Below, piece after piece: positions 1 through 64,000 of a stretch of DNA of 64,000 bases (position 1 is the first letter of the stretch; each line of letters begins with the position of its first letter). This DNA is from Trichodelitschia bisporula (lineage: Eukaryota; Ascomycota; Dothideomycetes; Phaeotrichales; Phaeotrichaceae). The stretch lies in the NCBI GenBank assembly GCA_010356995.1, contig ML996712.1, forward strand, positions 123,676-187,675, written 5' to 3'. The position numbers and the translations under genes were made by a program. Below the pieces are notes generated by a model. That model saw nothing but the letters and a program-made list of their open reading frames with translations. It searched no databases and had not been told where the DNA came from.

Positions 1-1656
1 GGGATTGGTTAGAAGGGATGGATGGGGGGCTGGGGGCGCTTACGTTCAGCGTGAGCAGCTTGATGGCCCCGGAGCTGTAGACCTCCTCCATGGCACGGCC
101 GAGCGCAGGCACCAGCACCGTAACCTTGCGATCCTTGGTCGTGAAGGGCGCATCGAGGTTTACGCGCGACACGGGCGTGACGGCCAGGTACTGCTGGGGC
201 GGGAAGATGCCCCCTGAAAACAAGCTGTCGTAGATGCGCTCCAGCCCGTTCATGATGCAGTTTTTCTCGCTTTCCTCCGTCATGTACGGCAGGATGCGCG
301 CGAGGCAGAAGAACTCGAACAGCGGGACTATGTCCCAGAAAGCGTATTCGCAGTACGCGGCCTTGACTTTTTCGCAGTACATGGCGAGGATGGAGACACA
401 GCGCGCGCGCCGGTGCTCGGGGATTGAGGTTTGGGTTAGGAACCATTGGTGTCGTACGTCTTGGAGCAGCTTTGCGATGTCTTGGAGGGGAGATTCCTGG
501 CTTGTTTAGTCTTTGTGTCGGTTGATCTGGTGCTTTACTTACGACGAAGCAGTCGAGGAAGTCGAACACGCACAACTCGCGGTTCTCCGGGTCAACGAGC
601 ATATTTGCCAGCGTCAAATCGCCATGGCACGGCCCGATCGGCACCTCGCGGCGTCCCAGCTGGCGAAACGAGCTCATAACGCGATCAATCTGGTGCTCGA
701 ACGTCTCAATCTCCGCCGGCGTGACAAGACTGCTCTTCCGCAGCGCAGCCTTGATGCCCGTAGCCTTCTTCTCAAACTCAGGAAAAACATGCCTTAACTC
801 CACCAACTCACTCAAATTCAAATTCGCATCCACCATCTCCACCGCCGTCTCCACAAGCCACTCATTCACCGCCCGGTCCCGCTCCATCATAACATGCCTC
901 ACATCCTGAAACGGGATATACTCCATATCCACCGTAAACGCGCCAACCTCGCCCTTCACCACCTCCGGCACGCGGATCCCATACACTTCCGGCGTACTCA
1001 CCGCCCTCAGCCCCGCGGCCCTACACCGCGCGGCAAACGCAATCTGCTTCTCGATCTGCTTCAACAGGCGATTCCCGTCTTGCTTCGCGCCGACGAAGGC
1101 TTCTTTCCGCACAGCCCACATCCCGCTCGTCAGCCGCCGGATCGTCGCGTCGTCAACGTACGTCCGCGCGCTGCTGTAGCTCGGCTTCTTGACATGTCCG
1201 CCGGGCGTGGTTGGGGGGCTCGGTTCGCGCAAAGCGAGGGCGGGCCGGCGGAGGGCCTTCTGGCTTTGTGATAGTCGAGACCTCGACAATTCGAGGGTCA
1301 TGTGGAGTTGCGGGCGAATGGGTACGGAGGAGCGCGCGGCGGAGAGGGTGGCTTGGAGGGCGGGGTCGGCCCAGACTGGCGCGGTTAGTATGATGGTATG
1401 GAAGGGGGGTGTTGGATGAGTGGGAGAGGGCGGGCCTACAGGCGTTGTTGACGCTGAGGTCTGCGACTGGGATGCCGGTGTGCGCATCGTGTATACCGAT
1501 GATTTGCACGGCGCAGTCGCTCTTGCCCTGATTCTTGAGCGTCGGGACATGGGATTCCGCCTCGCGCTGGCCGATGCTGCCGGCGCGGAGCCGCGCTGTG
1601 GGCGGCGAGGGGGGCGGCGCCGGCGTCGCGGGATCGAGGAGGGGAGCAGGTGCCAT
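1..1656 (-). CDS. capsule-type HGD phosphotransferase (APH/choline-kinase fold), 3' end outside the window
   Basis: Exons 1656-1440, 1375-543 and 496-44, each joined by GT..AG with matching phase; a fourth donor at 43-42 opens an intron that runs off the window, so the C-terminus is missing after 501 visible residues. Residues 323-330 carry CHGDLTLAN (Brenner motif, catalytic base and Mg ligand) and 344-347 DFLD (metal-binding aspartates), the signature of small-molecule kinases with the aminoglycoside/choline kinase fold. The junction reads FV|ESPLQDIAKLLQD, a run I associate with bacterial capsule-locus phosphotransferases. The N-terminal ~150 residues are Pro/Ser-rich and unassigned; the visible part ends in a segment KVTVLVPALG that may begin another domain. 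It diverges from the nucleotidyltransferase/HAD gene at 3432, and the pair likely acts on a shared substrate (inference). The substrate is unknown. The start at 1656 is the first ATG in the only reading consistent with splicing. Confidence 0.8.
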
Positions 1657-3431
1657 TGTGACTTCAGCTCACAGCTACTGTTTCGATGTTTGGTGTTGGG
1701 GATCGGGATGGGATCGCAATTGGATGGGAATTGGGATTGAGGACGCGGGAACAGCTTCAGGCATGCACGCACCCGGGGCTAGGGTCGACTATGTAGTAGC
1801 ACGATCGCGGCGCCGAAGTCGTCGATGGGGGGTGGGCGGGAGGCGTGCTCTGGGTGCGCCAACCTTATCTTAGCGGGGGAAGCTGGGGCGGCGCCGCGGC
1901 TGCGAGTTCAATATTTGCGGTATATACGGGCGCTTTGGCGAGGGCGAGACGTGATGGTAAATTACGATGGTTACCGCTACAGGTGGGGGAAGCGAGAGGA
2001 CTAGTTCTGTGATGGACTGGAGGGAATGGGCCAATGGCAGCGGCTTTTTGGACAACATGGGATGAGCTCCTCCTGATGTCCTTTCGTGATCGATGGAAGG
2101 GGTGACGTCTTTTCCTGCGGTGGGGGGGGGGTGGCGGAGTGAGTTGACGGGAGTGTGTTTCTCCTATTCTTGGGAGAGAGCGTGGGCGTGAGACATGTTC
2201 GCGGGAGATGGACAGAGTAAGTAAGCGGTTTCAGCACACGAGGATGGATGGATTATGTTACGGGAAATACGAGGCTTGAAGGCTAATTGCGCTTACGGTA
2301 GCGCCTGTCACTGCGTGAAGGCATGTGGAGCGCTGTTTGGACATGACTTGGGATGCTCTCAGAATGTGCATTGCATTTCGCAGGATCACTTCCTTCATGG
2401 CTTTCCTATCACCATCGCTTACGGAGTACACCTCTTCCCTTCCGCTCCAGACTGATCTCAATACAGCCCCGGGAAAGCCTCTCCGCAAAAGCAGGGAATT
2501 CATCGCAGCAAATCGGCTCCGCACATGCAAACCCCATCCGCCAGGTCCAGGCCGACAAGGCTGAACGCACGTCCTCATTTCCCCCAGTAGTAGATCCCAC
2601 GCCAAGCCCAGGGGTTGCGCCGCTCCAAAGGGCTGGGCAGGTGTGGGGCGGATTAACTTGAAAAGGGGCTAGCAATCACGCTGGACGCGCCGCCATGTGT
2701 TCCGGCGCTGTGTGGAGAGCTGAAAACCATCGTGGGCAGCGAAGGGCCGAGACTGGCGGCTAATATTGCACGCTATTATTGCTGAGGGAGGTGGCGACGC
2801 TCGACACCCGCAACCGAGGTCGCCAGTGCATCTGGGGAAGACGCGGTAGGGAAAGACACACACTCAGGCTGGCATTGTGGGATGCAAATCTTCCGCTGAT
2901 CGGCGAGCGCTCCCGCCCGCACCTCCGCTTCTTCAATCTCACTTATCAGCGATCTGCTGCGCCGCTTGCGAGCTTGCGTTTCAGATGAGACTGCTCGGAG
3001 TGCTCGGGCGAGCGCCATTGCGAACACTCCCAACGTAGTATAACGGCGGGTCTGCCCGCGCCCGGCGTGCCCGTAGCGCGTACCCGTAGCGTGCGAGTGA
3101 TGGCGTCGGCTAAGTCAAGCCAAAATTTCGATAAGCTAGCGGGGGGCCGGGCCCGAAGCTATGCATCCCGGCAAGTGTTAGCGGATGGAATGGAGGGGGG
3201 GAGTGAAGAGGGGGTGGCAGAGTGGACTGGGCCTTAGGCGTCGACTTCGAGAAGCTAAGAAAGGAAATATGGTAAAAGGGGGGCCCCTTGATCTGGAGGG
3301 GTGACGACGTCTGATGGAAGGATAGGAGAACATCTTGGGGCTTTTGAAGCTTTGCATCGCTGCCGTCCGCGCTCACTATCACCAACTCCAAACTCCCATC
3401 TTATCCTATACCGACCAACACTGATATCACG
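1657..3431. promoter_or_regulatory. divergent intergenic region of the capsule-type pair
   Basis: About 1.8 kb separates the two divergent starts and must hold both promoters. It contains only short overlapping open frames with no recognisable domain. I see no TATA box or repeat that I can defend, so individual sites are not called. Confidence 0.4.
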
Positions 3432-5291
3432 ATGGCCGGCTCAACCACCGTCCCCCCCGCCAACCGCCCCGCCCGGCGCAGCATCAAATTCGAGCAGCCC
3501 TTCGTCTACCACGCCAAAAAATCCTCAATCAGCATCTCCCCCCCCTTCCCCACCCCCATCCGCACCTTTTCCATCGCGGACTTCTTCGCCGTCTGCTCCG
3601 CCCTTGAACTCGACTGGCTGCTTAGCCTCACAACTTCCCACCTGAAGGCACTCCTCGCCTCCCCGGATGACCCCGCCACGCGCACATATTCAGCGTCGTA
3701 CTTCCCCGCGCACATCCCCCTCGACCGCGGCCGCCGGAGCATCTCCTGGCCCCTCCCCAGCACCGACAGCTCCGCCGACGTCGCCGCCTTCCTCGCAGGC
3801 CTCACGCTGCTCACCCTCGAAATCCCCGCCGCAGGCCCGGTGAGCAGCAACAAAGCCTCCCGCGTCCGCGCCAAGCTCACAACCCTCACCTTCCTCTCCG
3901 CCCTCACGTCCGCGCTGAGCGATGCCTGCCCGGCCCGGTTCCCCACCGTCCTCGCGCGGGCTAGCAGACTCCTCGTCGCCGCGGCAGAGGGGGATGTCTT
4001 GCTCGACGAGGAAGACGGCGTAATCCTGCGCGGCGCGGCGTCGCAGCTCGTGCTCGGCGCCGCGGATGGGCTCCCGCTACGGCTTAAGGACGGGCCACTG
4101 ACGCCCCGCGCAACCCTCCCGAGCGCCATACTCGTAACTCGGCCTGCGCGGCAGCCGCGCGCTCTTAGCGGGCCGAGTTCGACGCTCGTGATCCCGAGTG
4201 CGGGGCGGAGTTCGCGCTTCCCAGGGCATAAGCCGAAGTGGCTTCTGACGATGCCGAACGGGCGGCTCATGGTCGTGGATGCTATTGCTGGACTCGACTT
4301 GAGTGGGGTGAGCCGTGTGGTGCTGGGCGTGCTAAAGGAACACGTGGACAAGCACTGCGGGAGTGACATCAGCGCGCTCCTCCGCGCTTTCGAAGACGGG
4401 CCTGAAGAACTCGCAGACATCGATCTCAGCATCGTAGTCATCAATGCCGAAACCGTCGACCAGGTTCAAACCATCGAAGTCATCCTCAACACAGCGCGCG
4501 TCTCCGGCGCGATCTTCCTCAAAGACTGCGATAACCAATTCGCGTGCGCCGTGCCAGCGGTGGACGGCGTCGCAACCCTCGAAATCAGCCGCGAGATGCA
4601 GTCTCTCAACGTGCCCGCGGGCAAATCCTACGTCGACGTCGCGCTCGACGGGAGCATCCACAACATCGTCGAGAAGGTGATCCTGGGGCCTACGTTCTGT
4701 GTCGGGGGGTACGCATTCGCGTCGGCCGCGGACTTCACGGCGCACGTCGCGCAGGCGCGGAAACTGCAAAAGCTCTCCGCGGCCGGGGATGCCGAGCTCG
4801 CGGTCAGCGACGTCATCTGGCTGAAGCTGATCAAAGCGGCAGTCGGTCAGACACCTTGCACATTCCAATCCATCCCGGTAGCCGATTACGAGGACTGGGG
4901 CACGCTGGGCGCGTGGAAGGCATACTGCGCCACCTTCCGCAGCCTATTCCTCGACATCGACGGCACGCTGGTGAAGAACTCTGGGCAGTACTTCGGGAAG
5001 ACGTGGGGCGAGCAGCCGGGACTGGACAAGAGCGTGGCACACTTGCAGAACCTGTATGCCCGCGGACGGACGCAGATTATCCTGACGACGAGCCGGACGG
5101 AGGCGTTCCGCGAGGCGACGGAGCAGCAGTTGAGGGGGTTGGGGATCCCGTATGATCGGATTGTGTTTGGCATGTTCCATTGCCAGCGCGTGCTGGTTAA
5201 TGACTTCGCGAAGACGAATCCGTTCCCCAGCGCCAGTGCGATTAATCTGCGGCGCGATGGCGATGAGTTGAGCGAGATGTTGGACTATTAG
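3432..5291 (+). CDS. nucleotidyltransferase fused to HAD phosphatase, bacterial capsule type
   Basis: Intronless, 619 aa. Residues ~249-268 read TLVIPSAGRSSRFPGHKPKW, the N-terminal nucleotide-binding loop of sugar-phosphate nucleotidyltransferases. A matching C-terminal half includes HNIVEKVILGPTFCVGGY. From ~505 a HAD domain begins with FLDIDGTLVKN (motif I), then ILTTSR (motif II threonine/serine region) and VLVNDFAKTNPFPSA (motif IV). The HAD ending is like those of bacterial capsule-locus proteins as I remember them. The first ~240 residues are unassigned and rich in Ser/Ala/Leu. A nucleotidyltransferase plus phosphatase beside a divergent small-molecule kinase suggests activation of a phosphorylated sugar or polyol (inference; neither nucleotide nor substrate can be read from sequence). 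The lack of introns in a 1.9 kb gene fits a bacterial origin but is not proof, since other long genes here have few introns. Confidence 0.88.
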   Translation: MAGSTTVPPANRPARRSIKFEQPFVYHAKKSSISISPPFPTPIRTFSIADFFAVCSALELDWLLSLTTSHLKALLASPDDPATRTYSASYFPAHIPLDRGRRSISWPLPSTDSSADVAAFLAGLTLLTLEIPAAGPVSSNKASRVRAKLTTLTFLSALTSALSDACPARFPTVLARASRLLVAAAEGDVLLDEEDGVILRGAASQLVLGAADGLPLRLKDGPLTPRATLPSAILVTRPARQPRALSGPSSTLVIPSAGRSSRFPGHKPKWLLTMPNGRLMVVDAIAGLDLSGVSRVVLGVLKEHVDKHCGSDISALLRAFEDGPEELADIDLSIVVINAETVDQVQTIEVILNTARVSGAIFLKDCDNQFACAVPAVDGVATLEISREMQSLNVPAGKSYVDVALDGSIHNIVEKVILGPTFCVGGYAFASAADFTAHVAQARKLQKLSAAGDAELAVSDVIWLKLIKAAVGQTPCTFQSIPVADYEDWGTLGAWKAYCATFRSLFLDIDGTLVKNSGQYFGKTWGEQPGLDKSVAHLQNLYARGRTQIILTTSRTEAFREATEQQLRGLGIPYDRIVFGMFHCQRVLVNDFAKTNPFPSASAINLRRDGDELSEMLDY

Positions 5292-5744
5292 GCGTCTTTG
5301 GCTTTTTTGGAATGTATGAGTACTCTCCTAATGGCGGTCTTCGGTCTTGTATAAGTAGTTTTGCATCAGAAGATATGAGCATAATATGGAGGGACGGAAG
5401 TCAAGTGGAAATGAAGCATTGCTGCGTTCCTGTCAACTGCTCGGTTAGCAACACTGTGGAAATATAGCGACCCGAAGACGGAACGAGAGAGCTTAAGGTA
5501 GATATTCTACAGGATCTAGTTGTAATGAACGTACGGTGAAACTAGTACAGACGCCTCCAACCCTCGGATTCCCAAACTCCGATATCGCCAAACCCAAAGA
5601 ACCTAAACCGCCGATCGCCAAATCAATCTCTGACAGTCGACAACCCAACGAGAACACCTATCTTGACTGCATTACCTTAGATATATAGGCCATGACCATC
5701 AACTACTCCCCAACTCAGTGCTCAACACATACTCCCATCGTCGC
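5292..5744. other. intergenic, no gene seen
   Basis: This is the 3' flank shared by two convergent genes. It is more AT-rich than its neighbours and has no open frame of note. It presumably holds both polyadenylation regions. Confidence 0.5.
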
Positions 5745-6339
5745 CTACTTCGTCTGCACCTTATGATCCCCCTTAATCACATCCGCATAGCTCGGCGGCA
5801 CGTCATGCTGCGCACTCGACTCGCCATTAGGCGCCGGCGCAGGTGCCCGGGCCGACGGCTTCGCAGCACCCTTTGACTTCGGAGCCGGGGCAGATGTACT
5901 GCCCGTATTGCCCGTAGTGCCGTACGTACTCGAGTGAGCAGCGGCGGAGGGATGAACAGGCACCGAAGACGGAGGGGGCGTCGAGCCGGGCTGGACGTAG
6001 TAGTACGTTACCACCGTAGCGCCGCCGCGCTCTGAGTCCGGTATCGCTTCGTACTCGGATGGGTACTTGGAGATGATGTACTGTGAGGAGGGTTAGTTAG
6101 ATATGGAGGGGCGGGGATGAAGGACGAACCCAGGCGTGGATCAAGCCGGGCACGTAGCCGAGACAGAGGAGGGCAAAGTTGATGAGCGAGTCGGCGCTGC
6201 AGATGCCGCGCTTGACCCAGACTGCGATGCGTTAGAACTAGATGCCAGGCTGCCGTGGGGTAGGACGAGAGCACGTACCTGCTACTGGCGGGAAGAGGAT
6301 CGCGAGGAGGGCGAGGAAGAAATCGGGCCCGTCGCACAT
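5745..6339 (-). CDS. Pmp3/Sna family proteolipid with PPSY tail (Sna3/Sna4-like)
   Basis: Exons 6339-6279, 6221-6130 and 6080-5745; 162 aa. The first ~50 residues are the UPF0057/Pmp3 fold: two hydrophobic helices (FFLALLAILFPPVAVWVKRG and LINFALLCLGYVPGLIHAWY) with the family GICSADSLIN-type turn. A ~110-residue hydrophilic tail rich in Pro, Ser and Ala follows and ends in DVPPSYADVIKGDHK. PPSY is a PPxY motif of the kind yeast Sna3 and Sna4 use to bind the WW domains of the ubiquitin ligase Rsp5. The protein is therefore likely an endosomal/vacuolar membrane proteolipid sorted through an Rsp5 homologue rather than a simple plasma-membrane Pmp3 (inference). Exon junctions are all in phase and give an uninterrupted family match. 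Confidence 0.9.
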
Positions 6340-6667
6340 TGTGATTGCTGTTGAAGGTGTTTCTTTTGCTTTCGATGAGAGAAAAGGGGCGTGATAGGTG
6401 AAGAGTTGGTGGTGAAGCTCTGGTGGAATGACGATCTTGTAGCTGTTCAGGCAACAAAGTTGGCGGGGGCGCATGACGATGAGTCCCCGGGGAGGCGGCG
6501 CTCCCCGGTCTTGGCTCGTGGCGCAGCAGCGGAGATCGGCAGGGTGATATCCGTGTTCGGGCAGGAGATCGCGTATCGCGTCTGCGGGCCGAGAGACGCG
6601 TCTCTTGAGTGCAGTTCTTCGTCATAGACGCGGGGAACACTCAGATATCTTCTTCAGCTCAGCAATT
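6340..6667. promoter_or_regulatory. divergent promoter between Sna-like gene and RNase H2C
   Basis: A head-to-head gap of 328 bp. It contains no defensible open frame. A CT/AG-rich stretch lies near the Sna-like start. No specific element is called. Confidence 0.4.
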
Positions 6668-7325
6668 ATGGCGCCCAACACTTCTCAGACCATCAAGACA
6701 TATGCGATCAAGAAGAATGCTGATGCGGAGACGTACACGCCCAATGTCCTACCTTGCAAGATCGACTATGCGGGCCCGGTGGACGCCAGTCGTTACTGGA
6801 AGCCGGAGGAGGGGGAAGGTTCGTTGTGCTCTGCGCCGTGAAGATGAGCCTCTACTTACGGCACAGATGGCAATATCATGGCGCACTTTCGGGGCCGCAG
6901 GCTGAGAGGAAGGGAAGTCAAGGTGCCCGAGGGCTACACCGGTTCGTCTTTCCATCGCTCTTCGGAATTGCCCACTCAACTGACCCCGCGTAGGAATCGT
7001 CGTTGAAGAAACCGACAAGACTCTCCCCCAAGAGCATCAATCGCATGAAGACGACGAGGAAGACGACGAGGACAGTACGCCGCTCAGCGAGACACACATC
7101 CTGGAAGAAGTCGGCAAATTCGACAGCGTCACGATGTGGGGCCACGAAGGCGCGCCGGACCCCAACTCCGACGGCATAACGAGAGCTATGACAGAATGGG
7201 TGCATTTTGCCGCCACCGTGGGTTGTCTCCGCAAACCGGGGATTTGCTGCTGATATCTGCAGATCCATAGTACCGATGCCCCCGAAACCGTAGCCAAATC
7301 AAAGGATGGAGCACAACCTGCTTGA
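6668..7325 (+). CDS. RNH203: ribonuclease H2 subunit C
   Basis: Exons 6668-6818, 6867-6941, 6994-7217 and 7263-7325; 170 aa. RNase H2 removes ribonucleotides misinserted in DNA and the RNA strand of hybrids; subunit C is a non-catalytic scaffold that pairs with subunit B. The family signature is split over exons 2 and 3: GRRLRGREVKVPEGYTGIVV, matching the conserved GRxLxGxxVxLPxGYxG core. The second conserved block, MWGHEGAPDPNSD followed by EWVHFAATIHS, lies in exons 3 and 4. A run of acidic residues sits between the blocks, as is common in fungal members. All introns are 45-52 nt with canonical ends. Length matches the family. A less likely reading would keep the third intron, which introduces a stop. 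Confidence 0.92.
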
Positions 7326-8658
7326 GCACAGGCTCCCGAGCTGCGAGATCCTTTACCTTACATATAACTGGCGTTAGACGGCGTTTGGCTCAACGGGAAT
7401 TCCGGGGTTGTATTGCCGCACGAGTGTTGCGGCTGACTGGATCTGGGAGCCGCGACCGATCTTCACGGATAACCCTCACGAGCTGGCCATGCGGAGTTGG
7501 GAGAGAAGATTACGGCTGCTGAGTGCGAGAGAAATGGACATGGGCGGCCGTGGTAACCGCATTTTCGTAGGCGTTGAGAATCGATGTCGTCCCGCAACAC
7601 CGAGACTCCAGTGACATTGACTGCCTTTACAAGCTGCTTATGGCACGCTTTTGGCTGAACAGATGCAGAACCTGGAGCAGGAAGAAATGAGAGATACCAT
7701 GCCCTGCTGCAGCAAGCCGACAACAGACAAGGATTCTTCGACACCCAGTGCGGTTACCCGGCGAACGACTCGACGAACTGCATATCTGCTAGATCATACC
7801 AGAATAGGGTGCGTCACCAGTTCCTTTCACATCGATGCCCTCTCTCACTCCCGACCTTTGCCCTGGTAATGTCGACTTCAACATCGCGCATTCCCCCTTC
7901 GAGCCAGCCTCGGCCCGGCCCGTGCACCACCTCTCAATCCGACACGCTCACCCCGTACCGCAATTCGGCCATGGCATTCGATTCGCAGCTGGTATGGGCC
8001 CTACGACTTTTGCTGTCGACAAATGCAGGCACCGTTGTGCCGCGGGCCTCGTCAATTATTCCGGGTTGTAACAACTTCGGCCCCGTCTTTCGCTCCCCTC
8101 CCACAACGACCCGAATCTCGGTATCGTTAAGGAACCAGACGGGTTTTCGAGATGGCGCAATTAAGAGCCCTCGTCCTAGGTCAGCTACTGAAAAGCTTAG
8201 TTGTTGATCGCTGGCAGGATTGGCACTGCTGCTAAAATATCACCGCCCCTCCATTCCCCCAAATCTTACCAAACTCGACCCGATATACCCACCTCAGGCA
8301 CATATACCACCCATCAACACCCAGGGCCCTCCCTGCACTCCAATTCCCATATACACCCCAATCTCGCGACGCCATGGACCCCGCAGGCCACGGCAGCCGT
8401 ACCTGTCCACGTCCGGCGCCGTGCACGCCCCCTCGCGAATGTGCCCACGTACACCCCTTTACGGCCGCGGATGCGTCCGGAGAATCCAGTCGCCGGGTCA
8501 GGGCGCCGTTTTCTAACCTCCATTTTGCGTTCCTCCGCACAACTCCTGTTCCGCTGCATACCTCAACCCACGCTCGCTGCCATCGTCACTCCTTACGGTC
8601 CTCAGTACGCCCGTTCACACCGTGCCCGTCGTCCGCGTCACTCGCTCCCTCCGCCGCC
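7326..8658. other. gene-poor interval, no supported gene
   Basis: Several short open frames (for example around 7408-7614 and 7651-7869 on the plus strand) lie end to end, which could mark a decayed gene. None shows a domain I recognise and no set of splice sites joins them convincingly. The last ~280 bp are C-rich and probably the 5' leader of the secreted-protein gene. An in-frame ATG at 8374 would extend that gene but replaces its signal peptide with low-complexity sequence. Confidence 0.4.
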
Positions 8659-9324
8659 ATGCACCGCGCACTACTCCTCCCCCTCCTCCTCGCCCCGCTC
8701 ACCGCCTCCCTCCCCTCCCACCTCCCCGCCCACCGCACGCCCTCTCAAACGTCACCCTGCCCCCTCCCCGTCTGGATCGCCTCCGACCTAGAATGGCACA
8801 ACAGCACGCACAACCTCGACTGCGATCCTCGAACACTGAGCCGGGGGTACAACGGCACCGACACCCGGCCCTCCTCGAACTGGCTCCTCTGCTCCACCGG
8901 CCTCTCGCGCCAACCCCCCGGCTACGGTCCGCCAGACACCTTCTCCGTGAACATAACCAACGTCGGGCCTTGTCGGCAATCCAACCCAGGCAGCGTCCCA
9001 CCGCGGAATATCGGGAAGGGGTGGATTCGGTGCGCATCCTCCGCGCCGGTGCTGTATTTCGAAGGCGATAGCAATAACCGCAACGGGACGGGGCTGTTCA
9101 GGGTCAGTCAGCAGTTTACGTGCCCCGACAGCGCGGACGAGGATGGGGATGAGCAGGTGAAGCTGTACACTGCGCATGGGGAGGTTATGTTTGGACTTAG
9201 GTGTGCTCATGATGCGGAGCGGAATGCGACGTGTACGAGTGAGGCGAAGACGTTTCGGATTCCGGTTACGGGGTTTAGGGAGGGGGTTGCGAGGACGGTG
9301 GGGGGGGAGCCGGTGTGGTGGTGA
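8659..9324 (+). CDS. secreted cysteine-containing protein, family not recognised
   Basis: Single exon, 221 aa. It starts with a clean signal peptide (MHRALLLPLLLAPLTASLPS), which decides the start at 8659 over the in-frame ATG at 8374. The mature part has eight cysteines, enough for four disulfides, and five N-x-S/T sequons, both expected of an extracellular glycoprotein. There is no transmembrane segment or GPI tail. I cannot assign it to a family or activity. The gene lies in the same orientation as the GNAT gene downstream, with a 508 bp gap. Codon use is like that of the neighbouring genes. A role at the cell surface or as an effector-like protein would be speculation. Confidence 0.7.
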   Translation: MHRALLLPLLLAPLTASLPSHLPAHRTPSQTSPCPLPVWIASDLEWHNSTHNLDCDPRTLSRGYNGTDTRPSSNWLLCSTGLSRQPPGYGPPDTFSVNITNVGPCRQSNPGSVPPRNIGKGWIRCASSAPVLYFEGDSNNRNGTGLFRVSQQFTCPDSADEDGDEQVKLYTAHGEVMFGLRCAHDAERNATCTSEAKTFRIPVTGFREGVARTVGGEPVWW

Positions 9325-9789
9325 TTGGGGAAGGGGAGGTATGGTGGAAGGTCGGCGCGGCATTTGAGATGGTGCATTTTGGTGAGGGGAACATCGTGAT
9401 GGGATGGGGACATTGAGTGGTTTGCTGAGGCTGTATATGGTTAATTCCAACTTTTTGGAAGGCAAGCGGTTGATTGTGTGCTCGAGGGATTTTGCGGGGT
9501 TGTTACCTCACGAAGTTCACATCCAGAGCTCAGCATTGTGCGGAATCCAGAGCGGTCAATTCTGTGCCTCTCTCCTCATCTTCAATAACTTCATTACCAG
9601 TCCAGTGGGCAGTGCTACCCCCAATACACACCGTTTCCTTCCCCGCCGACCTTACCAGGAAGCGTCGTCGTGCAACCCACCCACCGCAACTGCACACGAC
9701 CCGGTATCCCAAAGGGGCATCCACACCCGACAGCCTTCTCAGTACAAAAACGAACCCACGACGTCCCCATCTCATCCAACCTCACACCC
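9325..9789. other. intergenic, no supported gene
   Basis: The 3' flank of the secreted-protein gene and upstream region of the GNAT gene. Short open frames here have no domain, and their composition (runs of Pro, His, Thr) looks like translated noncoding DNA. Confidence 0.4.
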
Positions 9790-9831
9790 ATGAAACCAAC
9801 ATTCATACCGAGAAATCTACACAAACGTTAA
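9790..9831 (+). promoter_or_regulatory. candidate upstream ORF directly abutting the GNAT start
   Basis: An ATG at 9790 opens a 13-codon frame whose TAA ends at 9831, one base before the GNAT ATG at 9833. If the transcript starts upstream, ribosomes would have to read through leaky scanning or reinitiate almost in place, so this could lower translation of the main ORF. Whether it lies in the mRNA is unknown. Confidence 0.4.
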
Positions 9832-9832
9832 A

Positions 9833-10957
9833 ATGACCACCCAAGAGTCCATCCGCCTACCCTACCCCTTTCCCCAAACCGCATTTGACACCCCCCGCCT
9901 CAGCCTCCGTGAATACCGCCACTCAGATGCCTACGCCCTGCACGCCATATTCTCCGACCCAGGCGTTATGAATTACTGGTAACGCAACCACCCCCTCCTT
10001 CCCTCACCAACCTCACCAACCCCCAGGTCAACTCCGCCTCATACAAGCACCGACCAAACGAAAGTCTGGCTCCGCAGGACCCTCGACTCGAGCAACAACG
10101 GCACAACTGACTTCATAATCACCCTCCGCGGCACGAACATTGCGATCGGCAAAGTTGGTCTCTGGCGGTTGCTTCCCGATCCTAGCACCCTCGGGTCCGA
10201 CCCCAACACCCTCTGCCCTACCCTTTCCTCACCCGAAGCGGGCGAGCTCGGCTTCATGCTCGGCCAGGAGTACACCCGGTACGGGTACATGAGCGAGGCC
10301 CTGGGCGTGCTGCTGCCGTATTACTTTGAGCGGTTAGGCTTAGTGCGCGTGATTGCAGATGTTGACCCGAGGAACCTGCCTGCGAGGTCATTGCTGGTTA
10401 AAGTGGGGTTTGAGGAGAAGGGGTACAGAAAGGAAACGTTTGTTGTGGGCGGGAGGTTAGTTGATAGTGTGGATTATGTGCTTGAGCGGCACGTGTGGCA
10501 GTTGAGGAGAGAGGAGGCGGCGGTGATGGAAAGGGAGAGGGAGCTGCTAGAGGAGTTAGAGAAGATGAAGGAGATAAGAGAGAAGGCGGAGATGGAAGAG
10601 ATGGGGCAGCGGGAAGAGGTGTTAGCAGAAGAGGAGAGGAAGCGGGAGAAGATGACGAAGCTGAGAGAGGAGATACTAGGGAAGAAGATGAGCTGGGCAG
10701 AATATTTCAGGGAGCAGCTAGAGAAGATGAAGTTGGAAGAGAATAAGAGGCGGGAGGAGAAGATGAAGCGGGAGGAGAAGATGAAGTGGGAGGAGACGAA
10801 GAGGCGGAAGGAGATGAAGAAGCGGAAGGAGAAGAGGAAGCCGGGAGAGAAGAGCGAGCCGGAAGAGAAGCAGGAACCGGAACAGAAGAGGGAGCCGGAG
10901 GAGAAGAGTGAGCTGGAAGAGAAGGGGTCGCCGGATGACGGCTGGACTTTGATCTAG
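9833..10957 (+). CDS. GNAT acetyltransferase (RimJ/RimL type) with long charged helical tail
   Basis: Exons 9833-9978 and 10027-10957; 358 aa. Residues ~15-205 follow the RimJ/RimL-like GNAT pattern: TPRLSLREYRHSDAYALHAI at the start, IAIGKVGLWR, GELGFMLGQEYTRYGYMSEA (the acetyl-CoA loop region) and NLPARSLLVKVGFEEKGYRK. The substrate of this branch cannot be predicted. From ~215 to the end the protein changes to ~140 residues made almost only of Glu, Lys, Arg and Met, then KPGEKSEPEEKQEPEQ-type repeats. The spacing suits a single alpha helix or coiled coil. This tail is far longer than in ordinary GNATs (~180-220 aa). It is in frame with no break, so it is part of the protein unless a splice site near 10500 removes it; I see no strong one. 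Confidence 0.85.
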
Positions 10958-11870
10958 TTCTACCTCCGTAGAGTCGTCGGCGTCTCGGGGTTATTCTTGG
11001 ATGCATCCTGTGGACAGGTGCATATATCCTTTCTGTTCGATAGACACATTCATCGTCATACCGGTTCATCGGCTCAATAGAATCCATCGCTTCATGCACG
11101 ACGTTGGCAAAACCTGTGATGGGAGCAAATGCACATTAACGTGCGAAGGCAATTGTGATCTTGAAGATTGAAGTACGGAGATGAAGAGAGGAAGAGAGTC
11201 AGAGACTTCCGAGATGCATATATACGATGCCAAGTATCCTCCTTTGCTCCTTCCTCCCATCATGAGCTCATTACATCATATCCCTTAGTGTGCCCCTTCC
11301 TGACATTGCAATGCTCCTTCCATGTCCATCTCACCGACCAGCATCGACATGACGTCAACTGATGGCGGGTATTCCTTCTTTTGCTATGGGCATGGCACTC
11401 CTCGCGCGGCTGAAGCGACAGTAGAAATGTACGACATAGTAGAATAGAAGCGAATGTGCGACCTTTGCTGACAGCTGATGGGGTCCGTCTGCCAATCTCC
11501 ATCATCGGCCAGTCAGTGTATCGCAATCTCAGCCTTCTCCGGGACCCACTCCGGTGCGACTGGATCGCCGGAGATGCCTCCGTCCCGAAGACATCACCCT
11601 CGAAGACATCACCAACCCGACATCGGCATCTCCTCAAACCACAGCCGATGCAACCTCGACACGTCACAGTTCCAAGCACACGAAAAAAACCTCATCAAAA
11701 AATAAAAGAATGCCGTGATATAAACAATCTACAAGAGTACCCTAACACCTAAAAATGCAACCCACGCATCGCCCTCCCTAGAGCAGCGCTACGAAATGCA
11801 CCCCATGCAGTAATAACACCGGGTATCCCATGCGCCCCACCTTCCCAAAAGCAACACCCCCAATTCCCAT
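10958..11870. other. intergenic between convergent genes, no supported gene
   Basis: About 0.9 kb. It contains a direct repeat of the type CCCTCGAAGACATCACC around 11586-11620. Short open frames on both strands have no domain. Confidence 0.4.
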
Positions 11871-13505
11871 CTACACCAGCACCCACGCACCCGCCACGGC
11901 CACAGCCACACCCCCCATCCCCACCCTAACCCTCTCCCCCCCACCCTTCTTCGCCCCCGTCCCCGCCCCAGGCGTCGCAGTCGGCATGCCCAGATCAAAC
12001 GTCGCCGTCCCCCCATTATCCAGCCCTCCCGTCCCAGTCGCTCCAGGCACCCCCACCCCAACCCCATTAACCATTACCGCGCCCGTGTGCGTCTGCTTCG
12101 CCTCCCCCGAGGCCGTCTTCGTAGCCCCAGGAATCTTGCCGGAGTCCGTGATTTCCTTAACTGACGAGCTAGAGACGTTGAATTTCGTCTGCGCGATCCC
12201 CACCGTCCCGCCGTCGATGTTGTACACCACGTACGCGCTGCGCAGGAACGTGTCGCCAAATAAGTTAGGCGCGCCCTGGGCGGGGAGAATGCCCCATCTA
12301 CACGCCGTTTTGCCGGAGCGGAAACGAGGCGGGGAAATCTTGGAGGGGAAGGGGAGGACGAATTGGCCGATTGTCGCGACAATGGTGGGCCCGTCGGAGT
12401 TGCCAAATTGGAAGTTGAAGGTTGCGGGGGAGGCGGCGAGGTCGCACGGGACGACGACGCCGTAGCGCGAGTTGTTGACTGCGCCGACGCCGGAGATAAT
12501 ATCCATCGCTATGTCGTTAGGGAGGTAGGTGAGCGTGGTGCCCGAGTCGAGGATGACGGGGATATCGAGGGCTTTGGCGTACTGGGCCTTTTTGGCGCCG
12601 CCGATGACGGCGATGTTGTCGAGGACGACGGTGAAGGAAGTTATGCTTTTGCTTATGGCGTCGGGTTGGATGGGGAGGATAGTGAGGTCGCCGGTGTATT
12701 TGGCGGTGTCGATGCCGCCGAAGAGGATGGAGCCGGTAGTTGATTCTGCCGGGGTGTTAGTTCTGGAGAGGGGAGATGGGAGGGAGGAACGCACCGAGAT
12801 CGTTGAGCCAGAGGCTATACGCCCGTGTGTTGATGTACTTTTGGCTCTTGAGCTTGCTGATGAGATTGGGATACGTGCGCCCGACTTGGCTGTAGATGGA
12901 TTCGCCCTGATCGAAGCCCACGCCCACAATCCCCTGGAACTCGCCCGACGTCTCCGGCTCGCTGGTCTGCTTCGCGAGGCCCATGGTCATATTTACAACG
13001 CTCACGTCGCCAATCGAAAACACGTCGGCGATGTAGTCGCCTACAATCTGCGTCTGGTCGACATAACTAATCTCGAACAGATCGGGAATTTGCTCGACGA
13101 AGGTTGATGACTGGGTGTCGTCGAATGCCCCGTTACCACACCGGTTGATTCCGTTCCTGCCACGACATGCCTGCGCTTCGACCCATGGTAACTGTACTCC
13201 CGTTAGCCCGAGTCCTGTCGCACGAACCCTGTACGCACCCATATGTCACTCGATCCCGTGTCCAGCTGTAACGAGAACGACTGCGGTGGCGTCCCTACGG
13301 TCGCATTCACGAGATATAGCAAATTGCTCTGAGCATTGTAGAGAGTGGCGGTTACGGAAGCGCCACGGCGGTTCAGTCTAGGATGCGGCGTAAAGGTCTC
13401 GCGGCGCGAGAAACTGAGGGATAAGACTTTTGGTGTTGAGGCGGCGGCGGTGAGGGCGCTGAATGACAGCCCCGCGGTCGCGTATACGAGTCCTCCCAGC
13501 AACAT
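11871..13505 (-). CDS. GPI-anchored pepsin-type aspartic protease (yapsin-like)
   Basis: Exons 13505-13239, 13191-12795 and 12745-11871; 512 aa, with introns of 47 and 49 nt. An N-terminal hydrophobic segment is a likely signal peptide, followed by a propeptide region (SRRETFTPHPRLNRRGAS). The first catalytic motif is LQLDTGSSDIW (Asp82) and the second ILDSGTTLTYLP (Asp288). Domain landmarks between them include FQGIVGVGFDQGE and TTGSILFGGIDTAKYTGDL. The C-terminus has a Ser/Thr/Gly-rich linker and then a short hydrophobic end (MGGVAVAVAGAWVLV), which fits GPI anchoring. The likely role is cleavage of proteins at the cell surface or wall. Family A1 membership is clear; substrate is not. Exon 1 ends exactly after DIW, a common intron position in fungal A1 genes as I recall. 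Confidence 0.93.
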
Positions 13506-15588
13506 GATAGGGAAGACTAGAGCGCGGGATTTGCGCGGGGAGCGAGGATGCGGAATACGGTTGCGGGAGCGGGCTGCGGGCGGTGTTTTAAGTTGATTGG
13601 AGGTGGGTAGGTTAAGGGCTGGAGGAGTGAGAGCGGAGAGAGTGGTGGGGGTGTTGGATGCAGATTAGGGAGAGCTGCGAGGTGAAGAGTAGAAGAAGAA
13701 AAGAGAAGACTTATTAGGTACAGAAATTATGGGGGCAAGTGAATGGGTTTGGGATGCTGTGATGTCAAGGAGAGGAGCGGAGAGGAGACCGACGCCTTTT
13801 TGTCGCCCTCAGCTCCTTCTGCCTGGGGGTGTTGGACTTCCTTCTCCCACTCGCCTGGCCGTGATGCGGCTGAGGGCCGAGGCGTCACGCCGCAACAGTG
13901 CGGCGTTAACGTTCTGTGCCTCAGCCCCAGTTCGGCAGCAGGCAGAGAGGGAGGGTGTTTCATGCTGGCCTCCTGCATTAGGCCGGTGGGTATTGCTTGG
14001 CTGGATTCGGGCCGTTCTTGCTTTGCTCCTTGAGGCATCGCGCAAATAGCAGGTCAAGCCCTGCGAGTTCCTGTGGGGGCTCAGCAGGTGTTGGCCCCCC
14101 TCTCCATGGTGAAGATCTCGAATCCTCTTACCATAATGTGCTCAATCTCCAGGAATCGTATTTTTGGTGACGGGCATCACCGGACAGGAGTTGCGAGGAT
14201 GCGAATTGATCATGGTATACCCGTATACCGTAGCAGCGTGACATATCGTTGTGTATATCCATCTGACATGTCGTTGTGGCTAGTAACCGCGGCAGCTCCC
14301 GTTGACTGTGTTCTCCACCTAACTTAGTGCAATGTGGTCGCAGCGTTCTAGATCTTCCCCCCCCCTATCCGCAGCCCTGTGCGCCACTTGAACTCGATGC
14401 AGGCTCAGTACGCATAAACAAAATTTGAAGTGATGCTTCCCATGACGATGCCGGGCGTATGATGTGTTTACGGAGGTAGACAACTGTATTTGTCAACTGC
14501 ACTTTGGCCGTCGAAACGAGCGCGAAGTCGGAGTGACCGAGCCAAATGAGTTCCGGGTCGATGGATGTAGCCCCAAGACTGATCCATCGAGGTCTGCTGT
14601 CAAAATAGAGGTTCCTCCGATACTTTGATGAGATCCCGATGACTTCCCGAGGGCAGGAGCCAGATCTGGACCAATTCTGCATTTGACGCGGAGCCGGAGC
14701 TCGTTGCATCTGGGGCCGTTGTTGTCCACGCCGCAGATGGCCTCGCGGTATCGTCGTGTAAGGACTGGAGGAGATTCGTGCTAGATGAGCGTGCTGAAAG
14801 AGGCCTCCTGATGCAGAGAGAACGATTCTAAGCATATAGAGGGACATATGACGGTTATGTGACCTTGACGATGATATCAATCGGATCTGGTGCACCTACC
14901 AGTAGTCTACCGGGCGTCGATCTTATAGAGCAACGATCAAGCAGTGACCAGTCTGTCACGCAGAGATATGTATCGGACGAGGCGTGGTCATAAAGAAGCA
15001 GCTTCTATTGTTCGTGGACGGATGTAGAACAGGCCCGCTGATCACTCCGAGAACCATTGCCTTTTGAAACTGGCGTCAGAAATGGCTCCACTTGACTGAA
15101 GCTATGTAACAGTGGACTCGGAACGTCCAAGTTCCGTCACAGCTGATATTGACCACAGGAAGGTCATTTCTCACAGTAAACGCACACATAGAACAGCAAT
15201 CGGACATGAGATCATCACCACAGCACGCTCTCTTCCTCAACAGCCCGCCCCAGGCGAACCCATCGATGAAAAGAAAAAAAGCAGACCATCAAAAATTAAG
15301 CCAGTGAGGCCCCCGAAGGAGACTCATACCAACACCTCTCCACGCTGTGCAATGCAGGAGGTCCTGGCAGGCTTCCGCATTCTTGAGCGCGGATAGCCCC
15401 AACAAGGTAAGTATGAAGAAGAAAAGAAGAGGAAGAGAGGAGGGAAGAGGGTGGTATTTATACTCCCCGCCGCGGAGCGCACGTGCCACCGCGCGCGCCA
15501 AGCATCAATGCACGCTATGCGGCCGGCCTCAACTCAAGCTCACGTCGACCTCAACTTCTCACCTCCCACACACCCCACCGACATCACC
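13506..15588. other. intergenic, no supported gene
   Basis: About 2.1 kb with only short, mutually overlapping frames. The longest, on the minus strand at 14365-14895, has no recognisable motif. The section 14050-15300 is more AT-rich than flanking genes. A near repeat (GACATATCGTTGTG and GACATGTCGTTGTG) sits around 14238-14280. The final ~200 bp are the likely promoter and leader of the RRM gene. Confidence 0.45.
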
Positions 15589-16370
15589 ATGGCCTCAAAC
15601 ACCGTCTACGTCAAGCGGCTCCCAGAGGACAAATCCGCCGCCACGCAATCCGCCCTCCTCACCGCCCTGCACACCGTCTTCTCCCACTTCGGCCCCGTGG
15701 TCGAAATCGTGACGAAACGATCCCTCCACCGCAAGGGCCAAGCCTTCGTCGTGTTCGAGAAAAGCGAAGATGCGGCCGAGGCAGTCCGCGCGTTGAATGG
15801 CTTCCCGATTGCGAGTAATGGGTGGCCGATGCAGTGTGAGCTGGCGAGGAGTGTGAGTGATGCGACGGTGGCTAGGAGTGGGGATGAGCAGGAGTTGGAG
15901 TTGCATAGAAGGAGGCGGTTGGCTGAGAAAGGTATTCCTTCCCCCTCCCACAGGGTTTTAAGAACAGAGACTAACGTGCCCCAGAACGCAAACAAGCCGC
16001 GCTCCTCCTCGCCGAAAAACAGCGCGCCGCCCCAACCGCCCCCGAACCCACCACCACCCGCACCATCAAGCCCTCTCGCGGCGCAGGTCTCAAGTCGACA
16101 GGCGGCGCCAACGCCGTCGTGCCCGATGAGTATCTGCCGCCGAACCGCACGCTGTTTGTTAGGGACGTACCGGAAGAGTACGATGTCGAGGCGCTGGCGG
16201 CGCTGTTTGGTCCCTTCGAGGGGTTCCGCGAAGCGCGCTTGGTGCCGGGGCGGAAGGGGATTGCGTTTATCGAGTATGAGGCGGAGGCGGGGGCGATTAG
16301 TGCGAAGGAGAATATGGCGGGGCGGCAGGTGGGGGATAAGGTGCTGAAGGTTACGTATCAGCGCCAGTGA
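15589..16370 (+). CDS. U1A/U2B''-type spliceosomal RRM protein
   Basis: Exons 15589-15931 and 15985-16370; 242 aa. Two RRMs flank a basic linker. RRM1 (~4-95) has RNP2 TVYVKRLP and RNP1 KGQAFVVFE, with the family's SHFGPVVEIVTKRSLHRKG. RRM2 (~165-242) has TLFVRDVPEEY, EGFREARLVPGRKGIAFIEY and a C-terminal VLKVTYQRQ. Both match the human U1A and U2B'' layout, including the LVPGR block of RRM2. These proteins bind stem-loops of U1 or U2 snRNA, the latter together with U2A'. Fungi often have one or two such genes (yeast Mud1 and Msl1), and sequence alone here does not say which snRNA it serves. The intron (53 nt) splits the linker start. The gene is convergent with VMA8, 160 bp away. Confidence 0.9.
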
Positions 16371-16530
16371 GGGGAGGGGAGAGGCGTATGGCGTTGGAGA
16401 ATCGATACCAAAAGAATAGTTGGACGTGTAGGGGATATTGAGGAGATGGAGGATTACATTAGGCACAGGCATTGTATATTACTCCCTACAGCCCAGGCCC
16501 TTGAACTCAAACAGCAAACCGCACGCTACG

Positions 16531-17502
16531 CTAGAAGATGACGTCCTCGTTCTCCCCCTCCCCAAGCACATCCTTCGTCTCGACTGCGCGATCTGCCTCG
16601 GCCGCGGCGCGGGCATCGTCGGCCTTGTCGAGACGCTCCTTCTCCGCGACCTGGGCGTCGCGCTCCTTTTTCGCCGACACCTTTTTCAGGCGGTAGAACT
16701 CCTCGCGGTCCAGCTCATCCAGTTCCGACATGATGTACTTGATGGTGTTTTCCGTGCGGGGGATAATGACGTACTCACTGCGGGCATTAGTCAGACTCGA
16801 GGAGCGCCGTAAGGAGCGGGACAACACACATAGCGTTAACTCTGCGATTCACAACCTTAATAACCTCATCCAAAATCACAAACGCCGTCTGCAAACTCGC
16901 CAACTCAACCAGGGTCTCCACAGCGCGGGCATACGTCTCGCGACACCGCTGCACCTGCTGCCCACCCTTGCCCAAGCCCGTAAGCTGGAAATCATTGTTC
17001 CCGTCAGTTTGGAAGGCCTCAAATCGCGGAAGCAGGACGCCGGAGACGTTTTCCTGGCGCGTGCGCACGCGGAACCGTGCCGACTTGGCGGATTCTTGAA
17101 TCTGGAAGCCGATGTCGCCGCCGACGGCGTAGGTTACTTCGGCGAGGGAGAAGGCGGCGATTTGCATTACGCGGCCCATTTTGCGCTTGGCTTCGTCGAT
17201 GCGGCGGGTTATTTCTGGGGGGGTTAGGGAGGGGAGGAGGATGAAGGGGGTGGTGGTGGTGTACCTCGGAAGCGCCTGGGATGGAGTTAGAAGGGAAGGA
17301 AGAGGAAGGGATAGGGATGGAGCGTACTTTGTGAGAGCTTCACTCTTTCGCTTGAGGAGATCATGTCCAGTTTGCGCGCCTTTGAGCTTGCTTTTCATCT
17401 GCCCCAGCATCTGGCGCGTGGGGAAGACGGACTCGCGAGCCTGGGAGGGGCGTTAGCGGGAGATGGGACGGGAGGGAGCTTACTCGCCGCTGAGCCGGAC
17501 AT
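16531..17502 (-). CDS. VMA8: V-type ATPase subunit D
   Basis: Exons 17502-17488, 17440-17328, 17275-17265, 17214-16830 and 16777-16531; 256 aa, the usual length. Subunit D is the central rotor shaft of the V1 sector that drives vacuolar and endosomal acidification. Conserved blocks are VFPTRQMLGQMKSKLKGAQT, LLKRKSEALTKRFREITRR, VTYAVGGDIGFQIQESAKSA, ENVSGVLLP, GKGGQQVQRCRETYARAVE and VIIPRTENTIKYIMSELDEL, ending in a charged coiled coil. Two points are unusual. Exon 3 is only 11 nt (GCGCTTCCGAG) and is needed to restore KRFREI. In intron 1 the good GT site (GTAAGC after 19 nt) breaks the frame, while a GC donor at 17487 (GCGAGT) keeps it, giving MSGSA|ARESVFPTRQ. I therefore propose a GC-AG intron; a sequence error there is the alternative. 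Confidence 0.9.
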
Positions 17503-18240
17503 GGTGAAAAGAGCTGAGGGTAACGGCTACAAAGGGTGTAGAGAGTGGAGAATGTACAATGAAACCAAGGCCAAAGAGTGAAGCTGTCAACTTGCACCGT
17601 GCAGCAGCTATCGCCGGCTATCAATGGTGTTGAGCTTGCTCGTCGCTAGCTCGGCGGGGCAGGTCCGTGCGAGTTGTGCGCTGAACGCCAAGCAGACTAG
17701 ATGTGCGCACTTGTGCCGGGTTATGTCATTTAAGCGCTAATGCAGCATTGCCCAGGCCGATACGCGTCAGTGCTCGGACCACCAACACTCAATTGTGAGA
17801 CTAACGAAGGCGCAACAAGGGTTCAATTGGAACTGCTAAGCGGTGAAGTCTCTCTCATTGCTCAGTCTGCCGCGCGTTTCTGCACACTGCACAATCACCC
17901 TTGCAAAGAACCCTTACGCCTGCTTCACCCCTTCCGAGTACGCCAATCAATGCTGGAGCAGGACGCGTTAGGCGCGGCGCTCGGGAACCGGCTCAGGCGT
18001 GGGTCGCCCGGCGTTTCTTCGTCTTCTCCTCTTTCGACTCCTCGCTCTTCGACTGTTATTCCTCCATCGTCCGACAGCAACGCCAGCTCTCGAAGGACCA
18101 GTTGGGCCTTTTCCCTCCCTTCGCGACCGTCTTCTTCCTCTTCGACACGCTCTCTTCGAATCGCTGGCGTCGTTTCCTCGGCCGCCGATCGGCTCGCGAC
18201 TTTCTTTCGCTCCAAGGGCTCGACGGGTGCCGCCGCCGCC
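17503..18240. promoter_or_regulatory. divergent promoter region between VMA8 and SYF1
   Basis: 738 bp between the two starts. On the plus strand the SYF1 frame stays open from an ATG at 17740, but the translated sequence up to 18240 is Ser/Arg/Pro-rich low complexity without family similarity, so I treat it as promoter and 5' leader. Confidence 0.5.
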
Positions 18241-20815
18241 ATGCCTGGTGAACTTCTGGCCGTTCAACCGCCCGCCACCCCATTGCCGGGCAGCACCACG
18301 CATCGGAAGCTTGCGATAGCCGTCAAGAAGCCTCGTTCCGAGCTCTACCTCGTTTCCGACAGCGATGCCGTTTACGAAACCGAAGTCGCGCGCAACCCGG
18401 GCAGCGTAAAGCCGTGGGTGGACTACGCGAACTACAAGCGTCGCTATGGATCGGTCCTGGAGCAGGCATTTGTGCTCGAGCGCGCCGTGACGAGCCTGCC
18501 TCGGTCTTACAAGCTGTGGAAGGCCTACCTCGAGCTGCGCCGTGCTCACCTCAAGGGCAAGAACCCGGCCAAGTTTGCGGCCCATTACATCAAGGTCAAT
18601 TCTCTGTTTGAGCGCGCGCTCGTACTGCTCAACAAGATGCCCGTCATCTGGGAGGCCTACCTGCAGCATCTGATGGAGCAGCCCATGGTGACGACGACGC
18701 GTCGCGCTTTCGATCGCGCGCTGCGGGCGCTTCCCGTTACGCAGCACGACCGGATCTGGGCGCTGTATCGTCCGTTCGCCGATACGGCTTCTGGAGAGAC
18801 GGCGGTGCGTATCTGGCGTCGATATGTGCAGCTGCACCCGCAGCACATGGAGGACTATATCGAGCTACTCATCGACATGCGGAAGTACACGGAGGCCGTG
18901 CGGCGCTACATGGAGATCCTGAACAATATCCGTTTCCACAGCAAAGTTGGCAAGGGCCCGTACGAGTTCTGGACCGAGATGATCAACCTTATTATCGATC
19001 ACGCCAAGGAGATTGAGACCGGGATTGACAGCGGGATCGACGTGGATGCGATCGTTCGCAGCGGACTCAACCGATTCCCCGACCAGCGCGGTGTGCTTTT
19101 CGCCGGACTTGCGCGCTACTGGATCAACCGTGGGAACTTTGAGAAGGCGCGCGATGTCTATGAAGAGGGCATCACGACGGTGATGACCGTGCGCGACTTT
19201 ACCGTCATTTTCGACGCCTACGCCGAGGCCGAGGAGGCGCTCATCGAGATCAAGATGCAGCAGGGTGCCGCGCGATCAGAAAAGGGCTCACTCGATGAAG
19301 ACGCAGACCGCGACGTGGATTTACGGATGATGAGCTTTGAGCAACTGATGAACCGTCGCCCATTTCTTGTTAATGATGTCATGCTTCGCCAGGATCCCCA
19401 CAACGTCACTGAATGGGAGAAGCGTGTGGCGCTTTGGGGCGACAACAAGAAGGAGGTCGTTCAGACGTACACGGACGCTATTGCCGCTATCCACCCTAAG
19501 AAGGCGAAAGGGAAGTTTCACGAACTTTGGCTCAACTACGCCAAGTTGTACGAAGACGGCGGTGACTTCACGACGGCACGCGTCATCTTCGATAAAGCAG
19601 TCAAGGTGCCGCTCAAGAACATTAACGACCTGGCTGAGGTGTGGTGCGCGTGGGCGGAGATGGAACTGCGCCACGAGGACATCGACAAGGCGCTCGAAGT
19701 CATGGCCAAGGCGACGCTCGCGCCGCCGAACTCTGCGGTAGACTTCTTCGACGACTCTTTATCGCCACAGCAGCGCGTGCACAAGAGCTGGAAGCTGTGG
19801 AGCTTCTACATCGACCTAATCGAATCGACATCGACGTTAGACGAGACGCGCAAGGCATACGAGCGCGTATTCGAGCTACGCATCGCGACGCCGCAAACGG
19901 TCGTTAACTACGCCAACCTGCTCGAGGAGAACGAGTACTTCGAAGAATGCTTCCGCATCTACGAGCGCGGCCTGCAACTCTTCAACTACCCCGTCGCCTT
20001 CGAGCTCTGGAACCTGTACCTCACCAAAGCCGTCGACCGCCACCTCGGCCTCGAGCGGCTCCGCGATCTTTTCGAGCAAGCGCTCGACGGGTGTCCCGCG
20101 CGCTTCTGCAAAGTCCTGTACATGATGTACGGCGAGCTGGAGGAAGAGCGCGGTCTCGCGCGCCACGCCATGCGGATTTACGAGCGGGCAACCCGGGCCG
20201 TCGCTGATGAGGACCGCTACGAAATGTTCAACTACTACATCACGAAGAGCGCGTCGAACTTTGGCCTACCGTCTACGCGCGCCATTTACGACCGCTCCCT
20301 CGCCATGCTCCCCGACGAACAGGCCAAGGTCATGTGCCTCAAGTGGGCGGAGATGGAGCGGCGGCTGGGCGAGATTGACCGTGCGCGCGCGATCTGGGCG
20401 CATGGGAGCCAGTTCTGCGATCCGCGCGTTGAGGCGGAGTATTGGTCCTCTTGGGAGCGCTTCGAGGTGCGGCATGGGAATGAGGAGACGTTTAAGGAGA
20501 TGTTGCGCATTAAGCGGAGTGTGCAGGCGAAGTTTAAGTATATCCTCCCTTTGATGATTTTGGTGCTGGGATGAGGCTAATGGACGCAGCACGGACGTCA
20601 ATTTCATCGCCACCCAGGCCATCATGCGCGCGCATGTCCAGGACCATGCCACCGGCGAAGCGGCGAGCGCGGAGAAGGTCGATGCCATGGCCGCCCTCGA
20701 GCGGCAAGCACGCGCGCCGGTGGGGTTCGTGGCTGCGACGGAGGGGAATGTGAATGGGAAGCGGGAGGAGGAGACGAGTGCTAATCCGGATGCGATTGAT
20801 CTGGATGTGGACTAG
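18241..20815 (+). CDS. SYF1: pre-mRNA splicing factor SYF1 (XAB2), HAT-repeat protein
   Basis: Exons 18241-20537 and 20590-20815; 840 aa. A chain of HAT (half-a-TPR) repeats fills most of the protein, with the family pattern W..Y...E and A R..YERA: examples are KLWKAYLELRRAHLKGKNP, VIWEAYLQHLMEQPMVTTTR and ARAIWAHGSQFCDPR. SYF1 is a scaffold of the Prp19/NTC complex in the activated spliceosome; the human homologue XAB2 also has roles in DNA repair. The C-terminal intron (20538-20589) is required: it turns a premature stop into AKFNTDVNFIATQAIMRAHV, a conserved SYF1 ending. The start at 18241 lies in a GCCGCCGCC-ATG context and gives a normal length. An in-frame ATG at 17740 would add 167 residues of low complexity. 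Confidence 0.93.
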
Positions 20816-23800
20816 ACGACGCGGTTCTTTTCTTTGGGTTGGCCCGATATCACACACGACACTCTGATTTCCTTGCATCAAACGACACAGACCGGTAGTT
20901 CTTTTTTTTTTCTTTTATCTAACGGCGCATTGAGAGCATGGGTGGTGCATGGCATATCTTGCCGCTGGGGGCGTTATGGATATTTGAATGGGTTATGGAT
21001 GGAAAGGGAAAGGTTGTGGGTGGGGCGCTGGGGTGATGAGGTTGAGATACACCTTGGGGGTGTTGGTTGCGGATAGCTGTAGGTATGGATCGTGCATGCC
21101 TTGCCTGGATTTCGTCGTGGTGATATGCTTGTTCTACGTGTTCTGTGTGTGGTGGTTGAATGGCGTTCGGTGTTCGGCGCTGGAGCGGACGGCTGACAGG
21201 CAGGCTGTGCTACATATCCCCTTTGGACGTTATTTCCAATGTTCAACCCCCTTTCCATCGTGAGTCTGCTCTCCTCGCCCTGGCTGACCTGCAGGCCCTT
21301 CGGTGGAGGTTCACTGCAGCGAGAACGGCGAGGAAGACATCATCAACACCTCGCGCCTACTCGACACTTCCAGGGCCGGCAGACCGCGCCTCCAAGCTCT
21401 TTCCTAAAATTACAAAGAAGGAGTCTCCCAAAGGTAATGGAAGTATGACCCGGGAGGGGTGGCGCCATATGGGACTCCGATCGGACTGAGCGTGTAGGAT
21501 CACCATTCACCATCAGAGATCAGGGACATGATGAAATCGGGCACTACTGCAAGGGACGTAGCTTCCCAGAAGCTAGGCAATAGGAGCGACAAACCTGCAG
21601 CAGCGCTTGCCAAAAGGTCAGGCACGATCCTTCCGCCGGACGCTCATACTTACGCAGATACCCCTCGTTTGAGGGTAGTTACCTCCCCCACACATCTGAC
21701 GCAGGAACTCCCGCCCAGTTTTCAAATTCCTCGACGTCCTTCATCCCAAGCCCACAACTTCATCTCTCAACTTCATCTCTCACACATCAATCATGTTTCT
21801 TCAGCTTCGTGTCCTTGTTAGGTTTGTCGTGACTGCCTTGTACGCTTTGTTGGCTGTGGAAGAGCTGCGGGTTGTGAGCTTTTTTTGATGCCGTCCTAGG
21901 GCCGGTGCTTTGGTATGTCTTTTTTCACTGTTGAGATTGGCTCGTTGCTGACGGTGTTTGAGGGAGAGGCCATGGCCGACTCCACGCTCGTTATGACCGT
22001 CCTGGCAGAGGACGCTCCCTTATGAGGGATGGGCCCACGCGAGAGACAGGAGCAATCCAAGTTCAAGAAGGAACTGATCGCCCTTTATGATGCTGCTACG
22101 GCGTCACTTCTCACCAATTTCCACTTCCTACTATGGCTGGCCGATCCTACACCCTCCTCCTCTCGTGGCGCTCAGCCCTCACTTTCCAAACAAGCCAAAT
22201 GCTCGCTTCAGCTTCAAGGTTTTGCCTACGGCCAGGTCTAGGCGGGGGAAATCACGTAAGTCACTTTGGAAATTTGGACGAAGGGCTTCGGGGGCGCGCT
22301 CTCTTGCGCGGTACCGCGCACAGTAAGCCCTTAGCCTATTTCTTATTGATACTTACCTGTTACCAGGATCTATTGCGAGGTGGGATCCTCGAGTTCCCTT
22401 ATTTCTTTGCGCCGAGTCGGTGGTCGTTGGACACCGACGATATGCGCGTAATACTCCAGAACAGCCTCCTATATTGGGCGATAGCGAGGGTGGCAAAAGT
22501 TATCCACGAGCGCCGGGGTCTCGACAGTGCCTGTCGAGACCCCACCTATCCCCGGCCTCGGTCTTCCAACAACCCTCAACTGCATTGGACTTGGCGAGAG
22601 TGAGTAGCGCTTTAAGTTACGCTTTAAGGGTGGAAGCTAATCATTTACAGTCGAACTTTCCATGCTTCGGCCGCGACTTTCGAGCCTTGCTCCACCTCTT
22701 TGTACAGCTCCGTGGGAGGTGATGATGCTGAAGACAGCATCCCGCCTACACTCACTTCTCCTCTCTTCATCCATCTCCACCAACAAGCTGTCGCAACCAA
22801 CATTATGTCTCCCTCCACATCCTGTCTGTACGTGGTGATTCGAGAATCCGAGGTTACTAGTGTTGCGTCACTGTACAAACCCGCCATCAGCGCTAAGCCT
22901 GCCGCCGTCCTCCGCGAGCATGCATGGTAAAGGATGCGCCAATCTACTCTCAAACCTCAACATCCACATCAGATCCAGGCATCTCAAGCGACGGAGATAG
23001 AACACCCGATGGCGACGAAGATATTCCCATGTTGGATCCCCCGACCAGACTTTTCCGCGCACGTTCAAGGAGCAGGGAGTGAAAATGTTCTTTGGTCCGA
23101 GCCATCACCCACACCCATCTCTCCTGCGAAAACGCCGTGGGTGGAGGGAACCGGGCGCTCATCTTTGCCTATTCTCGCATGCCTAGCGTCCCGCTTTTCC
23201 TCACCGCTCGTCACGTTCTCTTCAATCTCCAACGGACCTACTTCCCGATTACGCCCCGGCCGACCTCCCGGGCTACGAGGCGGCCATGGCCGAGGGTGAC
23301 GGGTCGAAAAATTGCCGGCACAACAGACGGCTCCGAACTTGTTCTTTCGACGGTGACCATGAAAATGCCGTCTCATCTTACCGTAGGCGAACATGTCGAA
23401 CATTTTACGGGTCGGTCAAAATGGAAGACCACCACGCCAGGGATGCCCGACCCTGTCGGCTTCAAATACTGCATCATTGCCCGCTGCGGGTAAGTCTCTC
23501 GCGTATCATATTCAGCTGTTCCGATGTACTTCTTCTCTGCACCTGGTCGCTCCTACATTTCAATGTCCCCTCGCGCATCCAGGTCACTTCGCTCACCAGA
23601 TGGGGTCGAACCCAACGCGACGCCTTTTTATGGCTCCCGTAGGCCCGCAAAGCCAGGTCACAGGGCATCTCGCCCCACCTCACCACCCTAGCGAAGCAGA
23701 ACTGAGAACGTGGCACCCCGGACTTGCCTCGGAGGGGGATGTATCTGTGATATCTGTACAAGGCATCGGCATGTGGCTGTCGGGGCGGAGACAAAGTTTC

Positions 23801-24016
23801 TACATGAGGCTAGCATCTGTCACCGCTTGCCCGGTCATGAAGGCCCCCCTCGCCATAGGCACGTCGTGGCGAAACGGGCTCTCCTCTAGAGGTCCGTCAT
23901 TTTCTCAGCTATGGGACGCACGAGATACCCATATGCAGCGTTCATCAGAACGCTCGACATAGGCGTTCTCGAGCAAATACTTCATGGTTACGAATTTCAA
24001 ACCTTGTTAACCAAGC

Positions 24017-24481
24017 ATGTTCAAGGTCATGCATGCGGACTGGACGAACCGGGATCCGGACGACGACCTAGGCAACTTGCACAACGCCCTTCGCCTGGGG
24101 TTCCGGCAATGCTCACTTGTCGGTTGTCCAAATCACTGCGACAATCTCGGGCTGCGAGAAGATCCTAAAGTCGTTGGGTTCAACGTGCTATTTGTTGTCG
24201 ACGATGCTGGACAGGAGGTGGCCGCCCTGATTCGGCGTCTGGATAAGGAGGGCCGCATCAAAGACGTTGAGAAAGTCCACTCGATCATCGTCAAAGCCTT
24301 CCAGGCTGTGTCCGGTACATCTCGCCAGACAGGAACGGGCATCCACACGCATTTCTGTCCAGTACCGCAAGCACATATAGGTATCTGGCCAGGAGGTCTA
24401 CGGAGGAACTTGTTCATTAGTAGTGTAGGGGGGCGGGGAAAAGCCCACAGAAGCTCTAGGACGGGGCATCAGTCAATGTGA
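24017..24481 (+). CDS. hypothetical ORF inside repeat-rich interval
   Basis: A single ATG-started frame of 154 aa, the longest uninterrupted one in the gene-poor interval. It contains VVGFNVLFVVDDAGQEVAAL followed by a helical, charged stretch and several Cys/His residues (CSLVGCPNHCDNLG, THFCPVPQAH). I do not recognise a family. It may be a fragment of a transposon or of a host gene captured between repeats; expression is unproven. Confidence 0.25.
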   Translation: MFKVMHADWTNRDPDDDLGNLHNALRLGFRQCSLVGCPNHCDNLGLREDPKVVGFNVLFVVDDAGQEVAALIRRLDKEGRIKDVEKVHSIIVKAFQAVSGTSRQTGTGIHTHFCPVPQAHIGIWPGGLRRNLFISSVGGRGKAHRSSRTGHQSM

Positions 24482-25390
24482 GCCTCTTCCATTGTTCAAT
24501 CATCTCCCTGTACTGACGACCTTCAGAACAGCAATCAACGCGAGTTTCGCCTCCATTTCGAGGAGCAAGCTTGGTCCACTTCTGACTTCACCAGCGCCCA
24601 TCCTCACGTCCAGCGCCAGTACGACAAAATCATGAGTCTCTCTGCCCTGGGAGCCCGCAGTGAACGGCTTCCCTGGAAGATGGGAAAATTGACCTTCTAG
24701 TGGCGCTCTGCCGCAAACCTCGTCATCCATTGCACCCAAGCCGTATAGACGTCCCGACCCAAGGAATTAATAATTCCAGTCTACCTCAACCTCGCCGCTC
24801 TACAGGGCAACGTCTGGATCCTAGACGCCTGCCAACTCTTGCTCGCCCGTAAAACTGGCATAATAACCGCCCTCCCCGCCCACCGCGAAGTTGAAATACA
24901 CGACTGAACCAAGGGTGTTGCAGAGAACAAAGTCCGGTAAGTTCGCGCTTTATAGATGTTCCCTGGCGGAAGGCTGATAATAAAGTTGAGTGTCCTCTTA
25001 CGTTCCTGATAGTCCACTCTCCCCCGCAATGGAACACCATTCAGCGCGTCATGGTAGCTGCTTGTCAACCACCTTCGTGCGGCAGGCCAAAAGGCCGTCT
25101 ATGTCGATGGCTGGCAAGGCGGTGGCGCGCCTCTGAGGGACCAGCGGTGGAAGCTAAACGGCAGCTCGTTCACGCTTTACCGGAGGATGTTGATGTCACT
25201 GACATTACCTTGTGTCCCTTCTGCTGTCCCCACTATTCGTGGTTTTCTACCGGGTGTTTGCTTGGACCACGACGATACACAGCGTCGCGAAGGGCGGGAC
25301 ACCGAATTTCTTTGAGCGTCTAACATCGAACTCGCCAAAGCTGCAGTACTGTTAGCCGACAGCGACATGAGCGAGGTCACAAGTACGAAG

Positions 25391-25498
25391 GTGCAACCGG
25401 TCTGTTTCTTGAGCCGAATGCTCAAAAGAGCGGAGTGCAACTACTAGCTGACTGAGATGGAGGTAGAGGTGGCAGGACTCATGTGGAGCGTTTTATAA
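25391..25498 (+). mobile_element. decayed Ty3/gypsy RT-RNase H fragment
   Basis: The plus strand reads VQPVCFLSRMLKRAECNY, a stop, then LTEMEVEVAGLMWSV. This follows the RNase H start of gypsy-type polyproteins, where a phrase like P(I/V)AFxSRxLKPAERNYWPTELEVAxLVW is standard. The stop falls where Trp is expected (TGG to TAG), so the element is dead. Confidence 0.75.
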
Positions 25499-25532
25499 CA
25501 ACAGCATTCCGATCAATGAGCTGGGTGATGAC

Positions 25533-25829
25533 TTTGAGTTCGGGGACACGATTGACGCCACTCAAGTCGATGAGCTCGACAGCTCAAGTCAGTTTGAGCG
25601 AGCAGTAACTGCCGATCATCGCATCGGCCAGAGGAACGGCCTTTGTTTGAAATGCAGCGAAGAGGGTCATGTCATGAGAAACCTCACTACTCCTTGCAAG
25701 AACAAAGCCGCCTTCACGAATGCGGAGTACTCATTGCTTGAAGCGACCGAGACGTCATGTTCATGGTTCTGCGAAGGACATGAGATCTACCACCTCGTCC
25801 GCAAACTTGTTCTTGAGGTTGGCGTGTAA
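25533..25829 (+). mobile_element. possible gag fragment with degenerate zinc knuckle
   Basis: An open frame reads GDDFEFGDTIDATQVDELDS and then GLCLKCSEEGHVMRN followed by TTPC. The C-x2-C-x4-H spacing is that of a retroelement CCHC knuckle; the last Cys is displaced, so the motif is degenerate. It lies downstream of an RT/RNase H fragment, the reverse of the normal gag-pol order, so it may come from a different copy. Confidence 0.45.
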
Positions 25830-26640
25830 GAGACCTGGCCCCAGCTCTACCAAGACAGGAATCTCTGGCTCCCTGGGCATACAACCGTCACGGCAGCTGT
25901 CCTGCTCAAAGTTAAAGAACATAGGCGGGGTAGTGCCGACTACACTGCTTACTTCCAACGACAGTCTCGGAAATCTGCAACGAGTACGCGTGATTGTTCG
26001 CTCGCGGAAAATCTTTGCTCTCCCAGCACATCCGGTCCTTTGCCATCAATGCTGACGGTGATCTTGAACGTGGACTCTCGCCCTTCGAGAAGTACGTCAC
26101 ATGCCCTGACAACATGGCCGAAGTGATGTATATCGAGTATATCGAATTCCTGAAACTCTGGGAATTTGCCAAAGTCCATAACATGCGTCCCCGGACAGCG
26201 CGTCCACATGTTCTGAAGTACAATCCGTGGGTTCTCGGGACTGTCCGGATTCCGAAGTGTGAGGAATGCAGGCAAGGGATGCAGGCATCGTTTGCACCAT
26301 ACTTGCGGAGCACCAGTCGTTTTGGCTGAGGAGCCGTGGTTCGGGACCTATGGTCGTTGGGACACCCAGCCGTTGCGGCGGCTATTCTGGTCAAGGACAG
26401 GGAGTACTGATATGTTCACGGGAAGTTTGGAAGCAGATTGCCCTACGCTTCGTAGGGTGGACAAGCTGGCGCAAACGGCCCGTAGTTTTTTGGCGGCGAA
26501 TCGGCTTCCGGTGTTAAACTCGGCATTTTCAGCGACACAGAATACGACGACGGATGCTACTTTACCTTAGTGCTCCAGCACAAACACCATGGTGCGGAAT
26601 GCCAGCCTTCGGGATGACGTCCAACGCCGAAGGCGACAAC

Positions 26641-27013
26641 CGTGAGCAAGCTCGGGGTCGCGGAGAACTGCCGGCAGACCCTTAAATTACCTTCCCCTTT
26701 CACGGCCGTATTTCCTTCACCAACACCTTCTCCTCTCTCGCATAACACACAAACTGGGGGCCCGGCGAAGATGGCAGTTTGGGACACGCTCCTCCCAGCG
26801 GCAGGACGCGCATTGAACACCCGCGTGCTGAAGGTCGAGGGCTTCACCCCGGCTGAGCTCCTCCTAGGGTACAATCCGCGTCTTTATTTGGCTGGCCTGG
26901 GCCTCGACGACATCCTGAAGCGAACTGCAGTAGACCTCCGGCTCCACGATTTCAACCAGCCCGCCTTTACGGACACGGTACTCCCTCCGCCGCTCAAAGA
27001 ACAAGTGTTTTGA
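26641..27013 (+). mobile_element. retroelement integrase C-terminal fragment
   Basis: From 26770 the frame reads MAVWDTLLPAAGRALNTRVL then GFTPAELLLGYNPR, the well-known GxSPxELLxGxxPR block after the catalytic core of Ty3/gypsy integrases. It ends at a stop after EQVF. The DDE core is not recognisable upstream, so only the C-terminal part survives. Confidence 0.7.
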
Positions 27014-27989
27014 GAACCCTAAAAGTCTCCGCTAGATCGACACCCACAGTCGTTGTGAAAAGGCATGTCGACTCCCCTCAAGAAGACATCGATACTTGGT
27101 TCTAGGCAGCACTGATTCTGAACAGCAAGGGCGCACATGCTATGAGCTGTAAAGCCACCTCAAAAGCTGGGGAGGACACTACCTGATCCCAGAGACGAGT
27201 TGCTGGCGGCCGATCCGAGCAGGGTGACAATCGAAGTCGCCAAAAGGCCATTGTTTCCACGTTAAGGGACACAGTCAATAGCCACATGTACTTCTAGTAT
27301 TGATATCTGGACATCTCGGAGCATGCTGATGCTAATAGCGGATACAGATAGGGACACCGAGACTGAAGACTAGCTCCGGTGTTGGCTGATGGCCACGACT
27401 GACGGCGGGGTAGACTCGAGATGTCGGGGGCGGTGCCTTGACATGTCTTGGCAGTTCGGAGCGTAAGGCAGCTCGGCGTCTTCTGTACGGATGTATGCGT
27501 GGTGAGAACTGTTCGTCGAGGATCTCGCGAACGTGCCGATGACGGACCTCGTCATCCATCGCACCCGCTCTTGTAGCCTACAACTGTAGGCCAGGAAGGG
27601 ACCCGTACCCCTGGGGCAAACTCACGCCGCGTACTTAGGAGGATATTGTAACTTAGCTTGATCATCCATTCGAATCCATCACCCACGTTCACACACTAAA
27701 TCAGACCAAACACATTATCAGCACCCACGCGGCCGAGAACCGACCAAATCGGAACAGCAAGAAGTGAATAGCGAATGCTCGAGTTGAGAGGATTGGTACA
27801 GCCTGCAGGATCGCAACTTAATGGAGCTCTACTTCTTTTTGTCGCCAACCGACAACACATTGACTTCAAGCAAATCGCCATCTGCTGGGGGTCACGTGCT
27901 ATGTTAACTCATATGGCACGCAGGATTGTTTGGATCGAATCTGGGCAAGGTGTTGTTGATACCTAGCCTCTTTTCTGGCCTAGCACGCG

Positions 27990-29120
27990 TAAGCGACTGT
28001 GTCCAGCATAGGAGTCAGATACCGACAACGAAGGACAATGGATTTTTTGGTTTGAGCTCATTTAGAGGGTATATTCTGAAAGGATGTCTCTATGGCCTTT
28101 GGCAAGACTTGCAATCGGAGCTTCGGTTACCTTGGTCGACAACCCGCTGCCCACCTATCATCTCTTCGGCCGCGACGATGATGGCCGAGGCTTTCAGGCT
28201 AAACAGCATTCGCGCAGACGCGGATAACAGTGACTCTTCAGGGAGGACGACGAGGGCGTGCCCGGTCCTTTACTGGTTTAGGATGCTGCGCTCTAGTAAA
28301 CTGCCTCGCATAATAAAGGGTGGGTTGGGCTAACAGGCTTATTAGGCGGCATCCCTCGGCCACGACGACCATGGCCAGAGCTTTCAAGCTCGATGAGATT
28401 CTCGCAGACGCGGATGACAGCGTCGCTTCCGGGGGAGACGATGAGGGCGTGCCCGGATTCTCACTGCCTTGCGATGCTGCGCTCTAGTAAGTGTCCTCGC
28501 GTCATGAGGCGTGGGCTAGGCTAACAGGCTTCTTAGGCGGCGTCCCTAGGACTCTAGAAGGCGTTGAATAGGCTCATTAATGTTAGCTTGTACAAGCTGT
28601 TCCAGCGGGTTTCATTGTCGATGCCGTGTTGCTGTTCTGGACTGATACGTGAAAGCGCCTCTGCCCACACCAGAAATTCGGCATTGACAACGAAACCCGG
28701 TGGAACAGCTGGTTCGAGCTAATTTAGAGGGTATATCCATAAATAATCTCCATGGTCTTTGGCAAGACGGGCATCGGGAGCCCCCGGTTGCCTCGCTCGA
28801 CAACCCGCCACCCACCTGGTCACTCTTCGACCGCGACGCTTCGGGTGAAGACGACGAGGGCGTGCCCGGTTCCTCACTACCTTGCCATGCTGCGCTCTAG
28901 TAAGTGTCCTCGCGTCATGAGGCGTGGGCTAGGCTAACAGGCTTATCAGGGGGCGGCACTCGGACTCCAGAATGCGTTGAACGTGCTCATCAAGTTATCT
29001 CGCACCAAGAACCCCATCGGGAATCATCTTCGATGAAGCGTGGGGTTGAGTTTATTTGGAGGATATATTCGCAGGACACTCTGCATTGGCCTTCGGTAAG
29101 ACGGGCGATTGGAGCTGTAT
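27990..29120. repeat. diverged tandem duplication, four partial units
   Basis: Four related blocks follow one another: ~27990-28345, ~28345-28550 (shorter), ~28640-28955 and ~29000-29120 (partial). Shared landmarks are TTTAGAGGGTATAT, TTTGGCAAGAC, GACGAGGGCGTGCCCGG and CTGCGCTCTAGTAA, then GGCTAACAGGCTT and AG. The block after CTCTA looks like an intron (GTAAGT, CTAAC, TAG) in two units. The second unit encodes a 38-aa frame from 28371 ending PCDAAL. Confidence 0.65.
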
Positions 29121-29321
29121 TGTTGTACCCGTAAGCTGGGGCGGAACGGGCCGTCGTCTGCTTGGGATCACGTAGTTCACGATTTTCAATGTTAGCGAAT
29201 CGGACCGCCGGTATGGTGCCGGAATATATCTGCCGTCAACCGTGATGCCTCTCTCTTCCCGCTGAGCAACGCGGTATACACCCGACCAGTGCCGCAGCGC
29301 AGACTTCATTACTCCCGACTC

Positions 29322-29359
29322 GGAGCCGGGACCGAGGTGTGGAGCCGGGACCGAGGTGT
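29322..29359. repeat. exact 19-bp tandem duplication
   Basis: GGAGCCGGGACCGAGGTGT occurs twice head to tail without mismatch, suggesting a recent slippage event. Confidence 0.85.
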
Positions 29360-30056
29360 GCCGCAGCTTCAGCCGGCCGCTCTTGGAGTGGCTTACGGTC
29401 CGCGCGTGCCCGTGAATGGCCTGACATCGAGCGGAAGATCGTGACGTCGGCCGCCCGCTGGATGGGCTTGACTTCGGGGCTGGTGGGGCGGGGATGTGCT
29501 CGCTGAATGACCTCATGTGGCTTTTCAAGCAGCCTATGGGAGCTGTAAGCCGGTCGGGATGGATCTTGTTAGTCCGGCTGAGAGTCTCAGGCATGGAGGT
29601 TCGGTGTCGGATCAACAGGGGTGCCACATTCCTTGGAAAGATGTTAAGTTACCCGGGCCGCCGGTTCGTGCCGGAAGCTAGTTCTAGCATGTCTTGTATC
29701 CGTCAGCCTTGCACCTTGCATCGTCAGCCTTAAGACATTCCCACTCCCCCGTATCAGCCTTACCAAGGTCCTGACAGATACTTGCATCCATCCGCGCCCG
29801 CTATCTTACGCGTCGAGATAACGGAACCACTTCCACTTGGACAGACCGAAACAGACGAAGTCCACAGCGAAAACTCACAGGTACGGCAAAGTCATCAGTG
29901 GTCATTCATCTCATTAAGGTCATGTAGAATACAAGTCTTGCTTCCCCGTAAACACCCACGCAGAAGAGAGAAGGCCACCACGCATCCAGTAAACCGAGTG
30001 GAGGAGACGTAGAAATTCCCGCTCAATGCATTGCGGGAGGAGGGAGGTTGAGCGGA

Positions 30057-30586
30057 CTACTTCTTTGAGAAGATGGAGGTCCACGACTTGGACGCCTGAG
30101 GCGTGGGTAAGCGGCTGATTTGATACGAAAGAAGGATGGAAGACAAACCTTCTCCTTGACCTTCTCGTGGAAGGCCTTGTCGCGCTCGGAGCCCTTGACA
30201 TGGCCATCTCTAGACGAGGGCGTGGCGAAGATGCTGCCCTTGCGCTTTTGGAACTGGGAAGGCGGCACCTTGGACGCATCTGACGGGTTGTGAGCAAATG
30301 CGGAGGTAAATAAGAGCGGAAAGGCAGGAAATACCCCATTCCTTGGATGCACGGCCGGCCTTGTTACCAACGGGAGGCGAGGAAGGCTCGGTGGTGTCGA
30401 CTTGACCCATGTCTTCCGATCCGGAGACCTTGGAGAGGTCCTCTTGGAAGGGATTGTTGAGCACCGGCTTGTCGTCGGTGCTGGGCTTTTGCTCCGCTGG
30501 TGAGGGGAAATCGTCAGTTGTCGACCTCACTACATCGTCGAGGAGCGGAAATGACGCAACAACGTACCAGCCATGGTATCAGCCAT
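30057..30586 (-). CDS. small conserved fungal protein with GSIFATPSSRDGH motif
   Basis: Exons 30586-30568, 30496-30335, 30279-30149 and 30095-30057; 116 aa. All four junctions are in phase with canonical signals, and conserved text crosses them: KPVLNNPFQEDL, then SQFQKRKGSIFATPSSRDGH, then DKAFHEKVKEKASKSW. I recall this KGSIFATPSSRDGH...DKxxHEKxKEK pattern from uncharacterised small proteins found in many fungi. No biochemical function is known to me. The protein is hydrophilic, lacks a signal peptide and is probably intrinsically disordered. It has twelve or more Ser/Thr sites and an acidic middle. The start is the first of two close ATGs (30586 and 30574, same frame). Confidence 0.8.
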
Positions 30587-30731
30587 TTTTCGGAGCGATC
30601 ACGTCAAGAAAAAAGGTCCTTAGGTAGAGTATCTTGCGGTCGTTTCACGACGCTCGATTTCAACGACAAAGCCGTGATTCAAACAAGGCTCTTCAGGTGT
30701 CGACAGTATTCGTCGCAACAGCAGAGGATAG

Positions 30732-30733
30732 CA

Positions 30734-30767
<34 letters not shown>

Positions 30768-30775
30768 CAGAAGAG
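30732..30775. repeat. GAA-rich microsatellite
   Basis: A run of mostly GAA triplets with a few interruptions, just upstream of the small conserved gene on the minus strand, probably in its promoter. Confidence 0.85.
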
Positions 30776-31341
30776 CACCCCCATCGCCCGCCCACCGGCC
30801 CGTCCTTATACGCCGCCGTCAGTATCCCCGCACTCACACGGCGCGCCTGCCTGCTTGCCCATCGCCCCTCCCCTCACACACGCACCGACGTCAGCGCCTG
30901 CCCACTTGCGCGCATCGCACGCCAACGCCCCTTCCCAACTTCTCACCCCGCTAGCCGGAGGGGCCCAGCCTGTTACGTCAGGACGCATGTGATTGGCCCG
31001 GCGATGCACGAGGGGTGCACCGCCCCCCCCGCTGGGGTCCAGGCTGTGGTGAGGGGGAGCGGGGTAGGGGGGCCCCGCTGGTGTGAGCTCCGGAAGACGG
31101 AGTTAGCACATGTCGTGAGATGGAAGAGGGCGGGATAATTGGCTCTACGGGCGGCGAACGGGGGACAGAGAGGCGGCAGCCCTGTTGGGTGCACGCTGAT
31201 ATCGGAGGCCTTTGTCACTGCAAACGGCCCCTGGAGAAATTCCAAGGCAGTTGACTGCGCAAGGCCCCGCTTGTCGTTCGTGAGCAGCCGATATCACGGT
31301 GATGCGGGACTTATCTCGCAGCTCGTAGCTCGTTCGCGGCT

Positions 31342-31391
31342 TGGGTAGCTTATTGCGCACTTGGCCTGGGTAGCTTATTGCGCACTTGGCC
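31342..31391. repeat. 25-bp tandem repeat, two exact copies
   Basis: The 25-bp unit beginning TGGGTAGCTTATTGCGCACT is present at 31342-31366 and again at 31367-31391, followed by a partial third start. Confidence 0.85.
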
Positions 31392-33605
31392 TGGGCTTAA
31401 GCTTGGGGGATAGTCTAGTAGTCTTGGAATAATGGCTCTTTAGATAAATGGCTCTCAGATAAAAGAAAGAAGGGATAGGGTCAAGGCACCGCGATCCGTG
31501 TGCTGGGGGTTAGCGTTGAAGAGGGCGAGAGGGGGAGGACGTGCATAAGGGCGTGAGAACGGTTCTGGGCGAAGAATAAGGAATCTGATGGTGGAGGGCC
31601 TGTGGGGTTTTCTCCGATGATGCAGCCGTTCGGTGTGAAGCTACGAATCGGGGGGGGGGGGATGGGCATAACGAGGGAGGATTCGTCGGAGGTGGACGTT
31701 GTACCTCGTGGTACAGGCGCGGCGCGAAGGCTTCGCGTGTTGGCACCGCGCGCGTGCGGTATCGCGGCGCCAACCATACTCACTATCGCCATTCTCATTA
31801 CCCCTCAGCATCTCCACTATCACTGTCCCCACTTGCTCAGCAACCGCGGCGCCCTCCGACAGCTCCATCATCCTCGCACTGCACCCCAAGCTCACCAACC
31901 TGCACAGCCTACCTCCACCATACCGTCTTACCCCTCCCTTGCCGCAGTACCGTACATTGATGCTCCAATCCCAGCCCGCATCCGCACGCGTGCGCGCTCT
32001 CCGTCGTGGTTGGCGCGTGGTTAGCGGACAGCCTAGCAGCGAACAAGCTGCTTAGCGTTTTTGTTGGCGTGGAGGGTGGAGCTTCCTGCGGGTGCGGCCC
32101 GCGGGAGTGGGTCGGTGCGATCGGCGGTGGGTCCCCGCTGGGGAAAGTCCTTTTGGGGGAAGATTTGACAGATTATCGACGATGGGAAATCTATCATCTG
32201 GCATGTGGCGAAGGAAAAGGGATTCAGGGAGGGTTTGCTGTGTACGAAGTAGTGATGGAGAGGAGGTAAGGATGAGGGTACGGCCGCCACCCTGGCCTGC
32301 CGATCGGAGATATCACCCCCGCGGGTAGCCGATGCTAGCAGCGCGCCGAGCGCGGATCGGCGCCGCTTGTAAGCGCGGTCTTGTCTTGATATGACGGAAG
32401 CTTCCTTCGCTGTCCCGAAGTGAGGCGATAACCTAACCCGCGCTTCCCTGTGGCCGTTCGAGACCATGGCCGCGGTGCTCTGGGTGTCCGGGACGAAGGA
32501 CGAGAACGTAGGTGAGGGTGACAGCAAATGGTATCGCATGCGGTGCGGCGACGATGGCATCGCCGGTGTGGTATTGCGAAAGCGCGATGAGCATCATGCA
32601 GCCCAGGAATGGAGGCCTGACGCAATGCCCGCTCACTCGCCACAGGGGAGCAGCAGTGCGTGCGTCGTTCAGGAACCACGAAAAACTTGCCTCTTTCGGT
32701 CAGCACCTCATCTCTCCCTCCCCACACCGGCACCTTAACCCTCCCCATATCATACGGACTGCGACGATATTATGAGGTTCGGGAGCAGGAGTGCAGCACA
32801 GGCACGTTCGAGGCGCTCCTGTTGCGCTCTTCAAACCGTGCCCAGAGACGTCGTGCATTCTGTGCGGCAGACTGGGGGCGCCTTGCCGGATTGGGCGATA
32901 TCAAGTGCACGGACGGAGATCATGACTTCATCGCGGAGAATTTCACGATCATCTCGACAGGCAATTCTTGCGGGTCTTTGCGCTGCAGATGATGCTGAAT
33001 AGATGAGTAGATAATCGAACTGATTCTTCATTCGCGATTTATTGCGTCGATTTTGGCTAACTGTCATATGCATTAGTGACACTTGACCACATTCAACCTT
33101 CCAACCCCCGGCCCGATCGTCGACATCAAGCTTTGCCAAACCCTCTTACCTAGCTCAAGCACAGGCTAAAACACACCTGGCACGGCCCAGACAATGCACC
33201 CCCAGCGGCAAGCCCGCACCCGCGCAGTGTCTCCATCGTGACCTCGAACCCGTTCACGCACGCACCGGATCATCGTCGCCCGGCCATGCTATGCACCGGA
33301 CGGGCCCTCCGTTTTAGCCCACGATGTTTGGAGCATGAGCGGAAACAGACGGGGAGGGGGGATTCCGGGCCTCCTGACGCAGGATTTCACGGAGCATGCG
33401 ATACGAGGGATCGTAATGTGTTGACCTGACTAGGAGCAGAGAATATGAGCCCCGCGATGCGCTGATCTGGAACGGTTTACGCGCTTTTTGTCTTCGCTTT
33501 TATTTCTCCCCTCGCTGGTCGTGTGTTCATTCCTTTCTCTTCAAGCCTGGCGCTCCTGTTCTAGTCCTTCCCTTCTTCCTCGCCCCGGCGGCGCTGTATA
33601 CCGTA

Positions 33606-35714
33606 ATGCCTTCCCTCCGCATCGTCTGCGCGCTCGCGCTGAGCGCACTGAGCGTACGAGCGCAGACCTCCACCGCCAACTTCAACCAAGTGATCAATCT
33701 TAACGGCGACGTACGTTCCCCTCCCCTCCCCCATACCCCCCTAACACCCGCAGATGCAACTCAACTCCATCACCTTCCCCGACGGCAGCCGCGTCGAAAC
33801 CTTCTCGCAGACCCAGCGCCAGCTCCTCGTGAACCAAAACACCGCTCCCCTCCCAGGGAACCAAGTCACAGGCACGACAGGCAACCCCTTCGTCCAACTA
33901 AGCCAGAATTCCCTGATAGTCCAGACGAACGGCGGGACCGACCTCGTCGGCGCGCAAATCGAGCTCCCGATCTCGCAGCAGACGCTCCAGCAAGCCGGCG
34001 TCTCGCAGGACAACACCTTCGTCGCGAAACTCAGCCCCGACCGGCGCAGCTGGCAGGTCATGGAGACGATTAAGAGCGTCAACGGATCCGATGCCACCGT
34101 GCGGCTGGTCAAGATGAGCATGATTGACGGGGAGTACATCGCTTTGGGACGGCAGAGCCAGGTGACCGGCCAAGCGCTCACGGCCTTCGGGACGGCGCAG
34201 AATATGGCGTTTAATGTGTCTGGGAGCGGGATACAGGAGAATGAGTTCACGGACGGGTTCCGCATGAGTGTGCGCGCGGCGCAGCCGATGCAGATTACGG
34301 CGAATGTGGTCAATGGCATAAGCACGACTATGCTTGGAGGCCTCCAGCCGGGCACGCAGTCCGTGAATAATTTCCGGTATACGGTGAATACGAATTTGGG
34401 GGGTGTGGTTACGAATATTAATCGCATGGTTGCGGTCGTGCAGTTGCCGAGTAGGTCTTTTGGGTTTCCCCTGGTGGGCGCGAGGCTGACGAGACAGTTA
34501 ATCCGCTGAGGCTGCAGACGGTCGCGAAGACGATGGGCGCGGGGCCGAATTCGAATATCCGCCTCAGTATTGCGCAGCGCGGGATTCTGATTAATCCTGG
34601 GGGTGCGCAGCCGTTGCTTGCGCCGCAGAAGAGGCAGGATGCGCAGACGCAGGAGCAGGGGAATCAGAATCAGCAGGGCGACCAGCAGAGCAATAACGGG
34701 ACCGGGACGGCGAACAACGGCACCGACTCCAACACCACAAATACCAACCAAAACCAAAACCAAAACCAAAACCAGAACCAGCCACAAACGGGCTCCTCGA
34801 CCACCGGCACCACGAACACCAACAACGGCGGTACGAACACCAATAACAACGGCAACACCAACAACGGAAACTCTAACACAAACCCAGCAGCAACAAAACT
34901 TCTCCTCTCCCCCACCTTCACCCCCATCCCCGCCACCGCCGTGCTGGACCAGTTCAACAGCCGCCTCGCCATCCCCGTGTCCCAGGTCGATGGGGAGTAC
35001 ATTATTACCATCCAGTTGGCGGATGGGACCCAGGCGCAGGGACAGGCCCAGCCGCTGCCGCAAGCTGCTCAGCCGGAGCCTGCGGGGCAAGCACCTGGTG
35101 TGGGTTCGCCGGGTGTTGCTGCGCCGGGTGTTGCGTCTCCCGCCACGGTCGCTCCTGGCGTCGCCCAGCCGGTTCCTGGCACTGCTGGGACCGTCGGCTC
35201 AACCGGCTCGACCACCGGCACAGTCGGCACCATCCCTGCCGCGGCCCCAGGTGTCGGTCTATCCGCGCGCTCGATCGTCATCCCCGCCGGTGCTCTGCCC
35301 GCCGTCCCAGCTGCCGCGCCGCCACCGGCTGCAGCCCCCGCTGTTGCTCCTGCTCCTGCTCCGGCTGTGGCTCCAGCACCCGCAGCTGCCCCCGCTCCTG
35401 CTGCGGCACCGGCTCCTGTCCTAGCTCCTGCTCCCGTCCCCGCCCCAGCTCCCGCTCCCGCCGTCGCCCCTGCCCCCGGCTCCCCCCGTCCTGTCACCCC
35501 CGCCGCGCAGCCCGCCCCCGCACAAGCGGGCAGCATCGTCGTGAGCATGGCGTGGGTGAATATGATGGCCGCGCTGGAGACGAACGGGTTACCGCTCGAC
35601 GTGGGGCGGATGATGGATGCTATCCAAGCGCCGGCGGCAGCTGCCCAGGTGCCGACGCTTGTGGGGGGACTGGGGGGTGTTAGTGGGACGGTTGGGCGGA
35701 GGTGGGTTGCGTAA
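33606..35714 (+). CDS. secreted protein with Asn/Gln-rich and Pro/Ala-rich low-complexity regions
   Basis: Exons 33606-33710, 33754-34450 and 34498-35714; 672 aa. A signal peptide (MPSLRIVCALALSALSVRAQ) starts it. Residues ~25-290 form a globular, beta-rich region (FVQLSQNSLIVQTNGGTDLV, SQVTGQALTAFGTAQNMAFN) with no family I can name. The middle has NQNQNQNQNQNQ and NTNNGGTNTNNN-type tracts, then Val/Pro/Gly-Ala repeats such as APAVAPAPAPAVAPAPAAAP. A short ordered tail (SMAWVNMMAALETNGLPLDV) follows. The second intron is ambiguous: donor 34451 with acceptor 34497 gives LPINPLRLQTV, while donor 34455 with acceptor 34510 gives LPSRLQTV; both keep the frame. It could be a wall or matrix protein (inference). 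Confidence 0.75.
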
Positions 35715-35878
35715 GCTGGAGATTGGGTTAAAGGGGAAAAGGGGGGGGATGGGTGTATGTAGCGCTTTTATGATAGGCATGCATGTATGTATGGCAGACG
35801 AACGAACAATTGATTAGCGGGTATCGCTACTAGCTCCAGACGCCTACATCTGTGCCCATTTTCCGTTTCCTACCACCC
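35715..35878. other. convergent 3' flanks
   Basis: Short gap between the secreted-protein gene and FIP1; no feature seen. Confidence 0.4.
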
Positions 35879-36986
35879 CTACCAGCGTCTCCGCCCACCA
35901 CCGCGCCCACCGTACCCTCCCCCTCCCCCTCCCTGCTGCCAATTCCCCCCACCATAATTCTGTTGCGCCGACGGACCCTGCGGCACATTCCCCCCCCCAC
36001 CATTCCCCCCACCCCCCCCTCCCATGAACTGATTCGCAAAGTCATTAAAGTTAAGCTGCGACGGATCCGTCGTGCCCGTCTGATTCATCATCTGCATCAT
36101 CATCTGCTGCATAAGCGCCGGATCCGGCGCGCCCTCCATCCCAGGCATCGCCATCCCCGCCGCCGGACCCGCTGGAATCGCGGCTGCGGCTGGAGCCGCC
36201 GGCGCACCGCTCGCACCGCCCGAACCCATGCCGGGCATGCCCCCATTCATGAGCATCTCGAAGCGGCGCATTTCGTCCTTCTGCGCCGCAAGTGCGTCGG
36301 CCATTTCGCGCTGCTTGGTTGTGTAGGTCGCCCAGGTGAACTCGTCGAAGCCGTAGTTGAAGTAGTCGCTTTGGTCGGCGCCGGGGCGGCGCCAGGGCTT
36401 GGCGTGTGAGGCGAGGTCGGCGTCGATGTCGATTTGGGTTACGGGTTTGCCGGCGAGGGTGGGGATGGCGTTTATGTCGAGGGTGGAGTGCCGGACGGGG
36501 GGGTAGTCGGTGCCCGGCTTGAGGAGGGGGGAGCCAGGCTTTGTGGTTGTGCTGGGGGTGCCGGCGCGTGAGGTTTGACGTGCGGCGGGGGCGGGCGTGG
36601 TGCTGGGTTTGGGGGCGGAGGGGGGTTCGGCTGAGGGAGCGGGTTTGGAGATAGTGCGGGGTTGGCTGCGGATGGTTAGGGGGATATCATGGGTGTTTAT
36701 GAGAACTAACGGTGTCGGTTCGGGGACGTCTTTGCGTTCCGTTACGATCTCGATATCCTTTGGGAGGGTTAGCTAGGCTTCAGTAGACGGGGTATAGACC
36801 ATATGAACGCACCGATTCGCTATCTTCCTCTTCCGCTTCATCGGATGACTCGTCAACGTTCATGGCGCCGTCGTCAGCGGTTTCATCCTGCTGGAGGGGC
36901 TCGGGAGCGGGCGAGGCGGTGCCGTAGAGATCGTCTTCTTCTTCGCTCATGGCGCCGCTGCCGAGACTGGACCCGGAGGCCGACAT
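35879..36986 (-). CDS. FIP1: FIP1, pre-mRNA 3'-end processing (polyadenylation) factor
   Basis: Exons 36986-36813 and 36757-35879; 350 aa. FIP1 is a subunit of cleavage and polyadenylation factor that tethers poly(A) polymerase. The Fip1 motif is at ~170-205: AKPWRRPGADQSDYFNYGFD followed by EFTWATYTTKQREM. The N-terminus is acidic (EEEDDLYG, DESSDEAEEEDSES) and joins DIEIV after the intron, as in other FIP1 proteins; a nearer acceptor would insert LTLPK and is less family-like. The C-terminus is Gly/Asn/Met-rich and ends in RGGGRRRW, probably RNA-binding and disordered. The gene diverges from NUP49 across 355 bp. Confidence 0.93.
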
Positions 36987-37341
36987 GGTGTGGAGCTGTG
37001 GGAGCTTAAGTAGTGGGTGGTGCGAGTTGGTGACAGGGGGAGTGGCACAGGAATGACGGTGAATAGTTTGCGTGGGGAATGTCGGCAGAGGAGGTGGAGT
37101 TGAGGTTGAGCTTGCGGAATGGACGCGGCGCCGCTGACTAAGCCAAGGAACGCGTCTCGTTTCTCAACACCAAGTCTGAGCATCGCCAAAACATTTGCTA
37201 CTCACCACCGTAACACCCACCGCCTTTCATCCCTTCTTTCTTCACCCACATTCCTTCCTTCCGCTTCCACCACCACCTCCTACCTCCCCGAACCGCCCAG
37301 CAGCCAAGGCCGCAGTCACCCCCCCTCTCCGCCCGACCATA
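36987..37341. promoter_or_regulatory. divergent promoter of FIP1 and NUP49
   Basis: A 355-bp head-to-head gap between two nuclear RNA-pathway genes. No individual element is called. Confidence 0.5.
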
Positions 37342-39190
37342 ATGGCGGGCAACATTCAACGCTCTCTCTCCCTCAACACGGGCGCATCCTCAGGACTCTT
37401 GTAAGTCTCTACAGGCCATCATGTTCAATTTCAATCCCTCCTTTCCCGCAGACGCGTCCCCGCGCGGCCGCCCTCTCGTACAAGACCCCTCCAAGCGCCG
37501 CCTCGCAAGCCCACGCACCCACCGACCCGGCAGTTCAAACGCCCCTCTCACCCGTAACCCCAATCCCGCTAACCTCGCCCCCTTCAGCTCAGGCACAACA
37601 TCTACCACCCAAGCAGGCGGCATGTTCGGCGCGGCAAATACCTCACAGCCGGCGAGCGGCGGCGGGCTCTTCGGCGCCGCGCCCGCGTCTGCGCAACCCA
37701 CGACGGGAGGCCTCTTTGGCAACACCCCCGCGACTACGCAGGCAGGCGGCCTGTTCGGCAATACTCCCGCGACTACGCAAGCAGGTGGTCTCTTTGGCAA
37801 TACCCCCGCGACCACGCAGTCTGGCGGCCTCTTCAGCGGTGCTCCCGGGACTACGCAGGCAGGCGGCCTCTTCGGCAACACCCCCGCGACCACGCAAGCA
37901 GGCGGTCTCTTCAGCGCAGCGCCCGCGTCCACGCAACCCGCGACGGGAGGTCTTTTCGCGCCTGCGTCGGGTGCGCCTGGGGCAGGTGGGCTGTTCGGTT
38001 CTACAACTACTACGTCAGCTCCCGCGGCCGGCGGTCTCTTCGCCCCTCCAGGTGCTTCATCCGCGCCTGCGGCGGGCGGGCTGTTTAGTTCTAGTGCTGC
38101 GAAGCCGGGGGGCTTGTTCGCTGCTCCGGCGGCGGCACCCACGAGTAGTGCGCCTGCACAACCTCTGTTGTAAGCTTTTGCATGGGTATTGATATACCCA
38201 CGCTGACAATCTAGTGGTGCTACTCCCGCTAAACCCGCGGCCAGCAGTCTGTTCGCTCCGTCTGCGACTACCCAACCCGCAGCCGGCGGCCTGTTCGCGG
38301 CGCCCGCATCGACGCAGCCCGCAGCCGGTGGTCTGTTCAATTCTACCGCCGCGAAGCCTGCTGCTACGGGGGTCAACTCGATCTTCGGTGGCGCGAAGCC
38401 AGCCGCGCCTCAGGGTGGGAGCTTGTTCAATGCGTCTCAGGCCCCGGTTCAGGCATCAGTCCCTGGCGTGCGGATTGACCTGACCAACATGAAGCCCACA
38501 ACGCGCTTCTCCGAGCTGCACGAAGACATCCAAAAAACAATCGAGCAAATCGACACCTTCATCGCCGCGCACATCGCCGCCTCAGTGCAGTGCGCGCAGA
38601 TGATGCCCCGCCTCGCCGAGTACATGTCCTGGATCCCGTCCGACGTGGCGTATCTGGAGACGGCGCAGCAGACGGTCGAGATGGCGCTTGATCGCGACGC
38701 GGCGGCGGTGCGGGACGTGAAGGCTTTGGTGCAACGGGATGTGGAGGATGCACGGCGCGCGTTTGCCGCGGTTGAGAATCTGAAACTGCCCGCGCAGTAC
38801 CATTATACGGGTGTGTGGCCGAGTGCGGGGGTGCAGGCGGCGCCGGTGGAGGGGGATGGGCTCGGAAGTGCTACGGATCTCATGGCGTATTTCAGCACCA
38901 AGGCTTCGGAGCTGGAGACCGGGCTCAAGGCGTCCGCGGCGCTGTTGGCGGAGATTGAGGCCCATTTGCGGGTTGTGGAGGGGAGTGCGGTGGAGAAGAT
39001 TGAGCGCTTGGTTAGGGCTAGGGGAGGCATGGTGGGGGATGCGGTGGAGGGGAGTGTAAGGCTTAGGGAGTTGAGTGGTGCGATGAGGGAGTTTGAGATG
39101 GCGGTTTTTAGGGTGGCTACGAAGTTGGGTGGTGCTCGTGAGGGAGTGGTTAATGTGTCGCTGGGGTCGGGGGGGTATGGGTTGCGTTAG
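37342..39190 (+). CDS. NUP49: FG nucleoporin NUP49 (Nup58/45 type)
   Basis: Exons 37342-37400, 37588-38169 and 38215-39190; 538 aa. NUP49 belongs to the central-channel Nsp1-Nup57-Nup49 trimer. The start MAGNIQRSLSLNTGASSGLF spans the first junction. Residues ~20-295 have many GGLF/GLFG units separated by Thr/Gln/Ala/Pro spacers. At ~300 comes VRIDLTNMKPTTRFSELHED, a conserved NUP49/Nup58 block, followed by coiled-coil helices to ~525. The intron at 38170-38214 restores FGATPAKP. A 102-nt segment inside intron 1 (37452-37553) has its own AG and GT sites and would add 34 codons in frame, so a cassette exon is possible. A start at 37421 (MFNFNPSF) is a second alternative, giving 574 aa. Confidence 0.9.
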
Positions 39191-40082
39191 GGGTGGAGAT
39201 GGTGAAGTTGTGGGTGTGAATCTGGCGTGGATGAGGGGCGTAATTGACTGTCGTGAGGAGGGCCTCATGTGTGAAGATCTCGGGATGTTAGGCGCTTTGT
39301 ACACATAGACGGTTCGTTGTGTTACTACTACGCTGCTGCCCGAGACGTCATGCGGGCTTTACAGCAGCTGATAGCTACGCCATGGGTCAAAAATTCAACG
39401 TATGGGACAGAATTCACTGTCGTCGGCCGTGTCCTCGTTGTGTATCTGATGCTATATACGGGGAACGCGCCTTACGAAGCGGCCTGGCAACGGGTAACGA
39501 GCGGCATCAACGCATGTGCCCGTGGTAGTCACGATAGCCTCCTAAACATGCAACTCGCTCGAGTCGGTCCAATGTCAAGAGCAGAACGCTTCGGCTGGTG
39601 CGCGGCACCTCACCATGATTACTACGTATGATGACAGGGTTTAGGCGACGTTATGCCAAGCATGTGCGGAAGGCATGGGCGATCAAGGAGGACACGATGG
39701 AGTTTTAGCTTTCCTTTGCTTCTGACTTCTCTTCTTTGTCTCAACTCGGTATCAAGAATGCAGCACTTTGCTTTTCCGACACCTTATTCTCCACATATCC
39801 GCAATTACAAAAGTCAAGAGCAGAACGCCTCGTCCGCTAGCATCGAAGTCCACTAAGATCCGCTCTAAGGCTACCGCGCTCGCTCATATCTCGCGCCCAG
39901 ATCACAGTGTATCCCCGCCAACGCCGCCGTCCACGCCTAAACCCCCTCAGAGCCCGCTAGCCGGCTGAAGAACGAACAGAAGCGACCGAATATTACAAGA
40001 CAATAGAACAACCACACAGCGCCGTCTGACCATATTGCCCCCGACGCCCGTCCTTGAACGTTCCCCCAACCCGTGCCCTAGC
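39191..40082. other. intergenic, no supported gene
   Basis: A plus-strand frame at 39317-39631 (104 codons) lacks an ATG at its start and any domain. The GAGCAGAACGC motif occurs twice in near-identical context (near 39581 and 39819). No gene called. Confidence 0.4.
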
Positions 40083-41948
40083 TTAAGTGCAGGCACCGCT
40101 ATTCTTCGGATAGAAGTAACTGGCCGTCGCAATAATCACGTAAAGGCTGCAAAGCAGGGCCCCCTCAAACCAATGACTCTTCCCGTCTTGGATCAATGCT
40201 GAGACAAGGACGACGCTGATGAACACGCACACCAGGCTAAAGGCGTCGAAGACGTATGTCATGTCTTTGCCCATGCCCCATCCGATGATGACCATGAGGG
40301 GGAGCACCATCATTGCGATTTGGATGCTGCTGCCGACGCAGACGCCGATTGCGAGGTCCATTTTGTCCCTGGGCTCAGGTTAGTTTCTGCGGTCGGGGGA
40401 GATGAGGGGGGAGACGTACTTGATCGCAACGCTAATGGACGTGACATGCTCCGCCGCATTCCCGACAATCGGCAGGAGAATCAACCCGATCCAGTACTCG
40501 GATACGTGATACTCGCACGTAACTTCGCTAATCGAATCGATCAGAAACTCCGCACACAGACCGATGAGCGCCGTCGCAGCGCAAAGCGTAACCAAACTCC
40601 CAACGAAGCTCAGACTCGGCTCCTCCTCGTCGTCGTCCTCGTGAAGCGTACGGTCCATGTGCGTAGGCACCGCCGCGTCCCCGGCACCCGGCATCGCAGG
40701 CCCAGCACCGACGCCCGTGCCCACCCCGACGCCCGTAGCGAGATCCTGTCTATCAACACCCTCGCCGAGCCCGACACCAGTCACGGACCCCCTTTTAGAC
40801 CCGTGCTTCTCCTGCTTCGCGTGCGCCTTATCGCGCTTCTTCTGCGCCCTGATCGCACGACGCTTCATGCTCTTCGGGCTGCGCTGCTTTTGGACTTTCT
40901 GCGACTCCTCGTTATACAGCGAGGCGTGGGAGTGGAGCTGGAAGTACAAATACGCGCCGTAGATGAGGATTGTGACGATGGCGGTGGCGTGGGAGATCGG
41001 GCCCGCGTTATTCGAGTTCCCTTGCCCCCACGTGAAGGCGGTGGGGATGAGGAGGGATCCGACGGCGAGGGCGAGGATGGAGGCCGCGGTTTGCGCGACC
41101 GTCATGTTGAAGAATTGCTCCATGCGGCCCATCCCGCCGAAGAAGAAGGACATACCCAGCACTAAGAGGAGGTTGGAGAGGATGGAGCCGATGAGCGAGG
41201 TTTGCGTGATGATGATTTGCCCGTGGGCGAGGGAGATGATGCCGACGATTAATTCGACTGCGTTGCCGAAGGATGCGTTGAGGAGCCCGCCGACGGCTTC
41301 ACCGCAGTGCAGGGCGATTTCTTCGGTGCCGAAGGAGAGGATCCCGGCGAGGGGCATGATCGCGATCAAGTTGATGAGGAAACTGCCCTCCACATTAGCC
41401 CCACACCACCCTAACCCACGAAAAACAGGGACCAACTCACATGGCTAGGGGATTGATCCCCTTGACGTAATTCAGCGCAATGCCCACCGGCGCCGCGAAG
41501 AGCAACCAATTAATCGTAAACCACTGCGGAAACAAGACCGCGCGAATCTGCTGCCCAACGGGGATCTTGCGTCCTAAACGCTTCTTGCGCGCCTCTGCCT
41601 TCTCTTCGTCCGTCCTCTCTGCTGGCGCGGTTGGCGAGGCAGGCGACCCTGGCTGCGATTCATCACCGCCCACGAGCGTCGTCTCGGTGCGCCGCTGCTT
41701 CACGGCGTTTGCCTCTGGCGCGCCGTTCGCGTCGGTCCCGAAGTCGCGCGTGGAAGGGCTGGACGTCGGACCGGCTTCCGGGTCGAGTTGCTTCGCCTTC
41801 TTGTGTTTGCGGATGACGGGGTTCCAGCGAAGGAAGATGTTGCGCTCGTCGGGGTCGGCAGACCAGCCGAGGCGCCGGGTCTGGCTGCGGATGCGTTCTG
41901 TGTCTTTTAGAATGGGGATTGGGACGTGCCAGGGGGGGACTTACGCAT
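40083..41948 (-). CDS. VCX1: vacuolar Ca2+/H+ exchanger (CAX family)
   Basis: Exons 41948-41945, 41903-41441, 41382-40420 and 40368-40083; 571 aa. CAX proteins use the vacuolar proton gradient to load Ca2+. Both alpha-repeats are present: GGLLNASFGNAVELIVGIIS in the first half and IVGNAAEHVTSISVAIKDKM in the second, each with the catalytic Glu. About 10-11 hydrophobic helices are visible, with an acidic loop (HEDDDEEEPS) between halves as in the family. A basic, Lys-rich cytosolic insert (KSMKRRAIRAQKKRDKAHAK) precedes it. The first coding exon is only ATGC: the next exon has no suitable ATG and its N-terminus reads HTERIRSQTRRLGWSADPDE. The last junction gives AIK|DKMDLAIGVCVGSSIQ, matching the family exactly. 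Confidence 0.92.
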
Positions 41949-42037
41949 TGCGATGCGCTGGGTGGAGGGATTGGGTGGGGTGCGTTGGTTATTATGTTGA
42001 TGGGGTGAGGCTGAGGGTGCGCAAGACTGTGCGCATT

Positions 42038-42058
42038 GGGGGGGGGGGGGGGGGGGGG
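42038..42058. repeat. 21-nt poly(G) tract
   Basis: An uninterrupted run of G just upstream of the VCX1 start on the opposite strand. Such runs are prone to slippage and to assembly error. Confidence 0.9.
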
Positions 42059-42580
42059 AATGCGATGTTTACGGGCTGGCTCGGTCTGGTGAGGCCTCTC
42101 AGCGCTTGGCGATAGTGAGAGTCGCGCGCTTCAGCCACAAGTTGGGGGTGGGAAACTGGGTGCCTGGTGTAAGGCGGTGGCTGTGGAGATTGAAGGCGGT
42201 AAGACGTGGCGTGGGATGCTGAACGGGGGGGTTTGGGGGTGGAGGAAAACGAGGTGCAGCAAAGCTGAAAGATATCGGCCGTGTGTGAAAGGAGAGAGGC
42301 CGATGTTTGCGGTGTGTTAAAAGGAAGCGGAATGTCAAGCGACGACAAACAAAAGAAGCAAGCAACGAGATCCTTCCCACTCAACACGTCCCCAGCGGCC
42401 CTCGCACAGTATTTACGCGGGTTTCCGACATGAATGACGTCCTTGGTATGCCCAGCGCGTCTCAAGCTTTCCTAGTGGATGGACAATGCTTCATGCGACA
42501 CAAGAGCCAACAAGCCAGTCTTGACTCCACCACGGCACGGCAAGCTTAAAACCTTGATCGCGCAGCATCTTGGCTTCTGT

Positions 42581-42610
42581 CGTCGTCTTGGCCTCCGTCG
42601 TCTTGGCCTC
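42581..42610. repeat. 15-bp tandem repeat, two copies plus partial ends
   Basis: CGTCGTCTTGGCCTC is repeated head to tail, with degraded copies on both sides. The minus strand would read TTEAK units, but no ATG-started gene surrounds it. Confidence 0.8.
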
Positions 42611-44137
42611 CGTCGTCGTGTGTCCCCCGGGATCGCCAGTCGGCCTCCCTCCTCCAACTCTGCCGAGGGGCCTTCGCTGTCCGTCCCAGTCTCTCCCGCC
42701 CCTGACGCGCTCCTCAAATGAACAATCATCGTCATAAACCCAGTCCTCCACCCCCCAGCGCCTCGCCCGACATCCAAGCCCTCTGCAGCGAATCACAAAT
42801 CGAGCGCAAAACTGCAGATACCCCCGATCCGGCCCCCCATTCGCTCGGCCCGCACGACGCGCCGCCGTTTGAAAAGAGCTGAGACCTGGGCCGCGGCGGC
42901 CCTGGCTTCCATGGTGCGACCCGATTCGTGCAACATATTGCGCTTGCAGGGTGGCCAGCGCAGAGGGTCTCGCCCTACTCTTGTTCTAGTTCTAATCGTA
43001 CTTCCGCTGACGACGAGATGACTTCTGGATCTCTTTGACAGCCTTTCTGCAGAGTCTGGAAGCACATATAAGCTCGCTCGATGCCTCCTTGCGGTGGTTG
43101 AGCACCAGGCTGATCGGGCCAGGCATGCGGTGCAGACGAGGCCCGGCATAACGCCATCGGTGCGTCGGGCGGGAACGCCCGGTGAGGCACTCACTCCTCA
43201 GGCGGTCGTAAGCCCAACTTCACCGACTGAGATACACACGTAGGATTATTCTATCAAGGCCCAAAGTCGTCGTAACGCCAAGTTATGCGTGTCAGAGTCA
43301 ACTCCAAGACGTGGTTCGAACAGCCAACCTCTTGCCTCCTTCCCCACTCTCTCAATTCCCACAAATGGGACACGGCTGCGCATCCCTCGATCGGTATCAA
43401 CCCGGCCAATCCCTTGTTAGTGTATCGCTGCACTGCCACCCTCGCCACAGCCTGTCTGCCTCTGCCTCGCACATGTACCGCGGAACGGCAGAATGCGCTG
43501 TCTGCGGCCAGTGAGATAGAGGTTACGCGCGTTACTGACGATCGGGATGGCGTTTTGTGGTTGCCTGGTTTGGGTGCCGCGAATGCGCATATGGGGGTGG
43601 CTGTGCGCAGGGCTGTGGCGCTGGTGGCGGTGGCGGGTGCGACATCTGACGTCGGAAGGCTAACCGACGAGGCTGTGGGATCGCTGCTTAAGGAAGTACG
43701 TGATGGTATCGCCGGTGTATCTGGAAATGGGAGAGGAGCAGTAGGAGTCCGTATGGATCTGCTGTTGGGATATCTGGGCGCGCCAGTGGGGGCAAGTTAG
43801 CCTCGTTCTCGAACTCCAATAGCGAGCACAGGAATGGAAGAGCATGGTGAAGCGGAGCGGGTCCTCAGCAGGCTATGTACGTGTAATGGACGGCATATCG
43901 CCATCGAAGAGCTGTCTGCTTCTCCGGGGCGAATTCCCACCTCTCAACTTCAGATGTCCGACTGAATCCACCAGACCCCGATGTGCACAAACATACACAA
44001 ACGTTCCTTCCCGCGGCAAGCAACAAAGCACCGAGCAGTCACCATCGCCCCTACCGTTTTCAACCTCCGCCCGTCATCATCGCTCCTACCCTTTACGCCG
44101 CCCGGCCCCGTCACTCGCAAGTGGTGATAAATCCGAC

Positions 44138-44168
44138 TTCCTCTTCCTCTTCCTCTTCCTCTTCCTCC
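44138..44168. repeat. (TTCCTC)5 microsatellite
   Basis: A perfect hexanucleotide run of pyrimidines ~150 bp upstream of the RTC4-like gene; it may act as a CT-rich promoter block. Confidence 0.85.
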
Positions 44169-44290
44169 ATTTCTCTTCATCAACACCACTTCAATCACCT
44201 ATATATACTACCACCAACGAGACTGCAAGCATTACCCCTCCGAAGTCATCACTCTGTACTCTTCTTCATTTCCCAGTTCGCTGAAAGAAA

Positions 44291-44365
44291 ATGATTCCCA
44301 CTGCAACAAAGCCAACGTCATCATGGTACTCTCCCATATCCCGAGCAGCCGACCAACTTCGCTAA
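44291..44365 (+). promoter_or_regulatory. candidate upstream ORF overlapping the RTC4-like start
   Basis: ATG at 44291 opens a 24-codon frame that ends at 44365, 43 bases past the main ATG at 44323, in another frame. Its AAAATG context is good. If transcribed, it would divert ribosomes from the main start. Confidence 0.4.
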
Positions 44366-44896
44366 AATTTCCAGACCGGGCGGCCTTGGAGGTGCGGCAA
44401 AAACTCAAAAGCAGCGAAGAGGCCGATAAGATCCGGGAGATATGGTCCCCAGGCTTCTACGGCCCTCGTGGCGCCGACTATATGTAAGTCCTACTGCCCA
44501 CCTCCTACGCCTACTCATGCTAACCGTGTCAGTGCTCGGGGAGTTATGTCCAGGCGTCTCCAGAAAATCCTAGAAACTCTGGTTGCGAAGGACCGCTACC
44601 TCGCTGAATGCCAGGTAGGCGGTGTGCTCGAGCGCATCGTCATGCCGGAGGTGGCGAGCGTACTAGCCGCTGAGGATCTAGGTATCACAGTTACTGAAGC
44701 AAGCAATGTGCTGAAGCGCCTCTTGATCCCGCTGGGGTCTGCCGTACCGTCTTCCCTCTTGATGATATACGAGGCGCTGATGGAGGCTGATGCGGACGCG
44801 AAGGAGGAAAAGCCGCGCAAAATGGCGACGAGGGACGCGAAGGAGAAGGCGGCTGCGAAGGTTAGCCAGCGGGTTGAAGATATGGGGGGATACTAG
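44323..44896 (+). CDS. small protein resembling the RTC4-like domain
   Basis: Exons 44323-44483 and 44533-44896; 174 aa. The start at 44323 keeps one frame through MVLSHIPSSRPTSLKFPDRA to the donor at 44484, and the junction reads ADY|IARGVMSRRL. The core, CQVGGVLERIVMPEVASVLAAEDLGITVTEA, resembles the VLVPE..VxLIxEDL pattern of the RTC4-like domain common in basidiomycete proteins (yeast Rtc4 is linked to telomere capping). The match is by eye and moderate. The C-terminus is basic and helical (KEEKPRKMATRDAKEKAAAK). There is no signal peptide or membrane segment. It could instead be an unrelated helical protein. Confidence 0.6.
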
Positions 44897-45164
44897 GGCT
44901 GCCTGGCTTAGCAGAGGCACCTTTACGGGGATATCTCCACGGGGCCATCTCATATACTGTTGCCTATATCAGTCTGGTAAGTCTATCCTCACAGCGCTCA
45001 TTTTGCATCTAACTTGCCCAGTGATGGACTAGAGTTATGGATACTCGCGCCAACAACGGCATTCTCCCCGCCAATTTCCCCGTGTCAATTTCCCCGTCCC
45101 TTTTTCCCTTATCTCTTTCTCCACTACCACGCCACGATGCCCGCCTAAATAATGCTCCTCGACT
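44897..45164. other. short intergenic gap
   Basis: No feature seen apart from a CT-rich stretch (45085-45130), likely the leader of the next ORF. Confidence 0.35.
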
Positions 45165-45686
45165 ATGGCACCCCCAATTGAGAACGGCCCGGTTTCCAAG
45201 CAGACCTTCATCGAGACCAACGCGGCGCATCTTGCAGAGATCCATGCCATGCGCACCCAGCTCGCAGCGGCGGAAGCTGAGGTTGCCAAACTGCGTAGCG
45301 AGGGCGACGTATTCCGCTCCCTCTGCAATACCTCGCAGGCGTGTTCTGCCTGCGGGACTCATCAAAAGCAAGTGTGCGCAAAGGCTCTGGCGCCAAACAT
45401 ACCTCCACCTGCAGCATTCACGACTCATACGCCTGCTCCCTGCGAGATCACAGGGAATCTGGCGCGATCTAACTTCGACGATGCGTCAACGGGTACCTCG
45501 TGTACGACGGGTGACGAACAGGAGCTCACACCTGCTCCCGTTCAGCAGACGGACTGTCAAAATGCTGAAGTGATCGCTCTCACGGAAATGGGCCCCGAGG
45601 TGCGTACAGTGGTTGACAATGTCGCTGAGACTGTTTCTACAGTTGAAGCGGCGGATGTCGACGAGCACAGCATCCGCTGGCCCTGA
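45165..45686 (+). CDS. hypothetical coiled-coil protein
   Basis: An ATG-started frame of 173 aa preceded by a CT-rich leader. Residues ~15-50 form a heptad-like helix (HAMRTQLAAAEAEVAKLRSE), followed by a Cys cluster (SLCNTSQACSACGTHQKQVC) that could bind metal, then an acidic, Thr-rich tail. No family recognised. A 43-nt segment at ~45601-45643 has intron-like ends (GTGCGT..TTTCTACAG); splicing it would replace the last ~29 residues with a different short ending. Its composition is like that of a real small protein, but support is modest. Confidence 0.4.
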   Translation: MAPPIENGPVSKQTFIETNAAHLAEIHAMRTQLAAAEAEVAKLRSEGDVFRSLCNTSQACSACGTHQKQVCAKALAPNIPPPAAFTTHTPAPCEITGNLARSNFDDASTGTSCTTGDEQELTPAPVQQTDCQNAEVIALTEMGPEVRTVVDNVAETVSTVEAADVDEHSIRWP

Positions 45687-47853
45687 AGAATAGTGGGTGG
45701 AGCTAGAATGCTTCAGCTGTGGAAACTCCCTCTGTAGCGGCCCCACTGTTCGACAATCTACCGGACTACAACAACAACGATACCAAGATCAGAGACGTGC
45801 TTGACGGCAAACTCTACCCTCACTTTCATCGCCAGAGGCTTAATCTCTTCCAAAAGCGCACTAATGTGGCTCTCGCAATGTCGCTCAATGGTGTGCAGGT
45901 TGTCAATACCGTACATGGGAGGTTACACCTGTTCTGGTCTTCAACAGGATCGGGGCGGATTTGGACATCTCATGGTCAAGGAGAGGGGACTCGGATTCAA
46001 GAACAAATGCCAGTACTTGGGCAGCGAAGAGATCAGTTCCCACGCGCGTCAGAATCTCCCGGCAGTCCTCGCAACGATGGCGACCTGTTCAGGAAATTCC
46101 ACAAGAAGCTGAATATACTGCAAGATCCCCGTGACATTGCCCTACAACTTTGTGTCTGAATCAGACAATACGCAGATTCAATGGATCTTGATGATTTGAC
46201 CGCAATCTTGTGAGATGTTTGATGTGCATGACGTCGTGATTTAGCCCTCAGCAGCTTTTCCCGGGTATTCGTCTTCAGAGCTCATTTGACATCAAGAGGG
46301 CCATGTTGTGGGAGGCGAGCGGCGAATAGAGGCTCATCTCGCATACTCACAGATGATGGCCACATCGGAAGATGAGAACACGTTTGTAGAGGAGTATCCT
46401 AGATAAATGGGCATGTTTCGCAATGACAACCGCAGCCGTTGCGCTCTCTCCTGTCCTTCGAGCAGCTGAATACATTCAACACCGTTTTTATGACCACCCA
46501 TTTGTTGAGCATCTCCACCTTGTTCGTCATCGCCGATGCTTGCCCCTTCTCCCCCGTAGATGTCGATCGTACCGATGTGTCGAGTTTTGAGGCGCGACCC
46601 ACTGTGCAGGGCCGACTCGGCGAGTCCGTCAACCGGCTTCCTTCTTCCCGCATACTGGGTTTCCCGTGGCGGAGTCCATGATTCTCCAAAGGGCCGTGTG
46701 ATGAACGAGAGAAGGCGCATTGCGATTCCAGGAAGGGACATACCGAGTTGGGGAAGCGGCATGGCAAGGCTGGAAGGAAACCCCGGTGAGCTCGGAAAGA
46801 ATGAGTTGCCCGCCGCTCACCTTTCTTGCCCTTCATCATTCTTCTGACTTCTAATCATACACTTGTTGTTTTGCACCCGAGCCGTGGTGGTTGCTTCCGG
46901 TTATCATCAACCGAAATGCTTGCCATTGGACAAAGTCGACGAGGGGATTGCCCAGCACTCTTGACAAGGAACCTTCAACGGCAACACCCAAAACACGGCT
47001 TTTCGCAAGCTTCTCGGCTGCCGCATGCCGGTTTGTTGGTATGCGGCACTACCCTTCTCCCTCCCGAGCCGTGTGAGGTATGTAGAGTGGCTGGCTTATC
47101 CTTGATCGTCTCCCGTTTGCATATCGTATCGGGCATGAACCGAGAGACGTTGAATCGCACGCGGCCGGCCTCTGGCAGTTCGGAATCGTATTGCACGACA
47201 TGCTGATTCCCGCTTTTGCTGAGGTCATGGCCTGTCCACTGCGGAGAGGGTTGGATAAGACTTTTTCGCCTATCTCATGGGCTTGTAGAACTACTGTATT
47301 GCCTCTGCTGCCCTCCTCCGAGCATCGCTGCTACTTTGTGTGAGAGGAATCCAAACCTGGGGCATTTATTGTGCGTCTTTGTGTGCTTCTGGCTGAGGTA
47401 TAGCTGAGCTAGGCTAATGGTTGCAGTGCTCATGCGCTAGGCAGAAGTCATTATTTCCCATCGAGTTGAAATCGACAACGCTTGTACATACACCGAACAT
47501 TCGCTTTTGAAGGAACTTGCGATTTTGTTCTTTGCTAGGTCTAAGCTCAAACCAGCTCTCCCTGGTCCTCCTGTTACTTCAATATGGATCATTCATCCTG
47601 CGGTTTGAGCCGGGCGACAGCATGGTGGTACAGCGGCGGAAGGCAAGATTCCATCGGCGGCCCACCGCATACCTGCGGTTTTGACATTTCATTGAACACA
47701 ATGGACTCACTCATCGACAAATGGAATCCGATGCTTAATTCTTGGACGTATCTGCGAGATATAGTCATCTTGACGGTCTTCAATGTCTCTCACTCTCAGA
47801 AAGACAGACTCCTCAGTACCTCTGATCACCTAATCCCTTGAACCGCGGTCAAA
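45687..47853. other. gene-poor interval, possible decayed genes
   Basis: Two overlapping plus-strand frames at ~45720-46160 (one ending QDPRDIALQLCV, the other containing FGHLMVKERGLGFKNKCQYL) look like one frameshifted coding piece, but I cannot name it. Minus-strand frames at 46334-46839 and 46975-47196 have no domain and no ATG I trust. Nothing else is supported. Confidence 0.4.
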
Positions 47854-50800
47854 ATGGTCAAAGTCTCGCATCTGGACTCCATCGCGTTCTTTTATCCCAT
47901 TGGGAACACTCCTGCAGTCTGCTACACGCAAACCTTACCCCCAGATCTGGACACCAAAGTTGCGTTGCTGCTGCTGGGGTGTGGCGATGCACGCAGTATT
48001 TTGTTCACATTGCATTCTCATGCGACAGCAGGTAAGTTTCAACGTCATATGCGACCCCAGGTAGTTGACGAAACACATTTAGGCTCATCCACCAAGCTCG
48101 ATTTCACCTGCTGTGACATCGAAGCGGAGATAATCGCCCGCAACATCCTGTTGTTCACCCTTCTCTTGGATGACAGGAACATCGAACTCATTTGGAACAT
48201 CTACTACCACTTCCATGTCGACAATGAATCCTTGGCACTCCTTCGCTCGCAAGCTCGCAAGCTGTTGTCTCTGTCAACGAGCCTCGAGTCCTGGGGCCAG
48301 TCTGCGTACGGGAGCCTCCTGCGCTTCTGTGATACGTCCACTTTCACGCGGGTGGTGCGCCTTTGGCGATTCTATAGCCTTAGTCCTTCGGATGGCGCAG
48401 CCTTCAGCCAACAGCAAAAGGAGTTGAAGGCTAGCTTCAAGACTGCGAAAGACTATCGGAAGGACGTCCCCACTCACATTTCGGGGCTCTCGTCCGCGGC
48501 TCCTTGCTCCCAACTGGCACTCGTGGACTGGCGCAATATGGAGTCGAGCTTTTGGGAGAGTGGGGTGGCAACTGGGAGCAGGCAACTGTTTTCCAACTCC
48601 ACCCTGCTCAATCCAATGTTTGGGGGGCTGCACATCAGCCTCATGCTGCACTACGGTTTACATCCGTTCCTTGGGTTTCACGCTGCGGTGGGGTACGCGA
48701 AAATTGAACCTGGGGCCGGACTCCAACCTGACAGCCCAGAATTCCAAGGCCTTTGCTCTGCTTCTCGAGCTGCCGCGACCGAATTCCGAGCGTGGGCGAA
48801 GAGCTTTCGGCAGATATCAAAGAACGTCGTTATTCGGTTTGCGTCCGCCGATGCGCTGGCGTTTTGTCACGTCCTCCAGCAGAAAGACCGGGCCGAAGGG
48901 ACGTTCTGGTACCGTGACCGGTTGCATTACGATCCGTTGGTTCTGGACTCCCCGGACTACGTGCAAGGCTCGGCACCTGCCTCCTTCGATGTGATCGATA
49001 CCTCTAACCTCGTGGATCATTTGGGACTCTTGAACCTCCTTGCTGGTTGTGCGCCGCTGTTAGTCCCCGGCGCCCATTCGGCCATTTGTACGGAAACGCT
49101 AGCGAGGCTTAAAGGATCCCTGGATGTTGCCGACTCCTTGTTGATGGGCGACATGCCCACAGTTGCCTTGCTTTTTGGTGTCAAGGCAGTACCATACTGG
49201 ACCAATGCATGCACGTTTTCAACCTTGCACGTAACGAACTCTGATTCAAATCCAGGAACATATCCCGCAGGTGGGCAATGCCGCTACCCCATCGCCTGGA
49301 AAAGCATCGGGCCTTGCACTGTCAGTTGGGATCCCAAAGAGCTTGCCCAGTTCCTCTACGGGATGTACCAACGCCTGTTCCAAGATGAGAATTTCGCCTC
49401 CAGACTTTCCAGTTGTGATCCGTTTGGGCCTGGCAGTATGCGCTCAATGTTCTACACCCGGGCCGGGTTGGCCCTCATGCTCTCCAGCATCAAAAGTTTC
49501 CAGTCGGTTGACTGGAAGGCCTTCATGGAGCGCTTCATTTACCTTGTCGAGCGGGACAGGTACCTGGACATGGGCCCCCACAGCATTCAGAGCCTCCATG
49601 TACACCTGCATACCCTTGGGCTATACACGGCTCCAACTTTCACTCCTGACATGGCGGGATTCGCAAGCAAGATTCCGCGGACCCCCCTCCACAATTGGAA
49701 GAATATTCCATCTACTTTGAGCCTCACACTTGTCATCCCTCAGAAAAAGCTTGCCAAAATCAAGGCCAAAATGAGAGAGATCGGCACCCAGCCCTGTCAG
49801 GTCATGTTGCAGTGCTCTGATGGCCGTCAGAACTGTTTCTCGGACCTCCAGATTGGCTTCGGGGAGGTCAAAACAACTGGCTCCAAGTACACGAGTGATT
49901 TCGCCCTCACAGTGAAACCGGACCTCAAGGCGTGGCAGGGTAAGAGTCCATTGATAGTCTCCACTGTAGTGCCGACATGGACCCTTTTCTACGATGGCGA
50001 CCTTTCCACGGACGTCATCTTTTTGTTCAAGTCAACCGTTCATTCTTTGCATATGCTCATACGATATGGAATTCCTGAATACACCCATACGTCGACGCTT
50101 GCAAGCAACGATGTCTTTCTCACAACCAACCCACCCAATCTCCAAGGGTACATGCACGTCCCCTTGAAGCCGACAAGCTCTAGCGGCGTGGATGCGTCTC
50201 TCTCCCCTTCAAGTGTTCCAGATCAACACATTGGAAAGGTTAGCTTCAACGCGTCGTTCGACTCCGGGGCCACTCGAGTCTCCAGTCTCACGGTTCACGT
50301 CGATTACACCTGTACCGAGATTGCAGACCATCTGAGATCCAAGCAAGAAGTCAGCGTGACTCAGCCATCTCCTTTTCAAGTTGAGGTTCGCATCGGAACG
50401 ACCTGCCAGCAGATACACCTGCCGCTACCCCTCAAAATTGGCGGTAGAACTCGAGTTGCCCGAACATCATCCTACATCGATTTCATCGCCACTGTTGCGT
50501 CTCCAGGTTATCTCGCCAGCCGCCCGGACTCCATGTTCCCGGCTATCATCTCCCACAAAATTCCAATCATTGAAAACCTCCCATACATCTTCCTCTCCTG
50601 TCATCCTATTCTGCGCTTCAAACCAAGTCCAGCAGAATGGCTCAAACCGCACGTACTCGCAACGTTTTCCCCGAAGGAGGCATTCCTCCTGGATATGGAA
50701 ATCCATTCCATCCGTAGCGGCTCCCCCAACGCCCCCATTCACCGGCCTGCTAGCGCCAATCTGCGCACATGCTTCAAAGGCGACCTCATGCACATGATCT

Positions 50801-51678
50801 TCCACTTCGCGGGCATCAATAACCACCGGCAATCGAACGTCTTCGTTCTGCAAACCCCGACTTCCAAGTTTGACAGGCTTGTCCTATTTGTCGATGCCCT
50901 GCGTCTCGATCTCAACAGTCAAACCGTGGTACTTGACGCCGCGGTGCTTAACGTAAGTGCAGAACTTGTCTCGCGCTTCGGCAACCTGCTCCGCAAGATT
51001 CCACCCGGACCGATCATTCCAGTCGCCGACGACCAGCTCTATCTATGGAAACACGCACTCGTGGCCTGCGCCGAGCGCTGCCGCGAATGGAGCCATACGC
51101 CTGAGTGCGAGTTCTTACAACAGGGGGCGTGCGCACCCGTGTCCCTCGCGGAAGGCGAGCAATTCCTGTGCTCGTGCGGAATGGGGAAGTTCCCGGATGG
51201 CTATGCGCCGAAGGGTGTGCCGCAGTGGAACACCCTGAAGCAACATTGCGTGCGCGTCGCCATCGCGCCGGTGTACGCGGTGCCGTTCGTCGATGAGAGC
51301 CTAGAGGCCCGGACGCCGCGTGCTTCGCGAGAGGAAGAGGCGAAGTTCAAGGCTTGGATGGATATGATGAGCATGGCTATGTTTTCTGAGATGATGAGCG
51401 CGGCATGTGGAGGGGAAGAGTCCGAGATGCGCGAGCGGGGACGGAGCATGAGGACGGGCGGGGGTGCCAGTGTGCCCCCGGAAGGGAGAGAGGTGGAGTC
51501 TGCTCCCTGCGTGGAGCGGTGCGGTGGATGTGGGAAGGATAAGGGCGCTGCTGGGAAGGAGTTGCTTCAGTGTAAGACGTGCGGGACGAAGTACTGCTGC
51601 CGGGAGTGTCAGGTGAAAGACTGGAAGCTGAGGCATATGAAGGTGTGCAAGAAGCTGGCTGCGGAGCGGAAGGGCTGA
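47854..51678 (+). CDS. DUF4470-MYND zinc finger protein
   Basis: Exons 47854-48031 and 48083-51678; 1257 aa. The N-terminal ~100 residues match DUF4470: FYPIGNTPAVCYTQ, VALLLLGCGDARSILFTLH and, after the intron, KLDFTCCDIEAEIIARN. The C-terminus (~1203-1250) is a MYND finger: C..CGxC...LLQCKTCGTKYCCRECQVKDW and HMKVCKKL, with the complete C6HC ligand set. The ~1,100 residues between have mixed alpha/beta character without a named domain. MYND fingers bind proline-rich partners. Basidiomycete genomes often carry many DUF4470-MYND genes of unknown role. The 51-nt intron has no stop and is a multiple of three, so its retention would add 17 residues and leave the frame intact. Confidence 0.9.
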   Translation: MVKVSHLDSIAFFYPIGNTPAVCYTQTLPPDLDTKVALLLLGCGDARSILFTLHSHATAGKFQRHMRPQVVDETHLGSSTKLDFTCCDIEAEIIARNILLFTLLLDDRNIELIWNIYYHFHVDNESLALLRSQARKLLSLSTSLESWGQSAYGSLLRFCDTSTFTRVVRLWRFYSLSPSDGAAFSQQQKELKASFKTAKDYRKDVPTHISGLSSAAPCSQLALVDWRNMESSFWESGVATGSRQLFSNSTLLNPMFGGLHISLMLHYGLHPFLGFHAAVGYAKIEPGAGLQPDSPEFQGLCSASRAAATEFRAWAKSFRQISKNVVIRFASADALAFCHVLQQKDRAEGTFWYRDRLHYDPLVLDSPDYVQGSAPASFDVIDTSNLVDHLGLLNLLAGCAPLLVPGAHSAICTETLARLKGSLDVADSLLMGDMPTVALLFGVKAVPYWTNACTFSTLHVTNSDSNPGTYPAGGQCRYPIAWKSIGPCTVSWDPKELAQFLYGMYQRLFQDENFASRLSSCDPFGPGSMRSMFYTRAGLALMLSSIKSFQSVDWKAFMERFIYLVERDRYLDMGPHSIQSLHVHLHTLGLYTAPTFTPDMAGFASKIPRTPLHNWKNIPSTLSLTLVIPQKKLAKIKAKMREIGTQPCQVMLQCSDGRQNCFSDLQIGFGEVKTTGSKYTSDFALTVKPDLKAWQGKSPLIVSTVVPTWTLFYDGDLSTDVIFLFKSTVHSLHMLIRYGIPEYTHTSTLASNDVFLTTNPPNLQGYMHVPLKPTSSSGVDASLSPSSVPDQHIGKVSFNASFDSGATRVSSLTVHVDYTCTEIADHLRSKQEVSVTQPSPFQVEVRIGTTCQQIHLPLPLKIGGRTRVARTSSYIDFIATVASPGYLASRPDSMFPAIISHKIPIIENLPYIFLSCHPILRFKPSPAEWLKPHVLATFSPKEAFLLDMEIHSIRSGSPNAPIHRPASANLRTCFKGDLMHMIFHFAGINNHRQSNVFVLQTPTSKFDRLVLFVDALRLDLNSQTVVLDAAVLNVSAELVSRFGNLLRKIPPGPIIPVADDQLYLWKHALVACAERCREWSHTPECEFLQQGACAPVSLAEGEQFLCSCGMGKFPDGYAPKGVPQWNTLKQHCVRVAIAPVYAVPFVDESLEARTPRASREEEAKFKAWMDMMSMAMFSEMMSAACGGEESEMRERGRSMRTGGGASVPPEGREVESAPCVERCGGCGKDKGAAGKELLQCKTCGTKYCCRECQVKDWKLRHMKVCKKLAAERKG

Positions 51679-52323
51679 GCTCGGTGTGTGCGGGTGATGA
51701 TGGGTTGGAGTTGACGTTGGGATTTGGTCATGGGTTGGAATCATCGTGGTATCTCAGTAGATATATTGTATGTGGTCTCAGTATTGTGACTTGGCCGGCG
51801 GCTGCTTTCCATTAGAACTAGAGTCCGCGCTCACGATCAGGACCGCACAAGGCTTTCTTCCCCATAGGCCACAGTCGATGTGCATCAAGCTTCCATATCT
51901 TTTCCAACCGTCCTCGCCTCAGCCACACACCCACCCCGCATCAGCCTTGTTCTTCGAGCCAATGACATGCGCGGAGACAAGATGGCACCGGCACTTGCTT
52001 CCTCGAAATCGCCTTGGCAGATCTTGGGGAGGGCATTCCCGCAAGGCATGGATGTCGATCACTCGGTATCCGACCCGTATGAGACCACATGAGCACGCGG
52101 TGAAAGACAGCTTACAGTCGTGTGGAGTGTGGGACCCTTGAGGCAGTAATCGAGGGAGAAGACGAAGCAGCTTCCATAAACTAGGGGAACCGGCGTGTCC
52201 AGTGTCAAGTGAAAGGAAGTTAATACTATTCGCACTAGAACTAAAAGCTACAGCAAACCCGCAATCGAAAAGAACCTCAAACCTGCGCATTAAAATCCAC
52301 TAGACGAAACCCCTCAAACCCCA
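51679..52323. other. convergent 3' flanks, no gene seen
   Basis: About 0.65 kb between the stops of the MYND and F-box genes. No domain-bearing frame. Confidence 0.45.
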
Positions 52324-55118
52324 TCACACCCTCGCCTTGCCCTTCCCCTCCCCCCCCGCAGCTAGAAGAGCCAACCGACTCTCCTCCTCCGCCAAACTCA
52401 GCCTGATTGCAAGCTGCAAATCATCCTCCTCACTCCCAACCGCCCCACCCCACTCCTCTGAATCCTCCCAACTCTCCCGGTGCCCGCTAGCCTCCACCTC
52501 AGGCAACTCCTTCAACGCCCTCTCAACCTCCACCCTCTCTCTCCTCTGCTCCTCCTCATACGCCTCCCTCGACAACAACGCCGCCAACGCAAGCGCCTGC
52601 TCCTCATCCTCCACCAGTCCCACCCCAAATCTCCCCTGAAGCCGCTTATTCAGCTGCGCCTCCTCCTTCTCCAGCGCCTCCATATCCCGCCTCTCCGTCG
52701 CAATCCAGCGATCTATCGGCCGGGGCGCCAACCACGCCCCCACCTTCGCCGCATCATTCTCCCTCCGCCTCGCCTTCTTCGCGCGCCTCTTCGCACCCTT
52801 ATACGCCTCCGCGCCCTGGGCTCTGAACCCCCAGACCCGCAAATCGCTGCCAAGCGCCACGATACCGCGCAGCACCGTCGGGTCAGGATGAAGCGAGATC
52901 GCGCCAGCAGCGAAGAAATTCACATGCTGGGCGCCGCGCGGGATGTGCGTCTGCGCCAAGCGGCGGCGCGCGCGGCTCTTGAAGCGCGAGTGCAGCGTGC
53001 GCACGGGCGTCGAGGTACTCCCCAACGGATCCCAGGCCTGGACCAGGCCGTCGTTGCCGCCGTGAACGAGATACAATGCCGTCAGAGCCAGGGATGATAT
53101 CTCGGGGGACTCGGTGACGATGGTGCGGAAGGGTTGGACGGGGAGGCCGGTGGCCGAGGAAGGGATGCGCGAGCGGATGTCCCAAATGAGGATGGTGCTT
53201 GTGGCTGCGCCCTCGCGCTTGATGCCGACGGCGAAGAAGCGCGCGCGCTGGCCTGGGATGTCCACTGGTGGTGGCGAGCTCGACGTAGGCGTGCTGGACG
53301 GCGAGGACGACGCGGAACCGCTTGTAGATTCTTCGGAAAGTGTGAGCGTAGCGTACATCGAGGAGTCGATGGCACAGGCCGTGATGCGCGTGTCCTGGCG
53401 TAGCAGAAGCTCTGACCTACGCCACTCATCCACTAGAGGCGCGCGTTCGGGTGACTGCGCGGCGCTGCTGTAACCTATGGCAGAAGACTGGCGACCACGC
53501 TCCGGTCCGGGAATCGAATCGACCGACGACGGATCAGACGGTGCATCGGTGAAAACTTTGCAGCGAGTGTAGCGCGTGACGGACGCGGCGGAGTCTTCCT
53601 GCTCGCCGCAGCCGAGCACAAGTACCGACTCCCCGGCAAAGCGGCCGTCGTCGCCGGCAAAGTCCACCTCCAAGCGGCGCTGCATATCCCAGCCAGTACA
53701 AATAGTACGAAAATGGACCGGCTTGAGCCGCAGAAAAGCCGAAATCTCGCGAGTCTCGGCAACAATTTGCTCCGTAGTCAAACACATGCCGTCCCATGAC
53801 TGGCGCGGTGTATAGCTGCTGTTGGGTGAGTCTCCGTAGGGATCCGGCCGGGCTACGCGCCGGCTCGGTTCGACCAGACTCCACGCGACAGAGCGGCCTG
53901 CAACCCAGATATTGTCGACATCTTTCGGGAACTTTGTCAAGCAATACACCTCTCCAAGGGCGTTCAGCACCACCGCCCAGATGCGGTTCTGCGCGGCTCG
54001 CTTGAGAGAGTAGTCCTCATCGACGGCAATGGCGATGATCGGGACGCCGGGGCTTACGGCCCACTGAGCGGTCGGGTGTCCGAAGCGTCCAGCAGAAATG
54101 CGGTAAGCCGTCACGAGGCCGAGAGCTGACCCCGACATGATGCCAATGTGGGTGAGGCTCGGGATGGAGTCCGTCTTAGCGATCCACACCGAGCATACAC
54201 CATCTGTCCGTGGCACGCGAGGAACTCCAAGCTTGGGGTCCATCACCTGTCTTGGGAAGGGCATGGGACGGCCGTCAACCTTGGGCGAGAAGACTATGCC
54301 ACCACCAGGCAAACCCTCTCCATATACAAAACCGTACTTGCTTGCGCCCACTACTGTCGGGTTCCATACTTCCTCACCAGCTCCAAGACCCCAGAGCGCA
54401 TGCGGGGTGTCCTCAGTATGATAGTCGCGCGGGACGATTGTAGGAAAGATGCGCTCGTTTGTCCTAGTCGACAGAGTACTCATGCTATGGCTGACGTCCT
54501 GGCGCGATCCATGTATGAAGTTCGCCTTGTCGTTCAGACCCCATTCCGCCTCGATGAAGTCTACGGGTAGCGACAGGTTGGATGGGTACGTGAGGAATCC
54601 CTTGTCCTTCGAGGCAGTGGCTCCTCCATCAGGAAACAGCGGCTTACCACGTGTAAGGGACGACATCAACCGCGTGCGCAGAACATACTCGCTCTGCCAC
54701 GTCGGCTGCTGCGTGAGACGCACAAAGGAGCGCGGGCTGGCGGGAAAGAAGCGCGCAAATGCGGCCCTCCAGGCATGCGGTTCCGTAACGAGGCGGCGGA
54801 AGCGATGAGATACACCGGCACAAGCAAGTAGATCCGGTGCTGAGAGGTATGAAAGCGCGTGGATCATGAGTTCTGCAGGTCAGCATCACTCTTGAGTCAC
54901 AATGGGTGCCACAAACCATTGGGCAGGCGGGCGATGCCCGCGGGGCTAACTTTCAGCGGCACAACGCGTGTGCGGCCGCCTGTCGCGGCAGATGCTCGCG
55001 ACGGAGAGCCATAGGGCAGGTCATGATGGTCGACTCCATGGTGGTGGTGGGACGGGATGCTGGGGGTAACGGAAGGTTCGGGGCGCGTTGTTGAAGCTTG
55101 GAGAGGCTCTGGAAGCAT
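52324..55118 (-). CDS. F-box protein with beta-propeller-like region and C-terminal UIM
   Basis: Exons 55118-54917 and 54872-52324; 916 aa. After a His/Ser-rich lead, the F-box lies at ~62-110: IARLPNGELMIHALSYLSAP (crossing the intron) then DLLACAGVSHRFRRLVTEPH. The middle has WD/propeller-like strands (ALTALYLVHGGNDGLVQAWD, TSTILIWDIRSRIPSSATG). The last ~120 residues are acidic and helical, with a ubiquitin-interacting motif near 890-908: EEDDLQLAIRLSLAEEES, which fits the E-rich/Ala/Ser UIM consensus. A likely SCF ubiquitin-ligase receptor that can also sense ubiquitin (inference from domains). The region between F-box and strands is disordered in parts. No frame break seen over 2.5 kb. 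Confidence 0.88.
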
Positions 55119-55368
55119 AAAACTTGCGGTTACGAGCGGAAGGTCAGCAAACTGAGCCAGATGTCTGGATCAGTTGAGTGCGCAGGTGTTTGTGGTGGGC
55201 GATGCGTGAGGTTGCGGGGTGTGCAAGGAGGCGAGGAAGTGGTGACTAGAAGAGGGCGCGTCTCCTAAAAGTCTTCGCCAAGCCCGAGAATACGCTATGC
55301 CCGAAAGGGAATTGTGATAGTTCCGCTTGATGCTCCAAATCTATGTACATCTCATACCCGTAACGTCA
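55119..55368. other. intergenic gap
   Basis: 250 bp between two genes in the same orientation; contains the F-box promoter and the RING gene's 3' end. Confidence 0.4.
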
Positions 55369-58010
55369 TCACGGTACATACAGCCGCGAGTATGCCAACG
55401 TCTTCGTCCGACAGCACACACAATTGTGGAAGTTGCGCGCCGCCATGTTCACACGGCAGTCGTCGCAGAGACACAAGCACCCGCACGGCCACAACAGCAC
55501 CGTCCTCGCGCTGTCCTGACAGACGACGCACAGCGGTCCCGTAGCCCCAAGGCCTTCACCCCCCGCCTCCCACGCGCCAGTTGGCCGCCGATTGCGCTTG
55601 CGCCGCTCTAGGATAAACACTTCCAGCATATGCTCCTCCTCATCACCGGACAGCTCCCGCCGTGAAGACAGCACAGCTGCGCGCTCGTGCTGCAGACCGC
55701 GCTCGTACTGGGCCCGTGTAACGGGGCCGGTGGACCGCAGTCGGCGGGCGAGAAGGCGCGCCTCATGCTGCTCCTCGGCCGTCTTCGGGTCAAGCAGTGA
55801 GGCGAGCGTCTGGGCATCGAAGACGTTGTCGGAGACATCTTGCGTGTAGTCGTCTTGTGTGGGGGTCCGCCGGCCGTCGTCGTCTTCCATATCCTCCCAC
55901 TCCGGTGTAGTGCCGCGTGAGACCACACTGGTCAGGTCGTCGTCATCGTCGTCGTTCGGCTGATAGTCCCCGCTCGAGTCGGCCTCGCCAAACCATCCGC
56001 CCTGCTTCCACCACCCATAGAGTGCCTCATCCACGTTCTCGGCCCCCCGCCGCCGCATCTCCGCTTCAACATCGATTGCTGGATCATTCGCACGCTGCAA
56101 CTGCCCATCCGCTGAAATAACCCAGAAGTCCAGGCCGTCGTCCCTCAGCCGCGTGATCTCGCCTTGCTTGCGAGGCCCGCCCACCAGCCGCTGCAGCCAC
56201 GCCGGTCGCCACCGGATGCCGACCAGATCCAAGAACGATGTAAACAGCTTCACGTACATGCCGATGACCAGCCAAAACGTGCCACGAATGAACCGCACCG
56301 TAAGCACGAGGCGTCCCCGCGTCTGTAGCCGTGTCCCTCCCGAGGTCAACCGCACAGCCGCGGCGAGCTGTTCCCGCCCATACGCGCTCAAATGCTTCTT
56401 GTCAATCATATAAGGCGACACCACGGCCAGCTTGCCTACCATAGATTCCCGCACCTCCCTCGGGATCACTTCGCGCGTCTTGCGGCTGAGCACGCCCTGG
56501 TCGACGAGCTCCAGGAAGCGCTTCTCTTCCAGCCATGTGTGATTGCTTACCCGGAGCGTTGGTCCCTCGTTGAGGTAGACGGCCGTACTAGCGCACGTGA
56601 GCACAGTGAAACCGACCGTCAGGAGCGTCGTGTAAAAGTCGTCCGAAAGGTTGATGCGGATGGGCCGCGCGGTTGACAGGTAGATATTGGCCTGCAAGTT
56701 CTCAAACGCGGCGGCAAGACGCTGGCGCAGGGTGCCAGGCAGCGAGAGCGCGCTGATCAAGAGCGCAACGAGGTAGACTGCTCCGCAAACTGCCATCCCC
56801 AGCAGTACAACCATGTGCGGCAAGAAGCCAATGATGAAGACTGACGGAAAGCGTACCAGCCAGCGCTCGGCGACTGACTCCTGTTCCGGCCATGTCGCAA
56901 AGAGGCGCCATAAGAGCGTTCCAATGTACGCAACTCCCCAAACGCTCGTGTTAATGAGGCGGTACTTGTGACGCAGGCCGAATACGGCGAGGATGCAGCT
57001 GCTGAGGTTGTTGAGCGTCCACAGCAGCGATGAGATCAGCGTCTCTGGCGCCACATTCATCGCCCGCCTCACCATCTTCCGACCCGCGTCGTCCGAGATA
57101 AGTTTCTCGAACGGACGGATAGCCATGGCCTCAGCCTCGGCGAAGGCCAACGACGGCTCCAGCAGGCTGACATCCGGCGAGGGTTGGCGGCCCTGCAGTG
57201 CACTGGCCAGTGTCTCAACGAAGGCGCTAAGGCAGTAGGACAGGAAAACCGGCCACAGGAGCGCCAGTGAGCCCGAGTACTTGTCTACACCGGCCATGTT
57301 GACGCGGCGGCACGAGTCTTCCTCCGTCTCCCAGAATAGCAGTGTCGAGCTAGCACGGTGTAGTAAGCCTCCTTCGCCAGCATAGTCCAGTGTGAATTGC
57401 TTCCCGTTGCGCATGGCGACCCAATTAGGCGACGTCTGGCAGCGGATGCCCTGGAGGAGCGCCTGCACTTGATACAGCAAGCTGACGATAGGCATGATAT
57501 AGAGCGCAAGACGGCCAGACCAGCGGAGCGGAAGGGGAGTACGAGGTGAGGCGAAGAAGCGCGTACGGTCGACGATGACGGCCTACAATGTCAGCTTTGC
57601 TAGAGTGGAGTGGATGCACAAACCATGACTAGAGTGAGGATGGCGTATTTCGAGGAGAGGTAGCCAAATAAGCTTCCGATGGCGCGCAGATTGGCGAGGT
57701 TGAATATGCCTGCGTCGGCGGCGTCTACTACTTCTGCTGCTGCTGCCGTCGTGGATGCCGCTGCTGTGGCAGATGCTGCCGACGTCGCTCCCAGAAAGGA
57801 GCTCGATGAGTTTGTCATAGAAAGGTTCTTGGAGAGAGTCGGCTCCGCGATGATGCTGCCCGGATCGCGGATCTTGCCCCACAGGCCGTCGAGCTGCTCA
57901 GGGACATGAAAGAAGGCGAAGGCACCTGCGCGCTGTGCCAGCCGCGGCACTACCATGAGGAGGTCGTAAGCCCCAGCGGGAACCAGAGCCGTAACGTTCA
58001 TTGCGCTCAT
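55369..58010 (-). CDS. polytopic membrane RING E3 ligase, Asi1/Asi3-like
   Basis: Exons 58010-57624 and 57582-55369; 866 aa. Six to eight hydrophobic segments are visible between ~115 and 520 (for example LALYIMPIVSLLYQVQALL, FPSVFIIGFLPHMVVLLGMA and FYTTLLTVGFTVLTCASTAV). An acidic stretch (NDDDDDDLTSVVSRGTTPEW) follows. The last ~55 residues are a Cys-rich RING variant: CVVCQDSARTVLLWPCGCLC, LCDDCRVNMAARNFHNCVCC. WPCGCL..CDDC resembles the RING of yeast Asi1/Asi3, inner nuclear membrane ligases for protein quality control. The His of a classic C3HC4 RING is replaced by Cys-rich spacing. Localisation is inferred from the resemblance only. The start at 58010 gives a short hydrophilic lead; MNVTALV at 58004 is an alternative. 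Confidence 0.85.
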
Positions 58011-58633
58011 GATGAAGGCGCGCCAAGTAGCAATGATAAGAGCGGAGAAGCTGATTCAGCGAACGTGGAGGGTGGCGACAGTCATGCCCATATCATTGTC
58101 GGTAACGCAGCGAAGTGTTCAAGAAACTTGGAGAACTCGGGCGATGCGCATCTGCGGGGTTGTTGTTGATGTTTGGGCACCCCAAGGCGTCACGGGTGTC
58201 AGAAAGGCGCGCGGCGAGTGGTGTTTGCCCGTCACTCCCGACGGTTGGCAACCATCTGCCATGACGCCGACACGTGAGACCCTTCTGACAGCTCTACGGT
58301 AGCGTGGGTAGTTCCCTGCAGCTCAACGCCCAAACAACTTTCACCTCCAACCTTTATGCTTTGTTGCTCTCGGCCTGTAGATCAACTGTTGCGTTCAAAC
58401 TGCAGCTCGTATTCCCTTTGTCGCTCTCGTCGCATCCAATCCATACCCCGCAGCAGCAGCCACTTACTTCATGCTGCCCAACTTGGCGCATATTGTCGTG
58501 CAAAGGGCGCGTTTGTCAAGCATTTATTCTACCGTGATGCTGTAGACCGTCAAGCTATCATTTCATCTCCCGCTCACTTCCAGCTTTCCAACTCGTCTAG
58601 CTCACCTCCCCAGCTCCTCAATCAATCCCAATC
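58011..58633. promoter_or_regulatory. divergent promoter region
   Basis: 623 bp between the RING gene and the GFA-type gene. Only short frames without domains. The last ~80 bp are pyrimidine-rich, as in other leaders here. Confidence 0.4.
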
Positions 58634-59196
58634 ATGTCCATGACTTTTACCGGCGGTTGCCTCTGCGGCGCCATCCGCTACTCCATCGACTACCCCAACG
58701 ACAAACTGCCGCCATCTAACGTACGATACCCACTGCGGCCGGCCAACAGCTAACAACACAGAATGGAACCTGTCAATGCACCATGTGCCGCAAGTTCACG
58801 GGCTCTCTGCTACCGCAGAGTCTGACGGTGCAGCGCTCGTGGATTACGCCCGACATCACGACGCTTCCCACCTTCAAGACGTACCTCTCGTCAGCCAACG
58901 GCGAGCGCTCATTCTGCAGCACCTGCGGCAGCTCCCTCACTTTCAACTACCGCCGAGATGATGGCGAGATCGAGTTCTATCTCGGCACGCTGGATGAGGA
59001 GGTGCTTGCTGGGAAGATTGTTGGGGAAAAGACAGATGAAAATGGGCCACACTTTGAGCGCGAGAAGGCCCTCGGATCGCAGGTCGGCAAGGCTGCGACT
59101 CATATTTTCTACGAGAATGCTGTTCCGGACGTCACAGACAACCTGCAAGGGAAGAAATTCTGGAGGGATCGTGCTTCAGGCAAGCCGTTTGAATGA
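58634..59196 (+). CDS. GFA/CENP-V-fold zinc protein
   Basis: Exons 58634-58720 and 58762-59196; 173 aa. The fold's zinc ligands are all visible: GGCLCGAIRY (C-x-C), then across the intron NGTCQCTMCRKFTGS (C-x-C-x2-C) and RSFCSTCGSSLTF (C-x2-C). The family includes bacterial Gfa, named for glutathione-dependent formaldehyde activation, and animal CENP-V; most fungal members are of unknown function. SxxGxxRxFCxxCGSxL is the typical second half. There is no targeting signal. The gene ends 75 bp from the stop of the convergent GMF gene. Confidence 0.92.
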
Positions 59197-59271
59197 GGCG
59201 AGCATGACAGTCGAGTTATGAGTGACGAAAATTCATTATATTCTTCCTAGATGGCGTGGGTGATGTGTCGG

Positions 59272-59840
59272 CTACTCCCCCAACAGCTTCTTCTCAATAT
59301 CCTCCAACTCCTCCGGGCTCTCCATCTCGATTATTCGGCCCACCTCGGATGTGTTGCGCACCAGCTCCTTCGCGCCAGCGTACAGCATGCGCATTTCGCC
59401 GCTCGCCGTAGTCGGAAGGTAGTAGAGCATGACGTAGGGGACCGAGAGCCGGCCAGAGGGCTGCCTGTCAGCGCGGCCAGCGATGCGGGATGCACATACC
59501 AGTGTCAAGGGGTAGCTCAGCAGTACGTAGCGCGGGTTGTGTTCTGGCAGCTCGTCGGCCAGCTCCTGCATGTCCGTGTAGACATCGTCATCTGCCTGGG
59601 CAATCTCCATTGTCTTCTTATTGATCTGATCTTGCTTCGTGCCGGGTCAGCCATCGACTCGCGGGTGGCAGAGGGTCGGAGAAATCGCACAGATGACTGC
59701 CTGCGGGCCTTTAGCGCGCGATGTCCCGAGGCGGAACTTGTGCAGCTTCTCCTTTGTCTCGGATGAGAAGGTGTAGAGGCGGGATTCGGACGCCTGCAGG
59801 TCAGCGAAGTTAAGATTCTGTGGCACCGAGGACGTACCAT
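59272..59840 (-). CDS. AIM7: glia maturation factor homologue (ADF-H domain)
   Basis: Exons 59840-59838, 59793-59691, 59630-59500 and 59460-59272; 141 aa, the exact family size. GMF proteins bind the Arp2/3 complex and promote debranching of actin networks. The ADF-H landmarks are complete: SRLYTFSSETKEKLHKFRLG, AVIYQINKKTMEI, NPRYVLLSYPLTLPSGRLSV, PYVMLYYLPTTASGEMRMLY and AGAKELVRNTSEVGRIIE. The first coding exon is just ATG, followed by a 44-nt intron. The last intron is 39 nt and in frame without a stop, so an unspliced reading would add 13 foreign residues inside a conserved block. Neighbours: convergent with the GFA gene, upstream of GH28 in tandem. Confidence 0.93.
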
Positions 59841-60116
59841 TTTGGACGGGTACTATGCAAAGCTTGACGTAAGACAACTTGAGAATGTGCGGTACAAGAT
59901 TTGGCACAGGTCAAAGAAAGACGAGATGAGCAGCAGGCAGCTCACTCGACATCTCCCGTCAAAGTGGGCGTGGTGGGGTAGTGGGGCGTGTGGGGGCTGA
60001 CAAGCCACAACGGCGCCCTATCAGCCACACAGATGTCAACTCCACGTCAACATCACCATTTGCATTCATTCTGCTCATCCTCCACCCGCTTATATACAAT
60101 CCACATTCTGTCACGA

Positions 60117-61525
60117 CTATCCGCATCCTGACCCCGTCAGCCCCTTTACTGCCCCAGATGGGACGTTGCTACACTTGGCGGTCCCTAGCTTCGTGTCGCC
60201 CTTGCTTGGGCGGAGGTTGATGTTTTTGAACACGATGTCACGGCACGGCTTCGCTTTGGAGCAGCTAACGCTCGCCGTCGTACCCCGTCCATGTAGGTAC
60301 CCGGTAAAGTTCTCGAACCTAATGTTCGATATCTCCAGTTTGCTCGTCCCCGAAAACGAACCGTTGTTGCCGTTGTCCTGCGTGATAGCGGGCCCGCCGT
60401 CGGCGTCTTCGACATCAAAATTGAGAAAGGTTAGGTTGCGGACGATACCCCAGCCACCTCCACGTGGCTTTCCGGCCGACTCGTAACCTTTCTGTGACGC
60501 CTGGCCCCCAATCCAGGTCTTAATATAGGCCGAGTTGTGCATATCTTCGTTGTAACGGATGATCTGGGGGATTACCAGCGGCCAACGACCTGAAGGCTTG
60601 CTTACCTTTACGTCCCGGATTACCACATTCTCGACACTTGAGTCCTCGAGGTATTGTCCCAGACTTCCAATAGCGATGCCGTTCCCACCGCGGCACGTCA
60701 CATTGCGTACCTCAATGTTGCACGAGCGGGGCTTGATGGCGATGCAGTCGTCGCCGCCTTGGTACACAAAGTTGTGCAACCGGATATTCTTTGCATCCAT
60801 GGTATCTGGCCGTCAGCTAGGCTCACCCTCCCCCTAAAAGTACTTACCGAAGCCGTCGGTGTTCTGCACCCAGTTTTTGCCCCAGGGCGCGCGCGTCGCC
60901 GTTGCATTGACATAGATGTTGTCAAACACCATATCGGTTCCGTTCATGATGTTGACAGCCCAGAGCGGAGGCTGCTTGACAAAGAAGTTTCGGACGACGA
61001 CACTGCTGACATTCCAGAACACAAATGGCATCGGCCGCCCGGGCTTCGTATGTGCCTCTTCGGCGTTATACCAAGCTTCGCCATTGCCGTGAATGCCGCC
61101 CGTGCCGTACCCATTGATGGAGATACCATCGCCAGAGAAGACGACGCCAGCGGCGTGATTTTGGAACTCGACAGGGTATGAGTTCTTGCGCCAGTAGGCG
61201 AGGTCATCGGAGAGCTAATGGTGAGCGCCGTTCATGAACTGATCTATGTACGTACTGTCCATTGGCCCTTCCATTCGATCTTGATGTTATGCACCCGGGG
61301 ATTCAGCCTCGTCGCGATCCAGTACGACTGCTCGGCAGGAAAGACCACAGTCCCGCCATTTCCGCACTCTGCGAACGCCTTCAGAATGTTCGGTACGTCG
61401 TCTTTCTTCGGTCCTTCGGCAGTGACTGTGCAGCGGTTGCCATCCTCACTCCGTACAACGTTAACGCCTCCCGCGAGGCTCGCCGTAGCCCCTAAAGCGA
61501 TTGACGTCGCAATCGCGAGACGCAT
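60117..61525 (-). CDS. secreted GH28 pectinase (exopolygalacturonase type)
   Basis: Exons 61525-61256, 61214-60848 and 60805-60117; 441 aa. A signal peptide (MRLAIATSIALGATASLAGG) precedes the right-handed beta-helix. Catalytic landmarks are NTDGFD (208-213) and GGDDC (229-233), giving the three GH28 aspartates. The block after that reads CRGGNGIAIGSLG, with Asn254 where endo-enzymes have the His of GHG; this is a feature of fungal exo-acting members as I recall. AYIKTW stands near the place of the RIK motif. Several N-x-T sites are present. The likely role is removing galacturonic acid or related residues from pectin ends outside the cell. Substrate subtype (polygalacturonate or rhamnogalacturonan) is not resolved. 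All junctions are in phase. Confidence 0.93.
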
Positions 61526-61829
61526 CTTGACAAAAGTGCAGAGAAGTCATTGCGGCGAGTTTGACACCCGATAACACTGAGGTGCCTTAATCTGCGTATA
61601 CTGAAAACATGCCGGCGCCGCTTTCTCCAAATTACTCCGTTCTCTCCACATTGATCACTGTCAGACCCATGCAGCCTTGCGAGCAACGCCACAGCAGCCG
61701 CACTTCCAGCCTCACCAGCAAGCCACACCCGCCGCCAGTACTCGCACGCTACGTCAGTGTTGCGCGAACGTTCCGACAACGAAGCGTCAACAAACCTCAC
61801 CTCATTCCTCAACTTCTTCCACCGTCGCA
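61526..61829. promoter_or_regulatory. divergent promoter of GH28 and thioredoxin-fold gene
   Basis: 304 bp head-to-head gap. No element is called. Confidence 0.4.
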
Positions 61830-62560
61830 ATGATCTCCCGCATAATCGCCTCGACCACCGTATTTGGTGCAGCTCCGATGTCTTCTGCTCCTCGTTCATG
61901 CCTCCGCCTCCGCTCCAGTGCCCCGCGAGCCACCGCCCTCAAAGTCCGCTTTTCCACGACGCCCTCGAAAGCCGCAAGGAACCGCATCTTCACCAAGTAC
62001 GGTCACTCCGTGCAGCATGATGTCGCTAACAGACCAGTGTCCGCACTCCCGACGAGCTCTCCACACTCCTCCTCCTCTCCTCAAGCAGCAACCGCCCCCT
62101 CATTACCCTCTGGACCGCCTCATGGTCCTCGGATGTCTCACCGTTACTGAAAGGCCTAATTGAGGATGGCGTAGCAGAGCCCCATGGAGGCGTAGGCTAC
62201 GTGGAAGTTGAGTTCGACGCAGTCACTATCGGTGACCTCCCGATCCGTTACATGGTACGCCACCCTCGGCCCAGCCCATCCGAGCGGTATCACTTGGCAG
62301 CCAATAGCGGCAGCCGGGGATGACACTGCCTCGCGACCGTTAATCGCCAGCCTCACGCATACTAATTCCCGCAGATCAACAGCATCCCCACGCTTCTCGC
62401 CTTCAGCCGCTCCGAACCCCAGCTCGAGACCAAGGTTACTAAGATGGACGACCTCCAGAACCGCGCCTTTTTGACTAAGTGGCTGGAGACCGAGGCACGG
62501 CGTGGCGGCGAGGGTGGTGCGGGAGGGAAGTCGATATTCAGCGCTCTTTTTGGGCATTGA
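61830..62560 (+). CDS. mitochondrial thioredoxin-fold protein lacking CxxC
   Basis: Exons 61830-61996, 62038-62254 and 62375-62560; 189 aa. The N-terminus (SSAPRSCLRLRSSAPRATAL then FSTTPSKAARNRIF) is Arg/Ser/Ala-rich with an FSTT cleavage-like site, a typical mitochondrial presequence. The thioredoxin fold follows: VRTPDELSTLLLL, PLITLWTASWSSDVSPLL, YVEVEFDAVTI and the cis-proline strand INSIPTLLAFSR. In place of WCxxC the sequence is W84-SSDV, so it cannot do dithiol chemistry. It is similar to small fungal thioredoxin-like proteins of unknown role. Intron 1 is short (41 nt) but has CTAAC and in-phase ends; intron 2 is 120 nt. Confidence 0.85.
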
Positions 62561-63604
62561 GAGAGTGGATGCAGCCGGCCATCCGCGGGATTTTTGGGAG
62601 AGCGCCGCGCGAGCTGCGAATGCGTTTTTGAGGCCGCATGACCTCGATGCACGTCGTCCCTGCGTACCCGTATCGGGGGCACGGTCGGAACTTATCGGCT
62701 CCGCCCTCCCAGTGACATTCTCATGCAGCTGTCTCACCCTTCCGCCGTGTTGCGTCTGTGGCCCGTTCGCAAAAGATGTTCGTTGCATGGCGCAGCCGAG
62801 CTAAGATTGTGCATTGTAAGCGCGGTATGCGGACGTGCATCGCAATGCGAAACTACCGGGCTGGGATGCGGGTGAGTTGATAGACGGGAATCGACTAGAT
62901 GCATATCTGCATTACTTCAACGGGAGCATGGGCTAGCCACGTGCGCCCGGTACGGTGTGAAGTTGTGATAGAAGATTATACAAAGACAGGGGGAGGGGAG
63001 AGAGTCGGAGACGCGAGACACTGGATGTTGGTGCGTGCCTGGTATCCTCCGATGCTCGTTTCCTCCCGGTGGGCACGGCTTATAATGTACGGGACTTGGG
63101 CTGGCGTGGGGCTTCCTGGGAGGGGTATGGGGCGTGATGTTTTGGGGAGGGGAGGACGGGCATTCACAGAAGACCGGCGGGTGTATTCATGGAACAACTA
63201 GGACTAGCATTCAGGAAAAGTCCCCCATCTCCGCATTCAAGGAAAGAGCAACGGCCGTGTTCATGGGAAGACCAGTGTTCTGGAAAAATCAACCTCCCGC
63301 ATGCAGGGAAAAGACGAGTATTTGAGGAAAGATCACTCGCCATGTTCGAGGAAGGTCCTCGCTCCACGTTCCACACAAGCCAGCCTTTGCATGCGAGAAA
63401 AGATGAGTGTTCAACGAAAAGACCAGCATTCGACGAAAAGATCAATAGACAACGAAAAAGCCAACAGACAACGACAAAACCAGCATTCAATGACAAAAAC
63501 CATCAGTCAAGCAAAAGCCCAACCTCCGCCTCCAATCCAAGCCCAGCATAACCAAAAGGCCCAGCCCAGCACCTCCGCATCCCCCCAACCTCCCAACTCC
63601 GAAC
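62561..63604. other. gene-poor interval with degenerate repeat
   Basis: About 1 kb between convergent genes. Only low-complexity frames. The segment from ~63205 is a degenerate tandem repeat, listed separately. Confidence 0.4.
63205..63520. repeat. degenerate ~22-25 bp tandem repeat
   Basis: Units of the type GCATTCGACGAAAAGACCA recur about twelve times with substitutions (GTGTTCTGGAAAAATCAAC, GTATTTGAGGAAAGATCA, GTGTTCAACGAAAAGACCA and so on). One strand stays open across it, which may be chance given the unit lengths. Confidence 0.7.
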
Positions 63605-64000
63605 TCACTCATGCGCCAGAAGAGGGATGCTACTCTGCGTTTCGACGTGCGCTGCGGACAGTCCTTCGGGCGGTGGGGCGGGCTGGGAGGGTGGTGGCGC
63701 TTCGAGGTCCGGTTGTGGCGCTTCGGGGCCGCTGTCTGGGGGATTGTTGGCTTGACTAGATGCCCCGGGCGGGGAGGAGGCTGGGATCGGGTTAGGATGC
63801 GTGAGACCGATGGGGAAGGGGGGGAGGGGTGTACCTTCGTCAGGGCCGGCAGGGAAGGGCTCGGGCGGAGACGCGGGCGACGGCTCGGGTGGGGACGCAG
63901 ACGACGGCTCGGGCGGGGACGCGGGCGACGGCTCGGGTGGGGACGCAGACGAGGGCTCGGGCGGGGACGCGGGCGACGGCTCATCGTGCCTGCTGCGGAT
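63605..64000 (-). CDS. 3' part of a gene with PEPSPASP repeats, start outside the window
   Basis: Visible exons 64000-63835 and 63780-63605; 113 codons plus stop, joined by a 54-nt GT..AG intron in phase. The exon at the edge encodes eight-residue repeats alternating PEPSPASP and PEPSSASP, then FPAGPDEG. The last exon continues Pro/Ser/Ala-rich (NNPPDSGPEAPQPDLEAPPP) and ends VETQSSIPLLAHE. The protein end is disordered and could be a phospho-regulated or wall-linked tail; its N-terminal domains are not in the window, so no function is proposed. The opposite-strand and alternative frames of the repeat are artefacts. Confidence 0.65.
   Translation of the reverse strand: MRSRHDEPSPASPPEPSSASPPEPSPASPPEPSSASPPEPSPASPPEPFPAGPDEGTPLPPFPIGLTHPNPIPASSPPGASSQANNPPDSGPEAPQPDLEAPPPSQPAPPPEGLSAAHVETQSSIPLLAHE
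63858..63977. repeat. five 24-bp tandem units in coding sequence
   Basis: Units begin GGCTCGGGYGGGGACGC and alternate two variants (…GGGCGAC and …AGACGAC), giving a 48-bp higher-order period. They encode the PEPS repeats on the minus strand. Confidence 0.9.

Follow-up and report, generated by a model that had tools for sequence, protein, structure and literature searches.

Several described systems combine enzymes of the kinds considered here. In heptose activation, the GHMP-type kinase HddA, the HAD phosphatase GmhB and the nucleotidyltransferase (NTase) HddC together lead to a nucleotide-activated sugar. Choline activation by LicA and LicC uses an APH/choline-kinase-like enzyme followed by an NTase, with no known HAD domain in the pathway. 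A further theme comes from the GDP-mannose pyrophosphorylase subunits GMPPA/GMPPB and from plant ADP-glucose pyrophosphorylase, where inactive NTase partners, which are not known to carry a kinase, bind active ones. To our knowledge, the nucleotide-sugar donors of fungi form a short list.

The locus described here lies in the 25.7-Mb genome of Trichodelitschia bisporula (Dothideomycetes); the window, that is, the whole 64,000-nt stretch of DNA analysed, covers positions 123676-187675 of contig ML996712.1. Two divergent genes, LEFT on the minus and RIGHT on the plus strand, have start codons 1775 bases apart, and a third gene adjoins LEFT (Table 1). According to a splice model, LEFT has four exons and three short GT-AG introns, with its 3′ end 716 bases outside the window; the spliced protein (P0121) is letter-for-letter identical to EJ06DRAFT_266508 of this species, 738 aa long. 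RIGHT (protein P0001) is a single open frame of 619 aa. Translations, a PF01636 match over cut-off and motif alignments bear out the first-pass annotation in its description of an HGD/DFLD phosphotransferase divergent from an NTase-HAD protein, one gene having spliceosomal introns and the other none, and the 3′ exon of LEFT that it lacked was recovered as exon 4.

Table 1. Features of the locus. Positions refer to the window; for features given on L001, window position equals L001 position minus 9676.
Feature	Position	Strand	Basis or remark
LEFT exon 1 (start codon at 1656)	1440..1656	-	splice model; product identical to P0121
LEFT exon 2, most of APH-type kinase domain	543..1375	-	PF01636 match; splice model
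Kinase catalytic loop CHGDLTLAN	603..629	-	translation; HGD[LF]T in 17/17 aligned kinases
Kinase motif DFLD	552..563	-	translation; alignment with bacterial kinases
LEFT exon 3, kinase end and start of degenerate NTase	44..496	-	splice model
Third LEFT intron, part	1..43	-	splice model
LEFT exon 4, degenerate NTase	L001 9674-8961		outside window
Transporter-glycosyltransferase gene	L001 7838-5136		outside window, directly behind LEFT
RIGHT gene, encoding a mainly helical N-terminal part followed by NTase and HAD phosphatase	3432..5291	+	single exon, 619 aa
NTase nucleotide-binding loop PSAGRSSRFPGHKPKWLLT	4194..4250	+	translation; conserved columns
NTase KDCDN motif, putative metal site	4521..4535	+	alignment, translation
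NTase VEK motif (altered in LEFT), putative sugar-phosphate site	4668..4676	+	alignment, translation
NTase DWGT motif, putative second metal site	4893..4904	+	alignment, translation
HAD motif I DIDGT	4953..4967	+	alignment, translation
HAD motif IV region ND	5199..5204	+	alignment, translation

We read the three genes as a glycosylation cluster that would phosphorylate and nucleotide-activate a sugar or polyol, import the product into the Golgi and transfer it to a glycan, its kinase and NTase-HAD protein stemming from a single old acquisition; we put the probability of this reading at about 0.58. Each class of part is already known; for the combination, a literature search of titles and abstract openings, with subscription journals mostly outside its reach, returned no description of the gene set in fungi. 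Like heptose activation, the set follows the logic of a kinase, a HAD phosphatase and an NTase, its kinase being of the APH type, unlike the GHMP-type HddA.

RIGHT begins with a mostly helical region (to about residue 245) for which the Pfam search gave no named family. In the NTase that follows, 27/27 inspected columns of P0001 are unchanged, the nucleotide-loop, metal and sugar-phosphate motifs are present, and the fold match to the sugar-1-phosphate NTase class spans the whole domain; judged by these features, the NTase is intact and of sugar-1-phosphate type. The V. cholerae RC9 protein deposited as a nucleoside-diphosphate-sugar pyrophosphorylase (PDB 4evw) corresponds to the NTase part only. 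No Pfam or NCBIfam family scored over its cut-off on this domain, the matches all being sub-threshold; the MobA-like NTP transferase family (PF12804), for example, reached 15.9 bits against a cut-off of 27. Similarly, the HAD domain shows motif I DxD, the conserved T and R and the motif IV D, with 9/10 inspected columns unchanged, and no HAD family scored over its curated cut-off. The best, HAD_SAK_2, gave 20.7 bits against 27.5, and the bacterial relative P0098 barely passes it (27.8 bits). The PHROGs match for the domain is a polynucleotide kinase, and a further resemblance is to the phosphatase portion of Pnkp1. Antisense to RIGHT runs an open frame of 319 aa (window 3506-4465, minus strand), probably a by-product of high GC (64% in the RIGHT CDS).

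The product of LEFT is an APH-type kinase with a degenerate copy of the RIGHT NTase behind it; no further NTase copies were found in this genome besides these two. The kinase passes the APH phosphotransferase family PF01636 at 60.1 bits (cut-off 23.2; 3.7e-16; residues 173-367), and no GHMP kinase family is among its Pfam matches. HGD[LF]T and KQ are common to 17/17 aligned kinases. Two other motifs, RLxxQ and DFLD, vary: the former is missing from the Vibrio superstes kinase and the latter is replaced by DWLD, DFLN or DFLE in some. In the NTase of P0121, columns S11, R13, P19, W21, T24, P26, E158, K159 and S195 are altered and K20, K110, D111, D113, N114 and DWG retained; the complete set of nucleotide-loop, metal and sugar-phosphate motifs of sugar-1-phosphate NTases is not found in LEFT. 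Among the LEFT NTases of 14 proteins inspected, several of them incomplete, R13 and P19 are each kept in 1/11 and K159 in 3/13. On the evidence of these residues, the LEFT NTase is dead. The first-pass annotation had taken LEFT for a kinase, which it is, and had overlooked this second domain.

The pair is not peculiar to T. bisporula. A search for the LEFT family gave 19 proteins, and in 9 of them, T. bisporula included, LEFT and RIGHT lie on one contig, as judged from equal contig sizes (matched by computation for 19/19 LEFT, 47/120 listed RIGHT and 10/63 transporter rows, and by eye for the remainder). Five of the 10 unlinked LEFT proteins are on contigs of <6 kb, and in Dothideomycetidae sp. 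11243 the two locus tags are consecutive. Some other fungi thus have the pair on one contig. Among the best 120 of 137 matches, fungal RIGHT relatives are about 40-67% identical where aligned; the named sources include Microthyrium, Hyaloscypha, Stipitochalara, Patellaria, Sphaceloma, Imshaugia and Pseudevernia, the last two of which we take to be lichen fungi, and one chytrid record, Irineochytrium.

Nor is the pair probably self-contained, as had been proposed, since a gene for a nucleotide-sugar transporter fused with a GT-A glycosyltransferase-like domain lies next door. The transporter passes PF04142 (96 bits; cut-off 27), and its closest solved fold is the SLC35A-type mouse CMP-sialic acid transporter (6oh3), from which the fungal protein differs in its fusion to a GT-A domain. 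The fused partner was assigned by a GT-A fold match, which shows fold, not function. Taken together, the third gene looks capable of both Golgi import of an activated molecule and its attachment to a glycan. Microthyrium microscopicum has two transporter-glycosyltransferase relatives (P0141, P0142), apparently on the contig that holds the pair, judged by equal size. About 3 kb past the transporter-glycosyltransferase gene of T. bisporula, open frames that by eye resemble a membrane acyltransferase occupy L001 566-1871 on the minus strand.

Alternatively, the molecule activated by the pair could serve the cytosol or a secondary metabolite, the neighbouring transporter-glycosyltransferase being unrelated. 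This would suit the 5/9 linked cases in which no transporter-glycosyltransferase row is on the contig of the pair (two of those contigs are <33 kb), yet relatives of the fusion do share that contig in three other fungi, Microthyrium, Patellaria and Sphaceloma (a 209-kb contig), and in the genome of T. bisporula only three places for the transporter family were found, one of which adjoins LEFT. The fusion also occurs in many fungi that are not named among the best 120 of 137 RIGHT matches. It is frequent in Colletotrichum and Fusarium, neither of which is named among those matches, a weak point because an organism is given for only about 10 of the 120. On balance, we consider this alternative unlikely.

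Returning to a glycosylation cluster, what we observe is its gene content, motifs, folds and linkage; we infer the order of its steps, its substrate, the docking of the two NTases and the Golgi site. First, the LEFT kinase would phosphorylate a sugar or polyol. The RIGHT NTase, going by its motifs and fold, would then join a nucleoside monophosphate to this phosphate to give a nucleotide-activated molecule, and the HAD domain may strip another phosphate from an intermediate or clear side products. The dead LEFT NTase might dock on the live one of RIGHT, thereby holding kinase and NTase together, a putative counterpart of the pairing of inactive and active paralogues in GMPPA/GMPPB and plant ADP-glucose pyrophosphorylase. 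Finally, as their family and fold suggest, the transporter would bring the activated molecule into the Golgi, and there the GT-A domain would transfer it to glycans or glycoproteins destined for wall or surface. We infer a nucleotide-activated product and a cell-surface role, as the first-pass annotation had done. More tentatively, and at less than even odds, we suggest that some ascomycetes, lichen fungi included, decorate Golgi glycans from an undescribed donor made by a pair acquired from bacteria or phages, with the kinase yoked to the live NTase by its dead twin.

This proposal has to be weighed against the activation of a small alcohol (choline, ethanolamine or polyol), the product then being a CDP-alcohol and not a nucleotide sugar. 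The fungal set does resemble LicA/LicC in its APH/choline-kinase-like enzyme and NTase, and the fold matches include CTP:inositol-1-phosphate transferases. The weak score of the LEFT kinase for choline/ethanolamine kinase (PF01633) points the same way, but at 17.7 bits stays below the cut-off of 29, and the adjoining transporter is of the nucleotide-sugar class. We regard this alternative as distinctly unlikely. If the cluster instead acts on a sugar-like molecule, it may decorate fungal glycans with it: a bacterial-type activation module linked with a transporter-transferase fusion in several fungi suggests that a donor and a glycan are still missing from the fungal inventory, and the cluster supplies genes with which to seek both.

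The search also brings out a kinase and NTase-HAD pair that has no name in the family libraries we consulted and turns up repeatedly in bacterial loci and phage-like contigs; we are aware of no measured activity for it. NTase-HAD proteins that lack the N-terminal region of RIGHT and measure about 350 aa occur in bacteria, in two clear archaeal loci and in viral contigs. The underlying profile alignment includes 25 short unnamed proteins and P0033, which sits in the fungal clade; 13/65 bacterial loci were dropped for having no NTase-HAD frame of >100 bits. Using a kinase profile seeded with 10 fungal LEFT proteins and P0139, we found a kinase gene in 44/52 bacterial and archaeal loci whose NTase-HAD frame was clear (directly adjacent in 32/52) and in 69/80 viral-contig loci (directly adjacent in 67/80); the latter are the best 80 of 162, with many near-copies, 42 being retained for the tree. 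The profile found no kinase in the other 8/52 and 11/80 loci, short contigs among them. In the listed rows, the two genes are on the same strand, the kinase first except in L049, and most adjacent genes either overlap or are separated by just a few bases.

Both proteins of this unit are homologous to the fungal ones and share the key kinase, NTase and HAD motifs, and the kinase precedes the NTase-HAD gene in the same order as in the LEFT fusion. The fungal set differs in its divergent genes, the dead NTase on the kinase, the helical N-terminal region of RIGHT and the eukaryotic transporter-glycosyltransferase neighbour. As for the surroundings, in three loci (L019, L030 and L045) Pfam assigns the genes immediately downstream to WavE (PF07507). 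Profiles seeded with such neighbour genes, the seeds counted in, placed WavE-type genes within two genes of the unit in 12/52 bacterial and archaeal and 15/80 viral-contig loci, and epimerase-type genes in 15/52 and 43/80, the viral-contig figures again referring to the best 80 of 162. Such neighbourhoods fit a unit that activates a surface sugar or polyol. The co-location in bacteria asserted by the first-pass annotation is seen for kinase and NTase-HAD genes of the same families, in archaeal and viral-contig loci too, whereas polysaccharide-type genes lie near only some of them. A search for WavE in the T. bisporula genome gave no match, control genomes being equally silent.

Among annotated plasmids there was one weak match, and among annotated phages there were two records. 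The viral contigs (L068-L147, for example L109 and L080) carry the kinase and NTase-HAD pair, some with epimerase-type genes alongside. L109 combines a match to a phage phosphate-transporter family with an OprB/SLH porin, which leaves its viral label unsure. In L080 there is a gene for a phage tail sheath, and a kinase was not found there; a 689-aa protein fusing an FkbM methyltransferase and a WavE domain (L080:5924-7990) directly precedes its NTase-HAD gene.

The fungal sequences, by comparison, fall into single clades. In the careful NTase tree (unrooted), RIGHT forms one clade (100/98) and LEFT another (100/100), with members that we take to come from several ascomycete classes, and a branch uniting LEFT, RIGHT and P0085 is supported at 97/85, which would fit an NTase duplication inside one eukaryotic lineage. 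A quick NTase tree put the LEFT NTases on the bacterial side (88), a placement we ascribe to a long branch because the careful tree joins them with the RIGHT clade and P0085. The kinase tree, likewise unrooted, shows a single fungal clade (100) with P0139 beside it (97). P0139, the nearest row to the fungal kinases, is a 938-aa protein that fuses a kinase, an NTase of the same family and a second, different NTase.

These single clades are consistent with one old acquisition, in which a bacterium or phage would probably have been the source of the kinase and NTase-HAD protein, which entered this fungal lineage a single time and long ago, and the NTase would have been duplicated, one copy becoming the dead domain of the kinase protein. 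We reject a recent transfer, the fungal clades being single and deep. The module is spread more widely among prokaryotes, which suggests that it passed from bacteria or phages into fungi. That these are instead old eukaryotic genes picked up by bacteria and phages, as the unrooted trees would allow, is very improbable given that, by record titles, roughly a dozen bacterial phyla, two archaeal loci and numerous viral contigs have the module, versus single clades in fungi, even if some titles may be wrong: near-identical NTase-HAD genes sit under different phyla in L006 and L045 (a Rhodopirellula MAG and Marinobacter), which makes one of these labels doubtful. The acquisition suggested by the first-pass annotation keeps its footing in the widespread prokaryotic relatives and would be an old one. 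Of the two contrary outcomes that it had named, an old fungal family is largely what we see, since LEFT and RIGHT NTases each form one clade across the presumed ascomycete classes, while homologues that are never adjacent are not, the pair sharing a contig in other fungi.

Irineochytrium annulatum has one RIGHT protein (P0050) and two LEFT relatives (P0125 and P0128), on contigs of three different sizes. In the trees, its RIGHT protein clusters with lichen-fungus sequences, and the chytrid rows may reflect contamination or lateral transfer.
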